In this document: piece by piece, positions 1-64,000 of the stretch
Layout of the letters: each line of letters starts with the position of its first letter
How positions within the stretch are numbered: the first letter of the stretch is position 1
Assembly: GCF_016862915.1 (NCBI RefSeq)
Contig: NZ_BONW01000001.1
Location: forward strand, 434,001 to 498,000
Direction of reading: 5' to 3'
DNA from: Plantactinospora endophytica
GTDB taxonomy: Bacteria > Actinomycetota > Actinomycetes > Mycobacteriales > Micromonosporaceae
Length of the DNA: 64,000 nucleotides
Notes under the pieces: generated by a model
Seen by the model: the letters and a program-made list of their open reading frames with translations, nothing else
What the model was told of the DNA's origin: nothing
Database searches by the model: none
Translations under genes and position numbers: made by a program

Positions 1-2
1 TG

Positions 3-581
3 CTGCTGCACGCGCTCGCCGAACTCTGGAACTGGCAGCCCCGGACCGCCGAGTCGGTCACCGTGGTGATCGCGGGCGGGCCGAGCGGCAGCGGCCTGGA
101 CCAGCCCACCTCGCTCATCGAACTGGCCGCCAAGCTCGGCGTCGGCGACGCGGTGCGCTTTCTGCCGCCGCAGACCGGTGACGACCTGCCGGCGCTGTAC
201 CGGGCCGCCGACCTGGTGGCGGTCCCGTCGCACAACGAGTCGTTCGGCCTGGTGGCCCTGGAGGCGCAGGCCTGCGGTACTCCGGTGGTCGCCGCTGCCG
301 TGGGTGGGCTGATCACCGCCGTCCGGGACGGCGCCAGCGGGGTACTCGTCGACGGGCACCACCCCGGCGACTGGGCCCGGGTGCTCGGCGGCCTGCTGGC
401 CGCACCCGGGCGGCGGGCCGAGCTGTCCCGGGGTGCGGTGGAGCACGCCCGTGCCTTCTCCTGGGCCCGTACCGCCACCGAGCTGCTCGGGGTCTACCGT
501 GAGGCGGTGGCGGAGCACCGGGACCGGCTCGCCTCCGAACTCGCGGACGGTACGGCGACGCTGCCACTGGCGGCCTGCTGA
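3..581 (+). CDS. mshA: D-inositol-3-phosphate glycosyltransferase, C-terminal part
   Basis: This is the 3' end (192 codons) of a GT-B fold, family 4 glycosyltransferase; the reading frame is already open at the left edge. The nucleotide-sugar-binding half is present, with the EX7E motif in [10 protein letters not shown] followed by CGTPVVA and GGL. MshA makes the first committed intermediate of mycothiol by joining GlcNAc to inositol-3-phosphate in the cytoplasm. The specific assignment rests mainly on context: in actinobacteria mshA is followed by a YbjN gene and phosphoglycerate mutase, as here. From the fragment alone it could be another family 4 enzyme. Confidence 0.82.
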
Positions 582-672
582 GCCGAGCGCCTGGCGGCGT
601 CTGGCGGAACCGACGGGGGAGCTGATCGACCTCGGGCTCGACGTCGCCGAGGACGGGAAGGTGGGTGCCGGG

Positions 673-1197
673 ATGGCCTCTCGGGCGGAGATCGGTCGGC
701 TGATCGAGGCAACCTGTGCCGATCGCGAGCTGCCCTGCGAGTCGACGGGCGAGTTCTCGTACGCGGTCACCCTGCCGGGTACGCACAAGCTCAGGACGGT
801 CTGCAACCTGATCGTCGGCGAGCACGCGCTGCGGATCGAGGCGTTCGTGATGCGCCAGCCGGACGAGCGGCGTGAGGAACTCTTCACCTGGTTGCTCCAA
901 CGCAACGCCCGGATGTACGGGGTGGCGTTCTCCGTCGACGCGGTCGGCGACGTCTACCTGACCGGCCGGGTCGGCCTGGCCGGGGTGACCGAGGAGGAAC
1001 TCGACCGGCTCTTCGGCTCGGTGCTGACGTACGCGGACGAGTCGTTCGACACCATGCTGGAGATCGGCTTCGGTACGGCGATCCGCCGGGAGTGGGAGTG
1101 GCGGGTCAAACGGGGCGAGTCGCTGGCGAACCTGCGGGCCTTCGCGCACCTGTTCGAGCGTTCGGCGGCGGATAACTCGGGTTTGGACCGCCCCTGA
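673..1197 (+). CDS. YbjN domain-containing protein
   Basis: A 174-residue soluble protein matching the actinobacterial YbjN family (Rv0487 type), with VTLPGTHKLRT, a central beta-rich segment and the family-typical FMRQPDE. YbjN proteins resemble type III secretion chaperones in fold; their biochemical role is not established. The gene sits 91 bp after mshA, its usual neighbour. The frame is open far upstream, but homology-like sequence begins near the ATG at 673; a GTG at 661 is an alternative. The function of this protein next to mycothiol synthesis is unknown. Confidence 0.75.
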   Translation: MASRAEIGRLIEATCADRELPCESTGEFSYAVTLPGTHKLRTVCNLIVGEHALRIEAFVMRQPDERREELFTWLLQRNARMYGVAFSVDAVGDVYLTGRVGLAGVTEEELDRLFGSVLTYADESFDTMLEIGFGTAIRREWEWRVKRGESLANLRAFAHLFERSAADNSGLDRP

Positions 1198-1284
1198 CGG
1201 GTATGCCCCGGCGGCGGCACCAGGATGTGGCGATGGCCGCGCCGCCTGCCGAGGTCAGACTGTCAGAAGGAGCGTGAGGATCTC

Positions 1285-2529
1285 ATGGCTCAGCGGAACA
1301 GTTCCGGTCGCGGCGCAACCGCGACCGCGACGAAGCGCCGATCCAGCAAAACGGCTGACATCAACGAGAGCAAGATCAACTCGATGAAGGCCGAGGACAT
1401 CCGGGGACAGCTCCGGAAACGTGGTATTTCGGGCATATCTGCACTGCGCAAGATGGACCTGGTGAAGAGCCTGGTCCGGACGCTGCGGGCGGAGGGCGGA
1501 CCAGGCGGCCGGAAGGCCACGGCGGCGCCGAGCAAGCGCGCCACCGCGAAGAAGGCGCCCGCCAAGCGGAGCACCGCGAAGAAGGCGCCGGCCCGTACGG
1601 TCGCGGCGAAGAAGGCCCCGGCCCGGAAGACCACCACCGCCCGGGCGACCGGCGCCAAGAAGGCGCCGGCCCGCAAGGCGACCGCGAAGAAGGCGCCGGC
1701 CCGGAAGAGCACCACCGCCCGGGCTGCCGGCGCGAAGAAGGCGCCGGCCCGGAAGGCCGCGGCGAAGAAGGCACCGGCCCGCAAGACCGTGGCCGCCGCG
1801 CGGAAGGCGCCGGCCCGCAAGTCCGTCACCTCCGCCCGGACCACGACCGGTACCCGCCGGACCGGCGCCACGTCGGCCCGGAAGGCGACCGGACCGGCCA
1901 AGGCGACCGGCGCCCGCGCCACCGGACCGGGCAAGGCCACCGGAGCCCGCAAGAGCACGGCGGCCAAGAGCACCACGGCCGCCCGCAAGACGACCGGGGC
2001 GCGGAAGTCGACCTCCGCACCGGCCGGCCGGGCGACCGGGGCCCGGAAGGGTACGGCGGCCAAGAGCACCACGACCGCCCGGAAGGGTACGGCCGCGAAG
2101 AGCAGCACGGCCGCCCGGAAGAGCACCGGTGGCCCGTCCACCGCGCAGGCCCGGCAGTCCACGTCGGGCGGCGGTGGGCAGTCCAAGTCGCTGAAGTACG
2201 CCCAGCCGATCTCCTCGGCGCAGGACGCTCCCGAGCGTCCGGGGCGGAGCCTGGTAACCCGGGAACACGACGTGATCCAGCGCTGGGCGGAGGCCCGGAA
2301 CGCCCAACCGGCGACGATCGAGGGCACCGAACGCGAGGGTCGGCTCGGCGTACTGACGTTTGACTTCCCCGGTTGGCGGGAAGGCGGACGACTGAAGCCG
2401 GTGAGCTGGGACGAGTGGTTCCACACCTTCGACCTACGCCAACTGAATTTCATTTACCAGGAGCAGCTTTCCGACGGTCGGCAGAGCAACTTCTTCCGTA
2501 CCGAATCGCCGATGCGCGAGGACGGGTGA
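1285..2529 (+). CDS. Rho_N / histone H1-like nucleoid protein with C-terminal globular domain
   Basis: A 414-residue three-part protein. Residues about 20-65 (DINESKINSMKAEDIRGQL, then LRKMDLVKSLV) look like the SAP-type Rho N-terminal nucleic-acid-binding domain. Residues about 70-310 are a low-complexity basic tail built from KKAPAR, ATGARK and STTARK repeats, resembling eukaryotic histone H1 and mycobacterial HupB tails. The last 100 residues (HDVIQRW, TFDFPGW, SWDEWF, FNFF-like end) form a separate conserved globular domain. The ATG at 1285 follows GGAG and GAGGA. The likely role is chromosome compaction or protection. The composition is so biased that long false ORFs run antisense across it. 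Confidence 0.8.
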   Translation: MAQRNSSGRGATATATKRRSSKTADINESKINSMKAEDIRGQLRKRGISGISALRKMDLVKSLVRTLRAEGGPGGRKATAAPSKRATAKKAPAKRSTAKKAPARTVAAKKAPARKTTTARATGAKKAPARKATAKKAPARKSTTARAAGAKKAPARKAAAKKAPARKTVAAARKAPARKSVTSARTTTGTRRTGATSARKATGPAKATGARATGPGKATGARKSTAAKSTTAARKTTGARKSTSAPAGRATGARKGTAAKSTTTARKGTAAKSSTAARKSTGGPSTAQARQSTSGGGGQSKSLKYAQPISSAQDAPERPGRSLVTREHDVIQRWAEARNAQPATIEGTEREGRLGVLTFDFPGWREGGRLKPVSWDEWFHTFDLRQLNFIYQEQLSDGRQSNFFRTESPMREDG

Positions 2530-2895
2530 GCATCGCCAGGGGCGGGCCGGGAATGATCCGGCGGCCTCGGGTGGTTGCACTACCAAGGTGCCGGAAATCG
2601 ATCGCCCTTGGGTGTGATGGGCGAGACAGAGTTACCGGCTTGTGTCGGTCATCCGGCGACAACTAACGTTATTGCACGCGCCACGCTCGGACGCGTTCGG
2701 GGGAACGCCGGATCGCGCAGATCTGTGCACCGAGCACTGGCGCCTGGGGGACGGGTGGCAGTTGAGGCCGTTGGGGGACGGCGCCGCCACCTGTAACCGG
2801 CGGTGTGTGCGGGCGACGTTTACGGGGGTGAACGTCGCCCGCCGCCGCCGGTCCAGTCTGTCCGGCGCGGCTTCCGCGCCGACCCCGATTCGGCG
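2530..2895. other. 366-bp intergenic region between convergent genes
   Basis: No open frame here has the codon pattern of a gene. The region separates the convergent histone-like gene and the M23 peptidase gene, and contains one strong hairpin near its right end. Nothing else was recognised. Confidence 0.6.
2809..2842. terminator. Hairpin between convergent genes
   Basis: Perfect 12-bp inverted repeat, GCGGGCGACGTT and AACGTCGCCCGC, around a 10-nt loop. It lacks a U-tract, as is common in actinobacteria. Its position between two gene 3' ends fits a bidirectional terminator. Confidence 0.6.
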
Positions 2896-3708
2896 TTAGC
2901 GTACGGCTGTGGACGCGACCGAGAAGATCTCTCCGTTGGCCGGTACGCCGATTTCCCGCCAGTCGAACGGAATTCCGCGAGCGACATCGGGATCCGGATT
3001 GTCCATCAACTGGAAGTGGACATGCGGTTCGGACGAGTTGCCGGAATTCCCACACTCCGCGACCGGCTGACCGGTTCGGACCCGGTCACCGGGCCGGACG
3101 AGCAGCGATCCGCGCCGTAGGTGCGCGTAGGCGGCGTACCGGCCGTCGCCGAGATCCAGGATCAGGTGGTTGCCGAGGATCTGACCGGGGCCGCCGATCT
3201 CCCGGAACAGCCCTTCGAAGATCAGGTAGACCAGTGCCGGGTACGAGTTCCGGCTGAGGTGGTCCCGGTTGCGGTCGACGGCCCGGACCACGGTGCCGTC
3301 GGCGACGGCCAGCAGCGGTGCCCCGAATCCGGGGAAGTCGCGGTTGCGCCGGACCAGCGGCCACCAGCCGAAGCGTGGACGCGGTGACTCCACCGGCTCG
3401 GCGACCAGGTCGATCGCGTACGCCTGGCCGTAGGCGCGTACGCCGTGGCTGGGTACCTTGCTGGTCGGGCTGTTCAGTGCCGACCATCGTCCGGTGACCG
3501 GCGGCTCGACCTCGACCGGTCGCTCCCCGGCCGGGTCCTGGCCGCCACGCGGGGCGAGCATCCGGCCCAGCACCACCCGCACGGCGATGGCGAGCGCGAT
3601 GGCCAGCCAGCCCCACAGGGACGTGAAGTCGAGGAAGAAGCCGGCCACCAGGATCACCAGGAAGGCCAGCCAGCAGCAGCGGTGCAGGATCATCAGTGCC
3701 TTGAGCAT
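2896..3708 (-). CDS. Membrane-anchored M23 family metallopeptidase
   Basis: A 270-residue protein with two hydrophobic segments (about 11-27 and 31-48) and a C-terminal LytM/M23 domain (about 85-250). Visible catalytic elements are D100 in YAIDL, H196 in YAHL and H229/H231 in HVHF. The canonical HxxxD of the first zinc site is not in the usual register, with SHG at 87-89 instead. M23 enzymes cut peptidoglycan cross-links or act as M23-fold partners. The start ATG is preceded by AAAGGAG. It is 51 bp downstream of an ArsR-type regulator on the same strand and is probably co-transcribed with it. Confidence 0.82.
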   Translation of the reverse strand: MLKALMILHRCCWLAFLVILVAGFFLDFTSLWGWLAIALAIAVRVVLGRMLAPRGGQDPAGERPVEVEPPVTGRWSALNSPTSKVPSHGVRAYGQAYAIDLVAEPVESPRPRFGWWPLVRRNRDFPGFGAPLLAVADGTVVRAVDRNRDHLSRNSYPALVYLIFEGLFREIGGPGQILGNHLILDLGDGRYAAYAHLRRGSLLVRPGDRVRTGQPVAECGNSGNSSEPHVHFQLMDNPDPDVARGIPFDWREIGVPANGEIFSVASTAVR

Positions 3709-3759
3709 CGCCAGTCTCCTTTCGGGCGTGCGTACGGGTCGGCGGTGCGGGCGCCCCGG

Positions 3760-4284
3760 TCAGGCGCGGGCGATGGCGATCGCCACCAGCAACGGCACCA
3801 CCCGTCCCGCCGGCACCTCGTAGCGACCGCGACCCGGGCTGTGCAGCCAGCCGGCCGCGGCGAGTTGTCGCAGGTGGTGGTATGCCTGTCCGGTCGTGCC
3901 CAGGTCTTCGAGCGCGGTGAGTTCGGCGACGGTACGCCGACCGCCGAGGATCTCGCGGAGCAGCCGGAGCCGGACCGGATGGCCGAGTGCGGCGAAGGCG
4001 TCGGCCGCCCGGGTCCAGTCCTCCTCCTCGCCGTCGAGCAGTGCCTCGGTCGGCAGCCCGTACTGCCAGTCGTAGCGCTCGTTCGTGGCCAGCCGGACCG
4101 TTCCGGTGAAGAGCACCCCGCCCTGCTCGGCACCGAGCGCGGCGAGCCGTGTCTTGAGGCCGTCCAGGGCCCAAAAGTCGCCCTCGGTCGGCGCCGGCGG
4201 CGCCGGGGCGGGCGGCGCCGCCGTCCGCTCCTCCAGGGCGGTCAGTCGACGTTCGAGTTCCGCGACCCGTTCCTCGATGGTCAT
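3760..4284 (-). CDS. ArsR-family winged-helix regulator with N-terminal coiled coil
   Basis: 174 residues. The N-terminus (ERVAELERRLTALEER) is a short coiled coil followed by a Pro/Ala linker; the C-terminal half is an ArsR winged helix (FAALGHPVRLRLLREIL, then TGQAYHHLRQLAAAGWL as recognition helix). No cysteine metal site is visible, so it probably senses something other than metal, or acts by partner binding. A candidate operator overlaps its own promoter. The downstream M23 peptidase is the likely co-regulated gene; the MFS gene upstream lies on the same strand but has its own control region. Confidence 0.78.
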   Translation of the reverse strand: MTIEERVAELERRLTALEERTAAPPAPAPPAPTEGDFWALDGLKTRLAALGAEQGGVLFTGTVRLATNERYDWQYGLPTEALLDGEEEDWTRAADAFAALGHPVRLRLLREILGGRRTVAELTALEDLGTTGQAYHHLRQLAAAGWLHSPGRGRYEVPAGRVVPLLVAIAIARA

Positions 4285-4290
4285 GAGTCG

Positions 4291-4308
4291 AGTCTACGTA
4301 ACTACGTA
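4291..4308 (-). promoter_or_regulatory. ArsR promoter and candidate autoregulatory operator
   Basis: Two TACGTA palindromes (4295-4300 and 4303-4308) lie 8 bp apart, immediately upstream of the regulator. On the minus strand TAGACT (4296-4291) is followed by six bases and the ATG, a leaderless -10. The palindromes overlap it, so a bound repressor would block initiation. The site is AT-rich against its surroundings. Confidence 0.55.
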
Positions 4309-4362
4309 ATTTCTTGCTACCTGACGTCGGAGAGCGCCACCTCGTCCCGGCCGTGCGAGGGT

Positions 4363-5679
4363 TCAGACGTTGGCGGTGGCCGATGGTCTGGTCGGCGCCG
4401 CTTCGACGGCTGGTGCCGGCGCCGCTACGCCACCCCGGCCGGCCGGGACGGCGTCGACCGTGCGCAGTTCCCGGACCCGCCGTTCCCGTACCGGTCCGGA
4501 GAGCAGGTGGGCGACCGCCACCACCCCGCCGAGCGCCGCGCAGCCGAGCCAGAGCGCCGCGTTGCCGAACTGCTCCCGGACGAAGCCGCCGGCGATCGGG
4601 GCGGCGAAGGTCGCCACCGACCAGGAGAGTGAGAAGAGTCCCTGGTAGCGACCGCGCAGCGCGGCCGGGGACAGCTCGGCGATCAAAGTGGAGTTGGACG
4701 GCGAGTTCAGCATCTCGCCGAGGGTCCAGATCAGCACGGTGAGCACGTAGAACCAGGCCGCGTCCGCGAACGCGGTCAGCCCGAAGCCGACCCCGACGAT
4801 CAGCGCCGCGAGCGCGAGTACCCCCGACCGGCTCCGCCCCCGGATCAGTCGCGGCACGAAGAGTTGCCCGGCCACGATCAGTACCCCGTTGACCGCGATC
4901 ACCGAACCGTAGGTGGCCGGCGACAGCCCGTCCTGGCCCATCGCGATCGGCAGCATCGAGATGTGCTGCATGAAGACCAACGCCATCAGGATGTTCAGCC
5001 CGACGAAGCCGACGAAGACCCGGTCGCGCAGTGCGCTGCCCAGCCCGCCCCGGTGCGGGGCGGCCGGCCCGGTCGCCGGCTCCGCCCGCACCCGGCGGGT
5101 TTCGCGCACCTTGAAGAAGATGATCAGTGCGGTGGTGACCGTTGTCGTCGCGTCCACCACGAAGAGCAGCAGGTAGTTCGCCTCGGCGGCCAGCCCGGCG
5201 AGGATCGCGGCGCAGGCGAAGCCCAGGTTGATCGCCCAGTAGTTCAGGGTGAAGGCGCGCAGCCGGTCCCGCTCGGGTACGACGTCGACCATCATCGCGC
5301 CGAACGCCGGCCGGGCCGCCTCGGCGAACATCCCGAGCAGCAGCGCGCCGAGCCCGACCAGCCACAGTTCCCGGGCGAAGCCGAGCGCCAACATCATCGT
5401 CGCCGCGCCGAGGTGTGCGGTGAGCAGCGTGGGTCGCCGGCCCCACCGGTCGGCGAGGGTCCCGCCGGTCAGCGTGCCGACCGCACCGCCGGCGCCCCAG
5501 AGCCCGAGCACCACACCGGCCTGGAACTCGGAGAAGCCCCGCTCGGCGGTCAGGTAGATGGCCAGGAAGACGATGACGAAGGAGCCGAGCCGGTTGACCA
5601 GGGTGCCGGCCCAGAGGTACCAGAAGGTCCGGGGTAGGCCGCCGGTGGTGTCCTGGAACCAGTTCCGGACCGTCCGCAT
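4363..5679 (-). CDS. MFS multidrug/efflux transporter
   Basis: A 438-residue protein with about 12 hydrophobic segments and MFS hallmarks: GTLADRWGRRPTLL after helix 2 (motif A) and a long central loop near residue 190. It resembles the MdtH-like drug/proton antiporters. The substrate cannot be told from sequence. It is transcribed from its own region, which carries a perfect inverted repeat of TetR-operator type. The start is preceded by a G-rich Shine-Dalgarno stretch. The last residues are Ala/Pro rich and cytoplasmic. Confidence 0.85.
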   Translation of the reverse strand: MRTVRNWFQDTTGGLPRTFWYLWAGTLVNRLGSFVIVFLAIYLTAERGFSEFQAGVVLGLWGAGGAVGTLTGGTLADRWGRRPTLLTAHLGAATMMLALGFARELWLVGLGALLLGMFAEAARPAFGAMMVDVVPERDRLRAFTLNYWAINLGFACAAILAGLAAEANYLLLFVVDATTTVTTALIIFFKVRETRRVRAEPATGPAAPHRGGLGSALRDRVFVGFVGLNILMALVFMQHISMLPIAMGQDGLSPATYGSVIAVNGVLIVAGQLFVPRLIRGRSRSGVLALAALIVGVGFGLTAFADAAWFYVLTVLIWTLGEMLNSPSNSTLIAELSPAALRGRYQGLFSLSWSVATFAAPIAGGFVREQFGNAALWLGCAALGGVVAVAHLLSGPVRERRVRELRTVDAVPAGRGGVAAPAPAVEAAPTRPSATANV

Positions 5680-5702
5680 CCAGTGCCCCCCGTACCTGTA
5701 AT

Positions 5703-5714
5703 GACCAGTTGGTC
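5703..5714 (-). promoter_or_regulatory. TetR-type palindromic operator upstream of the MFS gene
   Basis: GACCA-GT-TGGTC is a perfect 5-bp inverted repeat with a 2-bp centre, 24 bp upstream of the transporter start. This is the usual form of operators for TetR repressors of efflux pumps. No TetR gene is in the neighbourhood. Confidence 0.45.
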
Positions 5715-5822
5715 TTGAAACCCTTACGAAACTAGTGCGCCCCGTCCGGCCGGGTCATCCCGTTTTCCACGTGTCGGTCGTCACCCTGGGTCGCCGCACG
5801 CCTGCCCGGTGGGTCCGGCAGG

Positions 5823-6635
5823 ATGAGTTCCATGACTGCGAGCACGAGTACTGGGCCGGAGGGAGCCGTGGTGGCAGGCGAGGGAGCCACGGTGGGCACG
5901 TTGGTGCTGCTCCGGCATGGCGAGAGCGACTGGAACGCCAAGAACCTCTTCACCGGCTGGGTCGACGTGGACCTCACGGCCAAGGGGGAGAGCGAGGCCC
6001 GGCGCGGCGGCGAGCTGCTGCGCGAGCACAACCTGCTGCCCGACGTACTGCACACCAGCGTGCTCCGCCGGGCGATCCGCACCGCCGAACTGGCCCTGAA
6101 CGCCGCCGACCGGCACTGGATCGCCGTGCGTCGCTCGTGGCGGCTCAACGAGCGGCACTACGGTGCCCTCCAGGGCAAGGACAAGAAGCAGACCCTGGCC
6201 GAGTACGGCGAGGAGCAGTTCATGCTCTGGCGCCGCTCGTACGACACCCCGCCGCCGCCGATCGCCGACGGCGACGAGTGGTCCCAGGTCGGCGACCCCC
6301 GTTACGCCCTGCTGCCACCGGAGCTGATGCCGAAGACGGAGTGCCTCAAGGACGTCGTCGACCGGATGCTGCCGTACTGGTTCGACTCGATCGTGCCGGA
6401 CATCCTGGCCGGCCGGACGGTGCTGGTCGCCGCGCACGGCAACTCGCTGCGGGCGCTGGTCAAGCACCTGGACGGGATCTCCGACGAGGCGATCGCCAAG
6501 CTCAACATCCCGACCGGGATCCCGCTGCGCTACGACCTCGACCGGTCGATGCGCCCGCTGGTGGCCGGCGGGGCGTACCTCGACCCCGAGGCGGCCAAGG
6601 ACGCCGCCGCAGCGGTCGCCAACCAGGGCCGCTGA
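5823..6635 (+). CDS. gpmA: 2,3-bisphosphoglycerate-dependent phosphoglycerate mutase
   Basis: A 270-residue histidine-phosphatase-superfamily enzyme interconverting 3- and 2-phosphoglycerate in glycolysis. The catalytic signature [12 protein letters not shown] is at about residues 27-38, with [18 protein letters not shown] and the second-half histidine in VAAHGNSLR. It is a little longer than usual because of a 25-residue N-terminal tail of low conservation. ATGs at 5823 and 5832 and a GTG near 5868 are all possible starts. It ends in a strong hairpin shared with phoU. Confidence 0.93.
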
Positions 6636-6644
6636 CCTTCTCCG

Positions 6645-6688
6645 ACGTCGAACGCCCCTTCCCGGCCCAGGGAAGGGGCGTTCGACGT
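6645..6688. terminator. Strong bidirectional terminator hairpin
   Basis: Perfect 19-bp stem (6645-6663 with 6670-6688) around the 6-nt loop GGCCCA. It lies between the convergent gpmA and phoU genes. Confidence 0.85.
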
Positions 6689-6696
6689 GTGCGGAG

Positions 6697-7344
6697 TCAG
6701 TCGGTGACGGTCTCGCCGGTGACCAGGTAGACCACCCGGCGGCCGGCGTTCACCGCGTGGTCGGCGTACCGCTCGTAGAAGCGGCCGAGCAGGGTGGCGT
6801 CGATGGCGGTCTCCACCCCGTACGGCCAGTCGTCGGCGAGCAGCACCGCGAAGAGTTCCCGGTGCAGGTCGTCCATGGCGTCGTCGTCGCGGTCCAGCTC
6901 GGCGGCGAGGTCGGCGTCGGGCTTGGAGAGTACGTTTGCGATCTTGTCGGCGATCCGGTCCGCCACCCCCGCCATCTCGGTGAAGACCCGGCGCAGCTCG
7001 GCCGGTACGGCGGGCGACGGGTGCCGGCGGACCGCCGTCTTGGCCACGTGGTCGGCGAGGTCGCCCATCCGCTCCAGGTCGGCGGCGACGTGCAGGGCGG
7101 TGACCAGGGCGCGCAGGTCGGAGGCGACCGGTGCCTGCCGGGCCAGCAGGTCGCAGACCCGCTCCTCGACCTGCCGGTAGAGGGAGTCGATCTCCGCGTC
7201 CCGCTCGATCACGGATTCGGCGGCGGCCCGGTCGGCGGTGAGCAGTGCCCGGGTGGCGTGCCGCATCGCGGCCCGGATCGCCTCGGCCATGTCCACCAGC
7301 AACTGGCTCACGATGTTCAGGTCGACCCGGAATTCCTCGCGCAT
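6697..7344 (-). CDS. phoU: Phosphate signalling protein PhoU
   Basis: 215 residues, all helical, with the two PhoU repeats. The metal-binding type motifs are visible as ADLERMGDLADHVAK in the first repeat and FYERYADHAVN in the second. PhoU links the phosphate transporter to the sensor kinase and represses the Pho response when phosphate is plentiful. The ATG at 7344 has AGGA upstream and matches where the family begins (MREEFRVDL); the frame is open further upstream but that part is not conserved. It is divergent from senX3-regX3 with a PHO-box-like repeat between. Confidence 0.92.
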   Translation of the reverse strand: MREEFRVDLNIVSQLLVDMAEAIRAAMRHATRALLTADRAAAESVIERDAEIDSLYRQVEERVCDLLARQAPVASDLRALVTALHVAADLERMGDLADHVAKTAVRRHPSPAVPAELRRVFTEMAGVADRIADKIANVLSKPDADLAAELDRDDDAMDDLHRELFAVLLADDWPYGVETAIDATLLGRFYERYADHAVNAGRRVVYLVTGETVTD

Positions 7345-7452
7345 GATCACGTCCTGCTGGGAGTGGTGGTTTCGGCGCCCGTGACGGGTTCGCGCACGGA
7401 CGGTATTACCGCTGTCGGTCCGGACCACGGTAGGGGGATCCGGCGGCGGCGT

Positions 7453-7491
7453 GGTGAACATCGGTGAACGGCGCTGGGCCGGCTGGTGAAC
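7453..7491. promoter_or_regulatory. PHO-box-like direct repeats
   Basis: GGTGAAC occurs at 7453-7459, 7463-7469 and 7485-7491. The spacings of 10 and 22 bp match the roughly 11-bp helical period of the Streptomyces PHO box (GTTCACC on the other strand). A degenerate unit may sit at 7474. The site lies between phoU and senX3 and suggests RegX3/PhoP autoregulation. Confidence 0.72.
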
Positions 7492-7551
7492 ATTCTCGGA
7501 TGCGAGCGTGATTCGCCCAATTTTGCCTGGTCGACAGGTTAACGATGACCC

Positions 7552-7557
7552 TACGAT
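7552..7557 (+). promoter_or_regulatory. Leaderless -10 element of senX3
   Basis: TACGAT is followed by six bases and the GTG start, so transcription would begin at or next to the start codon. TCGACA at 7531-7536 is a possible, closely spaced -35. Confidence 0.5.
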
Positions 7558-7563
7558 CGCCGC

Positions 7564-8847
7564 GTGGAATGGGGGGTGGTCGCGGGCGTACTCGTCGGGC
7601 TTGGCCTCGGCCTATCCGCCGGTCCGCTCCGCCACCGGATCGCCGGATGGTTCTCGGCCGGCGGTACCGCGCCCGGACGGGGCGGGGTACGTAGTAACAG
7701 GAGGCCGGCGATAGCCACTGACGAGCAGGCCGGCGGGCTGCCCGGACTCGGCCGTAAAAGTCTTGACTCGCTCCGGGTCGGAGTGGTCGTACTCGACGCG
7801 CACGACGTCCCGGTCCTGGTGAACCCGGCCGCCCGGGCGATGGGACTGCTCCGGGTCGGCAACGCACCCGGCACGGTCGCCGCGCACCCGATCATCCGTA
7901 CCCTGGCCGGCCAGGTGCGGCGCACCGGAGTGCGCCGCGAGGTCGAGCTGGACCTGCCCCGGGGCCGCGAGGGCGGAATGTCCGACCCGCTCGGCGTGCA
8001 CCTGCGGGCGATGGGCCTCGGCTCCGGCTACGTCGCCGTCGAGGCGGCCGACGTGACCGAGTCGCACCGGGTCGCCCGGGTCCGCCGCGACTTCGTGGCC
8101 AACGTCAGCCACGAGCTGAAGACCCCGATCGGCGCGCTGCAACTGCTCGCCGAGGCGCTGCTGGACGCCACCGACCAGACCGCCGGAAACGGCGCGCTCG
8201 ACCCGTCCGAGGACATGATCGCGGCCCGCCGGTTCGCCGAGCGGATCCAACACGAGTCCACCCGGCTCGGCAAGCTCGTCAACGAGCTGCTCGAACTCAC
8301 CCGGTTGCAGGGTGCGGAGCCGCTGCCCGCGCCGGAACCGGTCGCGCTGGACTGGGTCACCGCCGAGGTCGTCGACCGGACCCGTACCGCCGCCACCGCC
8401 CGGGAGATCACCGTGGTGATCTCCGGCGACCGGGACCTGACGGTGTACGGCAGCGACAGCCAGATCGCCACCGCCGTCAGCAACCTGGTGGAGAACGCGA
8501 TCGCGTACTCCGGGGAGCGGACCGAGGTCACGGTGCGAATCCGGAGCACCGAGGAGCACATCGAGATCGCCGTCACCGACCAGGGCATCGGGATCGCCCC
8601 GGACGACGTGGACCGGATCTTCGAGCGCTTCTACCGGGCCGACCAGGCCCGATCGCGGCAGACCGGCGGCACCGGCCTGGGACTGGCGATCGTCAAACAC
8701 ATCGCCACCAACCATGGCGGCCGGGTCGAGGTATCCAGCACCCTGGGTGGAGGCTCGACGTTCACCCTCCGGCTTCCCGCGCGTCCGCCGGACGCCTTCC
8801 TCCCGCCAGCCCCGTCAGTTGAGATCGAGACCGGTTCGTTCGGCTAG
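7564..8847 (+). CDS. senX3: Two-component sensor histidine kinase SenX3 / PhoR type
   Basis: 427 residues. One hydrophobic segment at 5-20, a degenerate PAS-like region (about 65-165), then HisKA and HATPase domains. H183 in FVANVSHELKTP is the phosphorylation site; the N box (NLVENAIAYS), G1 (DQGIGI) and G2 (GTGLGLAIVKH) are intact. Partnered with the response regulator downstream, it controls the phosphate-starvation regulon. The GTG at 7564 is fixed by a leaderless promoter and by the N-terminal membrane segment. Only one clear membrane helix is visible, so sensing may be intracellular or through PhoU. Confidence 0.92.
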   Translation: MEWGVVAGVLVGLGLGLSAGPLRHRIAGWFSAGGTAPGRGGVRSNRRPAIATDEQAGGLPGLGRKSLDSLRVGVVVLDAHDVPVLVNPAARAMGLLRVGNAPGTVAAHPIIRTLAGQVRRTGVRREVELDLPRGREGGMSDPLGVHLRAMGLGSGYVAVEAADVTESHRVARVRRDFVANVSHELKTPIGALQLLAEALLDATDQTAGNGALDPSEDMIAARRFAERIQHESTRLGKLVNELLELTRLQGAEPLPAPEPVALDWVTAEVVDRTRTAATAREITVVISGDRDLTVYGSDSQIATAVSNLVENAIAYSGERTEVTVRIRSTEEHIEIAVTDQGIGIAPDDVDRIFERFYRADQARSRQTGGTGLGLAIVKHIATNHGGRVEVSSTLGGGSTFTLRLPARPPDAFLPPAPSVEIETGSFG

Positions 8848-8880
8848 TTCCGAGCGGACCGTCACCAGAAAGGAAAGTCC

Positions 8881-9564
8881 GTGGCCCGCGTACTCGTGGT
8901 CGAGGATGAGGAGTCGTTTTCCGACGCCCTCTCCTACCTGCTGCGCAAGGAAGGATTCGAGGTCTCGGCCGCGGCGACCGGCACGGCGGCGCTTACCGAG
9001 TTCGACCGTACCGGCGCGGACATCGTGCTGCTCGACCTGATGTTGCCCGAGATGTCCGGTACCGAGGTGTGCCGGCAGCTCCGCCAGCGCTCCCAGGTGC
9101 CGATCATCATGGTCACCGCCCGGGACAGCGAGATCGACAAGGTGGTCGGGCTGGAGATCGGCGCCGACGACTACGTGACGAAGCCGTACTCGCCGCGCGA
9201 ACTGGTCGCCCGGGTCCGGGCGGTACTCCGGCGGCGCGGCAACGAGACGATCGAGCCGGGCACCCCGACGCTGACCGCCGGCCCGGTCCGGATGGACATC
9301 GAGCGGCACGTGGTCACCGTCGACGGTGCCCCGGTGCAGTTGCCGCTCAAGGAGTTCGAGCTGCTGGAGCTGCTGCTCCGCAACGCCGGGCGGGTGCTCA
9401 CCCGGGGGCAGTTGATCGACCGGGTCTGGGGCGCGGACTACGTCGGCGACACCAAGACCCTCGACGTACACGTCAAGCGGCTGCGCTCGAAGGTCGAGCC
9501 GGAGCCGTCCGCGCCACGGTTCATCGTCACCGTCCGGGGCTTGGGCTACAAGTTCGAGCCGTAG
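8881..9564 (+). CDS. regX3: OmpR-family response regulator RegX3 / PhoP type
   Basis: 227 residues with an N-terminal receiver and C-terminal winged helix. Receiver residues D9-E10, D52 (phosphoacceptor), T79 and K101 are in place; the DNA-binding domain has the usual TRGQLIDRVWG and VHVKRLRSKVE. It starts 33 bp after the kinase, at a GTG preceded by AAAGGAAAG. It is expected to bind direct repeats such as those upstream of senX3, activating phosphate scavenging genes and repressing others. Confidence 0.94.
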   Translation: MARVLVVEDEESFSDALSYLLRKEGFEVSAAATGTAALTEFDRTGADIVLLDLMLPEMSGTEVCRQLRQRSQVPIIMVTARDSEIDKVVGLEIGADDYVTKPYSPRELVARVRAVLRRRGNETIEPGTPTLTAGPVRMDIERHVVTVDGAPVQLPLKEFELLELLLRNAGRVLTRGQLIDRVWGADYVGDTKTLDVHVKRLRSKVEPEPSAPRFIVTVRGLGYKFEP

Positions 9565-9595
9565 GCCGGCGACGCGCACCACAGGACGGCGCTGG

Positions 9596-10522
9596 TCAGC
9601 CCTTCGTGCCGCGCGGCCGGCGCTGCGCTGCCGGCCGGCGGCCAGCGGCGGCGGCCTTCGGGCTGGCCGGTTCCCGGCCGCCCTCGGCCCGCCCGCCCAG
9701 CACCGGGTCGGCCCCGGCGGTCGCCGGGTGCGTCGCCACCAGGCCGCGCCGCTCCCGCTCCGCACACAGTTCGGCCAACTTCGCGTACGCCGGCTTGCCG
9801 ATCAACGCCGTCAACTCCGGCTCGTACGACCGCCACATCGCCTCGGTCCCGACGTGCGCCTCCGGCGACGAGGTGCACCACCAGTCGAGGTCGTGCCCGC
9901 CCGCGCCCCAGCCGCGCCGGTCGAACTCGCCAAGCGTCGAGACCAGCACCTTCGTCCCGTCGGGACGCTTCACCCAGTCCTGGTCCCGGCGCACCGGCAG
10001 TTGCCAGCAGACGTCCGGCTTGTATTCCAGCGGATGTACGCCGTCGCGCAGCGCCTGGGCGTGCAGCGCGCAGCCGCCGCCACCGGCGAAGCCGGCCTCG
10101 TTGAGGAAGACGCACGGCGCGTCCTCGCTGCGGGTCGCCGTACGCCGGGCCGGCGTCTCGCCGTCCACCGAGTCCATTTCGGTGTAGTTCTTGAAACCCC
10201 GCCGGTAGTGCTGCCAGGTCTGCGGGGTGAGACGCCTGACCGCCGCCCGGACCCGCTTCTCGTCGTCGGCGTCGGTGAAGAACGCACCGTGCGAGCAGCA
10301 GCCGTCGGCGGCCCGGCCGGCGATGATGCCGTGGCAGGTCTGCCCGAAGACACAGGTCCAGCGGGAGAGTAGCCAGGTCAGGTCGGCCCGGATCAGGTGC
10401 TCGGGGTCGGCCGGGTCGGCGAACTCGAGCCACTCCCGGGGAAAGTCGAGCGGGACCTCCCGGCTGCGGGGGTCGGCGGGGTCGTCCACCAGGATCCGGA
10501 GCTGGTTGCGTGCTGCTGCCAC
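9596..10522 (-). CDS. Conserved actinobacterial protein (Rv0495c-like)
   Basis: 308 residues, rich in paired cysteines: [30 protein letters not shown] and DVCWQLP. This spacing suggests a metal or Fe-S site, but no function is established for the family. A basic, Ala/Pro-rich tail of about 40 residues ends the protein. Position is conserved: M. tuberculosis Rv0495c also sits divergently next to ppx. The GTG start at 10522 is supported by TAGGCT six bases upstream on the minus strand (leaderless). Confidence 0.78.
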
Positions 10523-10528
10523 CCGGTC

Positions 10529-10568
10529 AGCCTACGCCCGCTATCCGCCCGCGACCTGCGTCTAGTGT
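10529..10568. promoter_or_regulatory. Divergent leaderless promoters of the Rv0495c-like gene and ppx
   Basis: On the minus strand TAGGCT (10534-10529) lies six bases before the GTG at 10522. On the plus strand TAGTGT (10563-10568) lies seven bases before the ATG at 10576. The two -10 elements are less than 30 bp apart. Confidence 0.5.
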
Positions 10569-10575
10569 CTTTCCC

Positions 10576-11541
10576 ATGCGACTCGGCGTGCTTGATGTCG
10601 GTTCCAACACCGTGCACCTTCTGGTCGTGGACGCGCACCACGGCGCACACCCCTGGCCGGCGCACTCGGAGAAGGCGGTGATCCGGCTCGCCGAGCAGAT
10701 CGGCCGGGACGGCGAGTTGACCGTGGCGGGCGCGGACGCGCTGGTCGAGGCGGTGAACGAGGCGAAGATGTCGGCGGCCCGGCTGACCGCCGACGACCTG
10801 CTGGCCTTCGCGACCTCCGCGGTCCGGGACGCCACCAACGCGCCGGAGGTGCTGACCCGGGTCCGGACCGAGACCGGGGTACGCCTCCAGGTGCTCTCCG
10901 GCGCCGACGAGGCCCGGATGACGTTCCTTGCCGTACGCCGCTGGTTCGGCTGGTCGGCGGGGCGACTGCTGGTACTCGACATCGGCGGCGGTTCGCTGGA
11001 GATGGCGGCCGGGATCGACGAGGAGCCCGAGTTCGCCCAGTCGCTGCCGCTCGGCGCCGGCCGGCTCACCCGGGAGTGGCTGGAGGTGGGGCCGGACAGC
11101 CACCACACCCCGTCGGCGGCGGCGGTGGCCAAGCTGGCGGCGTACGTCGAGGAGATGCTGGACACCGTCGTCGACGACACCGTCGAGGTGGGCTGGGACC
11201 GGGTCGCCGCCACCAGCAAGACGTTCCGGACCCTGGCCCGGCTGGCCGGGGCGGCGCCGTCGGCGGACGGGCTCTGGGCACCACGCAGCCTCTCCCAGAC
11301 CGGGCTGCGGCAGGTGATCGGGTTCATCCGGCACATACCGCCCAGCAAGCTCGCCGAACTCGAAGGGGTCAGCGCCCGCCGGGCGCACCAGTTGCTGGCC
11401 GGCGCGATCGTGGCGGAGGCGGCGATGCGCCGGCTCGGGGTGGAGAACCTGGACATCTGCCCGTGGGCGCTGCGGGAGGGGGTCATCCTGCGCCGGCTCG
11501 ATCTGCTGGAGCCGGCACTGGGCCCACGAGAGCCCGTCTGA
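10576..11541 (+). CDS. ppx: Exopolyphosphatase, Ppx/GppA family
   Basis: 321 residues in the ASKHA fold. The phosphate-1 motif [12 protein letters not shown] begins the protein and the second motif [12 protein letters not shown] is at about 138-149; TSAVRDATN is also typical. It is the short actinobacterial form without the C-terminal HD domain, so it probably hydrolyses short polyphosphate or pppGpp. Placement near senX3-regX3 links it to phosphate and stringent control. The ATG is positioned by the leaderless -10. Confidence 0.92.
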
Positions 11542-11622
11542 GCTGCGCTTTCGTCCCCCGGAGTCCCGTCGCGTGCGGTCCGCCACCGGGTGCGAGCTGG
11601 CGGGTCGGGCTACCCTGAGACC

Positions 11623-12426
11623 GTGACCACCCGCGTACTGCTGTCGAGTTCCTCGGTCTTTCCCGAGCCGACCGCCGCCGCTTTCGAGATGGCGGCGGCG
11701 CTCGGCTACGACGGCGTCGAGGTGATGGTCTGGACCGACGCGGTCAGCCAGGACGCCGGAGCGCTGCGCGGCCTGGCCCGGCACTACGGCGTACCGGTGC
11801 TCTCGGTGCACTCGCCCTGCCTGCTGGTCACCCAGCGGGTGTGGAGTTCCGACCCGTGGGAGCGGCTGCGCCGCTCGGCGGTACTCGCCGAGACGCTGGA
11901 GGCGTCGACGGTGGTGGTGCACCCGCCGTTCACCTGGCAGCGGGACTACGCCCGCTCGTTCGTCGACGGGCTGGCCCGGCTCGGCGGCGAGCACCCGGGG
12001 ATCCGGTTCGCGGTGGAGAACATGTACCCGGTCCGGATGGCCGGCCGGGAGTTCGTGCCCTACATGCCGGGCTGGAACCCGACCGACACCGGTTACCCCG
12101 CCTACACCCTGGACCTGTCGCACTGCGCCGCCTCGCACAGCGACGCGCTGGAGATGGCCGACACGATGGGGTCCGGGCTGGCCCACGTACACCTCGGGGA
12201 CGGCACCGGCGAGGGCCGGGACGAGCACCTGGTGCCCGGCCGGGGTACCCAGCCCTGCGCCGAGCTGCTGGCCTCGCTGGCCGGCCGCGGCTTCACCGGC
12301 TCGGTCGCGGTGGAGGTCTCCACCCGGCGGGCCCGCAGCCGCGCCGACCGGGAGGACGACCTGCGGGCGGCGCTGGAGTTCGCCCGCCAGCACCTGGCCG
12401 CACCGACCCCGGTCGACGCCCGCTGA
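11623..12426 (+). CDS. Sugar phosphate isomerase/epimerase (AP-endonuclease-2-like TIM barrel)
   Basis: 267 residues of the xylose-isomerase-like TIM barrel family, equivalent in position to Rv0498. Metal-site features include E in FAVENM, HxxH-like VHLGDG with the family tail VPGRGTQP, and the final VEVS strand. The substrate is unknown. The GTG at 11623 follows TACCCT by six bases, a leaderless arrangement, and the extra 11 codons upstream are not conserved in style. It is the last gene of the left conserved block; variable cargo starts at 12433. Confidence 0.85.
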
Positions 12427-12432
12427 CGAGGA

Positions 12433-13644
12433 CTACTCCCGGCAGATCCACCGGACGGGGCGGGCACCGCCGCCACCACCAATTCGGGTACCGCTGTCGT
12501 CCAGCGCCCGCGCGCCGTAGCGCCAGCCTTCCTCGCCGGGCAGTTTCCGCAGGGTACCGTCCGGATCGCGGAGCAGGACGCCGTCGTCGTCGCGCGGTTG
12601 CAGCACCAGTTGCCCCCGGGCGTTACCGGCACCAGGCATCGACATCGCGTCGCCCACGATGGTGGCGGTGCCCTTCTCCAGGTCCCACAACACCGGCATC
12701 GGCGGCCCGCTGCCCAACGCGGGTACGCCGTTGCTCTTGGCCGCCGTGCCGTACGCCCAGTTGCCCCGTACACCGCGCACCGAGCCGAGGTCCACGCCGT
12801 CCGGCAGCGGCAGCGGGGCGCCCCGCCCGTCGGCGTCCCACCGGTAGGGCAGGTTACGGTCGGACAGGCCGCCGACCACCACCCCCGAGTCGGAGATGCC
12901 GTCGGCGTGGGTGCGGTCCTTCGATGCCGACAGCAGGTCCGCCCGTGGCGACGTGGTGATGTCGCGCCAGACGACGGCTCGATCCGGATCGCCGCCCAGG
13001 GTGCCGACGACATCACCCCGGGCGTTGACCGCGTTGACCGAGCCATCGGTGAAGCCGGGCGGGATCGGCAGCCAGATCAGCTTGCCGTCCAGGTACGCCC
13101 ACGGGGCGCTCTTCCCGTCCGGGCCGCTGCCGTCGCCGACCACCATGCCGCTGTCGTTGACGTCCCTGGCGATGGCGTCGGCCTCGACCGGGATCTCCTG
13201 GAGCCGCCCGTCCACCCACCAGGCGGGCAGGTTCGCGGCCTCGGGTGGGTTGTAGCTGCCGACCAGGTGACGCCCGTTCGGTGAGCCGGCCAGCACCGAA
13301 CCTGTCTTCGCACCGGACGGCATCGGCAGCCGTTCGAGGGTGCAGTCGGCGGTGACCGGAGCCGACGTGGGCGTTGCCGGGGACGGGGTGGCGGGAGAGG
13401 CGGTGGACGTTCCGGCCGGGCCGGGACCGGCGTTGCCGTCCCAGGGCAGGAACCCGCCGGTGACCAGCACGATCGCGGCGACCGGCAGCAGCGCCCCGGC
13501 GGTGGTCGCCGCCGTACGCCGCCGTCGACCGGTACGCCGGCCGAGCGCGAGCAGCCCGTCCGCGCTGAGCCGCCCCGCCGGTACGGCGACCGCGCCCAGC
13601 CGGGCTCGGAGGTACCGGGCGTCTTCGTCGTCCAACTCGGTCAC
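12433..13644 (-). CDS. Membrane protein with extracellular HAF-type beta-propeller repeats (copy 1)
   Basis: 403 residues. An N-terminal cytoplasmic stretch of about 45 residues, a transmembrane helix (about 49-67), a Thr/Pro-rich linker, then repeated units with the pattern VNxxGxVVG (VNDSGMVVG, VNARGDVVG, ISDSGVVVG), as in extracellular HAF repeats and beta-propellers. Its GTG overlaps the stop of the sigma gene as GTGA, so the two are translationally coupled. By position it should be the anti-sigma or sensor partner, although no zinc anti-sigma (HxxxCxxC) motif is seen. Confidence 0.72.
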   Translation of the reverse strand: MTELDDEDARYLRARLGAVAVPAGRLSADGLLALGRRTGRRRRTAATTAGALLPVAAIVLVTGGFLPWDGNAGPGPAGTSTASPATPSPATPTSAPVTADCTLERLPMPSGAKTGSVLAGSPNGRHLVGSYNPPEAANLPAWWVDGRLQEIPVEADAIARDVNDSGMVVGDGSGPDGKSAPWAYLDGKLIWLPIPPGFTDGSVNAVNARGDVVGTLGGDPDRAVVWRDITTSPRADLLSASKDRTHADGISDSGVVVGGLSDRNLPYRWDADGRGAPLPLPDGVDLGSVRGVRGNWAYGTAAKSNGVPALGSGPPMPVLWDLEKGTATIVGDAMSMPGAGNARGQLVLQPRDDDGVLLRDPDGTLRKLPGEEGWRYGARALDDSGTRIGGGGGARPVRWICRE

Positions 13645-14204
13645 TGTCGTCCCGCTTCCTCTAACTCGCTCGGGGTGTCTGCGACCCGGGACGCGATCGC
13701 CGAGCCCGTCGACGTCGGCCACTGGTCGCGCAGCAGGGCCCGCATCGCGGTGAGCCCCTTGGCGGTCTGGCTCTTGACGGTGCCGGCCGAGCAGTTCAGC
13801 ACCGCCGCCGTCTCCGCCACCGACATGTCGCAGATGAACCGCAGCACGAGCACACTGCGCTGGCTGCGGGTCAGCGTGCCGAGCGCGGCGCGTACGGCGT
13901 CGGCGTCCTCGCTGCTGGCCGGAGGCTTCGCCGCCAGCTCCGGCAGCCGCCAGGCGAGCAGCACCCGGGCCCAGGACCGGCGGCTCTCGTCGACGTAGCG
14001 GCGTACCAGGATGCGGTGCACGTAGCCGTCGAGGTTGTCGACGGTGCGGATCCTCGACCAGCGCAGGTAGACCGAGACCAGTGTGGACTGGACGATGTCG
14101 TCGGCCCGGCTGGCGTCCCCGCAGAGCAGATATGCGGCCCGTCGTAATCGTTCCAGCGACGCCGAGACGTACTCGGCGTAGTCCTCGTCCTCTTCCGCCG
14201 TCAT
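13641..14204 (-). CDS. SigE-family (ECF) RNA polymerase sigma factor (copy 1)
   Basis: 187 residues with region 2 (RAAYLLCGDASRADDIVQ, VYLRWSRI) and region 4 (LTRSQRSVLVLRF, SVAETAAVLNCS, TVKSQTAKGL). This matches the streptomycete SigE-family ECF group, which typically couples to a downstream membrane protein. The start is backed by GAGAGGAG. It closely resembles the sigma factor at 15560-16090, so the two-gene module has been duplicated in tandem. Confidence 0.88.
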   Translation of the reverse strand: MTAEEDEDYAEYVSASLERLRRAAYLLCGDASRADDIVQSTLVSVYLRWSRIRTVDNLDGYVHRILVRRYVDESRRSWARVLLAWRLPELAAKPPASSEDADAVRAALGTLTRSQRSVLVLRFICDMSVAETAAVLNCSAGTVKSQTAKGLTAMRALLRDQWPTSTGSAIASRVADTPSELEEAGRQ

Positions 14205-14223
14205 CGGCGCTCCTCTCCACGGC

Positions 14224-14247
14224 GTCCACTTCGGTATCGGAGTGGAC
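14224..14247. promoter_or_regulatory. Inverted repeat upstream of sigma copy 1
   Basis: GTCCACT and AGTGGAC form a perfect 7-bp inverted repeat around 10 bp, 20 bp upstream of the sigma start. It is a candidate operator or leader hairpin. Confidence 0.35.
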
Positions 14248-14260
14248 GGGTGGATCGGTT

Positions 14261-14293
14261 GCCGGTACCCGGAAAATTCTTCCGGGTACCGGC
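14261..14293 (-). terminator. Terminator-like hairpin between the two sigma modules
   Basis: Perfect 14-bp stem (GCCGGTACCCGGAA and its complement) with a 5-nt AT-rich loop. It lies 3' of module copy 2 and 5' of copy 1 on the transcribed strand, so it should insulate them. Confidence 0.7.
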
Positions 14294-14306
14294 CGACGAC
14301 CCTTCC

Positions 14307-14342
14307 GGACGGACGGCTAGCTTTCGGGACGGACGGCTAGCT
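14307..14342. repeat. 20-bp-spaced direct repeat at the end of copy 2
   Basis: GGACGGACGGCTAGCT occurs at 14307-14322 and 14327-14342. The second copy contains the TAG stop of the membrane protein gene, so the gene end has been duplicated. Confidence 0.6.
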
Positions 14343-15563
14343 CGGGCAGGTCCAGCGGATTGGCCAGTGCTCCCGGCTCCGGCCGCCGATCCGGGTACCG
14401 TCCTCGCTCAGCGTCGCGGCGGACGCGCTCGGGTTGATGCCGGTGGAGAGCTGTCGCAACCTGCCGTCCGGGGCGCGCAGCACCACCTCGCCACCGTTGC
14501 GCCGGTTCAGCACCACGTACCCCCGGCTGTTGGCCGCGCCGACCCTGCCCCTGCCGACCACGGTCACCGCGCCGGTACCCAGGTCCCACAGCACTCCGAC
14601 ATCGGACTCGGGGTGGTCGGGCAGCCGGCTCGGCGAGGGTGGCGGACTCGTCGCCTCGGTCGAGTGCGCCAGGCCGTACGCCAACTCGCCCCGCACGCCC
14701 TGCACGATCGCCCGGCCCAGCCCGTCCGGGCGAGCCAGCGCGCCACCGCGACCGGAACGGTCCCAGCGGTAGGCGTCGTCCGCCGGGCCGACGAGCCCGG
14801 CCACGGCGCCCGACTCGGAGATGCCGAGCGCCCACGCCTTGTCGACCGTCGGCGTCGGCAGCACGTCCACCCGGGCGTCGGCGCTGGTGCCGCGCCAGAC
14901 CGCCGGGATGCTCTTCGTGCCGCGGTCCAGGACCCCGGCGACCTCGCCCCGAGCGTTGACTCCCAACGCGGCGGCGCCGCTGTAGCCGGCCGGCACCGGC
15001 AGCTCGACCACCTTGCCGTCGACGTACGCCCAGGCGATCTGCCGCTTGCCGACGGTGGTCGAGCCGACCACGACACCACGGTCGTTGACGCCCTCGGCCG
15101 AGGCCCAACCGTCGACCGGGATCCGCTCGACCCGGTCACCGTCCCAGCGGACCGCGACCACCGGCCGCTCCGCCGTGCTGTAGCTGCCGGCCAGGTAGCG
15201 ACCGTCCGGCGAGCCGGCGCGTACCTCGCCCCGGATCGCCCCGGACGGCAGCGACAGGCGCTGCCCCGCGCACAGCGCCGAGGCCGCCGCCTCGCTCTGG
15301 GGCACCGGCACCCGCGCCGTGGCGGTACCGGCGGCGGGGTCGGGGCCCGACTGCCGGTCGGGGCCGGGCAGCGAAAGTACGACACCGGCCAGCACCGCCA
15401 GGGTCGAGGCGCCGGCCCCGACTGACAGGTACCGGCGGCGGCGCCGGACCCGCCGGCCCTCGGTGACCAGGCCGGTCGCGCTGATCTGACTCGGCGGCAG
15501 CGTCTCGGCGCCGATCCGGTCCCGCAGGTGTACGCCGAAGTCGTTCCGGTCCATCCCGCTCAT
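14337..15563 (-). CDS. Membrane protein with extracellular HAF-type beta-propeller repeats (copy 2)
   Basis: 408 residues, same plan as copy 1: cytoplasmic N-terminus with an RRVRRRRR block, one transmembrane helix (about 46-65), then propeller-like repeats (VNDRGVVVG, VNARGEVAG, ISESGAVAG) and a C-terminal RWTCP matching RWICR of copy 1. The ATG overlaps the sigma stop as ATGA. It shares SPDGRYLAGSY with SPNGRHLVGSY in copy 1, confirming paralogy. Probable signal-input partner of the co-encoded sigma factor; this is inferred from coupling only. Confidence 0.72.
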   Translation of the reverse strand: MSGMDRNDFGVHLRDRIGAETLPPSQISATGLVTEGRRVRRRRRYLSVGAGASTLAVLAGVVLSLPGPDRQSGPDPAAGTATARVPVPQSEAAASALCAGQRLSLPSGAIRGEVRAGSPDGRYLAGSYSTAERPVVAVRWDGDRVERIPVDGWASAEGVNDRGVVVGSTTVGKRQIAWAYVDGKVVELPVPAGYSGAAALGVNARGEVAGVLDRGTKSIPAVWRGTSADARVDVLPTPTVDKAWALGISESGAVAGLVGPADDAYRWDRSGRGGALARPDGLGRAIVQGVRGELAYGLAHSTEATSPPPSPSRLPDHPESDVGVLWDLGTGAVTVVGRGRVGAANSRGYVVLNRRNGGEVVLRAPDGRLRQLSTGINPSASAATLSEDGTRIGGRSREHWPIRWTCPS

Positions 15564-16090
15564 CCTTCCCCCACCTCCGCAAACTGTGCCCCCTCGTCCA
15601 CCGACCACTGCTCGCGCAGCAGCCTGCGCATGGTGGCGAGGCCCCGGGCGGTCTGACTCTTGACGTTGCCGGTCGAGCAGTGGAGTACGGCGGCCGTCTC
15701 GGCCACCGACATGTCGCAGAAGAACCGCAGCACCAGTACGGCCCGCTGGCCGCGACCAAGGGTGGCGAGCGCGTCCCGGATCGCCTGGGCGTCCTCGGTG
15801 CTGGCGGCCGGCTTCGCCACCTGTTCCGGTACCGGCCGGGCGAGCAGTATCCGGGACCACCACCTGCGGCTCTCGTCGACGTACCGGCGCACCAGGATGC
15901 GGTGCACGTAGCCGTCGAGGTTCTCCACGGTGCGGATCCGCGACCAGTGCAGATAGACCGAGAGCAGGGTGGACGCGACGATGTCGTCGGCCCGGCTCAG
16001 ATCGTTCGTCAACAGGTACGCGGTGCGCCGTAATCGTTCGATCGACGTCGAGACGTACTCGACGTAGTCCTGTTCCTCCGCCGTCGACAC
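15560..16090 (-). CDS. SigE-family (ECF) RNA polymerase sigma factor (copy 2)
   Basis: 176 residues, with region 2 (RTAYLLTNDLSRADDIVAST) and region 4 (LGRGQRAVLVLRFFCDMSVAETAAVL). The GTG at 16090 has GGGGAG about eight bases upstream and aligns with the start of copy 1; a longer start at 16117 lacks support. A GGTGTACACC palindrome (16109-16118) lies just upstream. First gene of the two-gene module; the divergent gene on the plus strand is the AbiEi-like regulator. Confidence 0.87.
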   Translation of the reverse strand: MSTAEEQDYVEYVSTSIERLRRTAYLLTNDLSRADDIVASTLLSVYLHWSRIRTVENLDGYVHRILVRRYVDESRRWWSRILLARPVPEQVAKPAASTEDAQAIRDALATLGRGQRAVLVLRFFCDMSVAETAAVLHCSTGNVKSQTARGLATMRRLLREQWSVDEGAQFAEVGEG

Positions 16091-16216
16091 CCGGTCTCCC
16101 CTCTGCACGGTGTACACCCGCTATCGGCGCGGGACCGGAGATGGGTTGCACGCCCCTGGGGAGATTTTCGGGGCGGGCCGACCGCCCGGACACCGACACG
16201 GGCTGCTCCGGTGGAT

Positions 16217-16257
16217 GATATAAGTGTTATTGGAGGAGAGCTAACAATGCTTATATC
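16217..16257 (+). promoter_or_regulatory. AbiEi-type operator or start-codon hairpin
   Basis: GATATAAG-TGTTA (16217-16229) is complementary to TAACA-[ATG]-CTTATATC (16242-16257). The 13-bp pairing is interrupted only by a 3-nt bulge that is the start codon itself, and the loop carries the ribosome site GGAGGAG (16232-16238). TATAAG in the left arm could also be the -10. The block is markedly AT-rich in a GC-rich genome. Confidence 0.6.
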
Positions 16258-17299
16258 GCCCCGACCGTGGCAGGCCCTGGTCGACGCCGGTGTTGTTGTC
16301 GTGCCGCTCGATGCCGAACGCGTCGAGCTACGTCTTGCCGCCCGCCGTTCCTCGACCAGAGTCCTCGCCCGGACGAGGCCACTGCACCCCTTCGACTTCG
16401 CCCATCTCCTCGCCCGGCAGACAGAGCCGGGGTTGCTGATCGTGCCGGCGGCGTCCTCTGCGGTGCGAGCGATGCTGGATGCCGCTGGTTGGTCCTGGCT
16501 GGTCGATGACGGTCGGCGGGTCACAGGCGTGCTGCGAATTGCGGGGCATCGGCTGGACATCGGGGTCTCCGGCAACGACGTCCAGCGGCGCTTTCCGGAT
16601 CGACGCCGACGCGGACCGGTGCCCTGGGGGACGTTCACCCTGGCCCGCCGACTCCTGCAACAGCCGTACGCGACCCAGCAGCAGTTGGCGAACCTGACGG
16701 GAATTTCGCAGCCCCGGGCATCGCAGGCGCTTCGGGGGTTTGTCGAGCAGGGGCTGGCCGAGCACACCGGAGCCGGTTGGCGGATACGGGACCTGGACCG
16801 CCTGCTGGGCTGGTGGCTGGCGGAGTATCCCGGCCCTGGCGGGCTGAGCACGTACTGGTACAGCCTCGACCCCGCTCTCGTCCAGGCGCGCGCGATGCTT
16901 GAGCAAGTCGATACGGTCACTCGGATGACCGATGCGCTCGACCAGCCCACGGCCGTACTGTCCGGTGACGTCGCCGCCGACTTCATCGCGCCGTGGCGCG
17001 CTCCGAATCGCGCGGTCGTCTACGCCCGCATCGGCGTCGACCCTGCCGAGGCCGGATTCGTACCGGCGTCAGAGGAAGACGCGACACTGGAGTTCGTCGT
17101 GCCCCGCGATCCGGGTGTGTGGCCACTGGGCGTCCCGGTCACGTCGCAGCGGGACGCGCCGTTGCCGCTGGCGGATCCGTTGCAGATCGTCTGGGACGTC
17201 CACCGGGCACCCGGCGCAGACGCCGAAGAGGCGGCGGTGCGGCTGTGGCGAGAACTGCGCAACCGCAGCCGGCGCGGGTACGGAGGGGGCGTGGCATGA
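16247..17299 (+). CDS. AbiEi-like type IV antitoxin / winged-helix regulator
   Basis: 350 residues. The middle carries a winged helix (QPYATQQQLANLTGISQPRA, then ALRGFVEQGLAEHTGAGWRI), flanked by an N-terminal domain and a C-terminal domain ending in VWDVHRAPGADAEEAAVRLW. This order, and the downstream nucleotidyltransferase-like remnant coupled by ATGA, resemble AbiEi antitoxins, which repress their own operon and neutralise AbiEii. The start is the ATG at 16247 with GGAGGAG; an upstream GTG at 16211 has no ribosome site. Third-position GC is a little lower than in the flanking sigma genes, in keeping with acquisition. Confidence 0.65.
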   Translation: MLISPRPWQALVDAGVVVVPLDAERVELRLAARRSSTRVLARTRPLHPFDFAHLLARQTEPGLLIVPAASSAVRAMLDAAGWSWLVDDGRRVTGVLRIAGHRLDIGVSGNDVQRRFPDRRRRGPVPWGTFTLARRLLQQPYATQQQLANLTGISQPRASQALRGFVEQGLAEHTGAGWRIRDLDRLLGWWLAEYPGPGGLSTYWYSLDPALVQARAMLEQVDTVTRMTDALDQPTAVLSGDVAADFIAPWRAPNRAVVYARIGVDPAEAGFVPASEEDATLEFVVPRDPGVWPLGVPVTSQRDAPLPLADPLQIVWDVHRAPGADAEEAAVRLWRELRNRSRRGYGGGVA

Positions 17300-17599
17300 C
17301 GGGTCAGTCGTCAGCCGGATCCGAGGCGCCATCACCATCACTCCCGGTCTCGGTCGTCTCCACCAGTCGGGCGGCGGACGCGGGCTACCTGACTCTTGCG
17401 GATCTCTCGGCGATCGCGGCCACGCTGGCTGTCGACTACCGGATCGTCGGCGGCCACATGGTGACGCTGCTCGTCGCCGTGCCGCTTCTTCGCGACACCG
17501 AGCGCCGCCGGCCTGAAGCAGGTGTCCACCTCGTCCGCTGACCGCACCCGGATGCGCGCACTCGTCCGTCAACTCGTGCCAGAGATCGAATCCCCGTAA
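17296..17599 (+). pseudogene. Remnant of an AbiEii-like nucleotidyltransferase toxin
   Basis: The ATG overlaps the antitoxin stop. The first 60 codons read AGYLTLADLSAIAATL and DYRIVGGHMVTLLVA, the usual beginning of AbiEii-type nucleotidyltransferases, but the frame then loses similarity and stops at 17541. A second frame running to the TAA at 17597-17599 (RMRALVRQLVPEIESP) looks like the original C-terminus. Intact relatives have around 200 or more residues, so a large internal deletion with a frame change removed the catalytic GS and DxD motifs. The toxin should be inactive. Confidence 0.6.
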
Positions 17600-17612
17600 C
17601 CACCGCTGCGGC

Positions 17613-18422
17613 TCACCTGAGGATCTTGGGCGGGATCGAGACCAGTTCGACGCCCGGCATCCGGCACAGCTCGACGTCGAGTTCGGTGTCGTTGGCCCGG
17701 GCCACCGCCGTCTCGTCGGCCAGCCGCAGCAGCAGCGAGTCGCCGAGCAACTCGGGCCTGCCCAGTCCGGCCGTCTCGGGTACGTCCGCGAACAGTTCGC
17801 GGAACCGTGCGGCGGCCTGCTCGGCGGTTTCCAGCCGTACGCCGGTCGCGCCCGGTACGGCACGCAGTCTCGCCTCCACGGCCCGCCGGTCGGCCTCGCT
17901 GATCCGGTCGTCCAGCATCACCCGGACGTCGAGGGGAACGGACGTCGACATTCCCGGTACGGCGGGTAGGGCCGGGAAGTCGTGCACACACCGGCTCACC
18001 GACTCCTGCTCCTGCTTCGGCCCGCCGGGGTAGACCACGTCGTCGACGCTGGCGAGCTCGCGCAGCTCCGCCGGCAGCGGACCGGCGACGGTCCGGTCGA
18101 AGGCGGCCCGGTCGCGCAGGGTGAACCGGAAGGACTCCGGCAGATCTTCCGGCTGGACCTGCTCGACCATCGCGGGCTCGTCCTCGAAGAGTTCCGCGAA
18201 GCGCGCGTATGCCTGCTCCCGGCTTTCGAACACCAACTCGGACAGGTCCGGTACGGCCCGCAGCCGCGCCTCCACCGCCCGCTTCTGCGGCTCGGTGACG
18301 TCGTCGGCCAGGAAGACGGAGATGGGCGGACTCACCCGGGCGTCGGCCGGGGGCGGCGTCGAGCCGGCCAGGCCGACGACCAGCAGTACTCCCAGCACCA
18401 CGAGCGAGATCGATTTCCACAC
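17613..18422 (-). CDS. Membrane-anchored protein with two FtsX extracellular domains
   Basis: 269 residues: one N-terminal membrane helix (about 4-21) and two similar domains of about 105 residues, starting at ISVFLADDVTEPQKRAVEARL and DVRVMLDDRISEADRRAVEARL. Each continues with E-x-REQAYARFAELF or E-x-AEQAAARFRELF and ends DLPESFRFTL or LLGDSLLLRL. This is the extracellular domain of FtsX, which activates peptidoglycan hydrolases, but the FtsX permease helices are missing. The GTG start is supported by TAGGCT eight bases upstream. It may compete with or replace FtsX-hydrolase contacts. Confidence 0.8.
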   Translation of the reverse strand: MWKSISLVVLGVLLVVGLAGSTPPPADARVSPPISVFLADDVTEPQKRAVEARLRAVPDLSELVFESREQAYARFAELFEDEPAMVEQVQPEDLPESFRFTLRDRAAFDRTVAGPLPAELRELASVDDVVYPGGPKQEQESVSRCVHDFPALPAVPGMSTSVPLDVRVMLDDRISEADRRAVEARLRAVPGATGVRLETAEQAAARFRELFADVPETAGLGRPELLGDSLLLRLADETAVARANDTELDVELCRMPGVELVSIPPKILR

Positions 18423-18509
18423 GAGCGGGCAGCCTAGTGTGTGTCCGCAACCTCGTCGTACCGCTTTCCGTCGGAGCGGGATGTCGGGGCGGGTCCATAC
18501 CATCGGCGG

Positions 18510-18851
18510 ATGGTCACCGTAGCCGACGTACGGGCGCTGGCCCGGACACTGCCGCGCAGCAGCGAGCACCTGATCCGCGACCGGGTGAAGTTCCGGGTGG
18601 GCGCGATCGTCTACGTCGCGTTCTCCCGGGACGAGACGACGATGGGTTTCGGCTATCCGAAGGAGGAGCGGGACGCCCTGGTCGCCAGCGATCCGGAGCT
18701 GTTCTTCCTGCCCGACGCGGCCAATCTGCGCTTCCACTGGGTCTGCTGCCATTTGGACCGGCTCGACCACGAGCAGATGGCCGAGTTGGTCACCGAGGCG
18801 TGGCGGATGGTGGTGCCGAAGTTCCTGGCCCGGCAACGACTCGGTAACTGA
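18510..18851 (+). CDS. MmcQ/YjbR family DNA-binding protein
   Basis: 113 residues of the compact MmcQ/YjbR (CyaY-like fold) family, with VRALARTLPRSSEHL, the VKFRVGAIVYVAF strand pair, GFGYPKEERDAL and ELVTEAWRMVVPKFL. Members bind DNA weakly; function is poorly defined. The ATG at 18510 follows TACCAT by six bases, so the transcript is probably leaderless; the frame is open upstream but those codons are non-coding in style. Confidence 0.85.
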   Translation: MVTVADVRALARTLPRSSEHLIRDRVKFRVGAIVYVAFSRDETTMGFGYPKEERDALVASDPELFFLPDAANLRFHWVCCHLDRLDHEQMAELVTEAWRMVVPKFLARQRLGN

Positions 18852-18885
18852 CCGGCATTTCGGCGGCGACACGATATACGGGTAA

Positions 18886-18914
18886 TTGCTGGAGAACACT
18901 GGAACTTGTACGCT
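18886..18914 (+). promoter_or_regulatory. Promoter of the four-gene nuclease/helicase operon
   Basis: TTGCTG (18886-18891) and TACGCT (18909-18914) are 17 bp apart, and seven bases separate the latter from the GTG at 18922. This is a well-formed leaderless promoter. Confidence 0.6.
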
Positions 18915-18921
18915 CCGGCTC

Positions 18922-19827
18922 GTGGCCGAGTCCATGGAAGCGCTCGAACGCAGGATCGACGCCCTCCGGGCCGAGATCCGGCGCTCGGTGGTGGCCCGGG
19001 ACACGGCCCGCACCAGGGGGCTCCGCGCCGAACTGCGCACCGCCGAGCAGGAGTGGGAAGAGGCCATCACCGACCTGGCGGAGGAGGCCGGCGACGCCCC
19101 GTCGGCCGGTGCCGCGCCGCCGGCCACCGCCGGCCGATCGTCCGCCGGCTCGCTTCTTCCGGTACGCGAGCAGGTGCACCACGCCCTCACCCTGCTCTCG
19201 GTGCCGGCGGCGCCGAAGCTGGTCGCCGAGGTGCACGCCGCGTTCTTCGGTGCGGCGGCGGCCGGGGCGCTCGCCGCCGGCAAGCTCACCCACCTGCGCC
19301 GGGACGAGAAGCGCTCGTTCTCCACAGCGCCGTACGCCCGGCCGTACTATCTCTGCGCGGCGCTGACCGCCGAGCACCTGGCCCCGGCGCGCGGCCTGGT
19401 CGCGGTCTCCACCTGGCCGCTGGAGCGGCGGGTCGTCGGCCCGCTCAGCCCCCGGGTCGACTTCCTCACCGCGGCCGTCCGGGTCGCCGAACGCGCCAAT
19501 ACGGTGCCGGCCGGCAACCCCATGCTGGCCCGGCTGGTGTGGCGGTTCGCCAGCAACATCCCCGGTGCGCTTGACATCGCCGGCCGACCAGACACAGTGG
19601 ACCCGGTGACGGTGATCAGGGCGGCCGAGGCGGAACGGGTGGTGCACGCCGACGCCGACCGGGCGCACCGGACGGCGGCGGCCGAGCGGGCCCGCCGACA
19701 GCTCGACCAGGTCGACCAGCTCTTCGGTAACACGCTGCGGACGCTGGCCGGGAACGTGGGAAACGTGTCCCGGCGGGGCGGAGCAGTACTGCGGGGCAAC
19801 CCGACGGCCCAGGAGAAGACGGCATGA
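18922..19827 (+). CDS. Unknown protein, first gene of the nuclease/helicase operon
   Basis: 301 residues, not recognised. Residues about 5-50 are a heptad-rich coiled coil (MEALERRIDALRAEIRRSV, LRAELRTAEQEWEEAI), then an Ala/Pro linker. The rest (about 80-300) is a helical domain with VREQVHHALTLLSVP, KLTHLRRDEKRSF, YYLCAALT and a C-terminal amphipathic helix. RRDEKRSF resembles wing regions of replication-initiation-like helix-turn-helix domains, so a DNA-binding role is possible. The start is fixed by the leaderless promoter. Its stop overlaps the nuclease start (ATGA), which argues that the products work together. Confidence 0.7.
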   Translation: MAESMEALERRIDALRAEIRRSVVARDTARTRGLRAELRTAEQEWEEAITDLAEEAGDAPSAGAAPPATAGRSSAGSLLPVREQVHHALTLLSVPAAPKLVAEVHAAFFGAAAAGALAAGKLTHLRRDEKRSFSTAPYARPYYLCAALTAEHLAPARGLVAVSTWPLERRVVGPLSPRVDFLTAAVRVAERANTVPAGNPMLARLVWRFASNIPGALDIAGRPDTVDPVTVIRAAEAERVVHADADRAHRTAAAERARRQLDQVDQLFGNTLRTLAGNVGNVSRRGGAVLRGNPTAQEKTA

Positions 19828-21038
19828 CGAGCATCAGCATGGGTACCAGCAGGAACACCGCCGAGCGGCTGGCCACGATCCGGGGCGGGGCGAAGCCGAA
19901 GCGGCACAACGCGCGTACGATCGCGGCGCTGACCCGTAACCCCGGCTGTGCCCGGCGGGCCGTACTCGACACGGCCGGGGTGGACAAGCAGCGGCTGGCG
20001 GCTTATATCGACTTTCCGGCCCGGTTCGGGCAGTCCGGGTTCGCCATCGCCCGGGGCAACGCGTTCGAGTCCCAGGTGAAGGCGAGCGGCGCCGCCGAGC
20101 TGGTGAAACTGCTCCGGGAACGGCTCGGGTTGCCGATCCCCGAGGTGGCGTACGACGACCTGGAGACGGTGACCGGGCGGGAGAAGGAGACCCCCGAGGT
20201 CCGGTACGCCCGCTCCCGCGCCCTGCTGCTCCGGGCCGCCGCCGGAGAGGACGGCGCCGGTACGCTCTTCGACCACCCGCTGCTCGGGCTGGACGTGGCA
20301 GGTCAGCGGGTCTACCTCGAACCGGACCTGATCGCCTTCCAGCACGAGGGGCGCTTCCACGTCGTCGAGATCAAGTCTTTCGCGGTGGTGGACGGGCAGG
20401 CCGACCCGGGCAAGGTGTCGGCGGCGGCGATTCAGTCCGCCGTCTACGTGCTGGCGATGCGGCAGATGCTGGCCGAGGCCGGGTACGACCCGGAGATCGT
20501 GGCGCACGACGTGGTGCTGATCTGCCCGCGCGACTTCTCCAACTCGCCGACGGCGGTGCTGGTCGACGTACGCAAGCAGTTGGCCGTGTTGCGGCGGCAG
20601 CTCGGCCGGATGACGAAGGTCGACACGATGCTGGCCGCCCTGCCGCCGAACCTCACCTTCGACCTGGCGCCGGACGCCGACGGGGTGCCGACCCGGGCCC
20701 CGGAGGCGCTGGTCGACGCGTTGCAGACGGTCGACGCCCGATACGCCCCGGACTGCCTGTCGGTCTGCGAGCTGGCCTACTTCTGCCGGGCCGAGGCACG
20801 CGGCTGCACCGCCGCGCTCGGCACCTCGGCCCGGGAGGAACTGGGCGGGATCGAGCAGGTCGAGACCGCGCTGGCGCTGGCGAAGGGCGAACTGTCCCCG
20901 GCCGAGGAGCAGACGGAGGCGGCGGCACTGCTCCGGAACGCCGCCCGGCTCCGCGCCGAGCTGCTGGCACCGGCCGGCGTGACGCTGCCGCCGACGCTGG
21001 CGCCGGCCGGGACGAGTGTGGCCGGGGCGGCGGGATGA
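19824..21038 (+). CDS. Cas4/AddB-like PD-(D/E)XK nuclease with Fe-S cysteines
   Basis: 404 residues. All RecB-family nuclease motifs are visible: E82 in GNAFE, D168 in LEPDLIAF, E182-x-K184 in VEIKSF, and Q204/Y208 in QSAVY. C42 near the N-terminus together with C311, C315, C321 and C328 near the C-terminus match the split Fe-S cluster layout of Cas4, AddB and Dna2 nuclease domains. It should cut single strands, probably at DNA ends or flaps opened by a helicase. It is translationally coupled to the first gene and is 100 bp upstream of the third. C-terminal 70 residues are helical and charged. Confidence 0.83.
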   Translation: MTSISMGTSRNTAERLATIRGGAKPKRHNARTIAALTRNPGCARRAVLDTAGVDKQRLAAYIDFPARFGQSGFAIARGNAFESQVKASGAAELVKLLRERLGLPIPEVAYDDLETVTGREKETPEVRYARSRALLLRAAAGEDGAGTLFDHPLLGLDVAGQRVYLEPDLIAFQHEGRFHVVEIKSFAVVDGQADPGKVSAAAIQSAVYVLAMRQMLAEAGYDPEIVAHDVVLICPRDFSNSPTAVLVDVRKQLAVLRRQLGRMTKVDTMLAALPPNLTFDLAPDADGVPTRAPEALVDALQTVDARYAPDCLSVCELAYFCRAEARGCTAALGTSAREELGGIEQVETALALAKGELSPAEEQTEAAALLRNAARLRAELLAPAGVTLPPTLAPAGTSVAGAAG

Positions 21039-21138
21039 TCCTTTCCGCGCGAGCCGGGTCGCACCACCTCGGGCGGAGACTGTCGAGCTGGGTGCACAGA
21101 CGGGGCGGCCGGGCGGGGACGGTTGCCGGGGCGGTGGC

Positions 21139-22662
21139 GTGAGCACGCTGACCGCGCTGGCCCGGGCCGAGGCGGTGGCGGCCGGGCACGCCCAGCGGAT
21201 CACGACCGTACGCCACCTGCACGTGTCGGACCGGCCGCTGGTGTTCCTGCCGCTGAGCATGGCCGGCGAGGCGAACGCACCGCTGGGGGCGCTGGTCGGC
21301 ACCGACCCGGTCGAGCCGAAACTGCTGGTGGTGCCGCAGCCGCGTAACCGGGACCAGCGGTTCGGCTTCGCCGCCGAGCTGGCCGAGGTGCTGCTGCCCT
21401 ATCTGGACAGCTTCCGGGGTGTCACGGAGGCGGTCGCCGCCAACCGGGGCCGGGAGGTCCGCTACCGGTACGTCGACGCGCCGCAGGTACTGGTGCCCAA
21501 CTCGGCGGGGATCGGGTTCGTCCGGCTGTTCGGGCGGTCGACCCGGTTCCGGCGTACCGACGGGGACTATCCGGTGCATCCGTCGGTGCCGCTGCTCGGG
21601 CAGTGGTTGACGTTCCTGGCGGACCGGGCCGAACATCCGGGCTCGGGGATGCTGCTGGCGATGACGGAGGCACTCGGGCTGCACTGGGCGACCGGGCAGT
21701 CCGCGCTGGAAGACGCGCACCTGGCGGCGCTGCTCGCCTGGATCGACCCGGGCGACGGGCTGACCGGGGCGGATGCGGCGGTGGTGGCCGAGGACCCGTT
21801 GCGCTGGCCGCCGGCCGGGCCGGCCACGGATCCGACCTTCGACAACGAGATTCTGGCGCCGGCCATGACGGCGTACGAGGAGGCGGCGGCGAGTGGCGAG
21901 GAGGTACGGCGGTCGCGGGCTCGGGGCGTACTCGAAGAAGCCGTGCGGTCGCAGCTCACGCCGACCTGGGAGCTGATGTGGCGGGGCGTGTCGCTGCTCC
22001 GGAGACTGCCGGCCGGGGCGCGGGTGGACGGGCGCTGGGCCGAGGACCGGGACGTGTTCAGCAATTTCACGCTGTATGTCGACGGGGGTGGCTATCCGCA
22101 GCCGCGCCGGGACGGGGCGGTCAACGCGGCGCAACGCCTGCACCGACTCGAACGCGCCCTCCAGTCGTACGCCGTCCAGCGCGCCTACGACGACCCGCTG
22201 GTGATGGCCGATCATCGGCTGACCGGGGAGGCATTTGTCGGTGAGGTGACGTTGGCGGACCCGCACCGGATCGACGACAGCGGGAAGCGGCGGGTGCTGC
22301 GGCCTCGGATCCAGGTAACGACCGGGGATGTGGTGCTGGTGACGGTGGGGGCGGTGCTGCACTCGCCGAGCCGGCCGGGGCAGAAGGCGCGAGTGGTTTT
22401 TGTGACGCCGGACTTGTCGACTGGGCAGACCGATGTGGTGCTGGAGTTGTCGGGTGGGCTGGGGCGGTCGCTGAGCCCGGCGCCGGGGAGCGTGCCGGAG
22501 GTGGGCGACCGGCTCTGCTACACGACGCTGTCGGACTCGTTCATGCCGCCGGGAGAATTCCCGAGCCGGGAGGAGACGCCGTGGACGCACGGCGGGCCGC
22601 CGCAGGCGTACGAGGAGCCGGTCGCGCCGAGTGTCGAGGATGCTCGGGAGGAGTGGGCGTGA
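21139..22662 (+). CDS. Unknown large protein between the nuclease and helicase
   Basis: 507 residues, not recognised. It has no membrane segment and no NTPase motif. Notable parts are RHLHVSDRPLVFLPLSMAGE and VPQPRNRDQRFGF near the N-terminus, a tryptophan-rich centre (WELMWRGVSLLRRL), and a beta-rich C-terminal part (about 360-450, e.g. VTTGDVVLVTVGAVLHS then ARVVFVTPDL) that could be an OB-like fold. The GTG at 21139 is chosen because codon style begins there. Its stop overlaps the helicase start (GTGA). It may be the scaffold or substrate-recognition subunit. Confidence 0.72.
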   Translation: MSTLTALARAEAVAAGHAQRITTVRHLHVSDRPLVFLPLSMAGEANAPLGALVGTDPVEPKLLVVPQPRNRDQRFGFAAELAEVLLPYLDSFRGVTEAVAANRGREVRYRYVDAPQVLVPNSAGIGFVRLFGRSTRFRRTDGDYPVHPSVPLLGQWLTFLADRAEHPGSGMLLAMTEALGLHWATGQSALEDAHLAALLAWIDPGDGLTGADAAVVAEDPLRWPPAGPATDPTFDNEILAPAMTAYEEAAASGEEVRRSRARGVLEEAVRSQLTPTWELMWRGVSLLRRLPAGARVDGRWAEDRDVFSNFTLYVDGGGYPQPRRDGAVNAAQRLHRLERALQSYAVQRAYDDPLVMADHRLTGEAFVGEVTLADPHRIDDSGKRRVLRPRIQVTTGDVVLVTVGAVLHSPSRPGQKARVVFVTPDLSTGQTDVVLELSGGLGRSLSPAPGSVPEVGDRLCYTTLSDSFMPPGEFPSREETPWTHGGPPQAYEEPVAPSVEDAREEWA

Positions 22663-24038
22663 GTTCTTCTGGGCTGCTGGTGCCCCGTGGTGGCGGGTCG
22701 GGGCGGTTGGTGTTGCCGCCGGGTGAGGCGGCGCGGCAGGTGATCGGAGAGGTGTTGGCCGACCTGCACAGCGGTCAGCATCGTGGGGTGGTGGTGGACT
22801 CGCCGCCGGGGGCGGGGAAGTCGACGCTTGTGGTGCGGGCGGCGGGTGAGCTGGCCGAGGCGGGTGAGCCGCTGATCGTTATCGCGCAGACGAACGAGCA
22901 GGTCGACGACCTGATCGACCGGTTGGCGCAGGCGAAGCCGGAGCTGCCGATCGGGCGGCTCTCGGCGAACGACTACACAGCGACGGACCGGATCAAGAAC
23001 TATTCGACGGTCCGGGTCGCGGCGAAGGTCGCGGACCTCGGCGGGTCGTCCGTCATCATCGGTACGGCCGCCAAGTGGGCACTGGTGCCGGAGGGGCGCT
23101 GGCCCTGGGCGATCGTGGACGAGGCGTACCAGATGCGGTCGGATGCGCTGCTGCGGGTGGCGGGGCGGTTCGACCGGGCGCTGTTCGTCGGTGATCCGGG
23201 GCAGTTGGATCCGTTCTCGACGGTGGAAACTGAGCGCTGGACCGGGCTGACCTGGGATCCGATGCAGTCGGCGGTGGCGGCGCTGCTGCGGCACAACCCG
23301 GAGCTGCCGGTACACCGGTTGCCGGTGTCGTGGCGGCTGCCGGCGTCGGCGGCCCCGGTGGTGGCGGAGGCGTTCTATCCCTTTACCGGGTTCTCGGCGG
23401 GGACTACTGCTGGGCAGCGGTCCTTGTCTTTTGCTGCGGCGGGGTTCGGGGGTGGGGCGGTGGACGAGGCGTTGGAGATGGCTGCCACTACCGGATGGGC
23501 GTTGTACGAGCTGCCGGCGCGGCACACCTTGCGGACTGATTCTGAGGCTGCGGCGGCCTGTGCGCGGTTGGCGTTGCGGGTGTTGGAGCGGGGTGCGGTG
23601 GCGGTGTCGGAGCGTTCTCCTGGGGGTGCTCCCGTTACCGCTGACCGGATCGCGGTCGGGGCGGCGCACCGCGACCAGGTGGCGGCGATCCGGGCGCAGC
23701 TCGGGGCGGCCGGGGCGGGGATCACGGTCGACACGGCGAACCGGTTGCAGGGGCGCGAGTACGACGTGGTGATCGTGCTGCATCCGTTGTCGGGGCGGCG
23801 GGACGCGACCTCCTTCCATCTGGAGGCGGGGCGGTTGTGTGTGCTGGTGTCGCGGCACCGGCACGCGTGTGTGGTGGTGGCTCGGGCGGGGATCAGCGAG
23901 CTGCTGGACGCCCATCCGTCGACCGAGGCGGTGCACCTGAACGTACCGGTCAAGTTCCCGGACGGCTGGGAAGCCAACCAATCCCTCCTAGGACATATCG
24001 CAGCCCACCGAGGCATGACTTCACCACACCTGACTTAA
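22659..24038 (+). CDS. Compact Upf1/Dna2-type SF1 helicase
   Basis: 459 residues with every SF1 motif in order: Walker A SPPGAGKST (48-56), motif Ia AQTNEQVDDL, motif II VDEAYQM (153-159), motif III VGDPGQL (177-183), motif IV SWRLP (224-228), motif V DTANRLQGREYDVVIV and motif VI LVSRHRHA. The DEAY of motif II differs from the usual DEAS/DEAQ. There is no room for extra domains, so nuclease and accessory functions must come from the co-encoded proteins. Codon third positions are richer in G/T here than upstream. It converges on the next gene with only six bases between. Confidence 0.85.
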   Translation: MSSSGLLVPRGGGSGRLVLPPGEAARQVIGEVLADLHSGQHRGVVVDSPPGAGKSTLVVRAAGELAEAGEPLIVIAQTNEQVDDLIDRLAQAKPELPIGRLSANDYTATDRIKNYSTVRVAAKVADLGGSSVIIGTAAKWALVPEGRWPWAIVDEAYQMRSDALLRVAGRFDRALFVGDPGQLDPFSTVETERWTGLTWDPMQSAVAALLRHNPELPVHRLPVSWRLPASAAPVVAEAFYPFTGFSAGTTAGQRSLSFAAAGFGGGAVDEALEMAATTGWALYELPARHTLRTDSEAAAACARLALRVLERGAVAVSERSPGGAPVTADRIAVGAAHRDQVAAIRAQLGAAGAGITVDTANRLQGREYDVVIVLHPLSGRRDATSFHLEAGRLCVLVSRHRHACVVVARAGISELLDAHPSTEAVHLNVPVKFPDGWEANQSLLGHIAAHRGMTSPHLT

Positions 24039-24044
24039 GCGGCC

Positions 24045-27000
24045 TCAGGCTGCGATGTTCCGGGCAGCCGAATAGACGTCGGGTGGGAGTGGCTTATCGA
24101 GCTGCCACAGTATGCGCATTGGCCGGCTGCCGTTGTGCGAGTCGTAGGTTATCGGCCCCGCATACAAGTACGGCGGAGCGCCGAGGTCTCCGTCGCGGAT
24201 CTTGGTCTCGCGGACGAAGAGATGCACAGTCGAACCACGCTCGACATGGTGGATGTAGCGCTGTCCTGTCGGAGACGCCGCCGTCGTGGTGCTCTGCGAC
24301 TCCCATTGGAATAGCTCGTCGGTGATGGCGCGGTCGGCGTACATGGTGGTGGGGGAGTAGTGATGTTCAGACTTTTGCAGGGTGACGAAGAAGAGGTCCG
24401 CGTTCTCCTCCGGAACCCACTTCACACCTTCGCGGAGTTGAGTGGGGTTCGATACACCAAAGCCGGCGCACACCTCATCGCGGCTGTACCGGGCGTGAAC
24501 CCGTAGCGGGACCGTCGTGGAGGCTGGACCGGTCGTGACGCGATGGATGCGCTGTTGTAGCAGCTCAGCAAGCTGATCAAGTTCGTCGCAGCGATGCGGC
24601 TGCGCCCAGAGCCGCTGGAGTCCCTCCTCTTTGCGCTCAAGAGGGATCTTGTTGCCCCAGAGGATGATGTGCAGGAGGTCTCCGAGCCGGCCAGCGTCAG
24701 GGCGTCGCTTATTCGCCGCTTCGCGAAGCACGGCAAGCCGGTCCGGGTCGTCCAGGTGCAGCATCCGGCCGATCGCAGCGCCAAGTGTGACGTCATCCGG
24801 GTCGATGCGGCCCTGGCTCAAGCCCGCGCGACGGCGAAGCCCGGTCCAGCCACCGAGACTCTTGCGACGGTAGATGTCCTCCAGCTCCAAGCCAGTCTCC
24901 CGCAGGAAGTCAGCGAGCTTGACGTCGCCGAGGTCTCGCAATTCGTTGGTGAGGCTTCTAGTCGAGTTGGGTAAGGCTGCCTTGAGGTTGGCCAGGACGA
25001 TTTCCTTCGCCACCCGGTCAAGTTCGATGTGACATCCGCTCGGCAGGTGGGGGAAGTCATGCTCGACCGCGTGAGTTAGCGATCGGCGGCTGACTCCGGT
25101 CAGTGCTCGCCATCTGAGGTCGAAGCGGAAGTTGGTGTGCTGCCCACCAATAAAGTCGAGCACGGTGAGGCAGGCTTTGCCCTCGTCAAGACGCAGTCCT
25201 CGGCCAAGCTGCTGAAGGAAGACGGTTGCGCTCTCGGTAGGGCGCAGCATCAGGATCGTGTCGACCATTGGCAGGTCGATACCTTCGTTGAACAGGTCCA
25301 CAGTGAAGAGGATCCGCAACTCGCCACGCCGAAACTGGTCGATCAGCCGCCTGCGCTGGTCTCCATCGAGGCGCGAGGTCACGGCGGCGGCGGGCACGCC
25401 GGACTGGTTGAACGACTTGGCCATGAACTTCGCGTGGTCGACGCTTACGCAGAAGCCCAACGCTCGCATCTGGGCTACGTCGATCTTGTTGCGTACTGCA
25501 TGCAGGATCTTGGAAACCCGTGCGTCGTCGCCGGTGTAGAGCCGGCTTAGCTCTCCCAGGTCGTAGCCCTGGCCGCGCCGCCAGCGCAGGGTCGACAGAT
25601 CTACGTCGTCATGCAGACCGAAATACTGGAACGGTGCGAGGAGTTGCCGTTCGAGAGCTTCCCACAGGTGCAGTTCGACGGCGGTTCGTCCGTCGAACCA
25701 GTGCCGGACATTGCCGCCGTCCGCCCGGTCCGGCGTCGCGGTCAAGCCGAGGAGTTCGCGGGGTTGGAGCCGCTTCAGGACGCGGGCATACGTGGGTGCC
25801 TCGGCGTGGTGGAACTCGTCGACGATCACCATGTCGAACCGGTCGGCCGGCAGGTCCTCATCACCGAGTCGATGCAGTGATTGGATCGAGGCGAAGACGT
25901 ATCGCCAGTCACGCGGCTTTTCGCCCCCGACCAGTACGTCGCCGAAGCTGCCCTGATGCAGGACTTTCCGGAAGACCGATCGGCTCTGCCGAAGGATCTG
26001 CTCCTGATGTGCGATGAAGAGCAGGCTGTCAACCTTGCGGTTGTTCCAGAGACGGCGGTAGTCCAAGGCGGCGACCACGGTCTTTCCGGTGCCGGTGGCC
26101 ATCACCACCAGGTTGCGGTGGTGACCGTGGACCAGGCGTTCGGCTTCGAGGTCAGAGAGAATCTCCTGCTGATAGCCGTACGGATGGACGTCGATGTTCG
26201 TGATCTCGACATCGGCCTCGGCGGTGTCGACCAGGCGTTGACCACGTGGGAGCCGCTGACGACGCTCGTGTTGCAGAGCTTGACGCAGCCGGTCGCCGTG
26301 CACAGCCGGGTCGTACGTCTCGAAGGCCGGATCGTTCCAGTAGTCGGTGAACGTCGCCTCGAAGGTGTCGATGACGTGGGGCTGCTCAACATTGGAGACA
26401 CGGACGTTCCACTCCAGGCCGTCGACCAGGGCCGCCCTGGACAGGTTCGAGGAGCCGACGTAGGCGGTGACGACGCCACTGTTCCGGCGGAAGAGCCATG
26501 CCTTGGCGTGTAGCCGGGTGGTCTTCGTCTCGTACGAGACCTTGATTTCGGCACCGAGTTCGGCCAGCCGGTCCACGGCGCGTTGGTCAGTAGCGCCGAG
26601 GTAGGTCGTGGTGATGATCCGGAGGCGACCGCCGCGAGCGATCAACTCCTGCACCGACCCTTCCAGCATCCGCACGCCGTACCAGGTGATGAAGGCGCAG
26701 AGCAGGTCGACGTTGTCTGCCGACGCCATCTCACTGTTGACCTCGTGGCCGATGCGTGGCTGATGCCGGCCGTTCACCAGAAGGGCGCCGGTCGACAGCG
26801 GAGTGGTGGGTCGGACAGGAAAGTGTGGTGCGGCCGGTGGAATCGGGGGGTGGGCGATGGCGGTGAGGAGCTGCCTGTGCGCCTCGGCTAGTTGGTCATC
26901 GCTGCCGGCCGCCCGTGGCTCGATCTCGGCGATGCTCTCCGCGATGCGGTTAGCCATCTCAATCTGTCTGGCAAGTCGGTCGCTGTCGGTGCCGCTGACG

Positions 27001-27209
27001 GAGCGCAGCGCTCGTTGCGCCAGCCCGGTGAGATGCCTCGCCAGCACTACGTGGGCATCCGCTGGATCAAGTTCGGCTCGCTCGACCAGTTCAGGATCGA
27101 GATGCTGAAGCTTGTCGGCGAGCTCGTTGGTGATGAGATGTTCGTAGATGCCACGCGCCAGCTCCGTCACCTCGGAGAGGCTAGCGGCTCGTGCGCTGCT
27201 TCGGATCAA
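24045..27209 (-). CDS. PLD-like nuclease fused to SF2 helicase with DUF3427
   Basis: 1054 residues. An N-terminal helical region, a phospholipase-D-like domain (about 140-300; HAKAWLF at 234-240 and GSSNLSRAAL at 252-261), an SF2 helicase (ATGTGKT at 371-377, DEFH at 464-467, LTATPDR, QQLGRGLR) and a long C-terminal DUF3427-type region with its FVTLQKSE and RPMRILW ends. Such proteins occur in bacterial defence islands. The window's frame begins at a TTG (27209); a GTG at 27170 is an alternative. The base composition is clearly less GC-rich than the core genes, which points to transfer. Confidence 0.85.
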   Translation of the reverse strand: MIRSSARAASLSEVTELARGIYEHLITNELADKLQHLDPELVERAELDPADAHVVLARHLTGLAQRALRSVSGTDSDRLARQIEMANRIAESIAEIEPRAAGSDDQLAEAHRQLLTAIAHPPIPPAAPHFPVRPTTPLSTGALLVNGRHQPRIGHEVNSEMASADNVDLLCAFITWYGVRMLEGSVQELIARGGRLRIITTTYLGATDQRAVDRLAELGAEIKVSYETKTTRLHAKAWLFRRNSGVVTAYVGSSNLSRAALVDGLEWNVRVSNVEQPHVIDTFEATFTDYWNDPAFETYDPAVHGDRLRQALQHERRQRLPRGQRLVDTAEADVEITNIDVHPYGYQQEILSDLEAERLVHGHHRNLVVMATGTGKTVVAALDYRRLWNNRKVDSLLFIAHQEQILRQSRSVFRKVLHQGSFGDVLVGGEKPRDWRYVFASIQSLHRLGDEDLPADRFDMVIVDEFHHAEAPTYARVLKRLQPRELLGLTATPDRADGGNVRHWFDGRTAVELHLWEALERQLLAPFQYFGLHDDVDLSTLRWRRGQGYDLGELSRLYTGDDARVSKILHAVRNKIDVAQMRALGFCVSVDHAKFMAKSFNQSGVPAAAVTSRLDGDQRRRLIDQFRRGELRILFTVDLFNEGIDLPMVDTILMLRPTESATVFLQQLGRGLRLDEGKACLTVLDFIGGQHTNFRFDLRWRALTGVSRRSLTHAVEHDFPHLPSGCHIELDRVAKEIVLANLKAALPNSTRSLTNELRDLGDVKLADFLRETGLELEDIYRRKSLGGWTGLRRRAGLSQGRIDPDDVTLGAAIGRMLHLDDPDRLAVLREAANKRRPDAGRLGDLLHIILWGNKIPLERKEEGLQRLWAQPHRCDELDQLAELLQQRIHRVTTGPASTTVPLRVHARYSRDEVCAGFGVSNPTQLREGVKWVPEENADLFFVTLQKSEHHYSPTTMYADRAITDELFQWESQSTTTAASPTGQRYIHHVERGSTVHLFVRETKIRDGDLGAPPYLYAGPITYDSHNGSRPMRILWQLDKPLPPDVYSAARNIAA

Positions 27210-27235
27210 GTCTGTGCCTGGGGCACGTGGCTCGT

Positions 27236-27811
27236 TCAGTCCAGTTGCGGCGTCGAAGGGCGTAGCCGTGCCAGCTCACCGGCCAACCGGGGCCACTGGA
27301 ATGGTGCGTTTGGCTCTGTCGGCCGGATGAAATTGGCTGCGGTAAAGGTGACCCCGGAGTCGCTGAGCGTCTGCACATGGGTTCGGTAGGCAGGGTGGGT
27401 GACCAGCGCGTTCTTGGCGTATGGGGAGACGAGGATGGGCAGGCCGAGGCCGAGTACCTCGTTGAGGATGCCGAGGGCAAGCGTGTCGTTGATGCCGAGC
27501 GCCCACTTGTTGATCGTGTTGAACGTGGCGGGAGCGACCAGCACCACGTCCGCCTTCGGCAGTAGGTCCGGTTGATCCGGCGTTCGCCGTTCGGAGCGGA
27601 CCGGGTTGCCAGTCTGCTCCGCCAAGCCGTCACGCTCGATCCAACTCGCGGCTGTCGGGGTGGCAATCACCCAAACTGCCCAGCCATCCCTCATCAACAC
27701 CTCAACAAGTTCCCGAATCTGGAGTGCAGGAGGAGCCGCGCAGACAATGAGGTGTAGGACGAGGCGCTGCCGCGATAGGTCACCCTGGTCAGCTGTGCGG
27801 TGGCTGATCAT
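27236..27811 (-). CDS. Flavoprotein (phosphopantothenoylcysteine-decarboxylase-like)
   Basis: 191 residues of the HFCD flavoprotein family: LHLIVCAAPPALQIRELV (FMN phosphate site), WVIATPTAASWI, VLVAPATFNTINKWALGIND (the flavin/substrate region), and GLPILVSPYAKNAL. It lacks the coenzyme A partner domain, so it is not a housekeeping CoaBC. Such stand-alone members modify peptides or act in unassigned pathways. It lies 26 bp upstream of the helicase on the same strand and 52 bp downstream of the phosphatase-like gene. Confidence 0.82.
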   Translation of the reverse strand: MISHRTADQGDLSRQRLVLHLIVCAAPPALQIRELVEVLMRDGWAVWVIATPTAASWIERDGLAEQTGNPVRSERRTPDQPDLLPKADVVLVAPATFNTINKWALGINDTLALGILNEVLGLGLPILVSPYAKNALVTHPAYRTHVQTLSDSGVTFTAANFIRPTEPNAPFQWPRLAGELARLRPSTPQLD

Positions 27812-27863
27812 CTGTTAGCACACGTCGAGAGCGGTTATGAGCTGGCCGGCGCCGATTCGCATG

Positions 27864-28679
27864 CTAGCCGCCTCTCCCGCAGCCCGTCGTGCTTGCCCGA
27901 GCAGCGGCGAGATGCGACAGCACCAGGTCTGTCAGGGCAGGCGTCGTGCCCAGGGTGACAGAGGAGTCTCTTGTGTACGGCGTTCCATCCCCGTCAACGA
28001 TGACCGCACCGGCCTCGGTGGCGATGGCGACGCCCGCCGTCATGTCCCACGGATGGTTGGAGAGCGTGAGAGCGGCATCAAGCCTCCCTTCGGCGAGCCA
28101 GGCGAGGTCGAGAGCCGCTGATCCGGTCATCCGAATGCGCAACACCTTCTGGGCGAGTTGAGCCGTCAGCGCCAAGCGCAGCTCGTTCTTCCCCGTCGCG
28201 CCCGGACCAACTGCGTAGTCGCCGATCCCGACGATGGCCTCGTTGAGGGTCGTCGTGCTGCTGACCTCGATTCGCTGGCCGTTCGCGTACGCGCCCTCGC
28301 CTCTCGCCGCTACGTACTGACGGTTGAGGAAGGGTAGGTCGATGACGCCGAGAACTGGCTGGCCGCCATCGATCAACCCGAGGGAGATCCCGCAGAGGGG
28401 CAGCCCACGGACGAAGTTCGCGGTCCCGTCTATTGGGTCAAGTGCCCACTGCAAGTCGCCGGATCCGCTGATTCCTTCCTCCTCGCCAAGGAATCCGATA
28501 TCCGGGGTCAGGTCGTGAAGGAAGGCTCGTAGATCGCGTTCGATCTGGTAGTCCAGCTCAGACACGACGTCGCGTTCACCTTTCGGTGTCAGCGCCCCCG
28601 GCGGCTGCTCCCGCAGGACAGTGCTCGCCCGCTCGATCGCCTTCACCGCGATGGGCAGTAGCTCGTGGTACGCCGTCAC
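27864..28679 (-). CDS. Inositol-monophosphatase-family phosphatase
   Basis: 271 residues with the metal-binding motifs of the IMPase/FBPase/CysQ superfamily: GEEEGI, DPIDGTANF and WDMTAGVAIATEAGA. The substrate (inositol phosphate, PAP or a sugar phosphate) cannot be told. The GTG at 28679 overlaps the stop of the upstream regulator gene (GTGA), so the pair is translationally coupled. A nucleotide- or messenger-degrading role inside this operon is a possibility, not a conclusion. Confidence 0.86.
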   Translation of the reverse strand: MTAYHELLPIAVKAIERASTVLREQPPGALTPKGERDVVSELDYQIERDLRAFLHDLTPDIGFLGEEEGISGSGDLQWALDPIDGTANFVRGLPLCGISLGLIDGGQPVLGVIDLPFLNRQYVAARGEGAYANGQRIEVSSTTTLNEAIVGIGDYAVGPGATGKNELRLALTAQLAQKVLRIRMTGSAALDLAWLAEGRLDAALTLSNHPWDMTAGVAIATEAGAVIVDGDGTPYTRDSSVTLGTTPALTDLVLSHLAAARASTTGCGRGG

Positions 28680-29485
28680 AACTGCCGGCTCCCCTCCCAC
28701 TGCGCGGTGAAGACCTGTTCAAAGACGGGGTACAGCCCCGAGGGCTGCCCGCGCCGGATCACGAAGGCCGGCGCATCGACTCCTCTGCTCTGAGGAAGAT
28801 AGGGCTGGGTGATGCAGAGGTCATCCACGATGACGATGTTGAACCTGACCGTCTCGTCGTAGACCCCAACAGCGACACCCTGTTGTAGGTCCTCGGGTAG
28901 TCGATCACGGATCCGCAACATGGTCTCGATGTTGAGTCTCGTCAGTGCTGCCAGATGGCCTGCCGGAAAGCCCTCCTCGGCCTCCCTGGCCTGGATGGCT
29001 GACCCGGCCGGGTCGAGGAACAGGCATTGGGCGTGCGTCCCGGACTGGATGAGCTCTCGCCAGCGGTGATCGGCATAGTGCTGGCACAGGACGTTCAACG
29101 AGAGGCCCGCCGCCCGCACCAAGCGGGCACCGTTCAGCAGATGCTCGTGGGGCAGGTTCGTCATAAGTTCGGCGCGGGTTCGGTAGACGGCCGTTACGCC
29201 CGCGAGGCAATTGGCCGGTACCTGCTCGTCCGGCTGCTGGACTTGGGCGCTGGTGCCTGTGATCGAGTCGAAGCGGCGCTGGATGTCGGTCTCCGCCCTG
29301 GCCAGGGCGGTATCGAGCGCGGCCTGCATTTCAGGGCGTGGGCGAACGTTCGATTGACCGGCCTCCCACTTCGACACCGTGCGGTCACTCACCCCAAGAT
29401 GCTCCGCGAAGTTCCGGATGCTCATCCGTAATGCCTGGCGCAGTGCCCGCGTCTCGCGGCCGGTCCACCTCTGGACGGTTGCCAT
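28676..29485 (-). CDS. XRE-family regulator with DUF5919-like sensor domain
   Basis: 269 residues. The N-terminal helix-turn-helix (about 13-50: LRMSIRNFAEHLGVSDRTV, SKWEAG) is of the Cro/C1 type. The C-terminal domain (about 95-265) includes LMTNLPHEHLLNGARLVRAAG and CLFLDPAGSAIQAREAEEG, resembling DUF5919. This kind of regulator is common in actinomycete accessory regions. It heads the four-gene minus-strand operon and is divergent from the three small genes at 29722-30589. Confidence 0.8.
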   Translation of the reverse strand: MATVQRWTGRETRALRQALRMSIRNFAEHLGVSDRTVSKWEAGQSNVRPRPEMQAALDTALARAETDIQRRFDSITGTSAQVQQPDEQVPANCLAGVTAVYRTRAELMTNLPHEHLLNGARLVRAAGLSLNVLCQHYADHRWRELIQSGTHAQCLFLDPAGSAIQAREAEEGFPAGHLAALTRLNIETMLRIRDRLPEDLQQGVAVGVYDETVRFNIVIVDDLCITQPYLPQSRGVDAPAFVIRRGQPSGLYPVFEQVFTAQWEGSRQL

Positions 29486-29721
29486 TCAGTCGTCTCCGAT
29501 CAAGCCGAGACCGGTCTTTGTGCAGCCTACCGACAGTGCGTGCCGGATAGATACCGCACAAGTACGTGGCGTAGTCCTGCCCTGAGAGGCGCGAGCTGAC
29601 CAGGGTGGATGTGTGGCCCGGGGCGGGTGCTGGGCTCCGGTCGGTACGGCACGCGCGGTCGTACCGGTCGTCCCCGCCCGCCTCGGCGCCAACCCATCAA
29701 CCCGTCAACCGATGGAGGGTC

Positions 29722-29982
29722 ATGAGTCAGGTCGGTGAGCCGTTGGACGAGTTGCCGTTGCCGCCGTACGTGACGGCCGAGGATGTCGACTTCGCGGTAC
29801 GGGCGATCGCGGTCCATGCTCCCGAGCAGTGGCCCACCGGCCCGCTCTGCCGCAACGACCACGCCCCGCACCCGTGCCGCCTGCACCGCTGGGGCCAACG
29901 CGTCCTCGCCCAACGCGGCCTCACCGCCACCGAGATAACCGCCCTGGTCGCCCACTACCGGGCAACGGCGGTACGGCGATGA
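29722..29982 (+). CDS. Small unknown protein with Cys/His cluster
   Basis: 86 residues, function unknown. CRNDHAPHPCRLHRWG holds two cysteines and three histidines in 15 residues, so a zinc site is plausible. The ATG at 29722 follows GGAGGG. First gene of a three-gene operon joined by stop/start overlaps and divergent from the XRE regulator. Confidence 0.68.
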   Translation: MSQVGEPLDELPLPPYVTAEDVDFAVRAIAVHAPEQWPTGPLCRNDHAPHPCRLHRWGQRVLAQRGLTATEITALVAHYRATAVRR

Positions 29983-30332
29983 CCTACGAACGAACCGGCG
30001 ACCCCCTGCGCCCTTCCGTCATCCGGGCAGCGCTCGCCGTGATGCGCCGCCGCTGGCGCGGCCTAGACCCCATGGAGGTGTACGAGTTCCTCCGCCTGGT
30101 CGCCGGCGAGATGGAACGCCTGCAACGCGAGGTCACCGCCGCGCAGGCCAAGGCCGAACGCGCCCGCGAGGGCCTACGCCAGTGGCAGGTCCGCCACATC
30201 GGCTGCAAGTTCGCCGACCCATCCGCCGAGCCCGACCCGCAATCTCCATCACACCAGGGACCGACCACCGGCCGCCGCCTCGCCAACCCCACCGACCAGG
30301 ACCAGCAACCTCGCAACGGCGGCCACTGGTGA
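29979..30332 (+). CDS. DivIVA-like small coiled-coil protein
   Basis: 117 residues. LDPMEVYEFLRLVAGEMERL followed by a heptad stretch (REVTAAQAKAERAREGL) looks like the N-terminal lipid-binding part of DivIVA domains and its coiled coil. The tail is polar and disordered. ATGA overlap with the gene before and GTGA overlap with the gene after. Function unknown. Confidence 0.65.
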   Translation: MTYERTGDPLRPSVIRAALAVMRRRWRGLDPMEVYEFLRLVAGEMERLQREVTAAQAKAERAREGLRQWQVRHIGCKFADPSAEPDPQSPSHQGPTTGRRLANPTDQDQQPRNGGHW

Positions 30333-30589
30333 GCGCACCCCGCTGGGTCATTCACCTACCCACCACCCTCACCGACCACCAAGCGGCCGTCGACCTGCTC
30401 ACGGCCCTGCGAGCCTCCCTCGCCCACGTGCCCGTACTCGACTTCGGCGAAGCAACCATCTCGCCCGAGGACCAGCAGTCGACGCGTACCCGAATCTGGT
30501 GTGACGCCCCGGTCGGCGAACCTCGCGGCGGCCCCGGCAGCCGGCGGTGTCACCAGCTCGTCGACCACCCCGGGCCGTGCGCCGGCTGA
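30329..30589 (+). CDS. Small unknown protein
   Basis: 86 residues, not recognised. An alpha/beta-like N-terminus (WVIHLPTTLTDHQAAVDLL) is followed by three cysteines (IWCDAP, RRCHQL, GPCAG). The GTG overlaps the preceding stop. Last gene of the small operon. Confidence 0.6.
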   Translation: MSAPRWVIHLPTTLTDHQAAVDLLTALRASLAHVPVLDFGEATISPEDQQSTRTRIWCDAPVGEPRGGPGSRRCHQLVDHPGPCAG

Positions 30590-30745
30590 CTACGCCCGAC
30601 CCGGCCGGCGTTGGCCCGAGCGGTCGGATCGCCGCCCGCCCGGCGGGCACCGGCCGCCGAACGGACCACGACGGTACGACAACGACCGCCAGACCCGGCC
30701 CACAAATCGATGCTTCTCCGAAGCGTCCTCGGATACCGTTCCCGC

Positions 30746-31630
30746 ATGCCGGACCCGTCCGCCGAAGAGCTGCTCGCCGACTTCACCCCGCCCCGGCCCT
30801 ACACCGTCGACCTCGTCTCCACCGCGCCGACCGTCGGCGGCGTGCACGTGGTGATCGACGACGGCGAGGTCGTCTACGTCGGCGAGACCGGCCATCTGCG
30901 GGAGCGCCTCCGCACCCACCTGCGCGGCAACCGGGGCTCGTCGGTGCTGCACAAGCAGGTCGGCGAGGAACTGGACAGCGGCGGGACGACCACCGCCTCC
31001 GCCGACGACATCGCCGGCTGGCTGGGCGGGCGGACGCTCCGCTGGCGGGTCACCGAGGATCGGCTCAAGCTCAAGGCGGCGCTGGTGTCGCGGCTGAATC
31101 CGCGCTTCAATCACCAACTCCGCACCAACCTGCCGGCCCGTCCGGACGCCACCGCCGGACCCGCCACCTCGGACGGGCCGTCGGGCCCGCCCGACGAACC
31201 CAACCCCATGCCCGCGCCCGCCGAACAGGCCGAAGGCCGGCGGCGCCGCAAAGCCGAGGTCACCGTCCGGCAGGGCCAGCCGGACTTCCGCCGCCAGCTT
31301 TTCCAGGCGTACGACGGCAGGTGTGCGATCTCCGGCTGCAACGTCGACGCCGCGCTCCAGGCGGCACACATCAGCCCGTACGACGGTCCGGCGACCAACA
31401 CCGTCAGCAACGGTCTGCTGCTCCGGGCCGACCTGCACAACATCTTCGACCGTGGCCTGCTCTGGATCGACGACGATTACCGGGTACGCCTCGCCGCCAG
31501 CGTCCGCGACCACTACGCCGACTACGACGGTCAGCCTCTCCGCCTGCCGACCCGCTCCGAACATCGGCCGGACCGGGCGGCCCTTCGGCTGCACCGGGAC
31601 ACCATGGTGGACGTCGCACCCGCTCTCTGA
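30746..31630 (+). CDS. GIY-YIG / HNH fusion endonuclease
   Basis: 294 residues with two nuclease domains. The N-terminal GIY-YIG-type domain (about 28-125) shows VGGVHVV and VVYVGETGHLRERLRTHL. The C-terminal HNH_2-type domain (about 180-255) shows FQAYDGRCAISGC, LQAAHISPYDG, SNGLLLRADLHNIFDRGLLWID, giving the H, N and H residues. A Pro-rich linker joins them. Such fusions are found among restriction-like enzymes. TACCGT six bases before the ATG gives a leaderless start. No methyltransferase partner is present nearby. Confidence 0.82.
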   Translation: MPDPSAEELLADFTPPRPYTVDLVSTAPTVGGVHVVIDDGEVVYVGETGHLRERLRTHLRGNRGSSVLHKQVGEELDSGGTTTASADDIAGWLGGRTLRWRVTEDRLKLKAALVSRLNPRFNHQLRTNLPARPDATAGPATSDGPSGPPDEPNPMPAPAEQAEGRRRRKAEVTVRQGQPDFRRQLFQAYDGRCAISGCNVDAALQAAHISPYDGPATNTVSNGLLLRADLHNIFDRGLLWIDDDYRVRLAASVRDHYADYDGQPLRLPTRSEHRPDRAALRLHRDTMVDVAPAL

Positions 31631-31780
31631 CCCTGGCCGGCATCTCACCGCCAGGCGACTGTGCCCCCGCCGTGTCCGCTGCCTCCACTAGGGTGCCCCT
31701 CGGAGGATCGATCGAGGCGTGCACCACCGGCCGGCACCACGAGGCCGACGTCACCGAGCGGACGGGGCAAGAGGAGCACG

Positions 31781-32521
31781 ATGTCGTACGTGCCTAGTGG
31801 TACCTGGCACCCACCGGTGCAGCCCGTTCAGCCGGCACACCCCTCCGCGCCTCCCGGGCCGAGCGTGTGGTGGCGGATCGGCCACAGTTGGTGGCTGCTG
31901 CTGCCGGTCGTCGGCTTCAGTTGCCTGGCCGGCTTCGGCTTCCTCTACATCGGACTCCGCGCCCGGCGACCGGCCTGGTGGCTGCCGGGCGTCGGCTACC
32001 TGCTGGTCTCCTGGACCTGCTTCATGCTGGTCGGCAGCACGTTCGCGGGCGGCGCGCTCTCCGACTTGGCGTCCGGCATCTTCCTGCTGAGCTGGATGGT
32101 CAGCATCACCCACGCCGGCATCCTCAACGGCTCCTGGCTACGGTGGCGGGCCGCCCACCGCCCCTGGTACGCCGCACCGCCGCACGCACCGGGCTGGCCG
32201 CCGCCGATGATGGCCCCGCCGACCGGCCACTTCCACGGCGTACCACCCGTGTCGCCGGGGTACCCGCCGGTCGCGCCGGCCTCACCGGCCTACGGTCCGG
32301 GCAGTCCTGCCGTGCTCGGTCCGGCACCGATGCCGTACCAGCCGACCTCCGGCTCACCCACCGGCTCGTACCCGCACGCGCTGACCGAGCCGCACCTGCC
32401 GCCACCCGTCGACCCGTACGCCAGCCTGCCGCTCGACCCGGACCTGCCGCCACCGGTGGACCCGTACTCCGGCCCGCTTCCAGGGCAGGAGCCGCCGTCC
32501 CCGCCGGGCGGCTACCGCTAG
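31781..32521 (+). CDS. Proline-rich membrane protein
   Basis: 246 residues. A short Pro-rich N-terminus, three or four hydrophobic segments (about 35-55, 63-82, 88-105), and a cytoplasmic or surface tail of about 110 residues rich in P, G and Y with repeated LPPPVDPY. The ATG follows GAGGAG. Function unknown. Confidence 0.7.
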   Translation: MSYVPSGTWHPPVQPVQPAHPSAPPGPSVWWRIGHSWWLLLPVVGFSCLAGFGFLYIGLRARRPAWWLPGVGYLLVSWTCFMLVGSTFAGGALSDLASGIFLLSWMVSITHAGILNGSWLRWRAAHRPWYAAPPHAPGWPPPMMAPPTGHFHGVPPVSPGYPPVAPASPAYGPGSPAVLGPAPMPYQPTSGSPTGSYPHALTEPHLPPPVDPYASLPLDPDLPPPVDPYSGPLPGQEPPSPPGGYR

Positions 32522-32620
32522 CGTCGCGCCCCGGGACCCCGGGAAGACTGCCCGCCCAGAGCCCCCGCTCGGCCGGGTCGATGCTGCCGGCCGCCCCGAC
32601 AACCGCGCTGGCGCACGTGC

Positions 32621-32659
32621 CTGACCGTGGTGGCGCAGGTCTCTGACCGTGGTGGCGCA
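32621..32659. repeat. Two-copy 22-bp direct repeat
   Basis: CTGACCGTGGTGGCGCA occurs at 32621-32637 and 32643-32659, 22 bp apart, in the gap before the next gene. Confidence 0.7.
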
Positions 32660-32758
32660 CGTCCATGCATCCAGGGCCGAGTCAGCCATCACAGTGTATC
32701 GATGGCGAAATGTGCCAGGATAGTCGTACATGGATGTCCGAGCTGCGGGAGGATTTCG

Positions 32759-33325
32759 GTGGCGTTCTGGCGCGTCCGGAGGCAGATCCGGCTCGAAGCG
32801 GGGCACGTCCTCGGCCGGTCGTCCGCGCCCGGCGTCCACTTCGTCCAGTACTGCGAGACCGCCCGGACCGTCACCCGCCCGGCACACGGCAGGGCTGAAC
32901 ACGGCATCTCCTGCGGACACTGCGGTCACGTCGTGTCGTTCACCGTCCTCTCCGTCGCCCTGACCCGCCGCCACCGGATGATTGCGTACGGCATCGGGGT
33001 GCTCCTGCTGGGTGCCGTCGTGCTGCTCTACGCCGTCGGCATCGATGCCGTGATCGAGGCCGACACCCCGGTGTGGGCACTGCTGCTCACCGTCGCGGAG
33101 ATAGCCCTGATCATGCTGTCCGTCCTGCTTCTCGCCTACGCCGCGGTGCACGAGTACGGAGTCCGGGCGCCGGGTCTCTGGCCGCACGGGGCGCGGCACG
33201 ACGGGCATCTTGCCATGATCGATCCAGACCTCGGCCGGAAGCCGTCGGCCCGCAACGGCCGCGCGATCTCCTCGGTCCATCGCCACCCGCCCGACGAGCA
33301 GCTCACCATCCCCGACGCCGACTGA
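32759..33325 (+). CDS. Unknown protein with Cys pair and two membrane helices
   Basis: 188 residues. An N-terminal soluble part with HFVQYCETA and SCGHCGH (a CxxC pair, possible zinc ribbon), then two transmembrane helices (about 80-100 and 112-135) and a polar tail. The GTG at 32759 has GGGAGG eight bases upstream, which is better than the ATGs further upstream. Not recognised. Confidence 0.65.
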   Translation: MAFWRVRRQIRLEAGHVLGRSSAPGVHFVQYCETARTVTRPAHGRAEHGISCGHCGHVVSFTVLSVALTRRHRMIAYGIGVLLLGAVVLLYAVGIDAVIEADTPVWALLLTVAEIALIMLSVLLLAYAAVHEYGVRAPGLWPHGARHDGHLAMIDPDLGRKPSARNGRAISSVHRHPPDEQLTIPDAD

Positions 33326-33350
33326 CCGACCCTGCTCGGGGCGACGCCGA

Positions 33351-33635
33351 CTACCGACCGGGAGGCTGGACCGGCAACGGGCCGGGTGGCACCGGGCGGT
33401 GCTCACGACGGAGGTACACCCGACGGGCGTCGTCCGAGAAGTTGACCACCCGCCAGCCCTGGGATTCCAGCAGCTCCGCCGCCGCGAAGCTGGTCTGGAG
33501 CACACTCGTGCCCAACCCGCCGAGGCTCTCGACGCAGACGAACGTCAGCGGATAGCCGTGCAGTCGTACCTGGCCGGAGAGGATGTCCGTGGCCCTGAAC
33601 CCACGGGGTGGCGGGGGTGGCGCCGGCATCATCAT
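33351..33635 (-). CDS. Small unknown protein
   Basis: 94 residues with a Pro-rich start and end and a central alpha/beta part (GQVRLHGYPLTFVCVESL, AAELLESQGWRVVNF). No family recognised. Codon usage is normal for the genome. Confidence 0.55.
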   Translation of the reverse strand: MMMPAPPPPPRGFRATDILSGQVRLHGYPLTFVCVESLGGLGTSVLQTSFAAAELLESQGWRVVNFSDDARRVYLRREHRPVPPGPLPVQPPGR

Positions 33636-33747
33636 CCGCCCACCATAGATGCCCTGCGCGACCCGTCCCGCTACCGATTTCGAACGCCGCGCCTCGGAGG
33701 CAGACCCGCCGGAAACCCTGTGCTACCGCCTCGTCCTTACCGGCCGG

Positions 33748-34365
33748 TCAGCGCCGGGAGACGGGCTGACGGAGGAGGGTACGCAGCTTCGCCGGCTCCG
33801 TCTTCCGTGGATCGCTGAGATAGATCTCGTGGTGTGGCCCGTTGAAGGCGAGCCCGTTGGCCGGCATGAACTCGTCGTGCAGGCGGGCCAGCACCGGCCC
33901 CTCGTCGTCGTACGAGCCGACGTGCAGGACCTGCACGGACAGCCCTTCCGCGTACCGCTCGAAACGTAGCCGGTCGAGTGCCGGTAGCTGCTTCTTCGCG
34001 GCGGTCAGCTCGATCGCCTCTTCCACCATGGCCGGGGTAATCCACTCGGGCTGGGTGACCATCATCGTCCACCGCCACTCGTGCTTGTCCCGGGTGACGA
34101 AGACACTCGGATCGTCGGCCGACCACAGCCCTTCCAGCGGGGCGACCACGTAGTCCCGGCCGAGCTGCCGCTTGCTGGCGAACTTCACCGCGTACGAGAC
34201 GGAGTAGAGCGCGGTCACCGCGTCCTGGTACGCCGTCGACGTGTTCGGGTCGCCCTCGCCGTCGACCATCAGGTACGGCAGCTCCGGCACCTCCACCAGC
34301 TCGAACCTGCCGGCCCGGGGGGCGTAGAGGTCCTTGCGGTCCCGCTTGATGTCCGACTTGGTCAC
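33748..34365 (-). CDS. GyrI-like small-molecule-binding protein
   Basis: 205 residues with the GyrI-like (SOUL/BRD-like) fold signature: ELPYLMVDGEGDPN near the start, then ALYSVSYAVKF, WRWTMMVTQPEWI, and VLHVGSYDDEGPVLARLHDEF near the end. Such proteins bind or hydrolyse small hydrophobic ligands and are often stand-alone relatives of multidrug regulators. No DNA-binding domain is attached. Confidence 0.82.
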   Translation of the reverse strand: MTKSDIKRDRKDLYAPRAGRFELVEVPELPYLMVDGEGDPNTSTAYQDAVTALYSVSYAVKFASKRQLGRDYVVAPLEGLWSADDPSVFVTRDKHEWRWTMMVTQPEWITPAMVEEAIELTAAKKQLPALDRLRFERYAEGLSVQVLHVGSYDDEGPVLARLHDEFMPANGLAFNGPHHEIYLSDPRKTEPAKLRTLLRQPVSRR

Positions 34366-34426
34366 AGCCCGCCCCAGGTCCCTGTCGTGGTGGCGATCCA
34401 GTCCGGGTCGGCCCGGCCCGGCCCCG

Positions 34427-34654
34427 TCAACGGCCGTCGTCGCCGGTCGTCTGCGGCGAGGATCCCTCCGGCGTCTTACGGAACCACAACCACACCCCGG
34501 TGAGCGTAGAAGCCGCCCCCGCGACCGCGATCGCCGACTTGGCCAGGGTGGGAAGATCGTCGAGGACCGGGAAGGCCTGGGAGAGCGCCAACGCCAGAAA
34601 GCCGATCACCAACAGGAGGACGGCGAGAACCCGCTGTCGAATCATGGATGCCAT
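34427..34654 (-). CDS. Small two-helix membrane protein
   Basis: 75 residues with two hydrophobic segments (about 7-27 and 36-58) and a polar C-terminus. A second ATG three codons in is an alternative start. Function unknown; 61 bp upstream of the GyrI-like gene on the same strand. Confidence 0.55.
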   Translation of the reverse strand: MASMIRQRVLAVLLLVIGFLALALSQAFPVLDDLPTLAKSAIAVAGAASTLTGVWLWFRKTPEGSSPQTTGDDGR

Positions 34655-34884
34655 TGGATCACACCGCCTCGGGCATCCCGGTCGCCCGGCGTCCGACGTC
34701 GACCGTGCCCGGGGCGTTCAACGTCACCGGCGGCTGGGCCGACGGGTGTTCGGCACCGTCACGACCCGGAAACCAGGCGAGAGGTTCACGCCGAGTTCGA
34801 GCCGCGTTGCCTGTCGGCCCGAACGGTGTTGGTCCGGATGGCACGTACTGTCAGCGGACCGTCCCGATCCCGAGGAGGACGACC

Positions 34885-36750
34885 ATGCGACGCAGCCCGA
34901 CACGACGCGGATTCCTCCAGGGCGCCGGACTGGTCGGGGCGGGACTGGTCGGCGCCGGAGCCACCGCCGGCGTGCTGCTACCACCCGCCACGCTCGCCTG
35001 GCGACGGCTCGGCGACGGCGGCGACGACTATCGTCCCGATCCCGCGTCACCCCGGTTCACCCTCGCGGTCATCCCGGACACCCAGTACCTCTTCGACGGC
35101 GACCGGGGTGACCCGGAACCACTGGCGGCAACGCTGCGCTGGATCGTGGCGCACCAGGCGGAGCGGAACATCGTGCTCACCGCCCACCTCGGCGACATCG
35201 TCGAGAACGGGGCCGCCGCCGAACTGGCCGAGGCGGGCCGGATCTTCGAGATCCTCGACCGGCACGGGACCCCGTACAGCGTGCTGGCCGGCAATCACGA
35301 CATCGACGCGTCCCGGACCGACCAGCGCGGGCCGAGCGCCTATCTGGAGGTCTTCGGGCCACACCGGCTCCGCCGGCTGCCGACGTACGGGGGCGGGACT
35401 CCGGACGGCTACAACACGTACCACGTCTTCCGCGCCGCCGGACGCGACTGGCTGCTGCTGGCGCTGGACTGGCGGCCGTCGGACGCCGGCCTCGACTGGG
35501 CCCGGTCGGTGCTCGCGGCGCATCCGACCAGCCCGGCGATCCTGACCACGCACGACCTCGCCGACGCCGACCACTCCGGCGCGACCTGGCTCTCCGAGCA
35601 CGGCCAGCGGCTCTGGGACCGGCTGATCCACGACAGCGACCAGATTTTCCTCACCCTCAACGGGCACTTCTGGCCACCCGGCCGGTTGGTCCGGCCCAAC
35701 GCCGCCGGGCGGGACGTGCACGTGCACATCACCAACTACCAGGATCGCTACTACGGCGGCGGCGGGATGCTCCGGCTGTACTCGTTCGACCTGGCCCGGG
35801 GCACCATCGACGTCGAGACGTTCTCGCCGTGGATCCTGGGGCAGCGGCCGGAGTGGCGTACCGGACCGGCCCGGCGGGAGGTGGAGTTGACCGATCCGGG
35901 CAACCGGTTCAGCCTGGCCGTCGACTTCGCCGAACGGTTCGCCGGATTCGCCCCGGTGGCCCGGCGCCCGGCACGTGTCCCGGCCGCCGTACTTGTCGAC
36001 GGCACGGTCGCGTACTGGCGGTTCGACCAGGGGTGGGCCGACGGCAGCGCCGTACCGGAGGGGTTCCGGATCGACGACCTCTCCGGCCGGGGCAACCACC
36101 TGACCCGGGTGACCCTGCCGGGCAGCGGGCCGGCGGCGCTGCGCTGGTCGACCGGGCACCACGACGACCAGCCCGGGCACGGCAGCCTCTACTTCGATGG
36201 CGGGCAGCAGCCGGCCCGGGGCGGCTACCTGCGTACCGTCGACGGCGCTCCGCTGCACGCGGCGACCTTCGAGGACGGCTACACCGTCGAGGCGTTCGTG
36301 AAACTGCCGGCCGACGTCCGGACCGCCGGGCACGGCGGGATGAGTGTGCTGAGCCGCTTCGGTACCGGCCGGGACGCCGGCAAGACCGGCCCCGACCCGG
36401 CGGAACCGACCGCCACCCTCGGGTTCACCGCCGGGATGGGGTTGAAGTGGGTGGTCTTCCCGGTCAACTTGAACGGCCTCGTCAGCAACTGGGGCCACGA
36501 GGTGCGGCCCGACGAGTGGTTCCACGTCGCGGTGGTGAACGACGGCCGGCACACCACCCTCTACGTCGACGGTGCGCGGCTGCTCCGCAATCCGTCCGCG
36601 GTCGCCACCGGGCTGGCCGGTTCCGACGAACCGTGGCTGGTCGGCGCCCAGCACCGGGACCGGATCGTCCAGCAGGGCTTCTACGGCTGGATCGGGGACA
36701 TCCGGATCGCCGACCGGCCACTGCCGGTCGAGCGCTTCCTGCTCGCCTGA
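34885..36750 (+). CDS. Tat-exported metallophosphoesterase with LamG-like domain
   Basis: 621 residues. The N-terminus carries a twin-arginine signal (RRGFLQGAG) with a Gly/Ala-rich hydrophobic core. The phosphoesterase domain (about 55-320) shows VIPDTQY, HLGDIVENG, GNHDID, TTHD and NGHFW. The C-terminal part (about 370-620) is a concanavalin/LamG-like beta-sandwich (GYTVEAFVKLP, WFHVAVVNDGRHTTLYVDG). It is probably a secreted phosphodiesterase or nucleotidase with a carbohydrate-binding module. The ATG has GAGGAGG upstream. Confidence 0.85.
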   Translation: MRRSPTRRGFLQGAGLVGAGLVGAGATAGVLLPPATLAWRRLGDGGDDYRPDPASPRFTLAVIPDTQYLFDGDRGDPEPLAATLRWIVAHQAERNIVLTAHLGDIVENGAAAELAEAGRIFEILDRHGTPYSVLAGNHDIDASRTDQRGPSAYLEVFGPHRLRRLPTYGGGTPDGYNTYHVFRAAGRDWLLLALDWRPSDAGLDWARSVLAAHPTSPAILTTHDLADADHSGATWLSEHGQRLWDRLIHDSDQIFLTLNGHFWPPGRLVRPNAAGRDVHVHITNYQDRYYGGGGMLRLYSFDLARGTIDVETFSPWILGQRPEWRTGPARREVELTDPGNRFSLAVDFAERFAGFAPVARRPARVPAAVLVDGTVAYWRFDQGWADGSAVPEGFRIDDLSGRGNHLTRVTLPGSGPAALRWSTGHHDDQPGHGSLYFDGGQQPARGGYLRTVDGAPLHAATFEDGYTVEAFVKLPADVRTAGHGGMSVLSRFGTGRDAGKTGPDPAEPTATLGFTAGMGLKWVVFPVNLNGLVSNWGHEVRPDEWFHVAVVNDGRHTTLYVDGARLLRNPSAVATGLAGSDEPWLVGAQHRDRIVQQGFYGWIGDIRIADRPLPVERFLLA

Positions 36751-36765
36751 CCTCGGCGGGGCCTC

Positions 36766-36875
36766 GGCACCGCCCCGGGACCGACCCTGCACCGCCCCGG
36801 GACCGATCCGGCACCGCCCCGGGACCGATCCGGCACCGCCCCGGGACCGATCCGGCACCGCCCCGGGACCGACCC
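36766..36875. repeat. Five tandem 22-bp GC-rich repeats
   Basis: Five head-to-tail copies of GGCACCGCCCCGGGACCGATCC or near variants (36766, 36788, 36810, 36832, 36854). Each contains the palindrome CCCGGG. They lie between two convergent genes, with no spacers, so this is not a CRISPR array. Confidence 0.88.
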
Positions 36876-36936
36876 GGCGCTGAATCCGGTGCCGGTATGA
36901 GCGGAAGGCTGATATGCGCTTGGATATCGGGCCAGC

Positions 36937-37836
36937 TCAGGGCGAGGGTGCGGGTCGACCGTCGCGGAGGGCTTCGACGGCGGTCCGGGCCGCCTCGCCG
37001 ATCGCCAGGTCGACGTCGATCCGGCGGGTGGCGAGCCGTCGGGTCCGGGCGAAGACCGCGATCGCGTACCGGCCGCCGTCCGGGTACTCGGCGACGCCCG
37101 CCTCCATGTGCAGTCCGGGCAGCGTACCGGTCTTCGCGGCCACCCGTACGCCGGGCGGGAAGCCGGAGGCGATCCGGGTCCAGAAGAGCTGCCGGCTCAT
37201 CAACTCGCGGACCAGTGCGTTCGCTGCCGGAGGGCCGGCCTCGTCCCGCCAGATCAACCCGAGCAGTCGGGTGATCTCCCGAGCCGTGCTGGAGGTGGTC
37301 CGCTCCGGGTCGAAGACCCGCATCGCCCGGATCCGCTGCTCCGGCAGGAGCGGGAAGATCTGCGCGAACTCGGCGTCGTCCCGGGCGCCGACGTCGGCGT
37401 ACATCGACTCCAGCAGTTGCCGGGGACCGCCGACGATCCGGGTACGCCCCAACCCCAGCTCCGCCGCGAGCAGCGGCAACACGTCCGGCCCGACCCGGCG
37501 CAGCAGCAGGTCCGCCGCCGAGTTGTCGGTGACGGTCATCGCGAAGTACGCCAGGTCCCGCAACGACACCTCGACGTCGTCGGCGCAGCCGGCGGTGCCC
37601 CAACCGCCCAACCGGTCCTCGGCCCGGACCAGCATCCGCTCGGTCGGGTCGAGCTGGCCGGCGGCGGCCTGCCGGGCGAACTCCAGCACCAGCAGGATCT
37701 TGAAGATCGAGGCGATCACCACCTGCTCGTCCGCCTCGATCCCCAGCTCGGCCCCGCCGTCGATGTCGACGACGTGCAGCCGGGCGTCGACCCCCACATC
37801 GTCGAAAATCCGCGTGATACGTCCCAAGGTCGGCAC
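36937..37836 (-). CDS. Class A beta-lactamase-like serine hydrolase
   Basis: 299 residues with the penicillin-binding fold motifs: SxxK in SIFK (about 43-46), SDN equivalent TDNSA, and KTGT near residue 236. No signal peptide is visible, which is unusual for a beta-lactamase and suggests a cytoplasmic hydrolase or an unrecognised export route. The GTG has TATCGT six bases upstream on the minus strand. It is divergent from a LysR regulator, the classic arrangement for inducible lactamase control. Confidence 0.82.
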   Translation of the reverse strand: MPTLGRITRIFDDVGVDARLHVVDIDGGAELGIEADEQVVIASIFKILLVLEFARQAAAGQLDPTERMLVRAEDRLGGWGTAGCADDVEVSLRDLAYFAMTVTDNSAADLLLRRVGPDVLPLLAAELGLGRTRIVGGPRQLLESMYADVGARDDAEFAQIFPLLPEQRIRAMRVFDPERTTSSTAREITRLLGLIWRDEAGPPAANALVRELMSRQLFWTRIASGFPPGVRVAAKTGTLPGLHMEAGVAEYPDGGRYAIAVFARTRRLATRRIDVDLAIGEAARTAVEALRDGRPAPSP

Positions 37837-37897
37837 GGCGCGACGATAACCTCCGCACGCCAGGCACGACCGCCGTCGCGCCCGGCCTCGGCCGTCC

Positions 37898-37915
37898 GAT
37901 ATCCGATCTCATATC
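37898..37915. promoter_or_regulatory. LysR-box-like inverted repeat in a divergent promoter
   Basis: GATAT and ATATC flank 8 bp of spacer and overlap TATCAT (37912-37917), the leaderless -10 of the LysR gene. It fits a T-N11-A type LysR site acting on both genes. Confidence 0.45.
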
Positions 37916-37923
37916 ATCGGCCG

Positions 37924-38976
37924 GTGGACCTGGCCCGGCACCTGCGACAGTTCGTCGTGGTGGCCGAGGAGCTGCACTTCGGCCGGGCCGCCGAGCTGCT
38001 CGGCATCGCCCAGCCGCCGCTGAGCCAGTCGATCCAGCGGCTGGAACGCGAACTCGGCGTCCAACTCTTCGACCGCTCCCGACGCCAGATCAGTCTGACC
38101 ACCGCCGGCCAACTCCTGCTGGCCGAGGCGCCGACCCTGCTGGCCGCCGAGGAACGCATCCGGATCGTGATGCGCAAGGCCCGGGACGGCGAGATCGGGA
38201 CGCTGCGGGCCGGCGTACCGCCGGAGACCCCGGCCGTCACGCTCCAGGCGCTGCTGCGCGGGCTGGCCGCCCGGGCACCCGGCCTCGACGTGGACCTCCA
38301 GGAGCTGACCAGCGCGGAGCAGTTCCGGATGCTCGCCGAGGCCCGGCTCGACGTCGGGCTGGTGCACCATCCGGTACCCGCCGGGGCGTTGCGGATCGGG
38401 CCGGTCGTCGAGATCCGCCTCGGCGTACTGCTGCCGCGCGCCTCGCCGCTGGCCCGGTTGCGGGAGGTCGCGCTCGCCGACCTCGCCGGGCACGATCTGG
38501 TGATCTTCCCGCGCGCCACCGCACCGGAGTGGCACGACCAGGTGCTCGACGTGTGCCGCCGGCACGGCTTCACGCCCCGGCGGGTCCGGCACGCCGGCAA
38601 CCCCGAGTTCCTGCTCGGCCTGGTGCTGGCCCGGGAGTGCGTGGCGTTCGAACCGGAGTCGACGGCCCGCCGCGAGCCCCGGGTCGCCTGGCGACCGCTC
38701 ACCGAGCCGGTGCTCGACAGGCGTACCTCGGCGGTCTGGCCGGACCGGTCCGCGCATCCGGCCGCGCCCACGTTCGCGCAGGTCGCCGCCGAGATCCTGG
38801 CCGGCCCGGACCCGGCCGTCCCGACCGTGCTGCCGGCCGGGCAGCCGCGCCCGTGGTCGGTCGTCTACCCACCGGACGACTTTCCGGTCACGGCTCCGCC
38901 CACTGGGCCGGTACGCCCCGGTCGGCGACATGCCGTTGCCGATCGCGGCTCCGCCGGGCCTACGGATGGCGGCTGA
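37924..38976 (+). CDS. LysR-family transcriptional regulator
   Basis: 350 residues. N-terminal helix-turn-helix (FVVVAEELHFGRAAELLGI, QSIQRLERELGVQLFDRS) followed by a periplasmic-binding-like effector domain (about 90-290). The C-terminal 50 residues are Pro/Arg-rich and outside the usual fold. The GTG start follows TATCAT by six bases. Probably controls the divergent hydrolase. Confidence 0.88.
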   Translation: MDLARHLRQFVVVAEELHFGRAAELLGIAQPPLSQSIQRLERELGVQLFDRSRRQISLTTAGQLLLAEAPTLLAAEERIRIVMRKARDGEIGTLRAGVPPETPAVTLQALLRGLAARAPGLDVDLQELTSAEQFRMLAEARLDVGLVHHPVPAGALRIGPVVEIRLGVLLPRASPLARLREVALADLAGHDLVIFPRATAPEWHDQVLDVCRRHGFTPRRVRHAGNPEFLLGLVLARECVAFEPESTARREPRVAWRPLTEPVLDRRTSAVWPDRSAHPAAPTFAQVAAEILAGPDPAVPTVLPAGQPRPWSVVYPPDDFPVTAPPTGPVRPGRRHAVADRGSAGPTDGG

Positions 38977-39031
38977 CCGAAGGTCCGTCTGGCTGGTCGG
39001 TGTCGGCCGACCCGGCGGTCCGGCGGGCGGC

Positions 39032-39694
39032 TCAGACGAATCCCTCGGCCACCAGTCGGGCGCCCTCGGCAGTGATCTCGTGCCGCTGTCCGGAGCCGCC
39101 GACCACCCGGCACCAGCTCTCCGACACCAGTCGACTGCCCGGCCCGGTGTCGGCGAACCGGAAGCTGAACCCGCCGTACATCCCGGGCACCGGGCACCAG
39201 GTGGCGGAGTCCGCCGGTTCGGTGAGTACCGCCAACTCGGGCAGCCGGAGCTGGTGCTCGTCGACGAACTGTCCGGCCCGGCCCCGGATCACCTCGTGGA
39301 ACAACTCCTCGATCCGGGCCAGCTCCCCGGCCGGTACGTCGTGGACGGGTCGCGGCTCCAGGATCTCGAACAGGTGCCGGTGGCCCCGCCGCCGGGCGAT
39401 GTCGAGCGGGCGGTCCCGGTCGGCGGTACGCAGCAGCCGCCAGGCGCCCAGCCCGACGAGCCGATCGACCACCTCCACCGGGGCACCGCCGTGGGCGGCC
39501 TGGTGCAGTGGTGCGTACCAGGAACGGCCGTCCGGCCGGATCGCGTTGACCATGCCCGGGTCCTGCCGGAGCAGGTCGAACACCCCCGGCCAGTCGTACG
39601 CCCGCGCCCGGTCGGCCAGCTCGTGCCGGATCGCGGTCACCTCGCCCTTCAGCGTCGCGCCCCGGGTGACTCCGTCCCACTCCTGGTTCGCCAT
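39032..39694 (-). CDS. Ankyrin-repeat protein
   Basis: 220 residues. Ankyrin-type units occupy about 25-115 (YDWPGVFDLLRQDPGMVNAI, PLHQAAHGGAPVEVVDRLVG, RDRPLDIARRRGHRHLFEIL). The C-terminal half is a separate beta-rich domain with MYGGFSFRF. The ATG at 39694 fits the start of the conserved part. Function unknown. Confidence 0.8.
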   Translation of the reverse strand: MANQEWDGVTRGATLKGEVTAIRHELADRARAYDWPGVFDLLRQDPGMVNAIRPDGRSWYAPLHQAAHGGAPVEVVDRLVGLGAWRLLRTADRDRPLDIARRRGHRHLFEILEPRPVHDVPAGELARIEELFHEVIRGRAGQFVDEHQLRLPELAVLTEPADSATWCPVPGMYGGFSFRFADTGPGSRLVSESWCRVVGGSGQRHEITAEGARLVAEGFV

Positions 39695-39817
39695 CCGAGC
39701 ATTCTGCCGGTGGACCCCGATCCGGTGGGTGTACCCCGATCCGCCGGGGTCCGGCCGGACTGTCGGTCCGGCCGGCTTGAATGGCAGGTGGGAGACCGAC
39801 GGAGAGGTGCGCGCGAG

Positions 39818-40345
39818 GTGACCGGGGAGTCGAGACAGGTCCGGATCGAGCCGTGGAGCAGGGGTGACCTCGACCTGCTCCGCCAGATCAACAGCCCGGA
39901 GATGAAACGGCACCTCGGCGGCCCGGAGACCGAGGAGCAGGTCGTCGCCAGGCACGAGCGTTACGTCCGGTTCGGCGCCTCCGGCCAGGGCTGCATGTTC
40001 CGGGTGGTCGCGGTGGCCGAGGAGGTGCCGGTGGGCAGCGTCGGCTACTGGGAGCGGGACTGGCGGGGCGAGCGGGTCTACGAGCTGGGCTGGAGCATCC
40101 TGTCGGCGTACCAGGGCAGAGGGCTGGCCACCGCCGCGTTGCTGGCGGTCGTCGACGTGGCTCGCGCCCGGCGGACCCACCGGTACGCCCACGCCTACCC
40201 CTCGGTCGACAACGGCGCCTCCAACGCGGTCTGCCGGAAGGCCGGCTTCGCGCTGCTCGGCGAGACCGAGTTCGAGTTCCCGAAGGGGCGGCTGATGCGT
40301 TCCAACGACTGGCGGCTCGACCTGACCGGGCCGGACATTTCGTGA
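39818..40345 (+). CDS. GNAT-family N-acetyltransferase
   Basis: 175 residues with the GNAT acetyl-CoA site (ILSAYQGRGLATAALLAVV, i.e. the Q/RxxGxG/A loop) and the NxAS-like VDNGASNAVCRKAGFALLG. It is RimJ-like in size. The substrate is unknown. GTG at 39818 is chosen; an in-frame GTG at 39788 is possible. Confidence 0.84.
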   Translation: MTGESRQVRIEPWSRGDLDLLRQINSPEMKRHLGGPETEEQVVARHERYVRFGASGQGCMFRVVAVAEEVPVGSVGYWERDWRGERVYELGWSILSAYQGRGLATAALLAVVDVARARRTHRYAHAYPSVDNGASNAVCRKAGFALLGETEFEFPKGRLMRSNDWRLDLTGPDIS

Positions 40346-40571
40346 CGGGCAGGTTGTCGGTATGTGTTGACCGCGATCGCCCGGGTTAGAGCCGGCCGGT
40401 GCGTGGAACTCGGCGGGCGGGACCGAAGGGGGCGGGTGGGTCGACGACTCCGACCTGTGGCGCTCCGGCTGCCGCGTGACCGCCGGGCACTGCCGGGCGG
40501 GGCGAGTTCCGGGCCGGGGTTCGTCGGCGACCGGTGGTGGGTGGTGGTGCCGGGAGGGGCGACGGCGTAAA

Positions 40572-40593
40572 TGAAAATGGTTGCCGTTATAGT
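40572..40593 (+). promoter_or_regulatory. Zur-box-like operator overlapping a promoter
   Basis: TGAAAATGGTTGCCG (40572-40586) keeps the left half of the streptomycete Zur consensus TGAAAATGATTTTCA exactly and about two thirds overall. TATAGT at 40588-40593 is a good -10. A zinc-loaded repressor here would silence the ribosomal genes downstream. Confidence 0.55.
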
Positions 40594-40614
40594 CTGCATC
40601 CGAGGGGGAACCGC

Positions 40615-40851
40615 ATGTCCAGACGATGTGTCGTCACCGGCACCGGGCCGGGCTTCGGCAACGCCGTGTCCCGCTCCCGCCAGCGCACCTGTCGCCGCTG
40701 GAGCCCCGACCTGCGGAATCACCGCTACTGGCTGCCCTCGGAGCGCGAGCGGGTCCGGCTGACCCTCACCGCCAGGGCGGTCCGGGCCGTCGACCCTAAC
40801 GGCGTCGAGCGGGTCGTGGCCCGGCTGCGCGCGGCGGAGGTGATGATCTGA
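40615..40851 (+). CDS. rpmB: Ribosomal protein bL28, zinc-independent paralogue
   Basis: 78 residues: [19 protein letters not shown] and [20 protein letters not shown] are typical bL28. The usual CxxC zinc pairs are lost (only C5 of the first remains), so this is the C-minus form expressed when zinc is scarce. The ATG has GAGGGGG upstream. It shares one base with the bL33 gene start and follows a Zur-box-like site. The housekeeping copy would be elsewhere. Confidence 0.87.
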
Positions 40852-41018
40852 TGGCCCGACGCAACGACGTCCGCCCGATCGTCAAGCTGCGCAGCACCGG
40901 CGGCAGCGGTTACACGTACGTCACCCGCAAGAACCGCCGCAACAACCCGGACCGGCTGGTGGTGCGCAAGTACGACCCGGTGCTCCGCCGGCACGTCGAC
41001 TTCCGCGACGAGCGCTGA
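40851..41018 (+). CDS. rpmG: Ribosomal protein bL33, zinc-independent paralogue
   Basis: 55 residues, read as [48 protein letters not shown]. There is no cysteine at all, so it lacks the zinc ribbon of normal bL33. The ATG overlaps the bL28 stop by one base (TGATG). With bL28 it forms the zinc-sparing ribosome remodelling pair known in Streptomyces and Mycobacterium. Confidence 0.88.
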
Positions 41019-41244
41019 CGGCCTGCCGTGGGCTGGTGCACCGGCAGACCGAGCTGCTGCCCGGGGGTACGGAAGAGGAGCCGGTGACGCCACTGGTGAT
41101 CTCGACTGTCCGTCCGAATCGGACTCGACGGTTCCGTAACGCTGCGGACTTCCGCAGAAATTCACGTACCGACGCCGATTAGCCACTGGTATCGCCCAGT
41201 CCGCGCCGGTACGGCCGTGGCAGGTCGTTCCTAGCCTCGGAAAC

Positions 41245-41715
41245 ATGGCCGAACCGGCCGAACCGCAGTTCTTCCCGCCACCGCCACCACCACAACCGAA
41301 GTCCCGCAACACCACCAGGATCGTGCTGATCGTCGTCGCGATCGTGGTGGCGGTGTGCTGTGTGGGCGGTGCCGGTCTCGGATTCCTGTTGTTCCGCAGC
41401 GTCTCCGAGGCGGTGGGACCGGCCCGGGACGCCGGCACCCGGTACGTCGCCGACCTCGACGCCGGAAACTGGTCCGCCGCGAACGCGCAGACGTGTGCCG
41501 CCACCCGTCGACTGATGACCGAACAGGAGTTCGTGGCCGGTCAGGAGGCCGGCCCGAAGGCGACCGGATACGAACTGACCGGCACCAATGTCGGCAACTA
41601 CAACGGGCGGCAGACGGCGACGATCACCATCGAGGTCAGCTATCCGGGCGGTGACGTCCGGACGGTGCAGATCCCGATGGTGCACGAGGGCGGGCAGTGG
41701 CGCCCCTGCCCGTGA
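41245..41715 (+). CDS. Membrane-anchored DUF4878-like protein
   Basis: 156 residues: a Pro-rich cytoplasmic N-terminus, one membrane helix (about 26-51), then an exported NTF2-like domain (ARDAGTRYVADLDAGNWSAA, TATITIEVSYPGG, VHEGGQWRPC). TAGCCT seven bases before the ATG indicates a leaderless transcript. Role unknown; such domains are often cell-wall or lipoprotein-like sensors. Confidence 0.72.
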   Translation: MAEPAEPQFFPPPPPPQPKSRNTTRIVLIVVAIVVAVCCVGGAGLGFLLFRSVSEAVGPARDAGTRYVADLDAGNWSAANAQTCAATRRLMTEQEFVAGQEAGPKATGYELTGTNVGNYNGRQTATITIEVSYPGGDVRTVQIPMVHEGGQWRPCP

Positions 41716-41814
41716 GGCGGGGGCGCCGTCACCGTCGACCCTGCGCCGGGCCACGAACCTGCCCCTGTCGGCCGGGGCAGCTTCGCGGTCGGATGCGGCG
41801 AGCTCCGGCCCTGG

Positions 41815-42396
41815 TCAGCCGACCGGGGCCGGTGCCTTCGCCGGCACGGCCGCCCCGACCGGTGTCTGTGCCTCCACGGCCGCCCGCTTACGGGCCCGGT
41901 GCGCCGCCACGTGCGAACGGGTGGCGCAGCGTTCCGAACAGAACCGGCGGCAGCAGTTGGACGAGGTGTCCAGATAGACGTTGCCGCACCGGTCGTCGGC
42001 GCAGACGCCGAACCGGGCACTGCCGTACTCACAAAGCCACACCGAGAGGCCCCAGACCGCACCGGCCAGGAACTCGGCGCTCACCGAGGCGCCCCGGCTG
42101 GTCACGTGCATGTGCCAGTCCTTGGCGTCGTGTCCGGAGATGCGCGGCTGGACGGGATAGCTCTCCAAAAGCGAATTCAGCTCGACCACCGCGTCGGCGT
42201 CCCGTCCCGAGGAACCGAATTCGAAGACGTCCCGCAGGCGTTTCTGTGCCCGTCGGAAGGCGGCGACGTCCCGTTCGGTCACCTCGTCGCGCATCCAGCC
42301 GTGCTCGTCGGTGAAAACGGCCCGCAGGTCATCGAGGTCGTCGAGTGGCGCGTTGACGAGATCGACCCCGGTCCGGGCGTACGCGTCGAAGTTCAC
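41815..42396 (-). CDS. CGNR zinc-finger regulator
   Basis: 193 residues. The N-terminal ABATE-type domain (about 10-130) is followed by the CGNR-type zinc finger, here FGVCADDRCGNVYLD then CCRRFCSERCATR. These are likely stress-related DNA-binding regulators. The GTG at 42396 follows TACGGT by six bases on the minus strand (leaderless). An Ala/Pro tail ends the protein. Confidence 0.83.
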   Translation of the reverse strand: MNFDAYARTGVDLVNAPLDDLDDLRAVFTDEHGWMRDEVTERDVAAFRRAQKRLRDVFEFGSSGRDADAVVELNSLLESYPVQPRISGHDAKDWHMHVTSRGASVSAEFLAGAVWGLSVWLCEYGSARFGVCADDRCGNVYLDTSSNCCRRFCSERCATRSHVAAHRARKRAAVEAQTPVGAAVPAKAPAPVG

Positions 42397-42414
42397 CCGA
42401 CAACCGTAGACGAC

Positions 42415-43596
42415 TCACGGCTCCCGTGGCGCGTCCACGTAGTGAGGAAGGAACCGCGCGTAGCCATCGGTGATCAGACTCGTGCTCTCCCGCAGCCCGG
42501 CACCGGCCGCCTCGCCGTCGACCACCCAACTGCCCAGCACCAGGTGGTTATCCGAAAACGACGGTAGTGCGCGGAATTGCTGGTAACACCATCCTTCGTC
42601 CCCGTAGATCCCTGGATTGTCGATCTCTCCGGCGCCGGTGACGATCCGCACCGAACCGCCCTCCCGGCCCAACAGCGGCTTGACCACGTATTCGGTCATC
42701 CCCCGGGGCGAGTCGAGATAGGCCGGCAACAGGTAGGGATGGTCGGGATACAGCTCCCAGAGCACGGCCAGCAGCGCCTTGTTGGAGAGCAGCAGCTTCC
42801 AGGCCGGCTCGATCCAGGTGGTCGGGGTGCCCGGAGCCAGCGCCGGTCGGCCGTACGGCTCGGCGAGCATCCACTCCCAGGGATAGAGCTTGAAGCAGGT
42901 GAGGATCGGCGTGGTGGACCCGTCCGGGCCGGCCGGGGCGGTGAACCGCCGGCCGTCCCAGCCGATCCGGAGCATCGGCAGCAGTTCGGTCTTCAGCCCG
43001 GCCTGCCGGGCGGTCTCGGCGAGGTAGCCGGCGGTCATCTGGTCCTCGCCGGTCTCCTCCTCGTCCGACCAGGCGACGTGCACCAGCGGGTCGTGCAGGC
43101 CGGCACCGATCCGCTGCCAGGCCGCCACCAGCCGCTCGTGCACGCTGTTCCACTGGTCCAGCTCCGGCCGGGTCTCCTCCAGCCAGTACCACTGGATCAC
43201 CGAAGCCTCGACCAGCGCGGTCGGGGTGTCCGCGTTGTACTCCAGCAGCTTCGGCGGCCACGAGCCGTCGTACCAGAGGTCGAACCGGCCGTAGAGGGTG
43301 GGCGGCTGCTCGCGCAGCGACCGGCTGACCGCCTCGGCGGCCCACGACGGGATGCCGAACTCGGCGAACCGGTTCCGCGCCACCACGTGCTCGGCGGCGG
43401 CCACCGACATCCGGTGCAGCTCCTCGGTCGCCTCCTCCAGTCGCAGCACCTCGTCGAGATCGAAGGCGTAGCAGGCGCTCTCGTCCCAGTACGACATGAA
43501 GCCGCCGTCCGGCAGCTCGGTGTCGGCGTAGACCAGGCCCTGGGCGCGTACGGTCGCGGACCAGTCCGGCCTCGGCGTGCAGGTCTCCCGGCGCAC
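42415..43596 (-). CDS. Glutathionylspermidine-synthase-like ATP-grasp enzyme
   Basis: 393 residues of the GSP_synth family: YGRFDLWYDGSWPPKLLEYN and ADTPTALVEAS, LKTELLPMLRIGWD, KLLLSNKALLAVLWELYPDH, and EYVVKPLLGREGGSV (ATP-grasp lysine and loop). Actinobacteria lack glutathione, so the true substrate is probably another peptide or polyamine. It begins at a GTG two bases after the stop of a small lipoprotein gene, hence co-expressed. Confidence 0.83.
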   Translation of the reverse strand: MRRETCTPRPDWSATVRAQGLVYADTELPDGGFMSYWDESACYAFDLDEVLRLEEATEELHRMSVAAAEHVVARNRFAEFGIPSWAAEAVSRSLREQPPTLYGRFDLWYDGSWPPKLLEYNADTPTALVEASVIQWYWLEETRPELDQWNSVHERLVAAWQRIGAGLHDPLVHVAWSDEEETGEDQMTAGYLAETARQAGLKTELLPMLRIGWDGRRFTAPAGPDGSTTPILTCFKLYPWEWMLAEPYGRPALAPGTPTTWIEPAWKLLLSNKALLAVLWELYPDHPYLLPAYLDSPRGMTEYVVKPLLGREGGSVRIVTGAGEIDNPGIYGDEGWCYQQFRALPSFSDNHLVLGSWVVDGEAAGAGLRESTSLITDGYARFLPHYVDAPREP

Positions 43597-43598
43597 CG

Positions 43599-43934
43599 TC
43601 AACCGCCACAGGAGGCGAGGTGGGTGCCGAAGCCGCCCTGCTCGGGCAGCACGTCGGCGGCACCTGTCGGCCCGCCGCCGGTCGTCGTCGAGGCACCCGT
43701 GGTCGTAACTCCGGCGGTGGTGGCACCGGCGGTGGTGGCGCCGGCCGACCCGGTCCCGGCAACCGCCGGGGCGTACGCGGCCAGGGCGAGCGAGCGGGGC
43801 CGGGGGGTGCTCGACCGGGAGTCGCAGTCGTCGTCGCCCACCTGGTTGCACCCGGAGAGGGTGACGGCGAGGGCGGTGAGCGCGCCCAGTTGCACGCTCG
43901 CGGACCGGAGACGGCGTCGCGAAACTTTTTCCAC
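43599..43934 (-). CDS. Small secreted lipoprotein
   Basis: 111 residues with an Arg-rich n-region, a hydrophobic core and the lipobox VTLSGC (cysteine near residue 29). The mature part is low-complexity Ala/Thr/Gly (repeats of TTAGATTAG) ending LASCGG. GTG at 43934 is the likely start. Partner of the GSP_synth-like enzyme, as seen for similar pairs in other bacteria. Confidence 0.65.
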   Translation of the reverse strand: MEKVSRRRLRSASVQLGALTALAVTLSGCNQVGDDDCDSRSSTPRPRSLALAAYAPAVAGTGSAGATTAGATTAGVTTTGASTTTGGGPTGAADVLPEQGGFGTHLASCGG

Positions 43935-44065
43935 GAGATCGTTGTAACCGATCCGCGCCACCGCCGACACCCCGCCCGCCAGCGCGCCGACCCGTCCGCC
44001 GAGGTGGGGGGCCGGAGGGCCGCCGTCCCCGCGTACGGTCGACCGGCTGGCGTTACGCTCGGCTC

Positions 44066-44986
44066 ATGCTCCGATCGGTCATCCTCGCCGCCTCCCGGTC
44101 AACCCGGATCGAGCGGCTCGTCGAGACGGCCCCGTTCACCCGGGACGTCGTACGCCGGTTCGTCGCCGGCACCACCACCGACGACGCGCTGCGCGCCACC
44201 CGCCAGCTCGTCGGCGACCGTCTCGCGGTCTCCATCGACCACCTGGGCGAGGACACCGTCAGCGGAGACCAGGCCGTCACCGTCCGGGACGAATACCTGG
44301 CCCTGCTCGGCGGGCTCGCCGAGGCCGGGCTCACCCCGGCGACCGAGGTCAGCGTCAAGCTGTCGGCACTGGGCCAGAAGTTCGACGAGCGGCTGGCCCG
44401 GGACAACGCGCACGCGATCTGTGCCGCCGCCTCGGCCGCCGGCACCACGGTCACCCTGGACATGGAGGACCACACCACCACCGACTCGACCCTGGACATC
44501 CTGGCCGAGCTGCGCAAGGACTTTCCGGGTACCGGGGCGGTGCTCCAGGCGTACCTGCGGCGTACCGAGGCCGACTGTCGGGAGCTGGCGACCGCCGGGT
44601 CGCGGGTGCGGCTGTGCAAGGGGGCCTACAAGGAGCCCGAGTCGGTGGCGTACCAGTCGGCGCGGGAAGTGGACAAGTCGTATGTCCGGTGCCTGAACGT
44701 CCTGCTCTCCGGGCAGGGGTACCCGATGATCGCCACCCACGACCCCCGGCTGATCGCCATCGCCGAGGACCGGTCCCGGTGGTTCGACCGTACGCCGGAC
44801 CAGTTCGAGTTCCAGCTCCTCTACGGCGTACGCCCGGACGAGCAGGCCCGGCTCGCCGAGGCCGGCCACACCGTGCGCGTCTACCTGCCCTACGGCACCG
44901 ACTGGTACGGCTACCTGATGCGCCGGCTCGCCGAGCGCCCGGCCAACCTGGCGTTCTTCGCCCGCGCCGTGGCCAGCCGACGCTAG
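44066..44986 (+). CDS. putA: Proline dehydrogenase
   Basis: 306 residues, a stand-alone FAD-dependent proline dehydrogenase TIM barrel. Characteristic segments are EVSVKLSALGQKFDE, LDMEDHTTTDSTL, RLCKGAYKEPE, YPMIATHDPRLI, and the C-terminal RVYLPYGTDWYGYLMRRL. It oxidises proline to pyrroline-5-carboxylate. TACGCT six bases before the ATG indicates a leaderless start. The pyrroline-5-carboxylate dehydrogenase often found next to it is absent. In a monofunctional nomenclature the symbol could be prodH; putA is used loosely. Confidence 0.9.
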   Translation: MLRSVILAASRSTRIERLVETAPFTRDVVRRFVAGTTTDDALRATRQLVGDRLAVSIDHLGEDTVSGDQAVTVRDEYLALLGGLAEAGLTPATEVSVKLSALGQKFDERLARDNAHAICAAASAAGTTVTLDMEDHTTTDSTLDILAELRKDFPGTGAVLQAYLRRTEADCRELATAGSRVRLCKGAYKEPESVAYQSAREVDKSYVRCLNVLLSGQGYPMIATHDPRLIAIAEDRSRWFDRTPDQFEFQLLYGVRPDEQARLAEAGHTVRVYLPYGTDWYGYLMRRLAERPANLAFFARAVASRR

Positions 44987-45146
44987 GGGCCGCCTCGCGG
45001 ATCTCTGGCGGGCTGCGCCTCGCGGATCTTCGGCGGGCCGCGGCAAACGCTGCCGGCCGCCCGGCCGACCGACCGTCGGAGCGACGGCAGCCACCGTCGG
45101 CGACCGGACTGGGATCGCGCCGCTCGGCCTGGCATCCTCGGACGCC

Positions 45147-45917
45147 ATGGACTTCCACCGGGCGATGGCGGCACTACGGACCGCACTCGCCGACTCATCC
45201 CGGGCACAGGCCGCTCCCGACCTGGTCGAACAGGTCCTCGACCTGGTTCGCCCCTCGATCGGACTGGCCGTACCGGCCCGGTCCCGCAACGGTGCCGCCA
45301 CGGACTCCGTCGCCGGCTGGTACGGCGGACTGCCGGGGCTGCCGGACGGGGTGCCGTGGCCGGAGCACCGGGGCCGGCCGATGACGTTGCTGGCCCAGCT
45401 CGACTGCGCCGCGCTGGCGCCGCTGCTCGGTCCGGAGTGGACGCTGCCCCGGGACGGGGTGCTGCTCTTCTTCTCCGAGGAGTGGTTCCACGCCGACTTC
45501 GGGACGGGGCCGGGTGACGACGGTTGCGCCGTGCTGCACGTACCCGCCGGTGCGCCGCGCCGGGACGCCCCGGCCGGGACCGGGGTGGTTCCGGCGTTGC
45601 CGCTGGTCGCCGCCCCGGTGCTGGCCGCTCCCGACTACACCGAGCCGGAACTCGCGGCGCTCTTCTCGGCGGACCCGATCCGGGTGATGGGCCTGGCCAC
45701 CGAGATCCGCGACCGGCTGCCGACGGTACGGCACCGTGTGCTGGGCTGGCTCGACAGTCAGCTCGCCGGGCCGGCCGGCCACCGGCCACTGTTGGCGCTG
45801 GAGGCCGAGGAGGGAACCGCCTGGGGCGAGCTGGTCGGCGTCTCGTTCTGGATCGGCGGTCCGGATCTCACGGCGGGCCGGTTCTCCCGGGTACGCCGGG
45901 TGCTCGAGGTGGCCTGA
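45147..45917 (+). CDS. DUF1963 (YwqG-like) protein
   Basis: 256 residues. The DUF1963 pattern is visible: GGLPGLPDGVPWP, MTLLAQLDCAALAPLLG, GVLLFFSEEW, then near the end LVGVSFWIGGPDL. Cytoplasmic, function unknown. The gene stop lies inside a small 15-bp tandem repeat. Confidence 0.82.
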   Translation: MDFHRAMAALRTALADSSRAQAAPDLVEQVLDLVRPSIGLAVPARSRNGAATDSVAGWYGGLPGLPDGVPWPEHRGRPMTLLAQLDCAALAPLLGPEWTLPRDGVLLFFSEEWFHADFGTGPGDDGCAVLHVPAGAPRRDAPAGTGVVPALPLVAAPVLAAPDYTEPELAALFSADPIRVMGLATEIRDRLPTVRHRVLGWLDSQLAGPAGHRPLLALEAEEGTAWGELVGVSFWIGGPDLTAGRFSRVRRVLEVA

Positions 45918-45956
45918 GTCGGGGGTGCCTGAGTCGGGGGTGCCTGAGGCGGGGTG
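45913..45956. repeat. Three 15-bp tandem repeats over a stop codon
   Basis: CCTGAGTCGGGGGTG at 45913 and 45928, with a diverged third copy at 45943. Each copy carries TGA, so the reading frame is closed in all. Confidence 0.7.
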
Positions 45957-46174
45957 CCCGGGTCGACGTGGCCTGAGGCGAACGGGGGCGGGGCGGCCGG
46001 GCCGTGACCCGTGCCGCCCCGCCTCCCGGGATGTCCCTGAGGCGCATCCGGCCCGCCGAGGGTCCGATCGGCTGATCGTTGCCCCGGCGGACCGGATGCG
46101 TCCGCTTCGTCACCGGCGGTGGTCCCCGTTACCGGCTACCCGCCACCGGTCACCCGCGCCTCGGTCGTCGAGGA

Positions 46175-48472
46175 TCAGGCGAAGCAGTTTTCGATCTTCT
46201 CGCCGGCGCAGTTGTCCGGCCGGTTCTTGCTGATCACGGTGTCGTCGTCCACCTTGACCTTGGCGTGCTCGGCGAAGAGCCCGCCGCCCTTCTTGGTGGC
46301 GTCGTTCTCGACGATCTTGCTCCGCTTCAGTTCGAGTGAACCGCCCTCGACCGCGATGCCGCCGCCGACCGAACGACCGCCGACCGCGCTGTTCTTGCTG
46401 ACCTCGGTCTCCCGCACGATCACCTCGGACTTCTCGGCGAAGATGCCGCCGCCGTCGCCTCGGGTGGTGTTCTTGACGATCTTGCTGTCGTCCACCGTGA
46501 GCAGACCCTTGATGGTGGCGATACCGCCGCCGTCCTTGGTGCCGAGGTTCTTGCTGACGTGCAGCCCCCGGATCGTGAGGGTGGCGTCCTTGTTGAAGAG
46601 GCCGCCGCCGACCTTGGCGGTGTTGCCGTTGACCTCGCCGTCCCAGACCTTCGTCCGGGCCGAGACGCTGGCGATGCCGCCGCCCTCGGCCGCGTTGTTG
46701 TGCTCGAAGGCGCTCTTGGTGATGTCGGCGGCTCCCTTGTAGTTGGCGAGCCCGCCGCCGGCCTTGTCGGCGCTGTTGTTGAAGAACTCGGACTTCTCCA
46801 CGGTGAGCACACCGCCGTTGAGGAGGCCACCACCGTTGCCGGCGGAGCTGTTGTCCTCGAACTTGCTCTCGTGTACGGCCAGGTGACCGTCGTTGAAGAT
46901 AGCCCCGCCGCCGCCGTCCTTGGCGAGTGCGGTGCTGTCCGAGATCGTGACCCGCTTGATCGTGGCCGTGGCGCCGTGGTCGATCGAGATCGCGCCGCCT
47001 TCGTCCGCCCGCCCGTTCTCCAGGAAGACCTCGCTCAACTCCAGCTCGCCACCGTCCCGGACGGTGAAGAAGCGGAAGTCCTTGGCGTACGTGTCGCGGG
47101 TGATGGTCGCGCCCTCACCCTTGATCTTGATCGGCGCCTTGATCACCGGCAGTCCGGACCGGTCGTTGCTCTTCTTGGGGTACTTCGTGCCCTCGACGCC
47201 GCCCAGGGTCTCCGGGGCCTCGGTGCTACCGGGAACAGCGGTCGTCCCGGTGGCGCCGGTGGTACCCGTGGCGCCCTTCGCCCCGGTGGTGCCCGTGGCA
47301 TCCATGGTGCTGGTGCCCTCGGCCGACTCGGACGACGGCGTGAAGTTCTTCTCGCCCTTGCCGCCCTTGCCGTTGTGCTTCTCGCCGCTGTGGTCCGAGG
47401 CGGTGAGCGTGTAGGTGCACTTCGGTGCGAGCTTGAGGGTGCCGCCACCCTCGGCGTTGGCGTGGACCAGTGCGGCGATGAGCTTGTCGGGGTCGCACGG
47501 TACGGACGTCACCTTCTCGTCCTCGCGCTTGTCCGAGCCACAGCCCTCACGGCCACCCTCGGACCCGCCGTTCCAGCCCGAGCCCTCCGAGCCCGAGCCG
47601 GTCGAGCCGGAACCCTGCCAGCCCGAGCCGTTCTCGCCGCCGCCCTGGGACCCGCCGTGCCAGCGAGTGCTGTCGGAGCCGGGAGCCTCCCCGGACCCGC
47701 TGTTCTCGCCGCCACCCTGCGAGCCGCCCTGCCAGGCGGACCCGCCTTCGGAGCCGCCCTGCCAGCCAGAGCCGCCCTCCGAGCCACTCTGCGAGCCGCC
47801 CTGGGAGCCGCCCTGCCAGCCGGAGCCGCCGTGCGACTCCTTGGAGTCCTTGTTCTCGGACTCCGCTTTCGGGTCCTTGGTCGGTCCGGCCTTGGGGTCC
47901 TTCGTCGCCGTCGGTCCGGCCTTGGGGTCCTTGGACGCCGTCGGCCCGGCCTTCGGGTCCTTGGTCGCGGTCGGCCCGGCCTTCGGGTCCTTGGACGCCG
48001 TCGGTCCGGCCTTCGGGTCCTTGGACGCCGTCGGTCCAGCCTTCGGGTCCTTGGACGCCGGTCCGGCCTTCGGGTCCTTGGGGTCCTCGGCCTTCTTGTC
48101 GTCGTGGCCCTGCCAGCCGCCACCGGGCTTGCAGTAGTCCTGCCAGTTGCCGCCCCGGGGGTCCCCGCCCTCGTGCTTGCCGTTCGGGTCCTTCGGGTCG
48201 GCCGGTCCGGCCTTCGGGTCCTTGGGATCGTGCTTGCCCGGGTCCTTGCCGCCGTCCTTGTCGTTGTCGGCGGCGACGACGGACAACTGCCCCAGGTCCA
48301 CGTCTGCCAGACCCTTGTCTCCGGCCATCGTGGCCACGCCGGCCAGGCCGGCCGCGCCGACTACCAGGCTGCCGGCGACGATTCCCCCGGCTAAGAACCA
48401 GCGGGACCGCCGCCTTTTCGGCCGCGTCGTGGGCTGACCGGGATCCACGTGGCTCCCTTGGAATTCGGACAT
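46175..48472 (-). CDS. Large repeat-rich surface protein with parallel beta-helix
   Basis: 765 residues. A basic N-terminus and one membrane helix (about 26-48), then a long low-complexity stalk: about ten KDPKAGP(T) units (about 84-220), Gly/Ser/Trp-rich GGSQGGS and GWQGG units (about 225-330), a collagen-like GTTGATGTT stretch (about 395-420), and a C-terminal right-handed beta-helix (about 440-765) in which GGGI or GGGL turns and NNSA-like ladders recur. C-terminal cysteine pair. The ATG follows AGGGAG. It looks like an adhesin or spore/aerial-surface filament. Antisense ORFs over it are artefacts. Confidence 0.78.
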   Translation of the reverse strand: MSEFQGSHVDPGQPTTRPKRRRSRWFLAGGIVAGSLVVGAAGLAGVATMAGDKGLADVDLGQLSVVAADNDKDGGKDPGKHDPKDPKAGPADPKDPNGKHEGGDPRGGNWQDYCKPGGGWQGHDDKKAEDPKDPKAGPASKDPKAGPTASKDPKAGPTASKDPKAGPTATKDPKAGPTASKDPKAGPTATKDPKAGPTKDPKAESENKDSKESHGGSGWQGGSQGGSQSGSEGGSGWQGGSEGGSAWQGGSQGGGENSGSGEAPGSDSTRWHGGSQGGGENGSGWQGSGSTGSGSEGSGWNGGSEGGREGCGSDKREDEKVTSVPCDPDKLIAALVHANAEGGGTLKLAPKCTYTLTASDHSGEKHNGKGGKGEKNFTPSSESAEGTSTMDATGTTGAKGATGTTGATGTTAVPGSTEAPETLGGVEGTKYPKKSNDRSGLPVIKAPIKIKGEGATITRDTYAKDFRFFTVRDGGELELSEVFLENGRADEGGAISIDHGATATIKRVTISDSTALAKDGGGGAIFNDGHLAVHESKFEDNSSAGNGGGLLNGGVLTVEKSEFFNNSADKAGGGLANYKGAADITKSAFEHNNAAEGGGIASVSARTKVWDGEVNGNTAKVGGGLFNKDATLTIRGLHVSKNLGTKDGGGIATIKGLLTVDDSKIVKNTTRGDGGGIFAEKSEVIVRETEVSKNSAVGGRSVGGGIAVEGGSLELKRSKIVENDATKKGGGLFAEHAKVKVDDDTVISKNRPDNCAGEKIENCFA

Positions 48473-48884
48473 CAAGCTCCCTGCCTTTCGAATACAAGAC
48501 ACGGCCGCACCAACTGGGGCGCGGAGGGCCACAAATAGGTTGTAGCCACTTAACGTCACCGTACGGCCACCATCAGTGCATCGCGGGCCTATATGAAGAA
48601 AACCCACGAACCAGTGGAATTCAGGCCGCTCCACGCTCGAAAAGCGCTAACCGGATCGATGCGGGCCAGATCGTGGCAATCCAATTTCGGGCAGGAAAAG
48701 CAGGTCGTGACTTCGTCGGACGTATCGCCCTAACGTTCTGAGGCGGCCGGCCGGGGCACAATTCGTACATCGAGCACAGGGCGCCCATCCGGCGCGTTGC
48801 GGTGGTACCCGCGTGAAAGCGTCCGTATCAGGGTCAGGGTTCCTCCGGATGGCATCACGGACGCACCGTCGGGAGACTGAGCAG
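48473..48884. other. 412-bp divergent intergenic region
   Basis: Holds the promoters of the surface protein (minus) and the permease-prefix-domain protein (plus). No clear -35/-10 pair, no ORF of genome-like codon use. The sequence is less GC-rich than the genes. ATGs at 48813 and 48849 could extend the downstream gene. Confidence 0.5.
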
Positions 48885-49589
48885 GTGAGTGGCCTGATCG
48901 ACGACCACGTTTCGGCGATTGGTGACCGGTTGCGCGGTTCCGTCCGGTTGCGAGCGGACATTCTGGCCGAAATCAGGGACGGGCTGGTCGACGCCGCCGA
49001 GGCGTACCAGCGGGCCGGTCTGACCGGCCCGGAGGCGCAGCGGAAGGCCGTCCGGGAGTTCGGGCCGGCCCGGCAGATCGCCGCCGACCTGCAACACGTG
49101 CTGGCGGTGGCACAGGGCCGACGTACGGCGCTGCTGCTGTTCGTGGTGCTCGGCGCCCAGTACGCAGGGTCCGAGCTGTTCGGCCGGACCGGCGGCTGGC
49201 AGCAGTTGTGGGAGGGTGTCCCGCCGGGGCCGGGGTACCTGTGGCTGGCCCGGGCGACCGACGTGTTCTCCGGGCTCGCCCTGGTCGCCGCCGTCGTCGC
49301 GGCCGTCCTGCTGCGCTGGGGACTGCGGCACTTCGACATCCGGCTGGCGGCGATCCGACTGACCGCCGTACTCGCCTCGGTGGTGGTCGGGGTCGGCATG
49401 GTCTGCGGTGCACTGCTGACCGTACTGGCGCCCGGGGACGGGGGCGTGCGGGTACTGGTCGGCGGGGTGGGCTGGGCCGTCTCGTCGGCGTTGCTGCTCG
49501 CCTCGGCCCGACACTGCTGGCTGGCCGCCGCCGAGCGGCCGGACCTTCGTGTGGCGACACGAGTGGCCAGGTCGGGGGCGAGCCGCTGA
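48885..49589 (+). CDS. Permease-prefix-domain membrane protein
   Basis: 234 residues. The first 75 (VSGLIDDHVSAIGDRL, ADILAEIRDGLVDAAEAY, KAVREFGPARQIAADL) are the permease prefix domain 1, usually joined to FtsX/MacB-like permeases; here it is followed by four membrane helices without a permease. GTG at 48885 has GGGAGA upstream. No PadR regulator, its usual partner, is beside it. Confidence 0.72.
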   Translation: MSGLIDDHVSAIGDRLRGSVRLRADILAEIRDGLVDAAEAYQRAGLTGPEAQRKAVREFGPARQIAADLQHVLAVAQGRRTALLLFVVLGAQYAGSELFGRTGGWQQLWEGVPPGPGYLWLARATDVFSGLALVAAVVAAVLLRWGLRHFDIRLAAIRLTAVLASVVVGVGMVCGALLTVLAPGDGGVRVLVGGVGWAVSSALLLASARHCWLAAAERPDLRVATRVARSGASR

Positions 49590-49632
49590 GGGCCGGTTCG
49601 CACGGCTGGACGATTGGTCGTACTCTCCGGCC

Positions 49633-51339
49633 GTGACCGACGGGGACATCCGCCACCGCCCACCGGCCGACGACCAGCCGCCGCCCGGCTATCCATCGGC
49701 GCACCCCGGCGCCGAACCGGAACCCCACCACCGGCAGACACCCACCAGCTACGAGCCCACCAGCTACGAGCCCGCCGGCTACCAGCCGAGCGGCTACCAG
49801 CCTGGCAGCTTCCAGCCCTCGGGCTACCAGACCAGCGGCTACCAGACCGGCGGTTACCAGACCGGCGGCTACGAGCCTGGCGGCTACCAGACCGCAGGCC
49901 ACGAGCCCACGGGCTACGAGCCTGGCCGGTACCAGTCGGCGCCGGTCGGGTACCAGGTGCCGCCGGCCTATCCGGTGCCGGGCGGGTACCCGGGGTCGGG
50001 CGGTTATCCGCCGCCCGGCGGTTATCCGCCACCGGCGGGGCTCGTCGCGGCACCGCGTCGCCGCCGGTGGCCGCTGTGGGTGGCCCTCGGCACCGTCATG
50101 GCACTCCTGCTCTGCGCGGCCCCGGTCGCGATCGGGGCGGTCCTGCTCGGCCGGGCCGCCGACCGTCCCGCCGACGCGTCCGGCGCGGTCGAGGCGGCGC
50201 CCAGCCCGAAGGCCGGCGACCCGGTCCCGGTCACCGGTAACTGGCTCACCGAGCAGATCGCCGGCCTGCTCGACGGGCAGGCGAAGGCGCTGCTCGGCGG
50301 CGACGAGAACGGGTACCTCGCGGTCGCCGAGCCGAACACGCCGGTCGCCCGGCAACTGCGGCGGGACTTCCGGACCCTGCGCGCGATGCGGGTCAGCAAG
50401 TGGCAGCCGGTGGTCCGGGGCAAGGTGAGCCAACTCGGTACGCCCGGCGAGTGGCGGGCCAACCTCACCGTCGCGCACTGCTTCGTGAGCCCGACCTGCG
50501 AGCCGAACGAGATCACCATGGTCACCCGGTGGAAGGACACCGCCGGCAAGCCGAGACTCTTCGCGATCGACACCGAGGAGGCCGGCGGGCCGAGCCGGCC
50601 ACGCCCCTGGGAGAGCGACGAACTGGTCGCCTCGATCGGCGAGCGGACCCTGGTCGCCGCACCCCGGGCGTTCCGGGACCGGCTGCCGGACCTGCTGCGC
50701 GAGGGGGAGCGGGCGGCCAAGGTCGCCGACCGGTACGCCGTGGACGGGTCCCCGCCGGAGCGCTACCTGATCTTCTACGCCGGCCCGAACGAATGGGAAC
50801 GCTGGTACGGCGGCGACCGCCCGGACTGGACCGCCGGGTACGCCGTCTCGGTCGGCGGCGACCAGTACGACCTGGTGCTCAACTCGAAAGCCGTCGTGCC
50901 GGGCCAGTACGCCGACCTGATGCGGCACGAGCTGACCCACGCCTCCTCGCTGGCCGGCGCCGGCCGGATTCCCGACGACGCCTGGTGGCTGGTGGAGGGG
51001 GTCGCCGAGCAGGCGGCGGCCGGCGGCCGGGCGGCGAGCCGGTACGACAGCCTGGCCGAGGTCGAGCGGCTGGTCGACTCCGGCTGGAACGGCGAGTTGG
51101 CGGACGTGGCGCCGAGTGGCGGCTCCGAGGACTGGCACGTCGCCGGCAGCTACGGCGTCGGTTACCTCGCCGTCCGGCACCTCGTCGACCGGTTCGGCGA
51201 GCAGAAGGTGCTCAACTTCTTCAAACTCGTGGTGCACGACAGCCGCTCCGAGGTGGACGCCTCGCGGGAGGCGTTCGGCCGGGACTGGGCGAAGCTGCAC
51301 GACGAGTGCGTGGCGTACGTGAAGAAGACCGCTTCCTGA
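49633..51339 (+). CDS. Membrane-anchored gluzincin (peptidase MA-like)
   Basis: 568 residues. A tyrosine-rich cytoplasmic N-terminus of about 130 residues with some 15 GYQ/GYE-type five-residue units, a membrane helix (about 142-165), then an exported metallopeptidase domain: HELTH (about 436-440, the HExxH zinc site) and WWLVEGVAEQ (third ligand). TACTCT six bases before the GTG gives a leaderless start. The tyrosine repeat resembles interaction tails on actinobacterial membrane proteins. Substrate unknown. Confidence 0.82.
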   Translation: MTDGDIRHRPPADDQPPPGYPSAHPGAEPEPHHRQTPTSYEPTSYEPAGYQPSGYQPGSFQPSGYQTSGYQTGGYQTGGYEPGGYQTAGHEPTGYEPGRYQSAPVGYQVPPAYPVPGGYPGSGGYPPPGGYPPPAGLVAAPRRRRWPLWVALGTVMALLLCAAPVAIGAVLLGRAADRPADASGAVEAAPSPKAGDPVPVTGNWLTEQIAGLLDGQAKALLGGDENGYLAVAEPNTPVARQLRRDFRTLRAMRVSKWQPVVRGKVSQLGTPGEWRANLTVAHCFVSPTCEPNEITMVTRWKDTAGKPRLFAIDTEEAGGPSRPRPWESDELVASIGERTLVAAPRAFRDRLPDLLREGERAAKVADRYAVDGSPPERYLIFYAGPNEWERWYGGDRPDWTAGYAVSVGGDQYDLVLNSKAVVPGQYADLMRHELTHASSLAGAGRIPDDAWWLVEGVAEQAAAGGRAASRYDSLAEVERLVDSGWNGELADVAPSGGSEDWHVAGSYGVGYLAVRHLVDRFGEQKVLNFFKLVVHDSRSEVDASREAFGRDWAKLHDECVAYVKKTAS

Positions 51340-51514
51340 CCGGAGGCGGCTCGACGGGCTCGCCGCCGCGTGGCTCGACGGCAACGACGCGTGACTCGAC
51401 GGCAACGGCGTGTGGCGCGGCTACAACGGTGTGTGGTGCGGTGGCAACGGCGTGTGGCGCAGCCGCCCGCGCGTCCTGACCGGCGCGGCGGGTGGTAGCT
51501 CGTACCATGGCGGC

Positions 51515-52930
51515 GTGCGTCGCGCCTCTCCGCCGCGCCTGCCCGCAGCTCCGCGGCCCCGTCGTTCCGGGCTGGCCGCCGGCCTCCTCGCCTCCGCCGT
51601 CCTGTTCGGCCTCTCCGCCGCCTCCTGCGAGTCCGACGAGCAGGTCGGGCTGGCCAGTGCGGCCCGAGCCGACGTCGCCGAACTGGTCGACGCGCCGGCC
51701 AGCGTGACGGCCCGCGCTGCGGCGACCTTGAGCGCGCCCGCCGACGGCACCCTGGCCGAGCTGCGGGTCGGCCCCGGTGACCGGGTCCGGGCGGGCCGGG
51801 TGCTCGCCGTCATCGACTCGCCGTCGGCCCGGGAGCGGCTGGCCAGGGCGCGCCGGGCCCTCGACGCGGCCCGGAGCGCCGGGCGCGGGATCGGCGGCGG
51901 CGCCGACCTGGCCCGGTTGCGGCGCGGCACGGACCGGGCGGCGGACGAGGCGTTCCGGGCCGCTCGGGCCGCCGCCGGCAGGATCACCGACCCACAGGCC
52001 CGGGCCGCGCTGCTCGCCCAGGTCAGGATCGCGGAGCGGCAGTACACGGCGGCGGCCGACAGCGTGGGCGAGGCGGTACGAGCCGTGCAGCGGGGCGTCG
52101 CCGGACTCGGCTCGGCGGTACGGGCGCTCTCCGCCGCCCAGCGTCTCCAGGCCGAGCAGGCGTACGACCTGGCGAAGGCGACCGTCGACGCCCTCGTGCT
52201 GCGGGCCCCGATCGGCGGGGTGGTGCAGCTCGGCGGTCCCGCGTCGCCGGCCGGTGGCGTTCCCGCCGACGCGCTGGCCGGACTGCTCGCCGGTACCGGC
52301 GGGCTCGGTCTGCCGGCCGGGGTCGATCCGGCCGGTGGGCCCGGCGGGCGCGGCCCGACCGCACCGGTGGCCGGGGTCGACGGCGCCGTGCCGGTCGGCG
52401 GCCGGGTGAGTGCGGGTACCCCGGTGTTGACCGTGGTGGACCTGACCGACCTCGGACTGGTCGCCGAGGTGGACGAGACGGACGTGTTGCTGGTCGCCGA
52501 GGGGGTGCCGGCGAGCGTGGAACTCGACGCCGCCACCGGGGCGGAGTATTCGGCCCGGGTCCGCTCGGTCGACGTACTGCCGACCGCGTCGGCGCGGGGC
52601 GGTGTCTCGTACCGGGTGCGGTTGGCGCTCGGTCCGGGACGGTTCACCGACGGGCGGCCCGCCCCGGCTCCCCGCCCCGGGATGAGCGCGGTCGTCCGGC
52701 TCCGGGTACGCGAGGCGACCGGCGCGGTGACCGTGCCGGCGGCGGCGGTGCAGTCGGACGGAGCCAGGGACGCGGTCTGGGTGGTCCGGGAGGGGATAGC
52801 CGAACGGGTGCCGGTGACGGTCGGGGTGCAGGGGCAGGAACTGGTGCAGATCGTCAGCGGGGTGCAGCCCGGCCAGCAGGTGGTGGTCAGCGGGGCGGAC
52901 CAGGTGCGGTCCGGAGAGCGGGTCCGGTGA
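51515..52930 (+). CDS. MacA/HlyD-type periplasmic adaptor subunit
   Basis: 471 residues. An N-terminal signal or anchor (hydrophobic 20-38) ending LSAASC, a possible lipobox; a lipoyl half (LSAPADGTLAELRVGPGDRV) , an alpha-hairpin region (about 105-225), the second lipoyl half (VLRAPIGGVVQLGG) with a Gly/Pro-rich insertion, then beta-barrel and membrane-proximal domains. First gene of a three-gene export operon. TACCAT six bases before the GTG indicates a leaderless start. Confidence 0.85.
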   Translation: MRRASPPRLPAAPRPRRSGLAAGLLASAVLFGLSAASCESDEQVGLASAARADVAELVDAPASVTARAAATLSAPADGTLAELRVGPGDRVRAGRVLAVIDSPSARERLARARRALDAARSAGRGIGGGADLARLRRGTDRAADEAFRAARAAAGRITDPQARAALLAQVRIAERQYTAAADSVGEAVRAVQRGVAGLGSAVRALSAAQRLQAEQAYDLAKATVDALVLRAPIGGVVQLGGPASPAGGVPADALAGLLAGTGGLGLPAGVDPAGGPGGRGPTAPVAGVDGAVPVGGRVSAGTPVLTVVDLTDLGLVAEVDETDVLLVAEGVPASVELDAATGAEYSARVRSVDVLPTASARGGVSYRVRLALGPGRFTDGRPAPAPRPGMSAVVRLRVREATGAVTVPAAAVQSDGARDAVWVVREGIAERVPVTVGVQGQELVQIVSGVQPGQQVVVSGADQVRSGERVR

Positions 52931-54039
52931 CCGGACCGCCGGTGGGCAGCTCCGAGGACGGATCATCGGGCGCGGGCGGGGTCGAACTTCGCCGACCCGG
53001 TCGCCCGGTGGCCGGTGGACCGGGCCGTCGCTCCGGCGTGGCGGTCGAGGCGGTCGACCTGGTCCGGACGTACGACCTGGGCGGCGTGTCGGTGAGCGCG
53101 TTGCGCGGTGTCTCGCTGACCATCGCCGCCGGGGACTACGTGGCGGTCGTCGGGCCGTCCGGATCGGGCAAGTCGACTCTGATGCACCTGCTCGGCGGCC
53201 TGGACCGGCCCACCTCCGGCCGGCTGGTCATCGGCGGCCGGGACGTCGCCACCCTGGACGCCGGGGAACTCGCCAGGCTGCGCAACGAGACCATCGGCTT
53301 CGTCTTCCAGTCCTTCCACCTGCTGCCCCGGACCTCGGCGGTCGACAACGTAGCGCTGCCGCTGGTCTACCGGGGGATCGGCGGGCGGCGACGGCGGGAG
53401 CTGGCGGCGGCGATGCTCGGCCGGGTGGGCCTCGGGCACCGGCTGGACCACCGGCCCAACCAGCTCTCCGGCGGGGAGCAGCAGCGGGTGGCGATCGCCC
53501 GGGCCCTGGTCACCGATCCGGTGCTGCTGCTCGCCGACGAGCCGACCGGCAATCTCGACAGCGCGACCGGCGAGTCGGTGTTGACCCTGCTGGAGGAGTT
53601 GAACGCCGACTCCGGGGTGGCGCTGGTGCTGGTGACCCACGACCGCGAGGTCGCCGGGCGGGCGCACCGGCAGGTCGTGATGCGGGACGGAGCCGTCGTC
53701 GTACCGGCAGCGGCGGAGCCGGGAGCGGAGACCGGGCCGGGTTCGGCGACGGTCGTGCCGGCGGCCCGGCGGCGGCCTGAGATAGTAGACCCCGCTCCCA
53801 GCGCGGAGCCCCGACGAGCGTCCGGAAGCGACTCGGGGCACCCGTCCGGTGGCTCCGGTGGCGCCACCGGAGCCACCGGACGCCGCGGGGTCGGCGACGA
53901 GTCGCCGGAGAGCGCGGCGAGCGCGGGGAGCCTCGGGAGCGCGGGGAGCCTGGGAGGCGCGGAGAGCGCAGGGAGCGCGGAGAGCCCGGGGAGCGCGGAG
54001 AGCCCGGGGAGCGCGGAGAGCCCGGGGAGCGCCTCGTGA
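52927..54039 (+). CDS. MacB-type ABC transporter ATPase
   Basis: 370 residues. Walker A GPSGSGKST (76-84), Q-loop FVFQ, signature LSGGEQQ (180-186), Walker B VLLLADEP (199-206), H-loop H238. Flanked by unusual tails: about 38 disordered residues before the domain and about 125 after, ending in GSAESP repeats encoded by three exact 18-bp units. GTGA overlaps at both ends place it between adaptor and permease. Confidence 0.9.
   Translation: MTGPPVGSSEDGSSGAGGVELRRPGRPVAGGPGRRSGVAVEAVDLVRTYDLGGVSVSALRGVSLTIAAGDYVAVVGPSGSGKSTLMHLLGGLDRPTSGRLVIGGRDVATLDAGELARLRNETIGFVFQSFHLLPRTSAVDNVALPLVYRGIGGRRRRELAAAMLGRVGLGHRLDHRPNQLSGGEQQRVAIARALVTDPVLLLADEPTGNLDSATGESVLTLLEELNADSGVALVLVTHDREVAGRAHRQVVMRDGAVVVPAAAEPGAETGPGSATVVPAARRRPEIVDPAPSAEPRRASGSDSGHPSGGSGGATGATGRRGVGDESPESAASAGSLGSAGSLGGAESAGSAESPGSAESPGSAESPGSAS
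53974..54027 (+). repeat. Three exact 18-bp in-frame repeats in the ATPase gene end
   Basis: AGCGCGGAGAGCCCGGGG three times without mismatch, just before the stop and the coupled permease start. Copy-number change would add or remove six residues and keep the frame. Confidence 0.9.
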
Positions 54040-55220
54040 GGATCGCCGAGGCGTGGCGGGTCGCGCTGGACGCGCTGGCGGCGAACCGGCTGCGAAGCAT
54101 GCTCACCATGCTCGGGGTGGTGATCGGGGTGGCCGCCGTGGTGGTGCTGGTCGCCATCGGCACCGGCGCCAGGCGGGAGGTGGAGCAGCAGGTCGAGGGG
54201 TTGGGCTCGAACCTGGTCGTGGTGGTGCCCGGCCGGCTCGACTTCGGCGCGGCGCCGGCCGTCTCCCGACTGTCGCTGGCCGACGTCGAGGCGGTCAACC
54301 GGGTGGTCGGCGATCCGCGCCGGGTGGCGGTCACGGTCACCTCCGGCGAGACGGTACGCGCCGGTACCCGCTCGGCGTTCACCACCGTGCAGGGCGTACT
54401 GGAGACCACGCCCGAGGTGTTCGTCCGAAAACTCGACCAGGGCAGTTACCTGACGGCGTCCGATGTGGACACCAGTCGCCGGGTGGCGGTGCTCGGTGCC
54501 ACGGTGGCCGGTACCCTCTTCGGCGACCGGGAACCGGTCGGCCAGCAGGTGGCGATCGCCGGCGTACGGTTCCGGGTGGTCGGGGTCTTCGCCCCGCTCG
54601 GCCAGAGTCTCGGGGTGGACCGGGACGACGAGGTGCACATCCCGGTGACCGCCGCGCACCGGCTCTACGGCACCCAGCGGATCGACGGCATCGCGATCAA
54701 GGCACCGGACCGGGCGGAGATCGACGCCCTCGGCGCCCGGGTCGTCGCCGAGCTGTCCCGGCGGCATCCCGACACCGAGTTCAGCGCGGTGACCCAGGAG
54801 CAGATCCTCGGCGTACTCGGCGACATCCTCGGCGTGCTGACCGGGGTGCTGGCCGCGATCGCCGGCATATCGCTGCTGGTGGGCGGTGTCGGGGTCTCCA
54901 ACATCATGCTGGTCTCGGTACGCGAGCGGACCCGGGAGATCGGCCTGCGCAAGGCGGTCGGCGCCCGGCCCCGGGACATCGGGATCCAGTTCCTGCTGGA
55001 GGCGGTACTGCTGACCGCGCTCGGCGGGGTGCTCGGGATGGGTCTGGGGGTGGGCGCCGCGCTGCTGGTGGCCGCCCTCTCCCCGGTACCGGCGGTGGTC
55101 ACCTGGTGGTCGCTGGCGCTCTCCTTCGGGGTCTCGGCAACGGTCGGGATCGTCTTCGGGGTGGTACCGGCGCAGCGGGCCGGGCGGTTGGACCCGGTGG
55201 TGGCACTCCGGGCCGAATGA
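54036..55220 (+). CDS. MacB/FtsX-type ABC transporter permease
   Basis: 394 residues with the MacB layout: helix 1 (RSMLTMLGVVIGVAAVVVLV), a periplasmic core domain (about 45-250), and three C-terminal helices with the conserved VGGVGVSNIMLVSVRERTRE and GLRKAVGARPRDI. Exports an unknown peptide or lipid with the adaptor and ATPase. The start overlaps the ATPase stop. Confidence 0.9.
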   Translation: MRIAEAWRVALDALAANRLRSMLTMLGVVIGVAAVVVLVAIGTGARREVEQQVEGLGSNLVVVVPGRLDFGAAPAVSRLSLADVEAVNRVVGDPRRVAVTVTSGETVRAGTRSAFTTVQGVLETTPEVFVRKLDQGSYLTASDVDTSRRVAVLGATVAGTLFGDREPVGQQVAIAGVRFRVVGVFAPLGQSLGVDRDDEVHIPVTAAHRLYGTQRIDGIAIKAPDRAEIDALGARVVAELSRRHPDTEFSAVTQEQILGVLGDILGVLTGVLAAIAGISLLVGGVGVSNIMLVSVRERTREIGLRKAVGARPRDIGIQFLLEAVLLTALGGVLGMGLGVGAALLVAALSPVPAVVTWWSLALSFGVSATVGIVFGVVPAQRAGRLDPVVALRAE

Positions 55221-55480
55221 CCGTCGGCGAGCCTTTCGACCCTCCCTCCCGCTCTCTGGTCGTCAGGGGTGACGGATGGGGCGAACCGGCCCCGTCGTCC
55301 GGGTCGACGGGGTCCGGCGGGCGTTCCCAGGTGTCGACGGGCGAGTCAGTGATGATCAATTGCCCGAAGGGATCGCGTCGGTCACAGCCGTCCCGTTACC
55401 GTACTGGTAACACGCGCGTAGCTGCGGCGCGGAAGCATCCCGCCGGGCACGCGCCGGGGATTGGGATGGGTTGGTGAGCC

Positions 55481-55693
55481 ATGGCAGGATCACCACAACC
55501 GGACAGCCGAATGCCGGAGGTCAGGTTCCTGACCGTCGCCGAGGTGGCGACGTTGATGCGGGTGTCGAAGATGACGGTCTACCGGCTGGTGCACTCCGGC
55601 GAGTTGACCGCGGTCCGGGTGGGTCGGTCGTTCCGGGTACCGGAGCACGCCGTGCACGAATATCTGCGCGGCGCCTTTCAGGAGACCGCCTGA
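55481..55693 (+). CDS. Excisionase-type helix-turn-helix protein (Rv0500A-like)
   Basis: 70 residues, a MerR/excisionase winged helix: FLTVAEVATLMRVSKMTVYR, LVHSGELTAVRVGRSF, RVPEHAVHEYL. It matches the small DNA-binding protein that in actinobacteria precedes bS22 and a galE-like gene. First gene of the right conserved block. ATG at 55481; an in-frame ATG at 55511 is possible. Confidence 0.87.
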   Translation: MAGSPQPDSRMPEVRFLTVAEVATLMRVSKMTVYRLVHSGELTAVRVGRSFRVPEHAVHEYLRGAFQETA

Positions 55694-55958
55694 CGGCTGA
55701 TCGGCGACGACGGCGGGCGCTCGGCGGGCCGGTACCGGCGCGGGACGGTCGGGGGTTCCGGAGCGCGCCGGGCGGCTCGGCGTGGGGGCGCTTTCGCCCG
55801 GCCGACGACGCAGCGCTAGTCTGGACCGCGACCGTGGCCACGTGCCGATCTGGGTGTGAACCCGTCGTGCCGGTCCGGTCCGTTGTCCAGCTCGGTAGCC
55901 GGCGGCACCCTCGGGTGACTCCGGTCCGATCAGCACGTCGCATCAGAAGGGCTGTCGT

Positions 55959-56060
55959 ATGGGCTCGGTGGTCAAGAAGCGCCGCAAGCGCATGGCCAAG
56001 AAGAAGCACCGCAAGCTGCTGCGCAAGACCCGCGTCCAGCGTCGCCGTCTCGGCAAGTGA
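55959..56060 (+). CDS. Small ribosomal protein bS22 (AURKAIP1/COX24-domain)
   Basis: 33 residues, [20 protein letters not shown] then [13 protein letters not shown], extremely basic. It equals Rv0500B of M. tuberculosis, which was found bound in the mycobacterial small ribosomal subunit as bS22. GAAGGG precedes the ATG. Gene order with the HTH protein before and the epimerase after is conserved. Confidence 0.92.
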
Positions 56061-56179
56061 CCCTGGCCGGGCGTTCGCCCGGCCGGCGGTGAGCCGGTCA
56101 GCTGTCGACCTTCGGAGGCCCACGTGACGACGTCGCGGCGGTCCGGGCCCGGCCCGGGTCGTCCCGCGCGGAGCGCGAG

Positions 56180-57304
56180 GTGACCCCCGGTAGCACCCCC
56201 GGTGCGCCGGGGGTCGTCGTGGTGACCGGAGTCAGCCGGTTCCTCGGCGCGCACGTGGCGGCGCGACTCGTCGCCGACGACCGGATCGCCCGGGTCGTCG
56301 GTCTCGACGTGCACGAACCGGCGCCCGAGATCGCCGGGCTGCTCGACGGCGTCGAGCGGGTCCGGGCCGACGCCGGTGCGGTCGGCACCATCGTCGACGA
56401 GCTGGGTGCCGACGCCGTCGTGCACCTTGCGCTGCTCACCGCCGCCGATCCGCAACACGGCGGCCGGGCGGCGATGAAGGAGCAGAACGTCATCGGCACG
56501 ATGCAACTGCTCGCCGCCGCCCAGCGGGCACCCCGGCTGCGCAAGCTGGTCGTGCGCTCGTCCACCGCCGCGTACGGGGCGTCGTTCCGGGACCCGGCGG
56601 TCTTCACCGAGGACACCGAGCCCCGGGCGGTGCCGCGCGGCGGGTTCGCCCGGGACATCCTCGACATCGAGGGGTACGTCCGCGGCTTCCGTCGACGCCG
56701 TCCCGACGTCACCGCCACCGTGCTGCGCTTCGCGCCGTTCATCGGCTCGATGGCGAACACCACTCTGACCAGGTATTTCGCCCAGCCCGTGGTGCCGACC
56801 GTGCTCGGCCGGGACCCCCGGCTCCAGTTCGTGCACTTCGACGACGTGCTGGAGGTGCTGCACCGGTCGGTGGTGGAGGAGCACGCCGGGACGTTCAACG
56901 TCGCCGGGCCGGGGGTGCTGGCGCTGTCCCAGGCGATCCGCCGGGCCGGCCGGGTCGCCCTGCCGGTGGTCGAGCCGGGGCTCTCCGGCGCGGCCGGGCT
57001 CGCCCGGGTGTTCGGCTTCGGGCGGTACGGCCTCGACCAGGTCGACCTGTTCGTGCACGGCCGGGTGGTCGACACCACCAGGCTGACCAGTGAATACGGC
57101 TTCACCCCGCGCTCCACCGCCGCCGCCTTCGACGAGTTCATCGCCAGCCACACCGACGGGACGGTGCTCGGGCCGGAGCAGCTCCGGCGGGCCGAACAGG
57201 CGATCATGGACGGCGTCCGGCACACCCGGGCCACCGTCCGGGAGCGGATCGGTCAACTCGGCCAGGCCGACGGCGCCGGGCCGGTGCAGCGGGGCGACCG
57301 ATGA
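56180..57304 (+). CDS. NAD-dependent epimerase/dehydratase (Rv0501-like)
   Basis: 374 residues, an extended short-chain dehydrogenase. The dinucleotide-binding start is VVVTGVSRFLGAHVA, a GxxxFLG variant of GxxGxxG. The catalytic YxxxK is not clearly present (SSTAAYGASFRD has Y but no K four on), so it may be atypical. GTG at 56180 follows GGAG. Coupled to the acyltransferase by ATGA. Confidence 0.85.
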   Translation: MTPGSTPGAPGVVVVTGVSRFLGAHVAARLVADDRIARVVGLDVHEPAPEIAGLLDGVERVRADAGAVGTIVDELGADAVVHLALLTAADPQHGGRAAMKEQNVIGTMQLLAAAQRAPRLRKLVVRSSTAAYGASFRDPAVFTEDTEPRAVPRGGFARDILDIEGYVRGFRRRRPDVTATVLRFAPFIGSMANTTLTRYFAQPVVPTVLGRDPRLQFVHFDDVLEVLHRSVVEEHAGTFNVAGPGVLALSQAIRRAGRVALPVVEPGLSGAAGLARVFGFGRYGLDQVDLFVHGRVVDTTRLTSEYGFTPRSTAAAFDEFIASHTDGTVLGPEQLRRAEQAIMDGVRHTRATVRERIGQLGQADGAGPVQRGDR

Positions 57305-58473
57305 ACGCCAACGACAACGGCAACGGCCGGCGTACCGCCGATGGCAACGGCCGGAGTGCCGGGACCGGCGGGGACGGCCGGAGTGCCGCCGACGGCAACG
57401 GTCGGAGTGCGGGCACCGGCGGGGACGGTCGGAGTGCCGGTGGCGGGGACGGTCGGGGTATCGGGACCGGTGGAGACGGGGAGAACGCGGCGGTGCGGCA
57501 CGACCCGGAGAGTGCGGCCGAGCCGCGGTACGGCGTACCCCCGGCGGACGACGTCGCGGAGCTGGACCGGCCGGCGCGGCGCAACGGGCACCGGCCCCGG
57601 CCGATCGGGTCGGCGGTGGCCGACCGGCCCGGGGACGTGTGGGACCGGCGGGTCGCCGCCGGGCTGGCCTTCCTGCGCCGACGGCTCTCCGGCCAGTACG
57701 AGGTCGACGAGTTCGGCTTCGACCCCGAGCTGACCGACCAGGTCTTCCATCCGGTGCTGCGCCGGCTCTACCGCGACTGGTTCCGCACCGAGGTCTTCGG
57801 CATCGAGAACCTGCCGGTCGACGGGGCCGGCCTGGTGGTGGGCAACCACTCCGGCACCGTCGCGATGGACGCGCTGGTGCTGTCGGCGGTGCTGCACGAC
57901 CGGCACCCCGCGCACCGCTACCTGCGGCTGCTCGGCGCCGACCTGGTCTTCCGGATGCCGGTCGTCTCCGAGCTGGTCCGCAAGACCGGCGGCACGGTCG
58001 CCTGCAACCCGGACGCCGAGCGGCTGCTCGCCCGGGGCGAACTGGTCGGCGTCTTCCCCGAGGGGTTCAAGGGCGTCGGCAAGCTCTACGCGGACCGCTA
58101 CAAGCTGCAACGGTTCGGCCGGGGCGGTTTCGTCTCCGCCGCGCTCCGTACCGGTACCCCGATCATCCCGGTGGCGATCGTCGGCGCCGAGGAGACGTAC
58201 CCGATGCTCGCCGACATCAAGCCGCTGGCCCGACTGCTCAAGCTGCCGTACTTCCCGGTGACGCCGACCTTCCCGTGGCTCGGTCCGCTCGGCGCGGTGC
58301 CGCTGCCCAGCAAGTGGCTGATCGAGTTCTGCCCGCCGATCCCCACCGACCACCTGGTCGACTCGGCCGACGATCCGCTTGTCGTCTTCAACCTCGCCGA
58401 CCAGGTACGCGAGACCATCCAGCAGACCCTGCACCAGTTGCTGGAGAAGCGCCCCGACCCGTTCGGCCCCTGA
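57301..58473 (+). CDS. PlsC-type lysophospholipid acyltransferase (Rv0502-like)
   Basis: 390 residues. A glycine-rich N-terminus (about 1-60) built from DGNGRSAGTGGDGRSA-like units, then the acyltransferase domain with NHSGTVAMD (HX4D), VFPEGFKGVGK and VPVAIVGAEE. It probably adds the second acyl chain in phospholipid or mannoside synthesis. Coupled to the epimerase upstream. Confidence 0.87.
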   Translation: MNANDNGNGRRTADGNGRSAGTGGDGRSAADGNGRSAGTGGDGRSAGGGDGRGIGTGGDGENAAVRHDPESAAEPRYGVPPADDVAELDRPARRNGHRPRPIGSAVADRPGDVWDRRVAAGLAFLRRRLSGQYEVDEFGFDPELTDQVFHPVLRRLYRDWFRTEVFGIENLPVDGAGLVVGNHSGTVAMDALVLSAVLHDRHPAHRYLRLLGADLVFRMPVVSELVRKTGGTVACNPDAERLLARGELVGVFPEGFKGVGKLYADRYKLQRFGRGGFVSAALRTGTPIIPVAIVGAEETYPMLADIKPLARLLKLPYFPVTPTFPWLGPLGAVPLPSKWLIEFCPPIPTDHLVDSADDPLVVFNLADQVRETIQQTLHQLLEKRPDPFGP

Positions 58474-58551
58474 CCCCGCCGTTCCGTCGGCCCGCGTCGA
58501 GACCCGTCCAGCCATTCACCCGTCCACCCGCTCACCGTCCACCCGTCCGGG

Positions 58552-58598
58552 CAGCGGGTCAGCGGGTCAGTCGGTCAGCGGGTCAGCGGGTCAGTCGG
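58552..58598. repeat. Two-copy 23-bp repeat at a convergent gene junction
   Basis: CAGCGGGTCAGCGGGTCAGTCGG occurs at 58552-58574 and 58576-58598. Within it GGTCAGC recurs. It overlaps the end of the HAD gene. Confidence 0.75.
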
Positions 58599-59464
58599 CG
58601 GCGACGCATCGCCAGGCCGGCGGTCACCGCGCCGGCCACCAGCCCGGCCGCGACGGTCGAGGGTACGGCGATCCGGGCCGCCTTCCGGCCGGTCCGGAAG
58701 TCGTGGACCGACCAGCCCCGTTCCCGGGCGTGCCGGAGCAGCGTGCCGTCCGGGTTGATCGCCACCGCCCGACCGACGGCGGAGAGCATCGGCAGGTCGT
58801 TGGCGGAGTCGCTGTACGCGGCACAGCGGTCGAGATCCAGCCCCTCCACCGCGGCGAGCTGGGCCACCGCGTCCGCCTTGGCCGGCCCGTGCATCAGGTC
58901 GCCGACCAGCCGGCCGGTGTACGCGCCGTCCCGGATCTCGGCGACGGTGCCGATCGCGCCGGTCAGGCCGAGCCGGGCCGCGATGATCCGGCCGATCTCC
59001 ACCGGGGCGGCGGTGACCAGCCAGACCCGCTGACCGGCGTCCAGGTGCTGCTGGGCCAGGGCCCGGCTGCCGGCCCAGATCCGGGGCGCCATCAGCTCGT
59101 CGAAAATCTCCTCGGTGAGCCGTTCGACGTCCTCGACCCGCCAGCCCGCGACGAAGGCCAGCGCGGCCTCCTTGACCCGGGACATGCTGCCGGCGTGCTC
59201 GACGGCGAGTACCCGGAACCGGAGCTGCTGCCAGGCGAACCGGGCCAGGTCGCCGGTGGTGAGGTAGTTGCGGGCCGCCAGGCCACGGGCGAACCAGTAG
59301 ATGGAGGCGCCCTGCATCACCGTGTTGTCCACGTCGAAGAAGGCGGCGGCGCAGGGGTCGGTCCGGGCCGGGGCCGTGGGTGGGGCGTCCGGTCCCGAGG
59401 CGGCCCAGCCTGCGGTGTGACCGTGCTCGTCGGTGCTGATCGTCACCTTGCGGGCCCGGGCCAC
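58583..59464 (-). CDS. HAD-IB phosphatase (SerB-like, Rv0505c position)
   Basis: 293 residues. The nucleophile motif is FFDVDNTV (D44, D46), followed by WLVTAAPVEIG (motif II) and CAAYSDSANDLPML (motif IV). The cap domain is small and helical. A C-terminal hydrophobic segment (about 265-285) may anchor it. In actinobacteria this gene follows the acyltransferase on the opposite strand, as here. Serine phosphatase activity is possible but other phosphomonoesters cannot be excluded. Confidence 0.86.
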   Translation of the reverse strand: MARARKVTISTDEHGHTAGWAASGPDAPPTAPARTDPCAAAFFDVDNTVMQGASIYWFARGLAARNYLTTGDLARFAWQQLRFRVLAVEHAGSMSRVKEAALAFVAGWRVEDVERLTEEIFDELMAPRIWAGSRALAQQHLDAGQRVWLVTAAPVEIGRIIAARLGLTGAIGTVAEIRDGAYTGRLVGDLMHGPAKADAVAQLAAVEGLDLDRCAAYSDSANDLPMLSAVGRAVAINPDGTLLRHARERGWSVHDFRTGRKAARIAVPSTVAAGLVAGAVTAGLAMRRRRLTR

Positions 59465-59491
59465 GCGGGAACCTCCTCGCTACGCGTACAC

Positions 59492-59579
59492 AGCGAGGGT
59501 AGCCGGATCGGCCCTGACGTACCCGGAGTCCGACGAGCGAGGGTAGCCGGATCGGCCCTGACGTACCCGGAGTCCGACG
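59492..59579 (-). repeat. Exact 44-bp tandem duplication upstream of the HAD gene
   Basis: 59492-59535 is repeated without mismatch at 59536-59579. On the minus strand each copy carries TACCCT, a -10-like element, so the promoter has been duplicated. Confidence 0.88.
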
Positions 59580-59657
59580 GTCGCCGCCCGTTCCGGGCCG
59601 AGGTGGACGTCGAACGAGGACGAGGCCGAGGCCGGTGCGCCGACGGGATGCGCAGGC

Positions 59658-60740
59658 TCAGCCGCCGACCCGGTGTACGGGTTCGCTGGTGGTCCGGTCG
59701 CGTACCGGGGGCGGCTGCTCCTGGCTCGGCGTGGGGGCCGGGTCCCGGGGTGCCGGTGTCCGCTCCGTCGGGGTACGCGGCGGCTCCGCCTCGGTACGGC
59801 TGCCGCTGTCCCCCTCGACCGTCGGTGTCGACGTGTCCGGCGGAGTACTGGTCGAGCCCCGGGTCACCGGGCAGGCCCGGGGCAGCGGTCCGATCGAGTC
59901 GGCTCGGCCGGTCGCGCCGGCACCGCAGGCCAGTGCGGCCCGAAGGCTGTCCGCCCGGTTCTGTACGGCGTCGAGCAGTACGAGCGAGTCGTTGGCCCGG
60001 CTCCGGGTGGCCCGGGTGGTGTCCTCGAAGAGGCGGACGACCTGTGGTCGCTGCTGGCGCAGGAAGCTGTCCACGGCGTCGAGCGCGGCCGGGTCCCGTC
60101 GTTGCGCCGAGGCGCTGGTCAGCAGTTTGATGCCCTGCCGGGTGTCGGCGTCCATGTCGTCGAGGACGGCGGAGAAGCCGAAGTTCTGACCGCCGACCGC
60201 GACCGCCTCGGCGAGCCGGGTACGGGCGAAGTCGAGGAAGAGCTGGCCACGGCTGAGGTCGGAACTGGCCAGGGCGAGCTGAGCGCGTTCGGTGTGCCGC
60301 TTCATGCCGTACAGCGCGTCGCCGGGTACGGCGTTCTCGCTGGCGGCGGACATCCCGGAGACCGCGATGGCGCCGACCGCGACGCCGATCACGACCGCGC
60401 CACGGGCGCGGGCCCGGGTGCGCGGACCCCGGAAGGCGGGCTGACCGGTACGGCGGGTCGCCGGCTGCCCGCCGCCGTCGACGATGGCGTCGTCGGTGGC
60501 GGTCGCGCCGATGCCCTCCCGTTCGGCGGTGGCGACGAGCATGGCCCGCAGGCCGGCCCGGAAGTCGGGGTCGACCTCGACGGTGGAGCGGGCGTCCCGG
60601 AGCCGTTGCCCGATCGCCAGCGGTTGCGCGAGGTCGTCGTCGACGCGGGACCGGATGTGGTGGCGACGGCCCCCGTTGGCCTCGTCGAGCAGTTGCGCGA
60701 AGCGCTCGGCGCGCTGGCGGTAGAAGGTCTTCCAACTCAC
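59658..60740 (-). CDS. rsbN: DUF5667-domain anti-sigma factor (RsbN-like)
   Basis: 360 residues. A cytoplasmic N-terminal part (SWKTFYRQRAERFAQLLDE, then DPDFRAGLRAML), one membrane helix (about 115-135), and the DUF5667 extracytoplasmic domain (GDALYGMKRHTERAQL, FLDFARTRLAEA, TRQGIKLL), with a disordered Pro/Thr tail. Its place after a BldN-type sigma gene matches the bldN-rsbN pair of Streptomyces, where RsbN is the anti-sigma factor. GTG at 60740 has GGGAGG eight bases upstream. Confidence 0.8.
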   Translation of the reverse strand: MSWKTFYRQRAERFAQLLDEANGGRRHHIRSRVDDDLAQPLAIGQRLRDARSTVEVDPDFRAGLRAMLVATAEREGIGATATDDAIVDGGGQPATRRTGQPAFRGPRTRARARGAVVIGVAVGAIAVSGMSAASENAVPGDALYGMKRHTERAQLALASSDLSRGQLFLDFARTRLAEAVAVGGQNFGFSAVLDDMDADTRQGIKLLTSASAQRRDPAALDAVDSFLRQQRPQVVRLFEDTTRATRSRANDSLVLLDAVQNRADSLRAALACGAGATGRADSIGPLPRACPVTRGSTSTPPDTSTPTVEGDSGSRTEAEPPRTPTERTPAPRDPAPTPSQEQPPPVRDRTTSEPVHRVGG

Positions 60741-61006
60741 CGCCGACACCTCCCTTCGCTGGTCGCGACACTGCGGTCGGCGTCGTCTCGCCGCCTGCGG
60801 ATGCGACGGTGGCTGACTTCAGGACCTGGCCACGGTGCCCGGGGCCGGATCCGCTGTCCGACCGACCGGCCGGAAGGATGTCGAACCAACCACCGGTCGC
60901 ACCGGGACAAACGGTCGGCGGGGGTGGGCGGTTACGGGCCCGCGCCGGGAAATACTACGAAGAGTGAGCGGGGTCACGGAGCGTCGACCGGGCGTGTGGG
61001 AGCGCT

Positions 61007-61990
61007 TCACGGCTGGAATCCGTCCGGCAGCAGCCTGGCCAGTGCCCGGACCGCGCGGTACTGCAACGCCTTGATCGCACCCTCGTTCTTGCCCATCGCC
61101 TGGGCCGTCTCCGCCACCGAGAAGCCCTGTAGGAATCGCAGAACGATGCATTCCTGCTGCTCGGGGTTGAGTTGCTTGACGGCGGTCAGCAGCGCCACGT
61201 TGGTGATGTGCTCGACCACGGCCGCTTCCGGGCTGCCCTCCGGACCCCGATCCTCGCGGTCCGCATCCAGAACGTCACCCGTAGTAACTTCCAGTCGGTA
61301 CCGGCCGGACTTGAAATGGTCCGCGACCAGGTTCCGGGCGATGGTCACCAGCCAGGCCCCCAGGTCACGGCCCTGCCAGGTGAAACTGCCGATACGTTTC
61401 AGTGCGCGCAGGAAGGTGTCCGAGGTCAGGTCCTCGGCGAGCTGCCGGTTGCCGACCCGGAAGTAGACGAACCGGAAGACGGTGTCGACGTACCGGTCGT
61501 AGATCAGGCCGAACGCCTCGGGCTCGCCGGCCTGGGCCCGTTCGACGAGTGCCCAGACCTCCCGGGCCGGATCGGACGGGTCCGGCCGGTCCGGGTAGCC
61601 GGTCGGGGAGCCGCCGCCCGAGCCCGTCGACTTCTCGGTGGCCGGTACGACCGGCAGCACCGCCGTCTCGGTCTCCGGCGCGTCGGTCCGGGGGCCTGCC
61701 TCGGCCGGCGACGACCCGGCCCCCGGCTGCGCGGGCATGGTCGGTCGGGTGGGACTGGCCACCCGACCGCCGACCGGTCGGGCGTTGCCACCCGGGGTGT
61801 TGTGCCGGGTCGGCGTCTCGTTCGGATGTGGACGGTTTCGGATCCGCTTCGAGCCCCCGTCGCCGCGTACCGCCAGGCTCAACATGTCGTCCATGGACAC
61901 GCGAAGCCGGTCGAGGCCCTCGGTGAGGGCGAGGCGGGTGTTCCGCAGCTTGCCGCCGGTCGCTCCGTCGACGTATCCGTATGCGCTCAC
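61007..61990 (-). CDS. bldN: ECF sigma factor, BldN type
   Basis: 327 residues: a long Ser/Pro-rich N-terminal extension (about 1-145), then region 2 (AFGLIYDRYVDTVFRFVYF, LAEDLTSDTFLRALKRIG, TWQGRDLGAWLVTIARNL) and region 4 (LNPEQQECIVLRFLQGF, GKNEGAIKALQYRAVRALA). This core matches BldN, the sigma factor for aerial hyphae and spore-coat genes in Streptomyces, whose N-terminal extension is removed by proteolysis. GTG at 61990 with GGGGAGG. A 266-bp gap separates it from rsbN. Confidence 0.88.
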   Translation of the reverse strand: MSAYGYVDGATGGKLRNTRLALTEGLDRLRVSMDDMLSLAVRGDGGSKRIRNRPHPNETPTRHNTPGGNARPVGGRVASPTRPTMPAQPGAGSSPAEAGPRTDAPETETAVLPVVPATEKSTGSGGGSPTGYPDRPDPSDPAREVWALVERAQAGEPEAFGLIYDRYVDTVFRFVYFRVGNRQLAEDLTSDTFLRALKRIGSFTWQGRDLGAWLVTIARNLVADHFKSGRYRLEVTTGDVLDADREDRGPEGSPEAAVVEHITNVALLTAVKQLNPEQQECIVLRFLQGFSVAETAQAMGKNEGAIKALQYRAVRALARLLPDGFQP

Positions 61991-62506
61991 TGGACCTCCC
62001 CGGCCAGCCGAGGTCGCGGGACCGGTCGCCGGGACCGGGCCGCGATGGTGGCCGTACCCGCGCCGGGGTCGGCGCGATCCGGCACGGCGGTTCCGGGGTG
62101 CGCCGTACGACGGCACACGCCCCACAGCTGCTGGTGCAGTGCTCTCACAGGCACGGCGGCCTCCTCGGGCTGAGGGGTGTCGACTCACGGCAAAAGGGGT
62201 GAGCCGACCCGAGTGATGATAGGGCCAACGTCACCCATATGCGGCAAGTCCGTTACACAGAGCCAAAGTATTTCCGAAAGCCACCCGAACGGGGCGCACA
62301 GTTTGTGCGTTGTCAGATGCCTGACAATGGGTAGGCGAGCGCTCTGAGCAGGGAGAACGTGGAGACACGCCAATGCGCGGCAGGCCTTGGGCGTGCCGCG
62401 TGGGACGTGTTAGAAGCGGGGCACCGTCCGGGGTGGTCTATATCCGAAACCCCCTACGGTCTCGTGGACCGTACACCGGGTGGCAGGCGAAGTCGAGAGA
62501 GGTTCC
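61991..62506. other. 516-bp divergent control region of bldN and the acyl-CoA synthetase gene
   Basis: No convincing ORF. It contains a perfect palindromic operator candidate (62310-62327) and AT-rich stretches around 62250-62290. It is unusually long for this window, in keeping with a developmental regulator's promoter. Confidence 0.55.
62310..62327. promoter_or_regulatory. Perfect palindrome upstream of bldN
   Basis: TTGTCAG-ATGC-CTGACAA, 7-bp arms and a 4-bp centre. It lies about 320 bp upstream of bldN and 180 bp upstream of the divergent gene. It is a candidate site for a developmental regulator; the regulator's identity is not known. Confidence 0.5.
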
Positions 62507-64000
62507 ATGTCGAGAGATGCCGGCGCCGGGGGTCGGTCCGGAGCGGACGTACCGGTCGGTCCGGGATGGCCGGTTGTGCGACCGCTGGAAGGGCCGGCGG
62601 CACAGGTGCGCGTCCGGCCCGGCACTGTGCCAGACTCAGCGACCGTGCAGGATGGACCGGACACCTCCACCGAACCGGCCGTGGTCACCCTGGCCGACCG
62701 GGTACGCCTGGCCGCCACCACCCGGCCCGACGATCCCGCGCTGCTCTGGCCGGACGGCGTACTGAGCTGGGCCGAACTGGACGGTGCGGCGGACCGGGTC
62801 GCCGCCGCGCTCCGCGCCCGGGTGCCCGAGCCGGCAGACGGCCGTCCGGCGCGGGTCGCGATCGCCCTGGCCAACTCGCCCGACTTCGCGGTCGCGCTCT
62901 TCGGCACCCAGCGGGCCGGACTGGTCGCGGTGCCGGTGAACCCGGCGCTGACCGGCCCGGAACTGCGGCACATCCTGGCCGACTCGGCGGCCACCCTACT
63001 GGTCTGCACCGACCAGGTCCGGGCGGCCGTCGACACCGTCCGGGCGGAGCTGCCGGCACTGACCGAACTGCACACCAGCCTGTCGAGCCTCATCGGACCA
63101 GCGACGACAGCGGCAGCGGGCGCGGGTCCGGCAGGTGTGGTGGCCGGGGCCGGCGGCGAGCCGGTCGACCCGCCGATCCGGACGGACCCGGAGGCGGTGG
63201 CGGTGCTGCTCTACACCTCCGGCACCACCGGCGAGCCGAAGGGCGCGATGCTGTCGCACCGGGCGCTGCTCGCCAACCACGAGCAGATCGGCCGGATCGA
63301 ACCACCGGTGGTCGGGCCGGACGACCGGGTGCTGCTGGCCCTGCCGCTGTTCCACGCGTACGGGCTGAACGCGGGGCTGGGCGCGGTGGCGTACCACGGG
63401 GCGTGCGGGGTGCTCGTCGAGCGGTTCGACGCGGCGGCCGTACTGCAGGTGATCGCCCGGCACCAGGTGAGCGTGCTGGTCGGCGTACCGTCGATGTTCC
63501 TCGGTTGGACGATGCTGCCGGACGCACCGGCGGCGGCCGGGGTGCCGGCCGGCTCCGCGCTCCGCGCCGCGATGGCCTCGGTGCGGGTCGCCATCTGCGG
63601 CGCCGCCCCGCTCGCCGTCGGCGGCGCCACCCGGTTCGCCGAGGCGACCGGCCGGCAGATCCAGGTCGGATACGGCCTCACCGAGACCGCCCCGGTGCTG
63701 ACCACGACGCTGTCCGGGCCGGCGGCGAAACCGAACTCGATCGGCCGGCCGATCCCCGGCGTCGAACTGCGGCTCGTCGCCGCCGACGGCGAGGAGTTGT
63801 GGCGGGACGGCTCCGCCGTCGAGCCGGACGACGACGGGGACGACGCGGACGAGCCCGGCCTGGAGTTCTACTCGCCCGGCACCGACCCCGGCGAGATCGT
63901 GGTCCGGGGCGCCAACCTCTTCTCCGGGTACTGGCCGGACGGGCACGGCGGACCGGACCCGGACGGCTGGTGGCGGACCGGCGACGTCGCGTACGCCGAC
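62507..64000 (+). CDS. AMP-forming acyl-CoA synthetase, N-terminal part
   Basis: The frame runs off the right end (498 codons seen). ANL-family motifs: LLYTSGTTGEPKGAMLSH (P-loop), FHAYGLNAG, VGYGLTETAP, and WRTGDVAYAD at the edge. It activates a carboxylic acid, probably a fatty acid, as acyl-AMP then acyl-CoA. The N-terminal 55 residues are poorly conserved. The ATG at 62507 has AGAGAGG upstream. Acidic insert DDDGDDADE near residue 440 is unusual. Confidence 0.88.
   Translation, partial: MSRDAGAGGRSGADVPVGPGWPVVRPLEGPAAQVRVRPGTVPDSATVQDGPDTSTEPAVVTLADRVRLAATTRPDDPALLWPDGVLSWAELDGAADRVAAALRARVPEPADGRPARVAIALANSPDFAVALFGTQRAGLVAVPVNPALTGPELRHILADSAATLLVCTDQVRAAVDTVRAELPALTELHTSLSSLIGPATTAAAGAGPAGVVAGAGGEPVDPPIRTDPEAVAVLLYTSGTTGEPKGAMLSHRALLANHEQIGRIEPPVVGPDDRVLLALPLFHAYGLNAGLGAVAYHGACGVLVERFDAAAVLQVIARHQVSVLVGVPSMFLGWTMLPDAPAAAGVPAGSALRAAMASVRVAICGAAPLAVGGATRFAEATGRQIQVGYGLTETAPVLTTTLSGPAAKPNSIGRPIPGVELRLVAADGEELWRDGSAVEPDDDGDDADEPGLEFYSPGTDPGEIVVRGANLFSGYWPDGHGGPDPDGWWRTGDVAYAD

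Follow-up and report, generated by a model that had tools for sequence, protein, structure and literature searches.

A conserved actinobacterial gene trio that may encode a split Dna2-like DNA-end processor

Four co-directional genes predicted from sequence occupy positions 18922-24038 of a 64,000 nt stretch of the Plantactinospora endophytica genome (GCF_016862915.1, contig NZ_BONW01000001.1, 434,001-498,000 of the forward strand), hereafter the window. Genes 2, 3 and 4 (g2, g3, g4) are a tightly coupled trio, to which gene 1 (g1) is an optional addition. We regard it as an even bet that the trio is a split-Dna2-like DNA-end processor, sometimes acting alongside Mre11-Rad50 and taken up by defence islands, with gene 1 as its regulator. 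A first-pass annotation of the same DNA had proposed a four-subunit end-processing or anti-phage machine; the end-processing idea gains from the finding that g2, g3 and g4 form one unit and that DNA2 is the best match of the helicase, but the four-subunit composition is not supported.

The coordinates (Table 1) bear out the four coupled genes with ATGA and GTGA junctions that had been described, and in relatives' loci the junctions between the operon genes are mostly overlapping too. An alternative start for gene 3 at 21016 would give a longer frame of 548 aa. Relatives align from the 21139 start, which is weakly supported by this because the relatives' own starts had been chosen nearest to that position.

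Table 1. Features of the operon and its flanks (positions in the window).
Feature	Position	Strand	Remarks
Operator, CTGGAGAACA-CTGGAACTTG	18889..18908	+	two direct repeats with 10-bp phasing, replacing a -35 box
-10 box TACGCT	18909..18914	+	7 nt before the gene 1 GTG; leaderless-type promoter
Gene 1 (g1)	18922..19827	+	301 aa, GTG start
Gene 2 (g2)	19824..21038	+	404 aa; 4-bp overlap with gene 1 (ATGA)
Gene 3 (g3)	21139..22662	+	507 aa, GTG start; 100 bp downstream of gene 2
Gene 4 (g4)	22659..24038	+	459 aa; 4-bp overlap with gene 3 (GTGA)
Type IV restriction enzyme	24045-27209		convergent with the operon

Coupling of the trio is seen both in its absence and in its presence. Among 29 genomes without gene 3, 27 also lack genes 2 and 4, and the other two are broken at contig ends. 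When loci were fetched by gene 4 alone, gene 3 lay directly upstream in 77/80, so the linkage is not due to chance. Contig ends excepted, genes 2-4 were never found apart in the genomes tested, which disposes of the concern that homologues of genes 1 and 3 might occur mostly without the nuclease and helicase. In one genus (labelled g2) gene 4 is kept although separated from gene 3: five genomes have it ~17-49 kb away, and two have it on a different contig. A mobile insertion was considered for this and rejected, as the intervening stretch in genome G726 consists, by eye, of ordinary metabolic and regulatory genes; it also holds a protein related to the restriction enzyme of the window. Rearrangement is the likelier cause.

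Gene 3 was found in 141/150 species of the genus Streptomyces and in 91/150 species of the window's own family, the Micromonosporaceae. The trio also occurs in Acidimicrobiia and in at least one member of the Chloroflexota. Core loci have neighbours common to the copies, and the gene tree largely tracks taxonomy. The description of a universal core locus with a housekeeping repair function, which the first-pass annotation had set against its own proposal, thus comes close to being accurate for the distribution in Streptomyces, and the repair role itself may apply there.

Gene 4 is, on its family and profile matches, a predicted minimal Dna2/UPF1-type SF1 helicase, in agreement with the earlier assignment to a minimal Upf1 type. 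Pfam AAA_11/AAA_12 score above cut-off and UvrD_C_2 below it, and a gene 4 profile searched against solved structures found DNA2 as best match in both searches (E 3e-13 and 6e-19).

Gene 2 probably encodes a nuclease of PD-(D/E)XK (Cas4/RecB-like) type and carries four cysteines of Fe-S type. Cas4/PDDEXK_1 proteins are defined by a conserved E, D, ExK and QxxxY together with four cysteines, and gene 2 shows this pattern across 107 aligned relatives: most of them retain E82, D168, E182-x-K184, Q204, Y208 and Cys42/311/315/321, and the nuclease and cysteine residues persist down to 22% identity. The cysteine spacing is C-x3-C-x5-C in most copies and C-x2-C-x5-C in fused forms. In Pfam the window's gene 2 has no Cas4 or PDDEXK_1 match (PF01930, PF12705) above the curated cut-off; weak PDDEXK_1 matches occur in 3/17 members (best E 0.0025). 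Its profile matched no nuclease among solved structures, and the designed repeat proteins and kinase that it did match were judged to reflect chance or composition. Alignment by hhalign to an uncleaned PDDEXK_1 set containing some wrong-strand rows gave E 0.0014, against 0.18-0.93 for unrelated controls, while cleaned sets of 3 and 4 rows gave E 0.061 and 0.036, and the unrelated gene 4 gave E 0.045. Since this control scored as well, hhalign was discounted as proof of the nuclease fold.

Gene 3 is the predicted third core subunit and, judged by its sequence, stands outside the known families in the libraries searched. The first-pass annotation had proposed profile searches with the proteins of genes 1 and 3; these have now been run, and gave weak matches for gene 1 and none significant for gene 3. 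The gene 3 protein has only chance-level matches in Pfam, NCBIfam, PADLOC and PDB sequences, its profile has nothing significant among solved structures, and a protein search found no viral or phage copies. A barrel was considered from a TOBE_2 match in 2/39 gene 3 sequences and a crude residue-propensity reading, and was set aside as too weak to use. One clade has a fusion of genes 2 and 3 in 4/4 of its examined genomes, with gene 4 still separate there.

Gene 1 is probably an operon-specific transcription regulator, optional to the trio. It fits this role because its presence tracks an operon-specific promoter repeat: scanning from 150 bp upstream to 30 bp inside gene 1 (or gene 2 where gene 1 is absent), YTGG-N6-YTGG was present in 42/49 gene-1 loci and 0/55 gene-1-free loci (shuffled expectation 0.72 and 0.62 loci, respectively), the pattern having been derived from part of the very loci counted. 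The sequence CTGGNNANNNCTGGAAC has just 2 matches in the 9.68-Mb genome of the window, one being the site in Table 1. Comparison also backs the leaderless promoter first proposed from the window: among the 42 gene-1 loci in which the repeat, the -10 box and the start could each be located, 40 have a TANNNT whose last base lies 6-7 nt upstream of the start codon. Gene 1 would bind the CTGG repeats. Its family-library matches are weak and mostly of coiled-coil type, with an N-terminal coiled coil; its profile matches helical chains weakly among solved structures, and a middle segment resembles, by eye, a winged helix-turn-helix. An alignment of 14 sequences including the window's has 71 invariant columns. 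Gene 1 had been cast as a subunit of the machine, which is at odds both with its tracking of the repeat and with its absence from Streptomyces core copies and from the distant classes. A conserved gene before gene 2 in Streptomyces, at first taken for gene 1, turned out to be a PAP2 phosphatase in locus L026.

Eukaryotic Dna2 has the domain order nuclease, linker, helicase, which is the gene order g2-g3-g4, and it shares with the trio the SF1 helicase domain type found as best solved match of gene 4, the four Fe-S-type cysteines and the nuclease-type residues. In contrast to Dna2, the trio is three chains rather than one (two in the four fused genomes, where gene 4 stays apart), and its usual gene 2 cysteine spacing differs. 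When profiles are run against solved structures, gene 2 has no significant match to the Dna2 nuclease, and gene 3 matches nothing. AddAB, RecBCD and AdnAB are likewise helicase-nucleases for DNA ends, but their motors are of UvrD type and fused to a nuclease on the same chain, whereas gene 4 is of AAA_11/AAA_12 type and separate from gene 2. The window's genome has PDDEXK_1 domains in two adjoining long frames on contig C2, probably AdnAB.

Mre11-Rad50 (SbcCD) works with Dna2 or HerA-NurA in end resection, and sbcD lies near the trio in 14/50 gene-1 loci, with sbcC too in 13 of them. This linkage is seen at three points of the tree and takes two layouts, one of which, g1-g2-g3-g4-sbcD-sbcC, is found in Virgisporangium and Kibdelosporangium. 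The likeness ends at the gene-1-free copies, where SbcCD is near 0/60 loci, and at gene 4, which has no HerA-like match in three family libraries. SbcCD was not seen in Actinomadura or Nonomuraea copies, nor near the window's operon among the genes searched.

Known defence helicases give gene 4 partial-length matches (PADLOC MkoA 2e-11 and MkoC 9e-11; PLuB_AAA 3e-14, far under cut-off), but the Mokosh and PLuB models exceed 1000 residues. Cas4-like nucleases in an operon with, or fused to, helicases, at times in defence loci, are described in the available part of a survey as UvrD-Cas4 and COG1205-Cas4 (Hudaiberdiev et al., 2017; PMC5704561). The coupling resembles that of the trio, but the helicases there are UvrD-like (SF1) or YprA-like SF2, and that part says nothing of a partner of Dna2/UPF1 type accompanied by a gene-3 protein. 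Genes 1-3 go unnamed in all three family libraries searched (Pfam, NCBIfam, PADLOC), and no description of the gene set was found in searches of the open-licence PMC literature, in keeping with the earlier statement that no described system has it.

In the split-Dna2 reading, gene 4 would be the ATP-driven SF1 motor and would feed a strand for cutting to gene 2, the Fe-S PD-(D/E)XK nuclease, with gene 3 as a scaffold joining the two and perhaps supplying the stalk or barrel missing from the minimal motor. The machine would load at DNA ends, leading to unwinding and trimming; both this substrate and the polarity of movement we infer. Core copies may serve DNA repair. For mobile copies, SbcCD would open blocked ends and the trio would work with it, and such copies could complete the destruction of DNA already cleaved by a defence nuclease nearby, e.g. 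Wadjet. Gene 1 would stand outside the machine, acting at the phased CTGG repeats of the leaderless promoter.

The trio could instead be a dedicated anti-phage or anti-plasmid system that degrades invading DNA, with gene 1 as sensor or regulator and the chromosomal copies as fixed defence genes. We consider this unlikely, if well short of far-fetched. Mobile gene-1 copies do adjoin Wadjet, SbcCD, pPIWI-RE, Hma or restriction genes; two copies are on Streptomyces plasmids and one, in a genome assembled as a single contig, is ~7 kb from its end; and in the window a type IV restriction enzyme gene converges on the operon. The next three genes there are a flavoprotein, an inositol-phosphatase-like protein and an HTH regulator, followed by an HNH protein at 30611, so that the 'defence-like' surroundings of the first-pass annotation were overstated beyond the restriction enzyme. 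A link to defence is seen mainly for the mobile gene-1-bearing copies and weakly elsewhere: around gene-1-free copies, 106 neighbours yielded few defence matches, with 25 families among the matches listed, each represented by one protein. That the trio is near-universal in Streptomyces speaks against its being a dedicated defence system, and the common core neighbours and taxonomy-like tree are also unlike most such systems. Genes 1-3, moreover, have no PADLOC 2023 model match at E up to 1.

Other readings change the substrate or the chemistry. UPF1 and SEN1 act on RNA, and gene 4 could be a motor of UPF1/SEN1/SMUBP2 type working on RNA or RNA:DNA hybrids, with gene 2 cutting the displaced strand. 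The gene 4 profile matches SMUBP-2, UPF1, NAM7 and SEN1, and a single-sequence search places SMUBP-2 nearer than DNA2; pPIWI-RE, which may act on nucleic-acid hybrids, neighbours one sub-type of copies. An RNA or R-loop role is nevertheless improbable, as all of these helicases rank below DNA2 in both profile searches, and the partners SbcCD and Wadjet are DNA enzymes. Slightly less probable still is that gene 2 is an Fe-S scaffold, not a working nuclease, and that the trio acts as a translocase, clearing proteins or bringing in nucleases from outside. The nuclease residues have changed in L024, L136-L138, L176, L186, partly L129 and, by eye, the fused forms, while Cys311/315/321 are kept in 106/107 relatives; cutting by gene 2 is therefore not always needed. 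The L138 copy adjoins a separate PDDEXK_1 protein, PprPDDEXK, with relatives of it also in L024, L136 and L137. Against this, Glu182 is kept in 97/103 ungapped relatives and Lys184 in 98/103, so cutting is normally under selection.

The split-Dna2 reading has a bolder form, which we put forward tentatively and as less likely than not: SbcCD and a split Dna2 of three subunits, with gene 3 as a new family of scaffold, would be the actinobacterial (and at least one Chloroflexota) counterpart of Mre11-Rad50/Dna2 resection, near-universal in Streptomyces, with mobile six-gene versions that carry their own phased-repeat leaderless promoter and have been joined to Wadjet and other defences that cut DNA, so as to destroy the ends these make. 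Streptomyces chromosomes are linear and their ends unstable, and here a near-universal operon of the genus is without a name in the libraries searched. Should the operon encode a split Dna2, bacteria would possess a near counterpart of the eukaryotic resection motor, plus a third subunit to study. The operon offers a testable connection between repair (SbcCD) and defence (Wadjet, pPIWI-RE), and its promoter and putative regulator would be a simple handle on when the machine is needed.

The trio of genes 2, 3 and 4 looks like an old unit that has been inherited mainly vertically, as is expected of repair. Four plus-strand genes, claimed by the first-pass annotation, were confirmed in the sequence of the window (G000:C1:434001-498000, from a genome of 9.68 Mb in 90 contigs), with 4-bp overlaps at the gene 1-2 and gene 3-4 junctions and 100 bp separating genes 2 and 3. 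A type IV restriction enzyme gene is convergent with gene 4; relatives of this enzyme adjoin gene 4 in genome G717 and lie about 6 kb away from it in genome G726. Coordinates in the window and in fetched loci (L numbers) are listed in the table.

Features of the window and of fetched loci
Feature	Location	Strand	Basis or remark
Four-gene operon	window 18922-24038	+	genes 1-4
Type IV methyl-directed restriction enzyme	window 24045-27209	-	PADLOC mREase_IV 8e-274; PLD + SF2 helicase + DUF3427
HNH-type protein	window 30611-31630	+	PADLOC HNH models, 2e-20
Natural gene 2::gene 3 fusion	L298:1303-3531		open frame, stop to stop
Natural gene 2::gene 3 fusion	L299:2284-4413		open frame, stop to stop
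Natural gene 2::gene 3 fusion	L300:1815-4082		open frame, stop to stop
Natural gene 2::gene 3 fusion	L301:2365-6000		open frame, stop to stop
RhuM-like frame	L055:2937-4058		named by eye; between genes 3 and 4
Gap between genes 2 and 3	L133:5269-8332		G717; about 3 kb
pPIWI-RE island	L138:1633-7875	-	PprPDDEXK, PprRE, PprDinG
Prim-Pol domain protein	L026:12606-13193		two genes downstream of Streptomyces core trio
RNase_H_2 domain protein	L038:6061-7755	-	downstream of distant trio copy in G252

Gene 4 was present in all 15 gene-3-bearing genomes tested, although genus g2 has genes 3 and 4 about 17-49 kb apart in five of these genomes and on separate contigs in two. Among 29 gene-3-free genomes (all 9 of genus g8 and 20 of 59 from the window's family), gene 4 was not found in 27 at E 1e-30 and gene 2 was not found in 28 at E 1e-15; positive controls for these searches were detected in 9/9 and 11/11 cases. 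The exceptions are G849, with pieces of genes 2 and 4 at two contig ends, and G858, in which gene 4 begins 262 bases into a contig and gene 2 was not found. Start choice permitting, genes 2 and 3 overlap in 17 of the first 19 loci, and genes 3 and 4 in 15 of 18 among the same loci. A single open frame spans genes 2 and 3 in all four genomes examined of one clade (G613, G643, G665 and G684); by eye, the fusions have altered nuclease residues and retain the cysteines, at a spacing of C-x2-C-x5-C. The RhuM-like frame comes from a same-genus genome, and the gap in G717 has at its end a fragment similar to the start of gene 1, as if by partial duplication.

A phylum-wide sample of 396 genomes gave gene 3 in 15; it occurs in 4 of 247 from the class of G252 (the most distant match), 91 of 150 from the window's family and 141 of 150 from genus g8. 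Judged by its core copies, which sit among named Streptomyces loci in the tree, g8 is Streptomyces. Genes 2 and 4 adjoin gene 3 in all of the best 30 g8 loci, and at 11 core loci one neighbouring gene family recurs in 11 and two further families in 10. The Prim-Pol protein belongs to a cluster found in 9 of the compared loci. The RNase_H_2 protein resembles, by eye, a RecB/TM0106-type nuclease. Named genomes were also scanned with a gene 4 alignment, with 558 stretches confirmed. In 77 of the best 80, gene 3 immediately precedes gene 4 in the same orientation; gene 2 comes before it in 72 of these, with contig ends accounting for the remaining five. The other three are a contig end and two loci from Micromonospora. 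The best 80 include a Chloroflexota locus (L157, Candidatus Viridilinea mediisalina), whose gene 2 match is weak (50 bits). Searches of viral contigs and phages with the gene 3 protein found no copy; a plasmid collection gave three records with gene 3, one of which, of 11.9 Mb from Nonomuraea, is probably a chromosome. In a tree of joined genes 3 and 4 (109 rows, quick method), the deepest splits of which may be unreliable owing to long branches, Streptomyces core copies form one group, outside which the mobile copies of that genus are placed. Copies from Nonomuraea and from Actinomadura cluster by family.

Gene 1 was present in 2 of 8 genomes tested; among the loci compared, the Streptomyces core locus and the distant classes showed no copy of it. 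Its protein has a coiled coil at the N terminus, and by eye one segment resembles a winged helix. The gene is preceded by a 10-bp-phased CTGG-N6-CTGG repeat, TANNNT, 6-7 nt and the start codon. The repeat was detected at 42 of 49 gene-1 loci and at none of 55 lacking gene 1, where DNA upstream of gene 2 was taken (shuffled expectation 0.72 and 0.62), and stricter forms in 38 and 28 of the 49 versus 0 of 55; the pattern was drawn from part of the same loci and same-genus loci are related, so these counts are descriptive. DNA upstream of gene 1 is common to several families. Of the seven gene-1 loci missing the repeat, at least three (L141, L142 and L037) have near-repeats, and for three more the search probably missed the real start of the gene. 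TANNNT ends 6-7 nt before the start codon in 40 of 42 gene-1 loci, tighter than the 3-14 nt range from which the nearest match was taken, with a bias to short gaps. The window genome has two matches to a stricter pattern, one at this operon. From this arrangement we infer that gene 1, a putative regulator, would act on the operon via the phased repeats.

Pfam, PADLOC and NCBIfam gave no significant match for genes 1-3, and homology searches with gene 2 gave weak matches. A characteristic set of residues and cysteines marks PD-(D/E)XK nucleases that carry an iron-sulphur site of the Cas4 type; gene 2, a putative nuclease of this fold, shows this pattern. Among 107 aligned relatives, near-copies included (e.g. 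L038 and L143), Glu82 is conserved in 100, Asp168 in 102, Glu182 in 97, Lys184 in 98, Gln204 in 103 and Tyr208 in 102, Cys42 in 102 and Cys311/315/321 in 106; at most sites 3-4 of the non-conserving rows are gaps, and the conserved residues still align at 22% identity. The cysteines are kept and the nuclease residues altered in L024, L136-L138, L176 and L186, and in part in L129; set beside the counts for the other copies, a reading of gene 2 as an Fe-S scaffold seems improbable. The altered copy in L138 is divergent to a pPIWI-RE island, PprPDDEXK recurs in all four of L024 and L136-L138, and HmaA and HmaB adjoin the copy in L024. Gene 4 matches Pfam AAA_11 and AAA_12 above cut-off. Its nearest solved structure is SMUBP-2 (9e-8), followed by DNA2 (3e-4), in a single-sequence search, and DNA2 in profile searches (3e-13 and 6e-19); with DNA2 first in both profile searches, an RNA-directed trio seems improbable. 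The 6e-19 alignment starts at the motor's first strand and runs to motif V, so gene 4 is without the stalk and barrel, which in DNA2 come before the motor.

A trio serving defence only is rather unlikely; defence-type neighbours were seen mainly beside mobile copies bearing gene 1. SbcD was found near 14 of 50 gene-1 loci (13 also with SbcC) versus 0 of 60 others, within the fetched stretches and with queries from L037 and L041. L139 has sbcD without sbcC, and in L040 the SbcCD genes are broken into several frames. The linked loci fall in three places in the tree and have one of two layouts: in Streptomyces the SbcCD genes are divergent, and in Virgisporangium and Kibdelosporangium they run in the same direction (genes 1 to 4, then sbcD-sbcC). 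JetABCD follows the trio in 5 of 50 gene-1 loci, and L141 has a JetA3 gene nearby; at the Actinomadura and Nonomuraea loci, nearly all with gene 1, no SbcCD or Jet genes were seen. With PADLOC at 1e-20, 107 neighbour proteins from 27 of 37 thinned gene-1 loci matched 70 families versus 36 for 106 proteins from 27 of 38 other loci, where families overlap, family counts are not protein counts, and the sets held 47 and 34 thousand residues before two proteins were dropped. Ten gene-1-locus neighbours match one model, mad3, as does SbcC, and at the other loci 25 listed families of the 36 have one protein each, including type III methylase and GajB/RTasHel helicase models.

A 2017 Cas4 survey reports UvrD-Cas4 and COG1205-Cas4 links (PMC5704561); the parts of it covered make no mention of the trio's nuclease-helicase link, and the trio is absent from the passages covered of the pPIWI-RE paper (PMC3702460). 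Search listings of the open-licence literature contained no description of the gene set. Mobile copies with gene 1 have moved into defence islands, which is to be expected of a module that degrades DNA and that defence can use. There is an even chance that a split Dna2-like end processor accounts for both the mainly vertical trio and these mobile copies.
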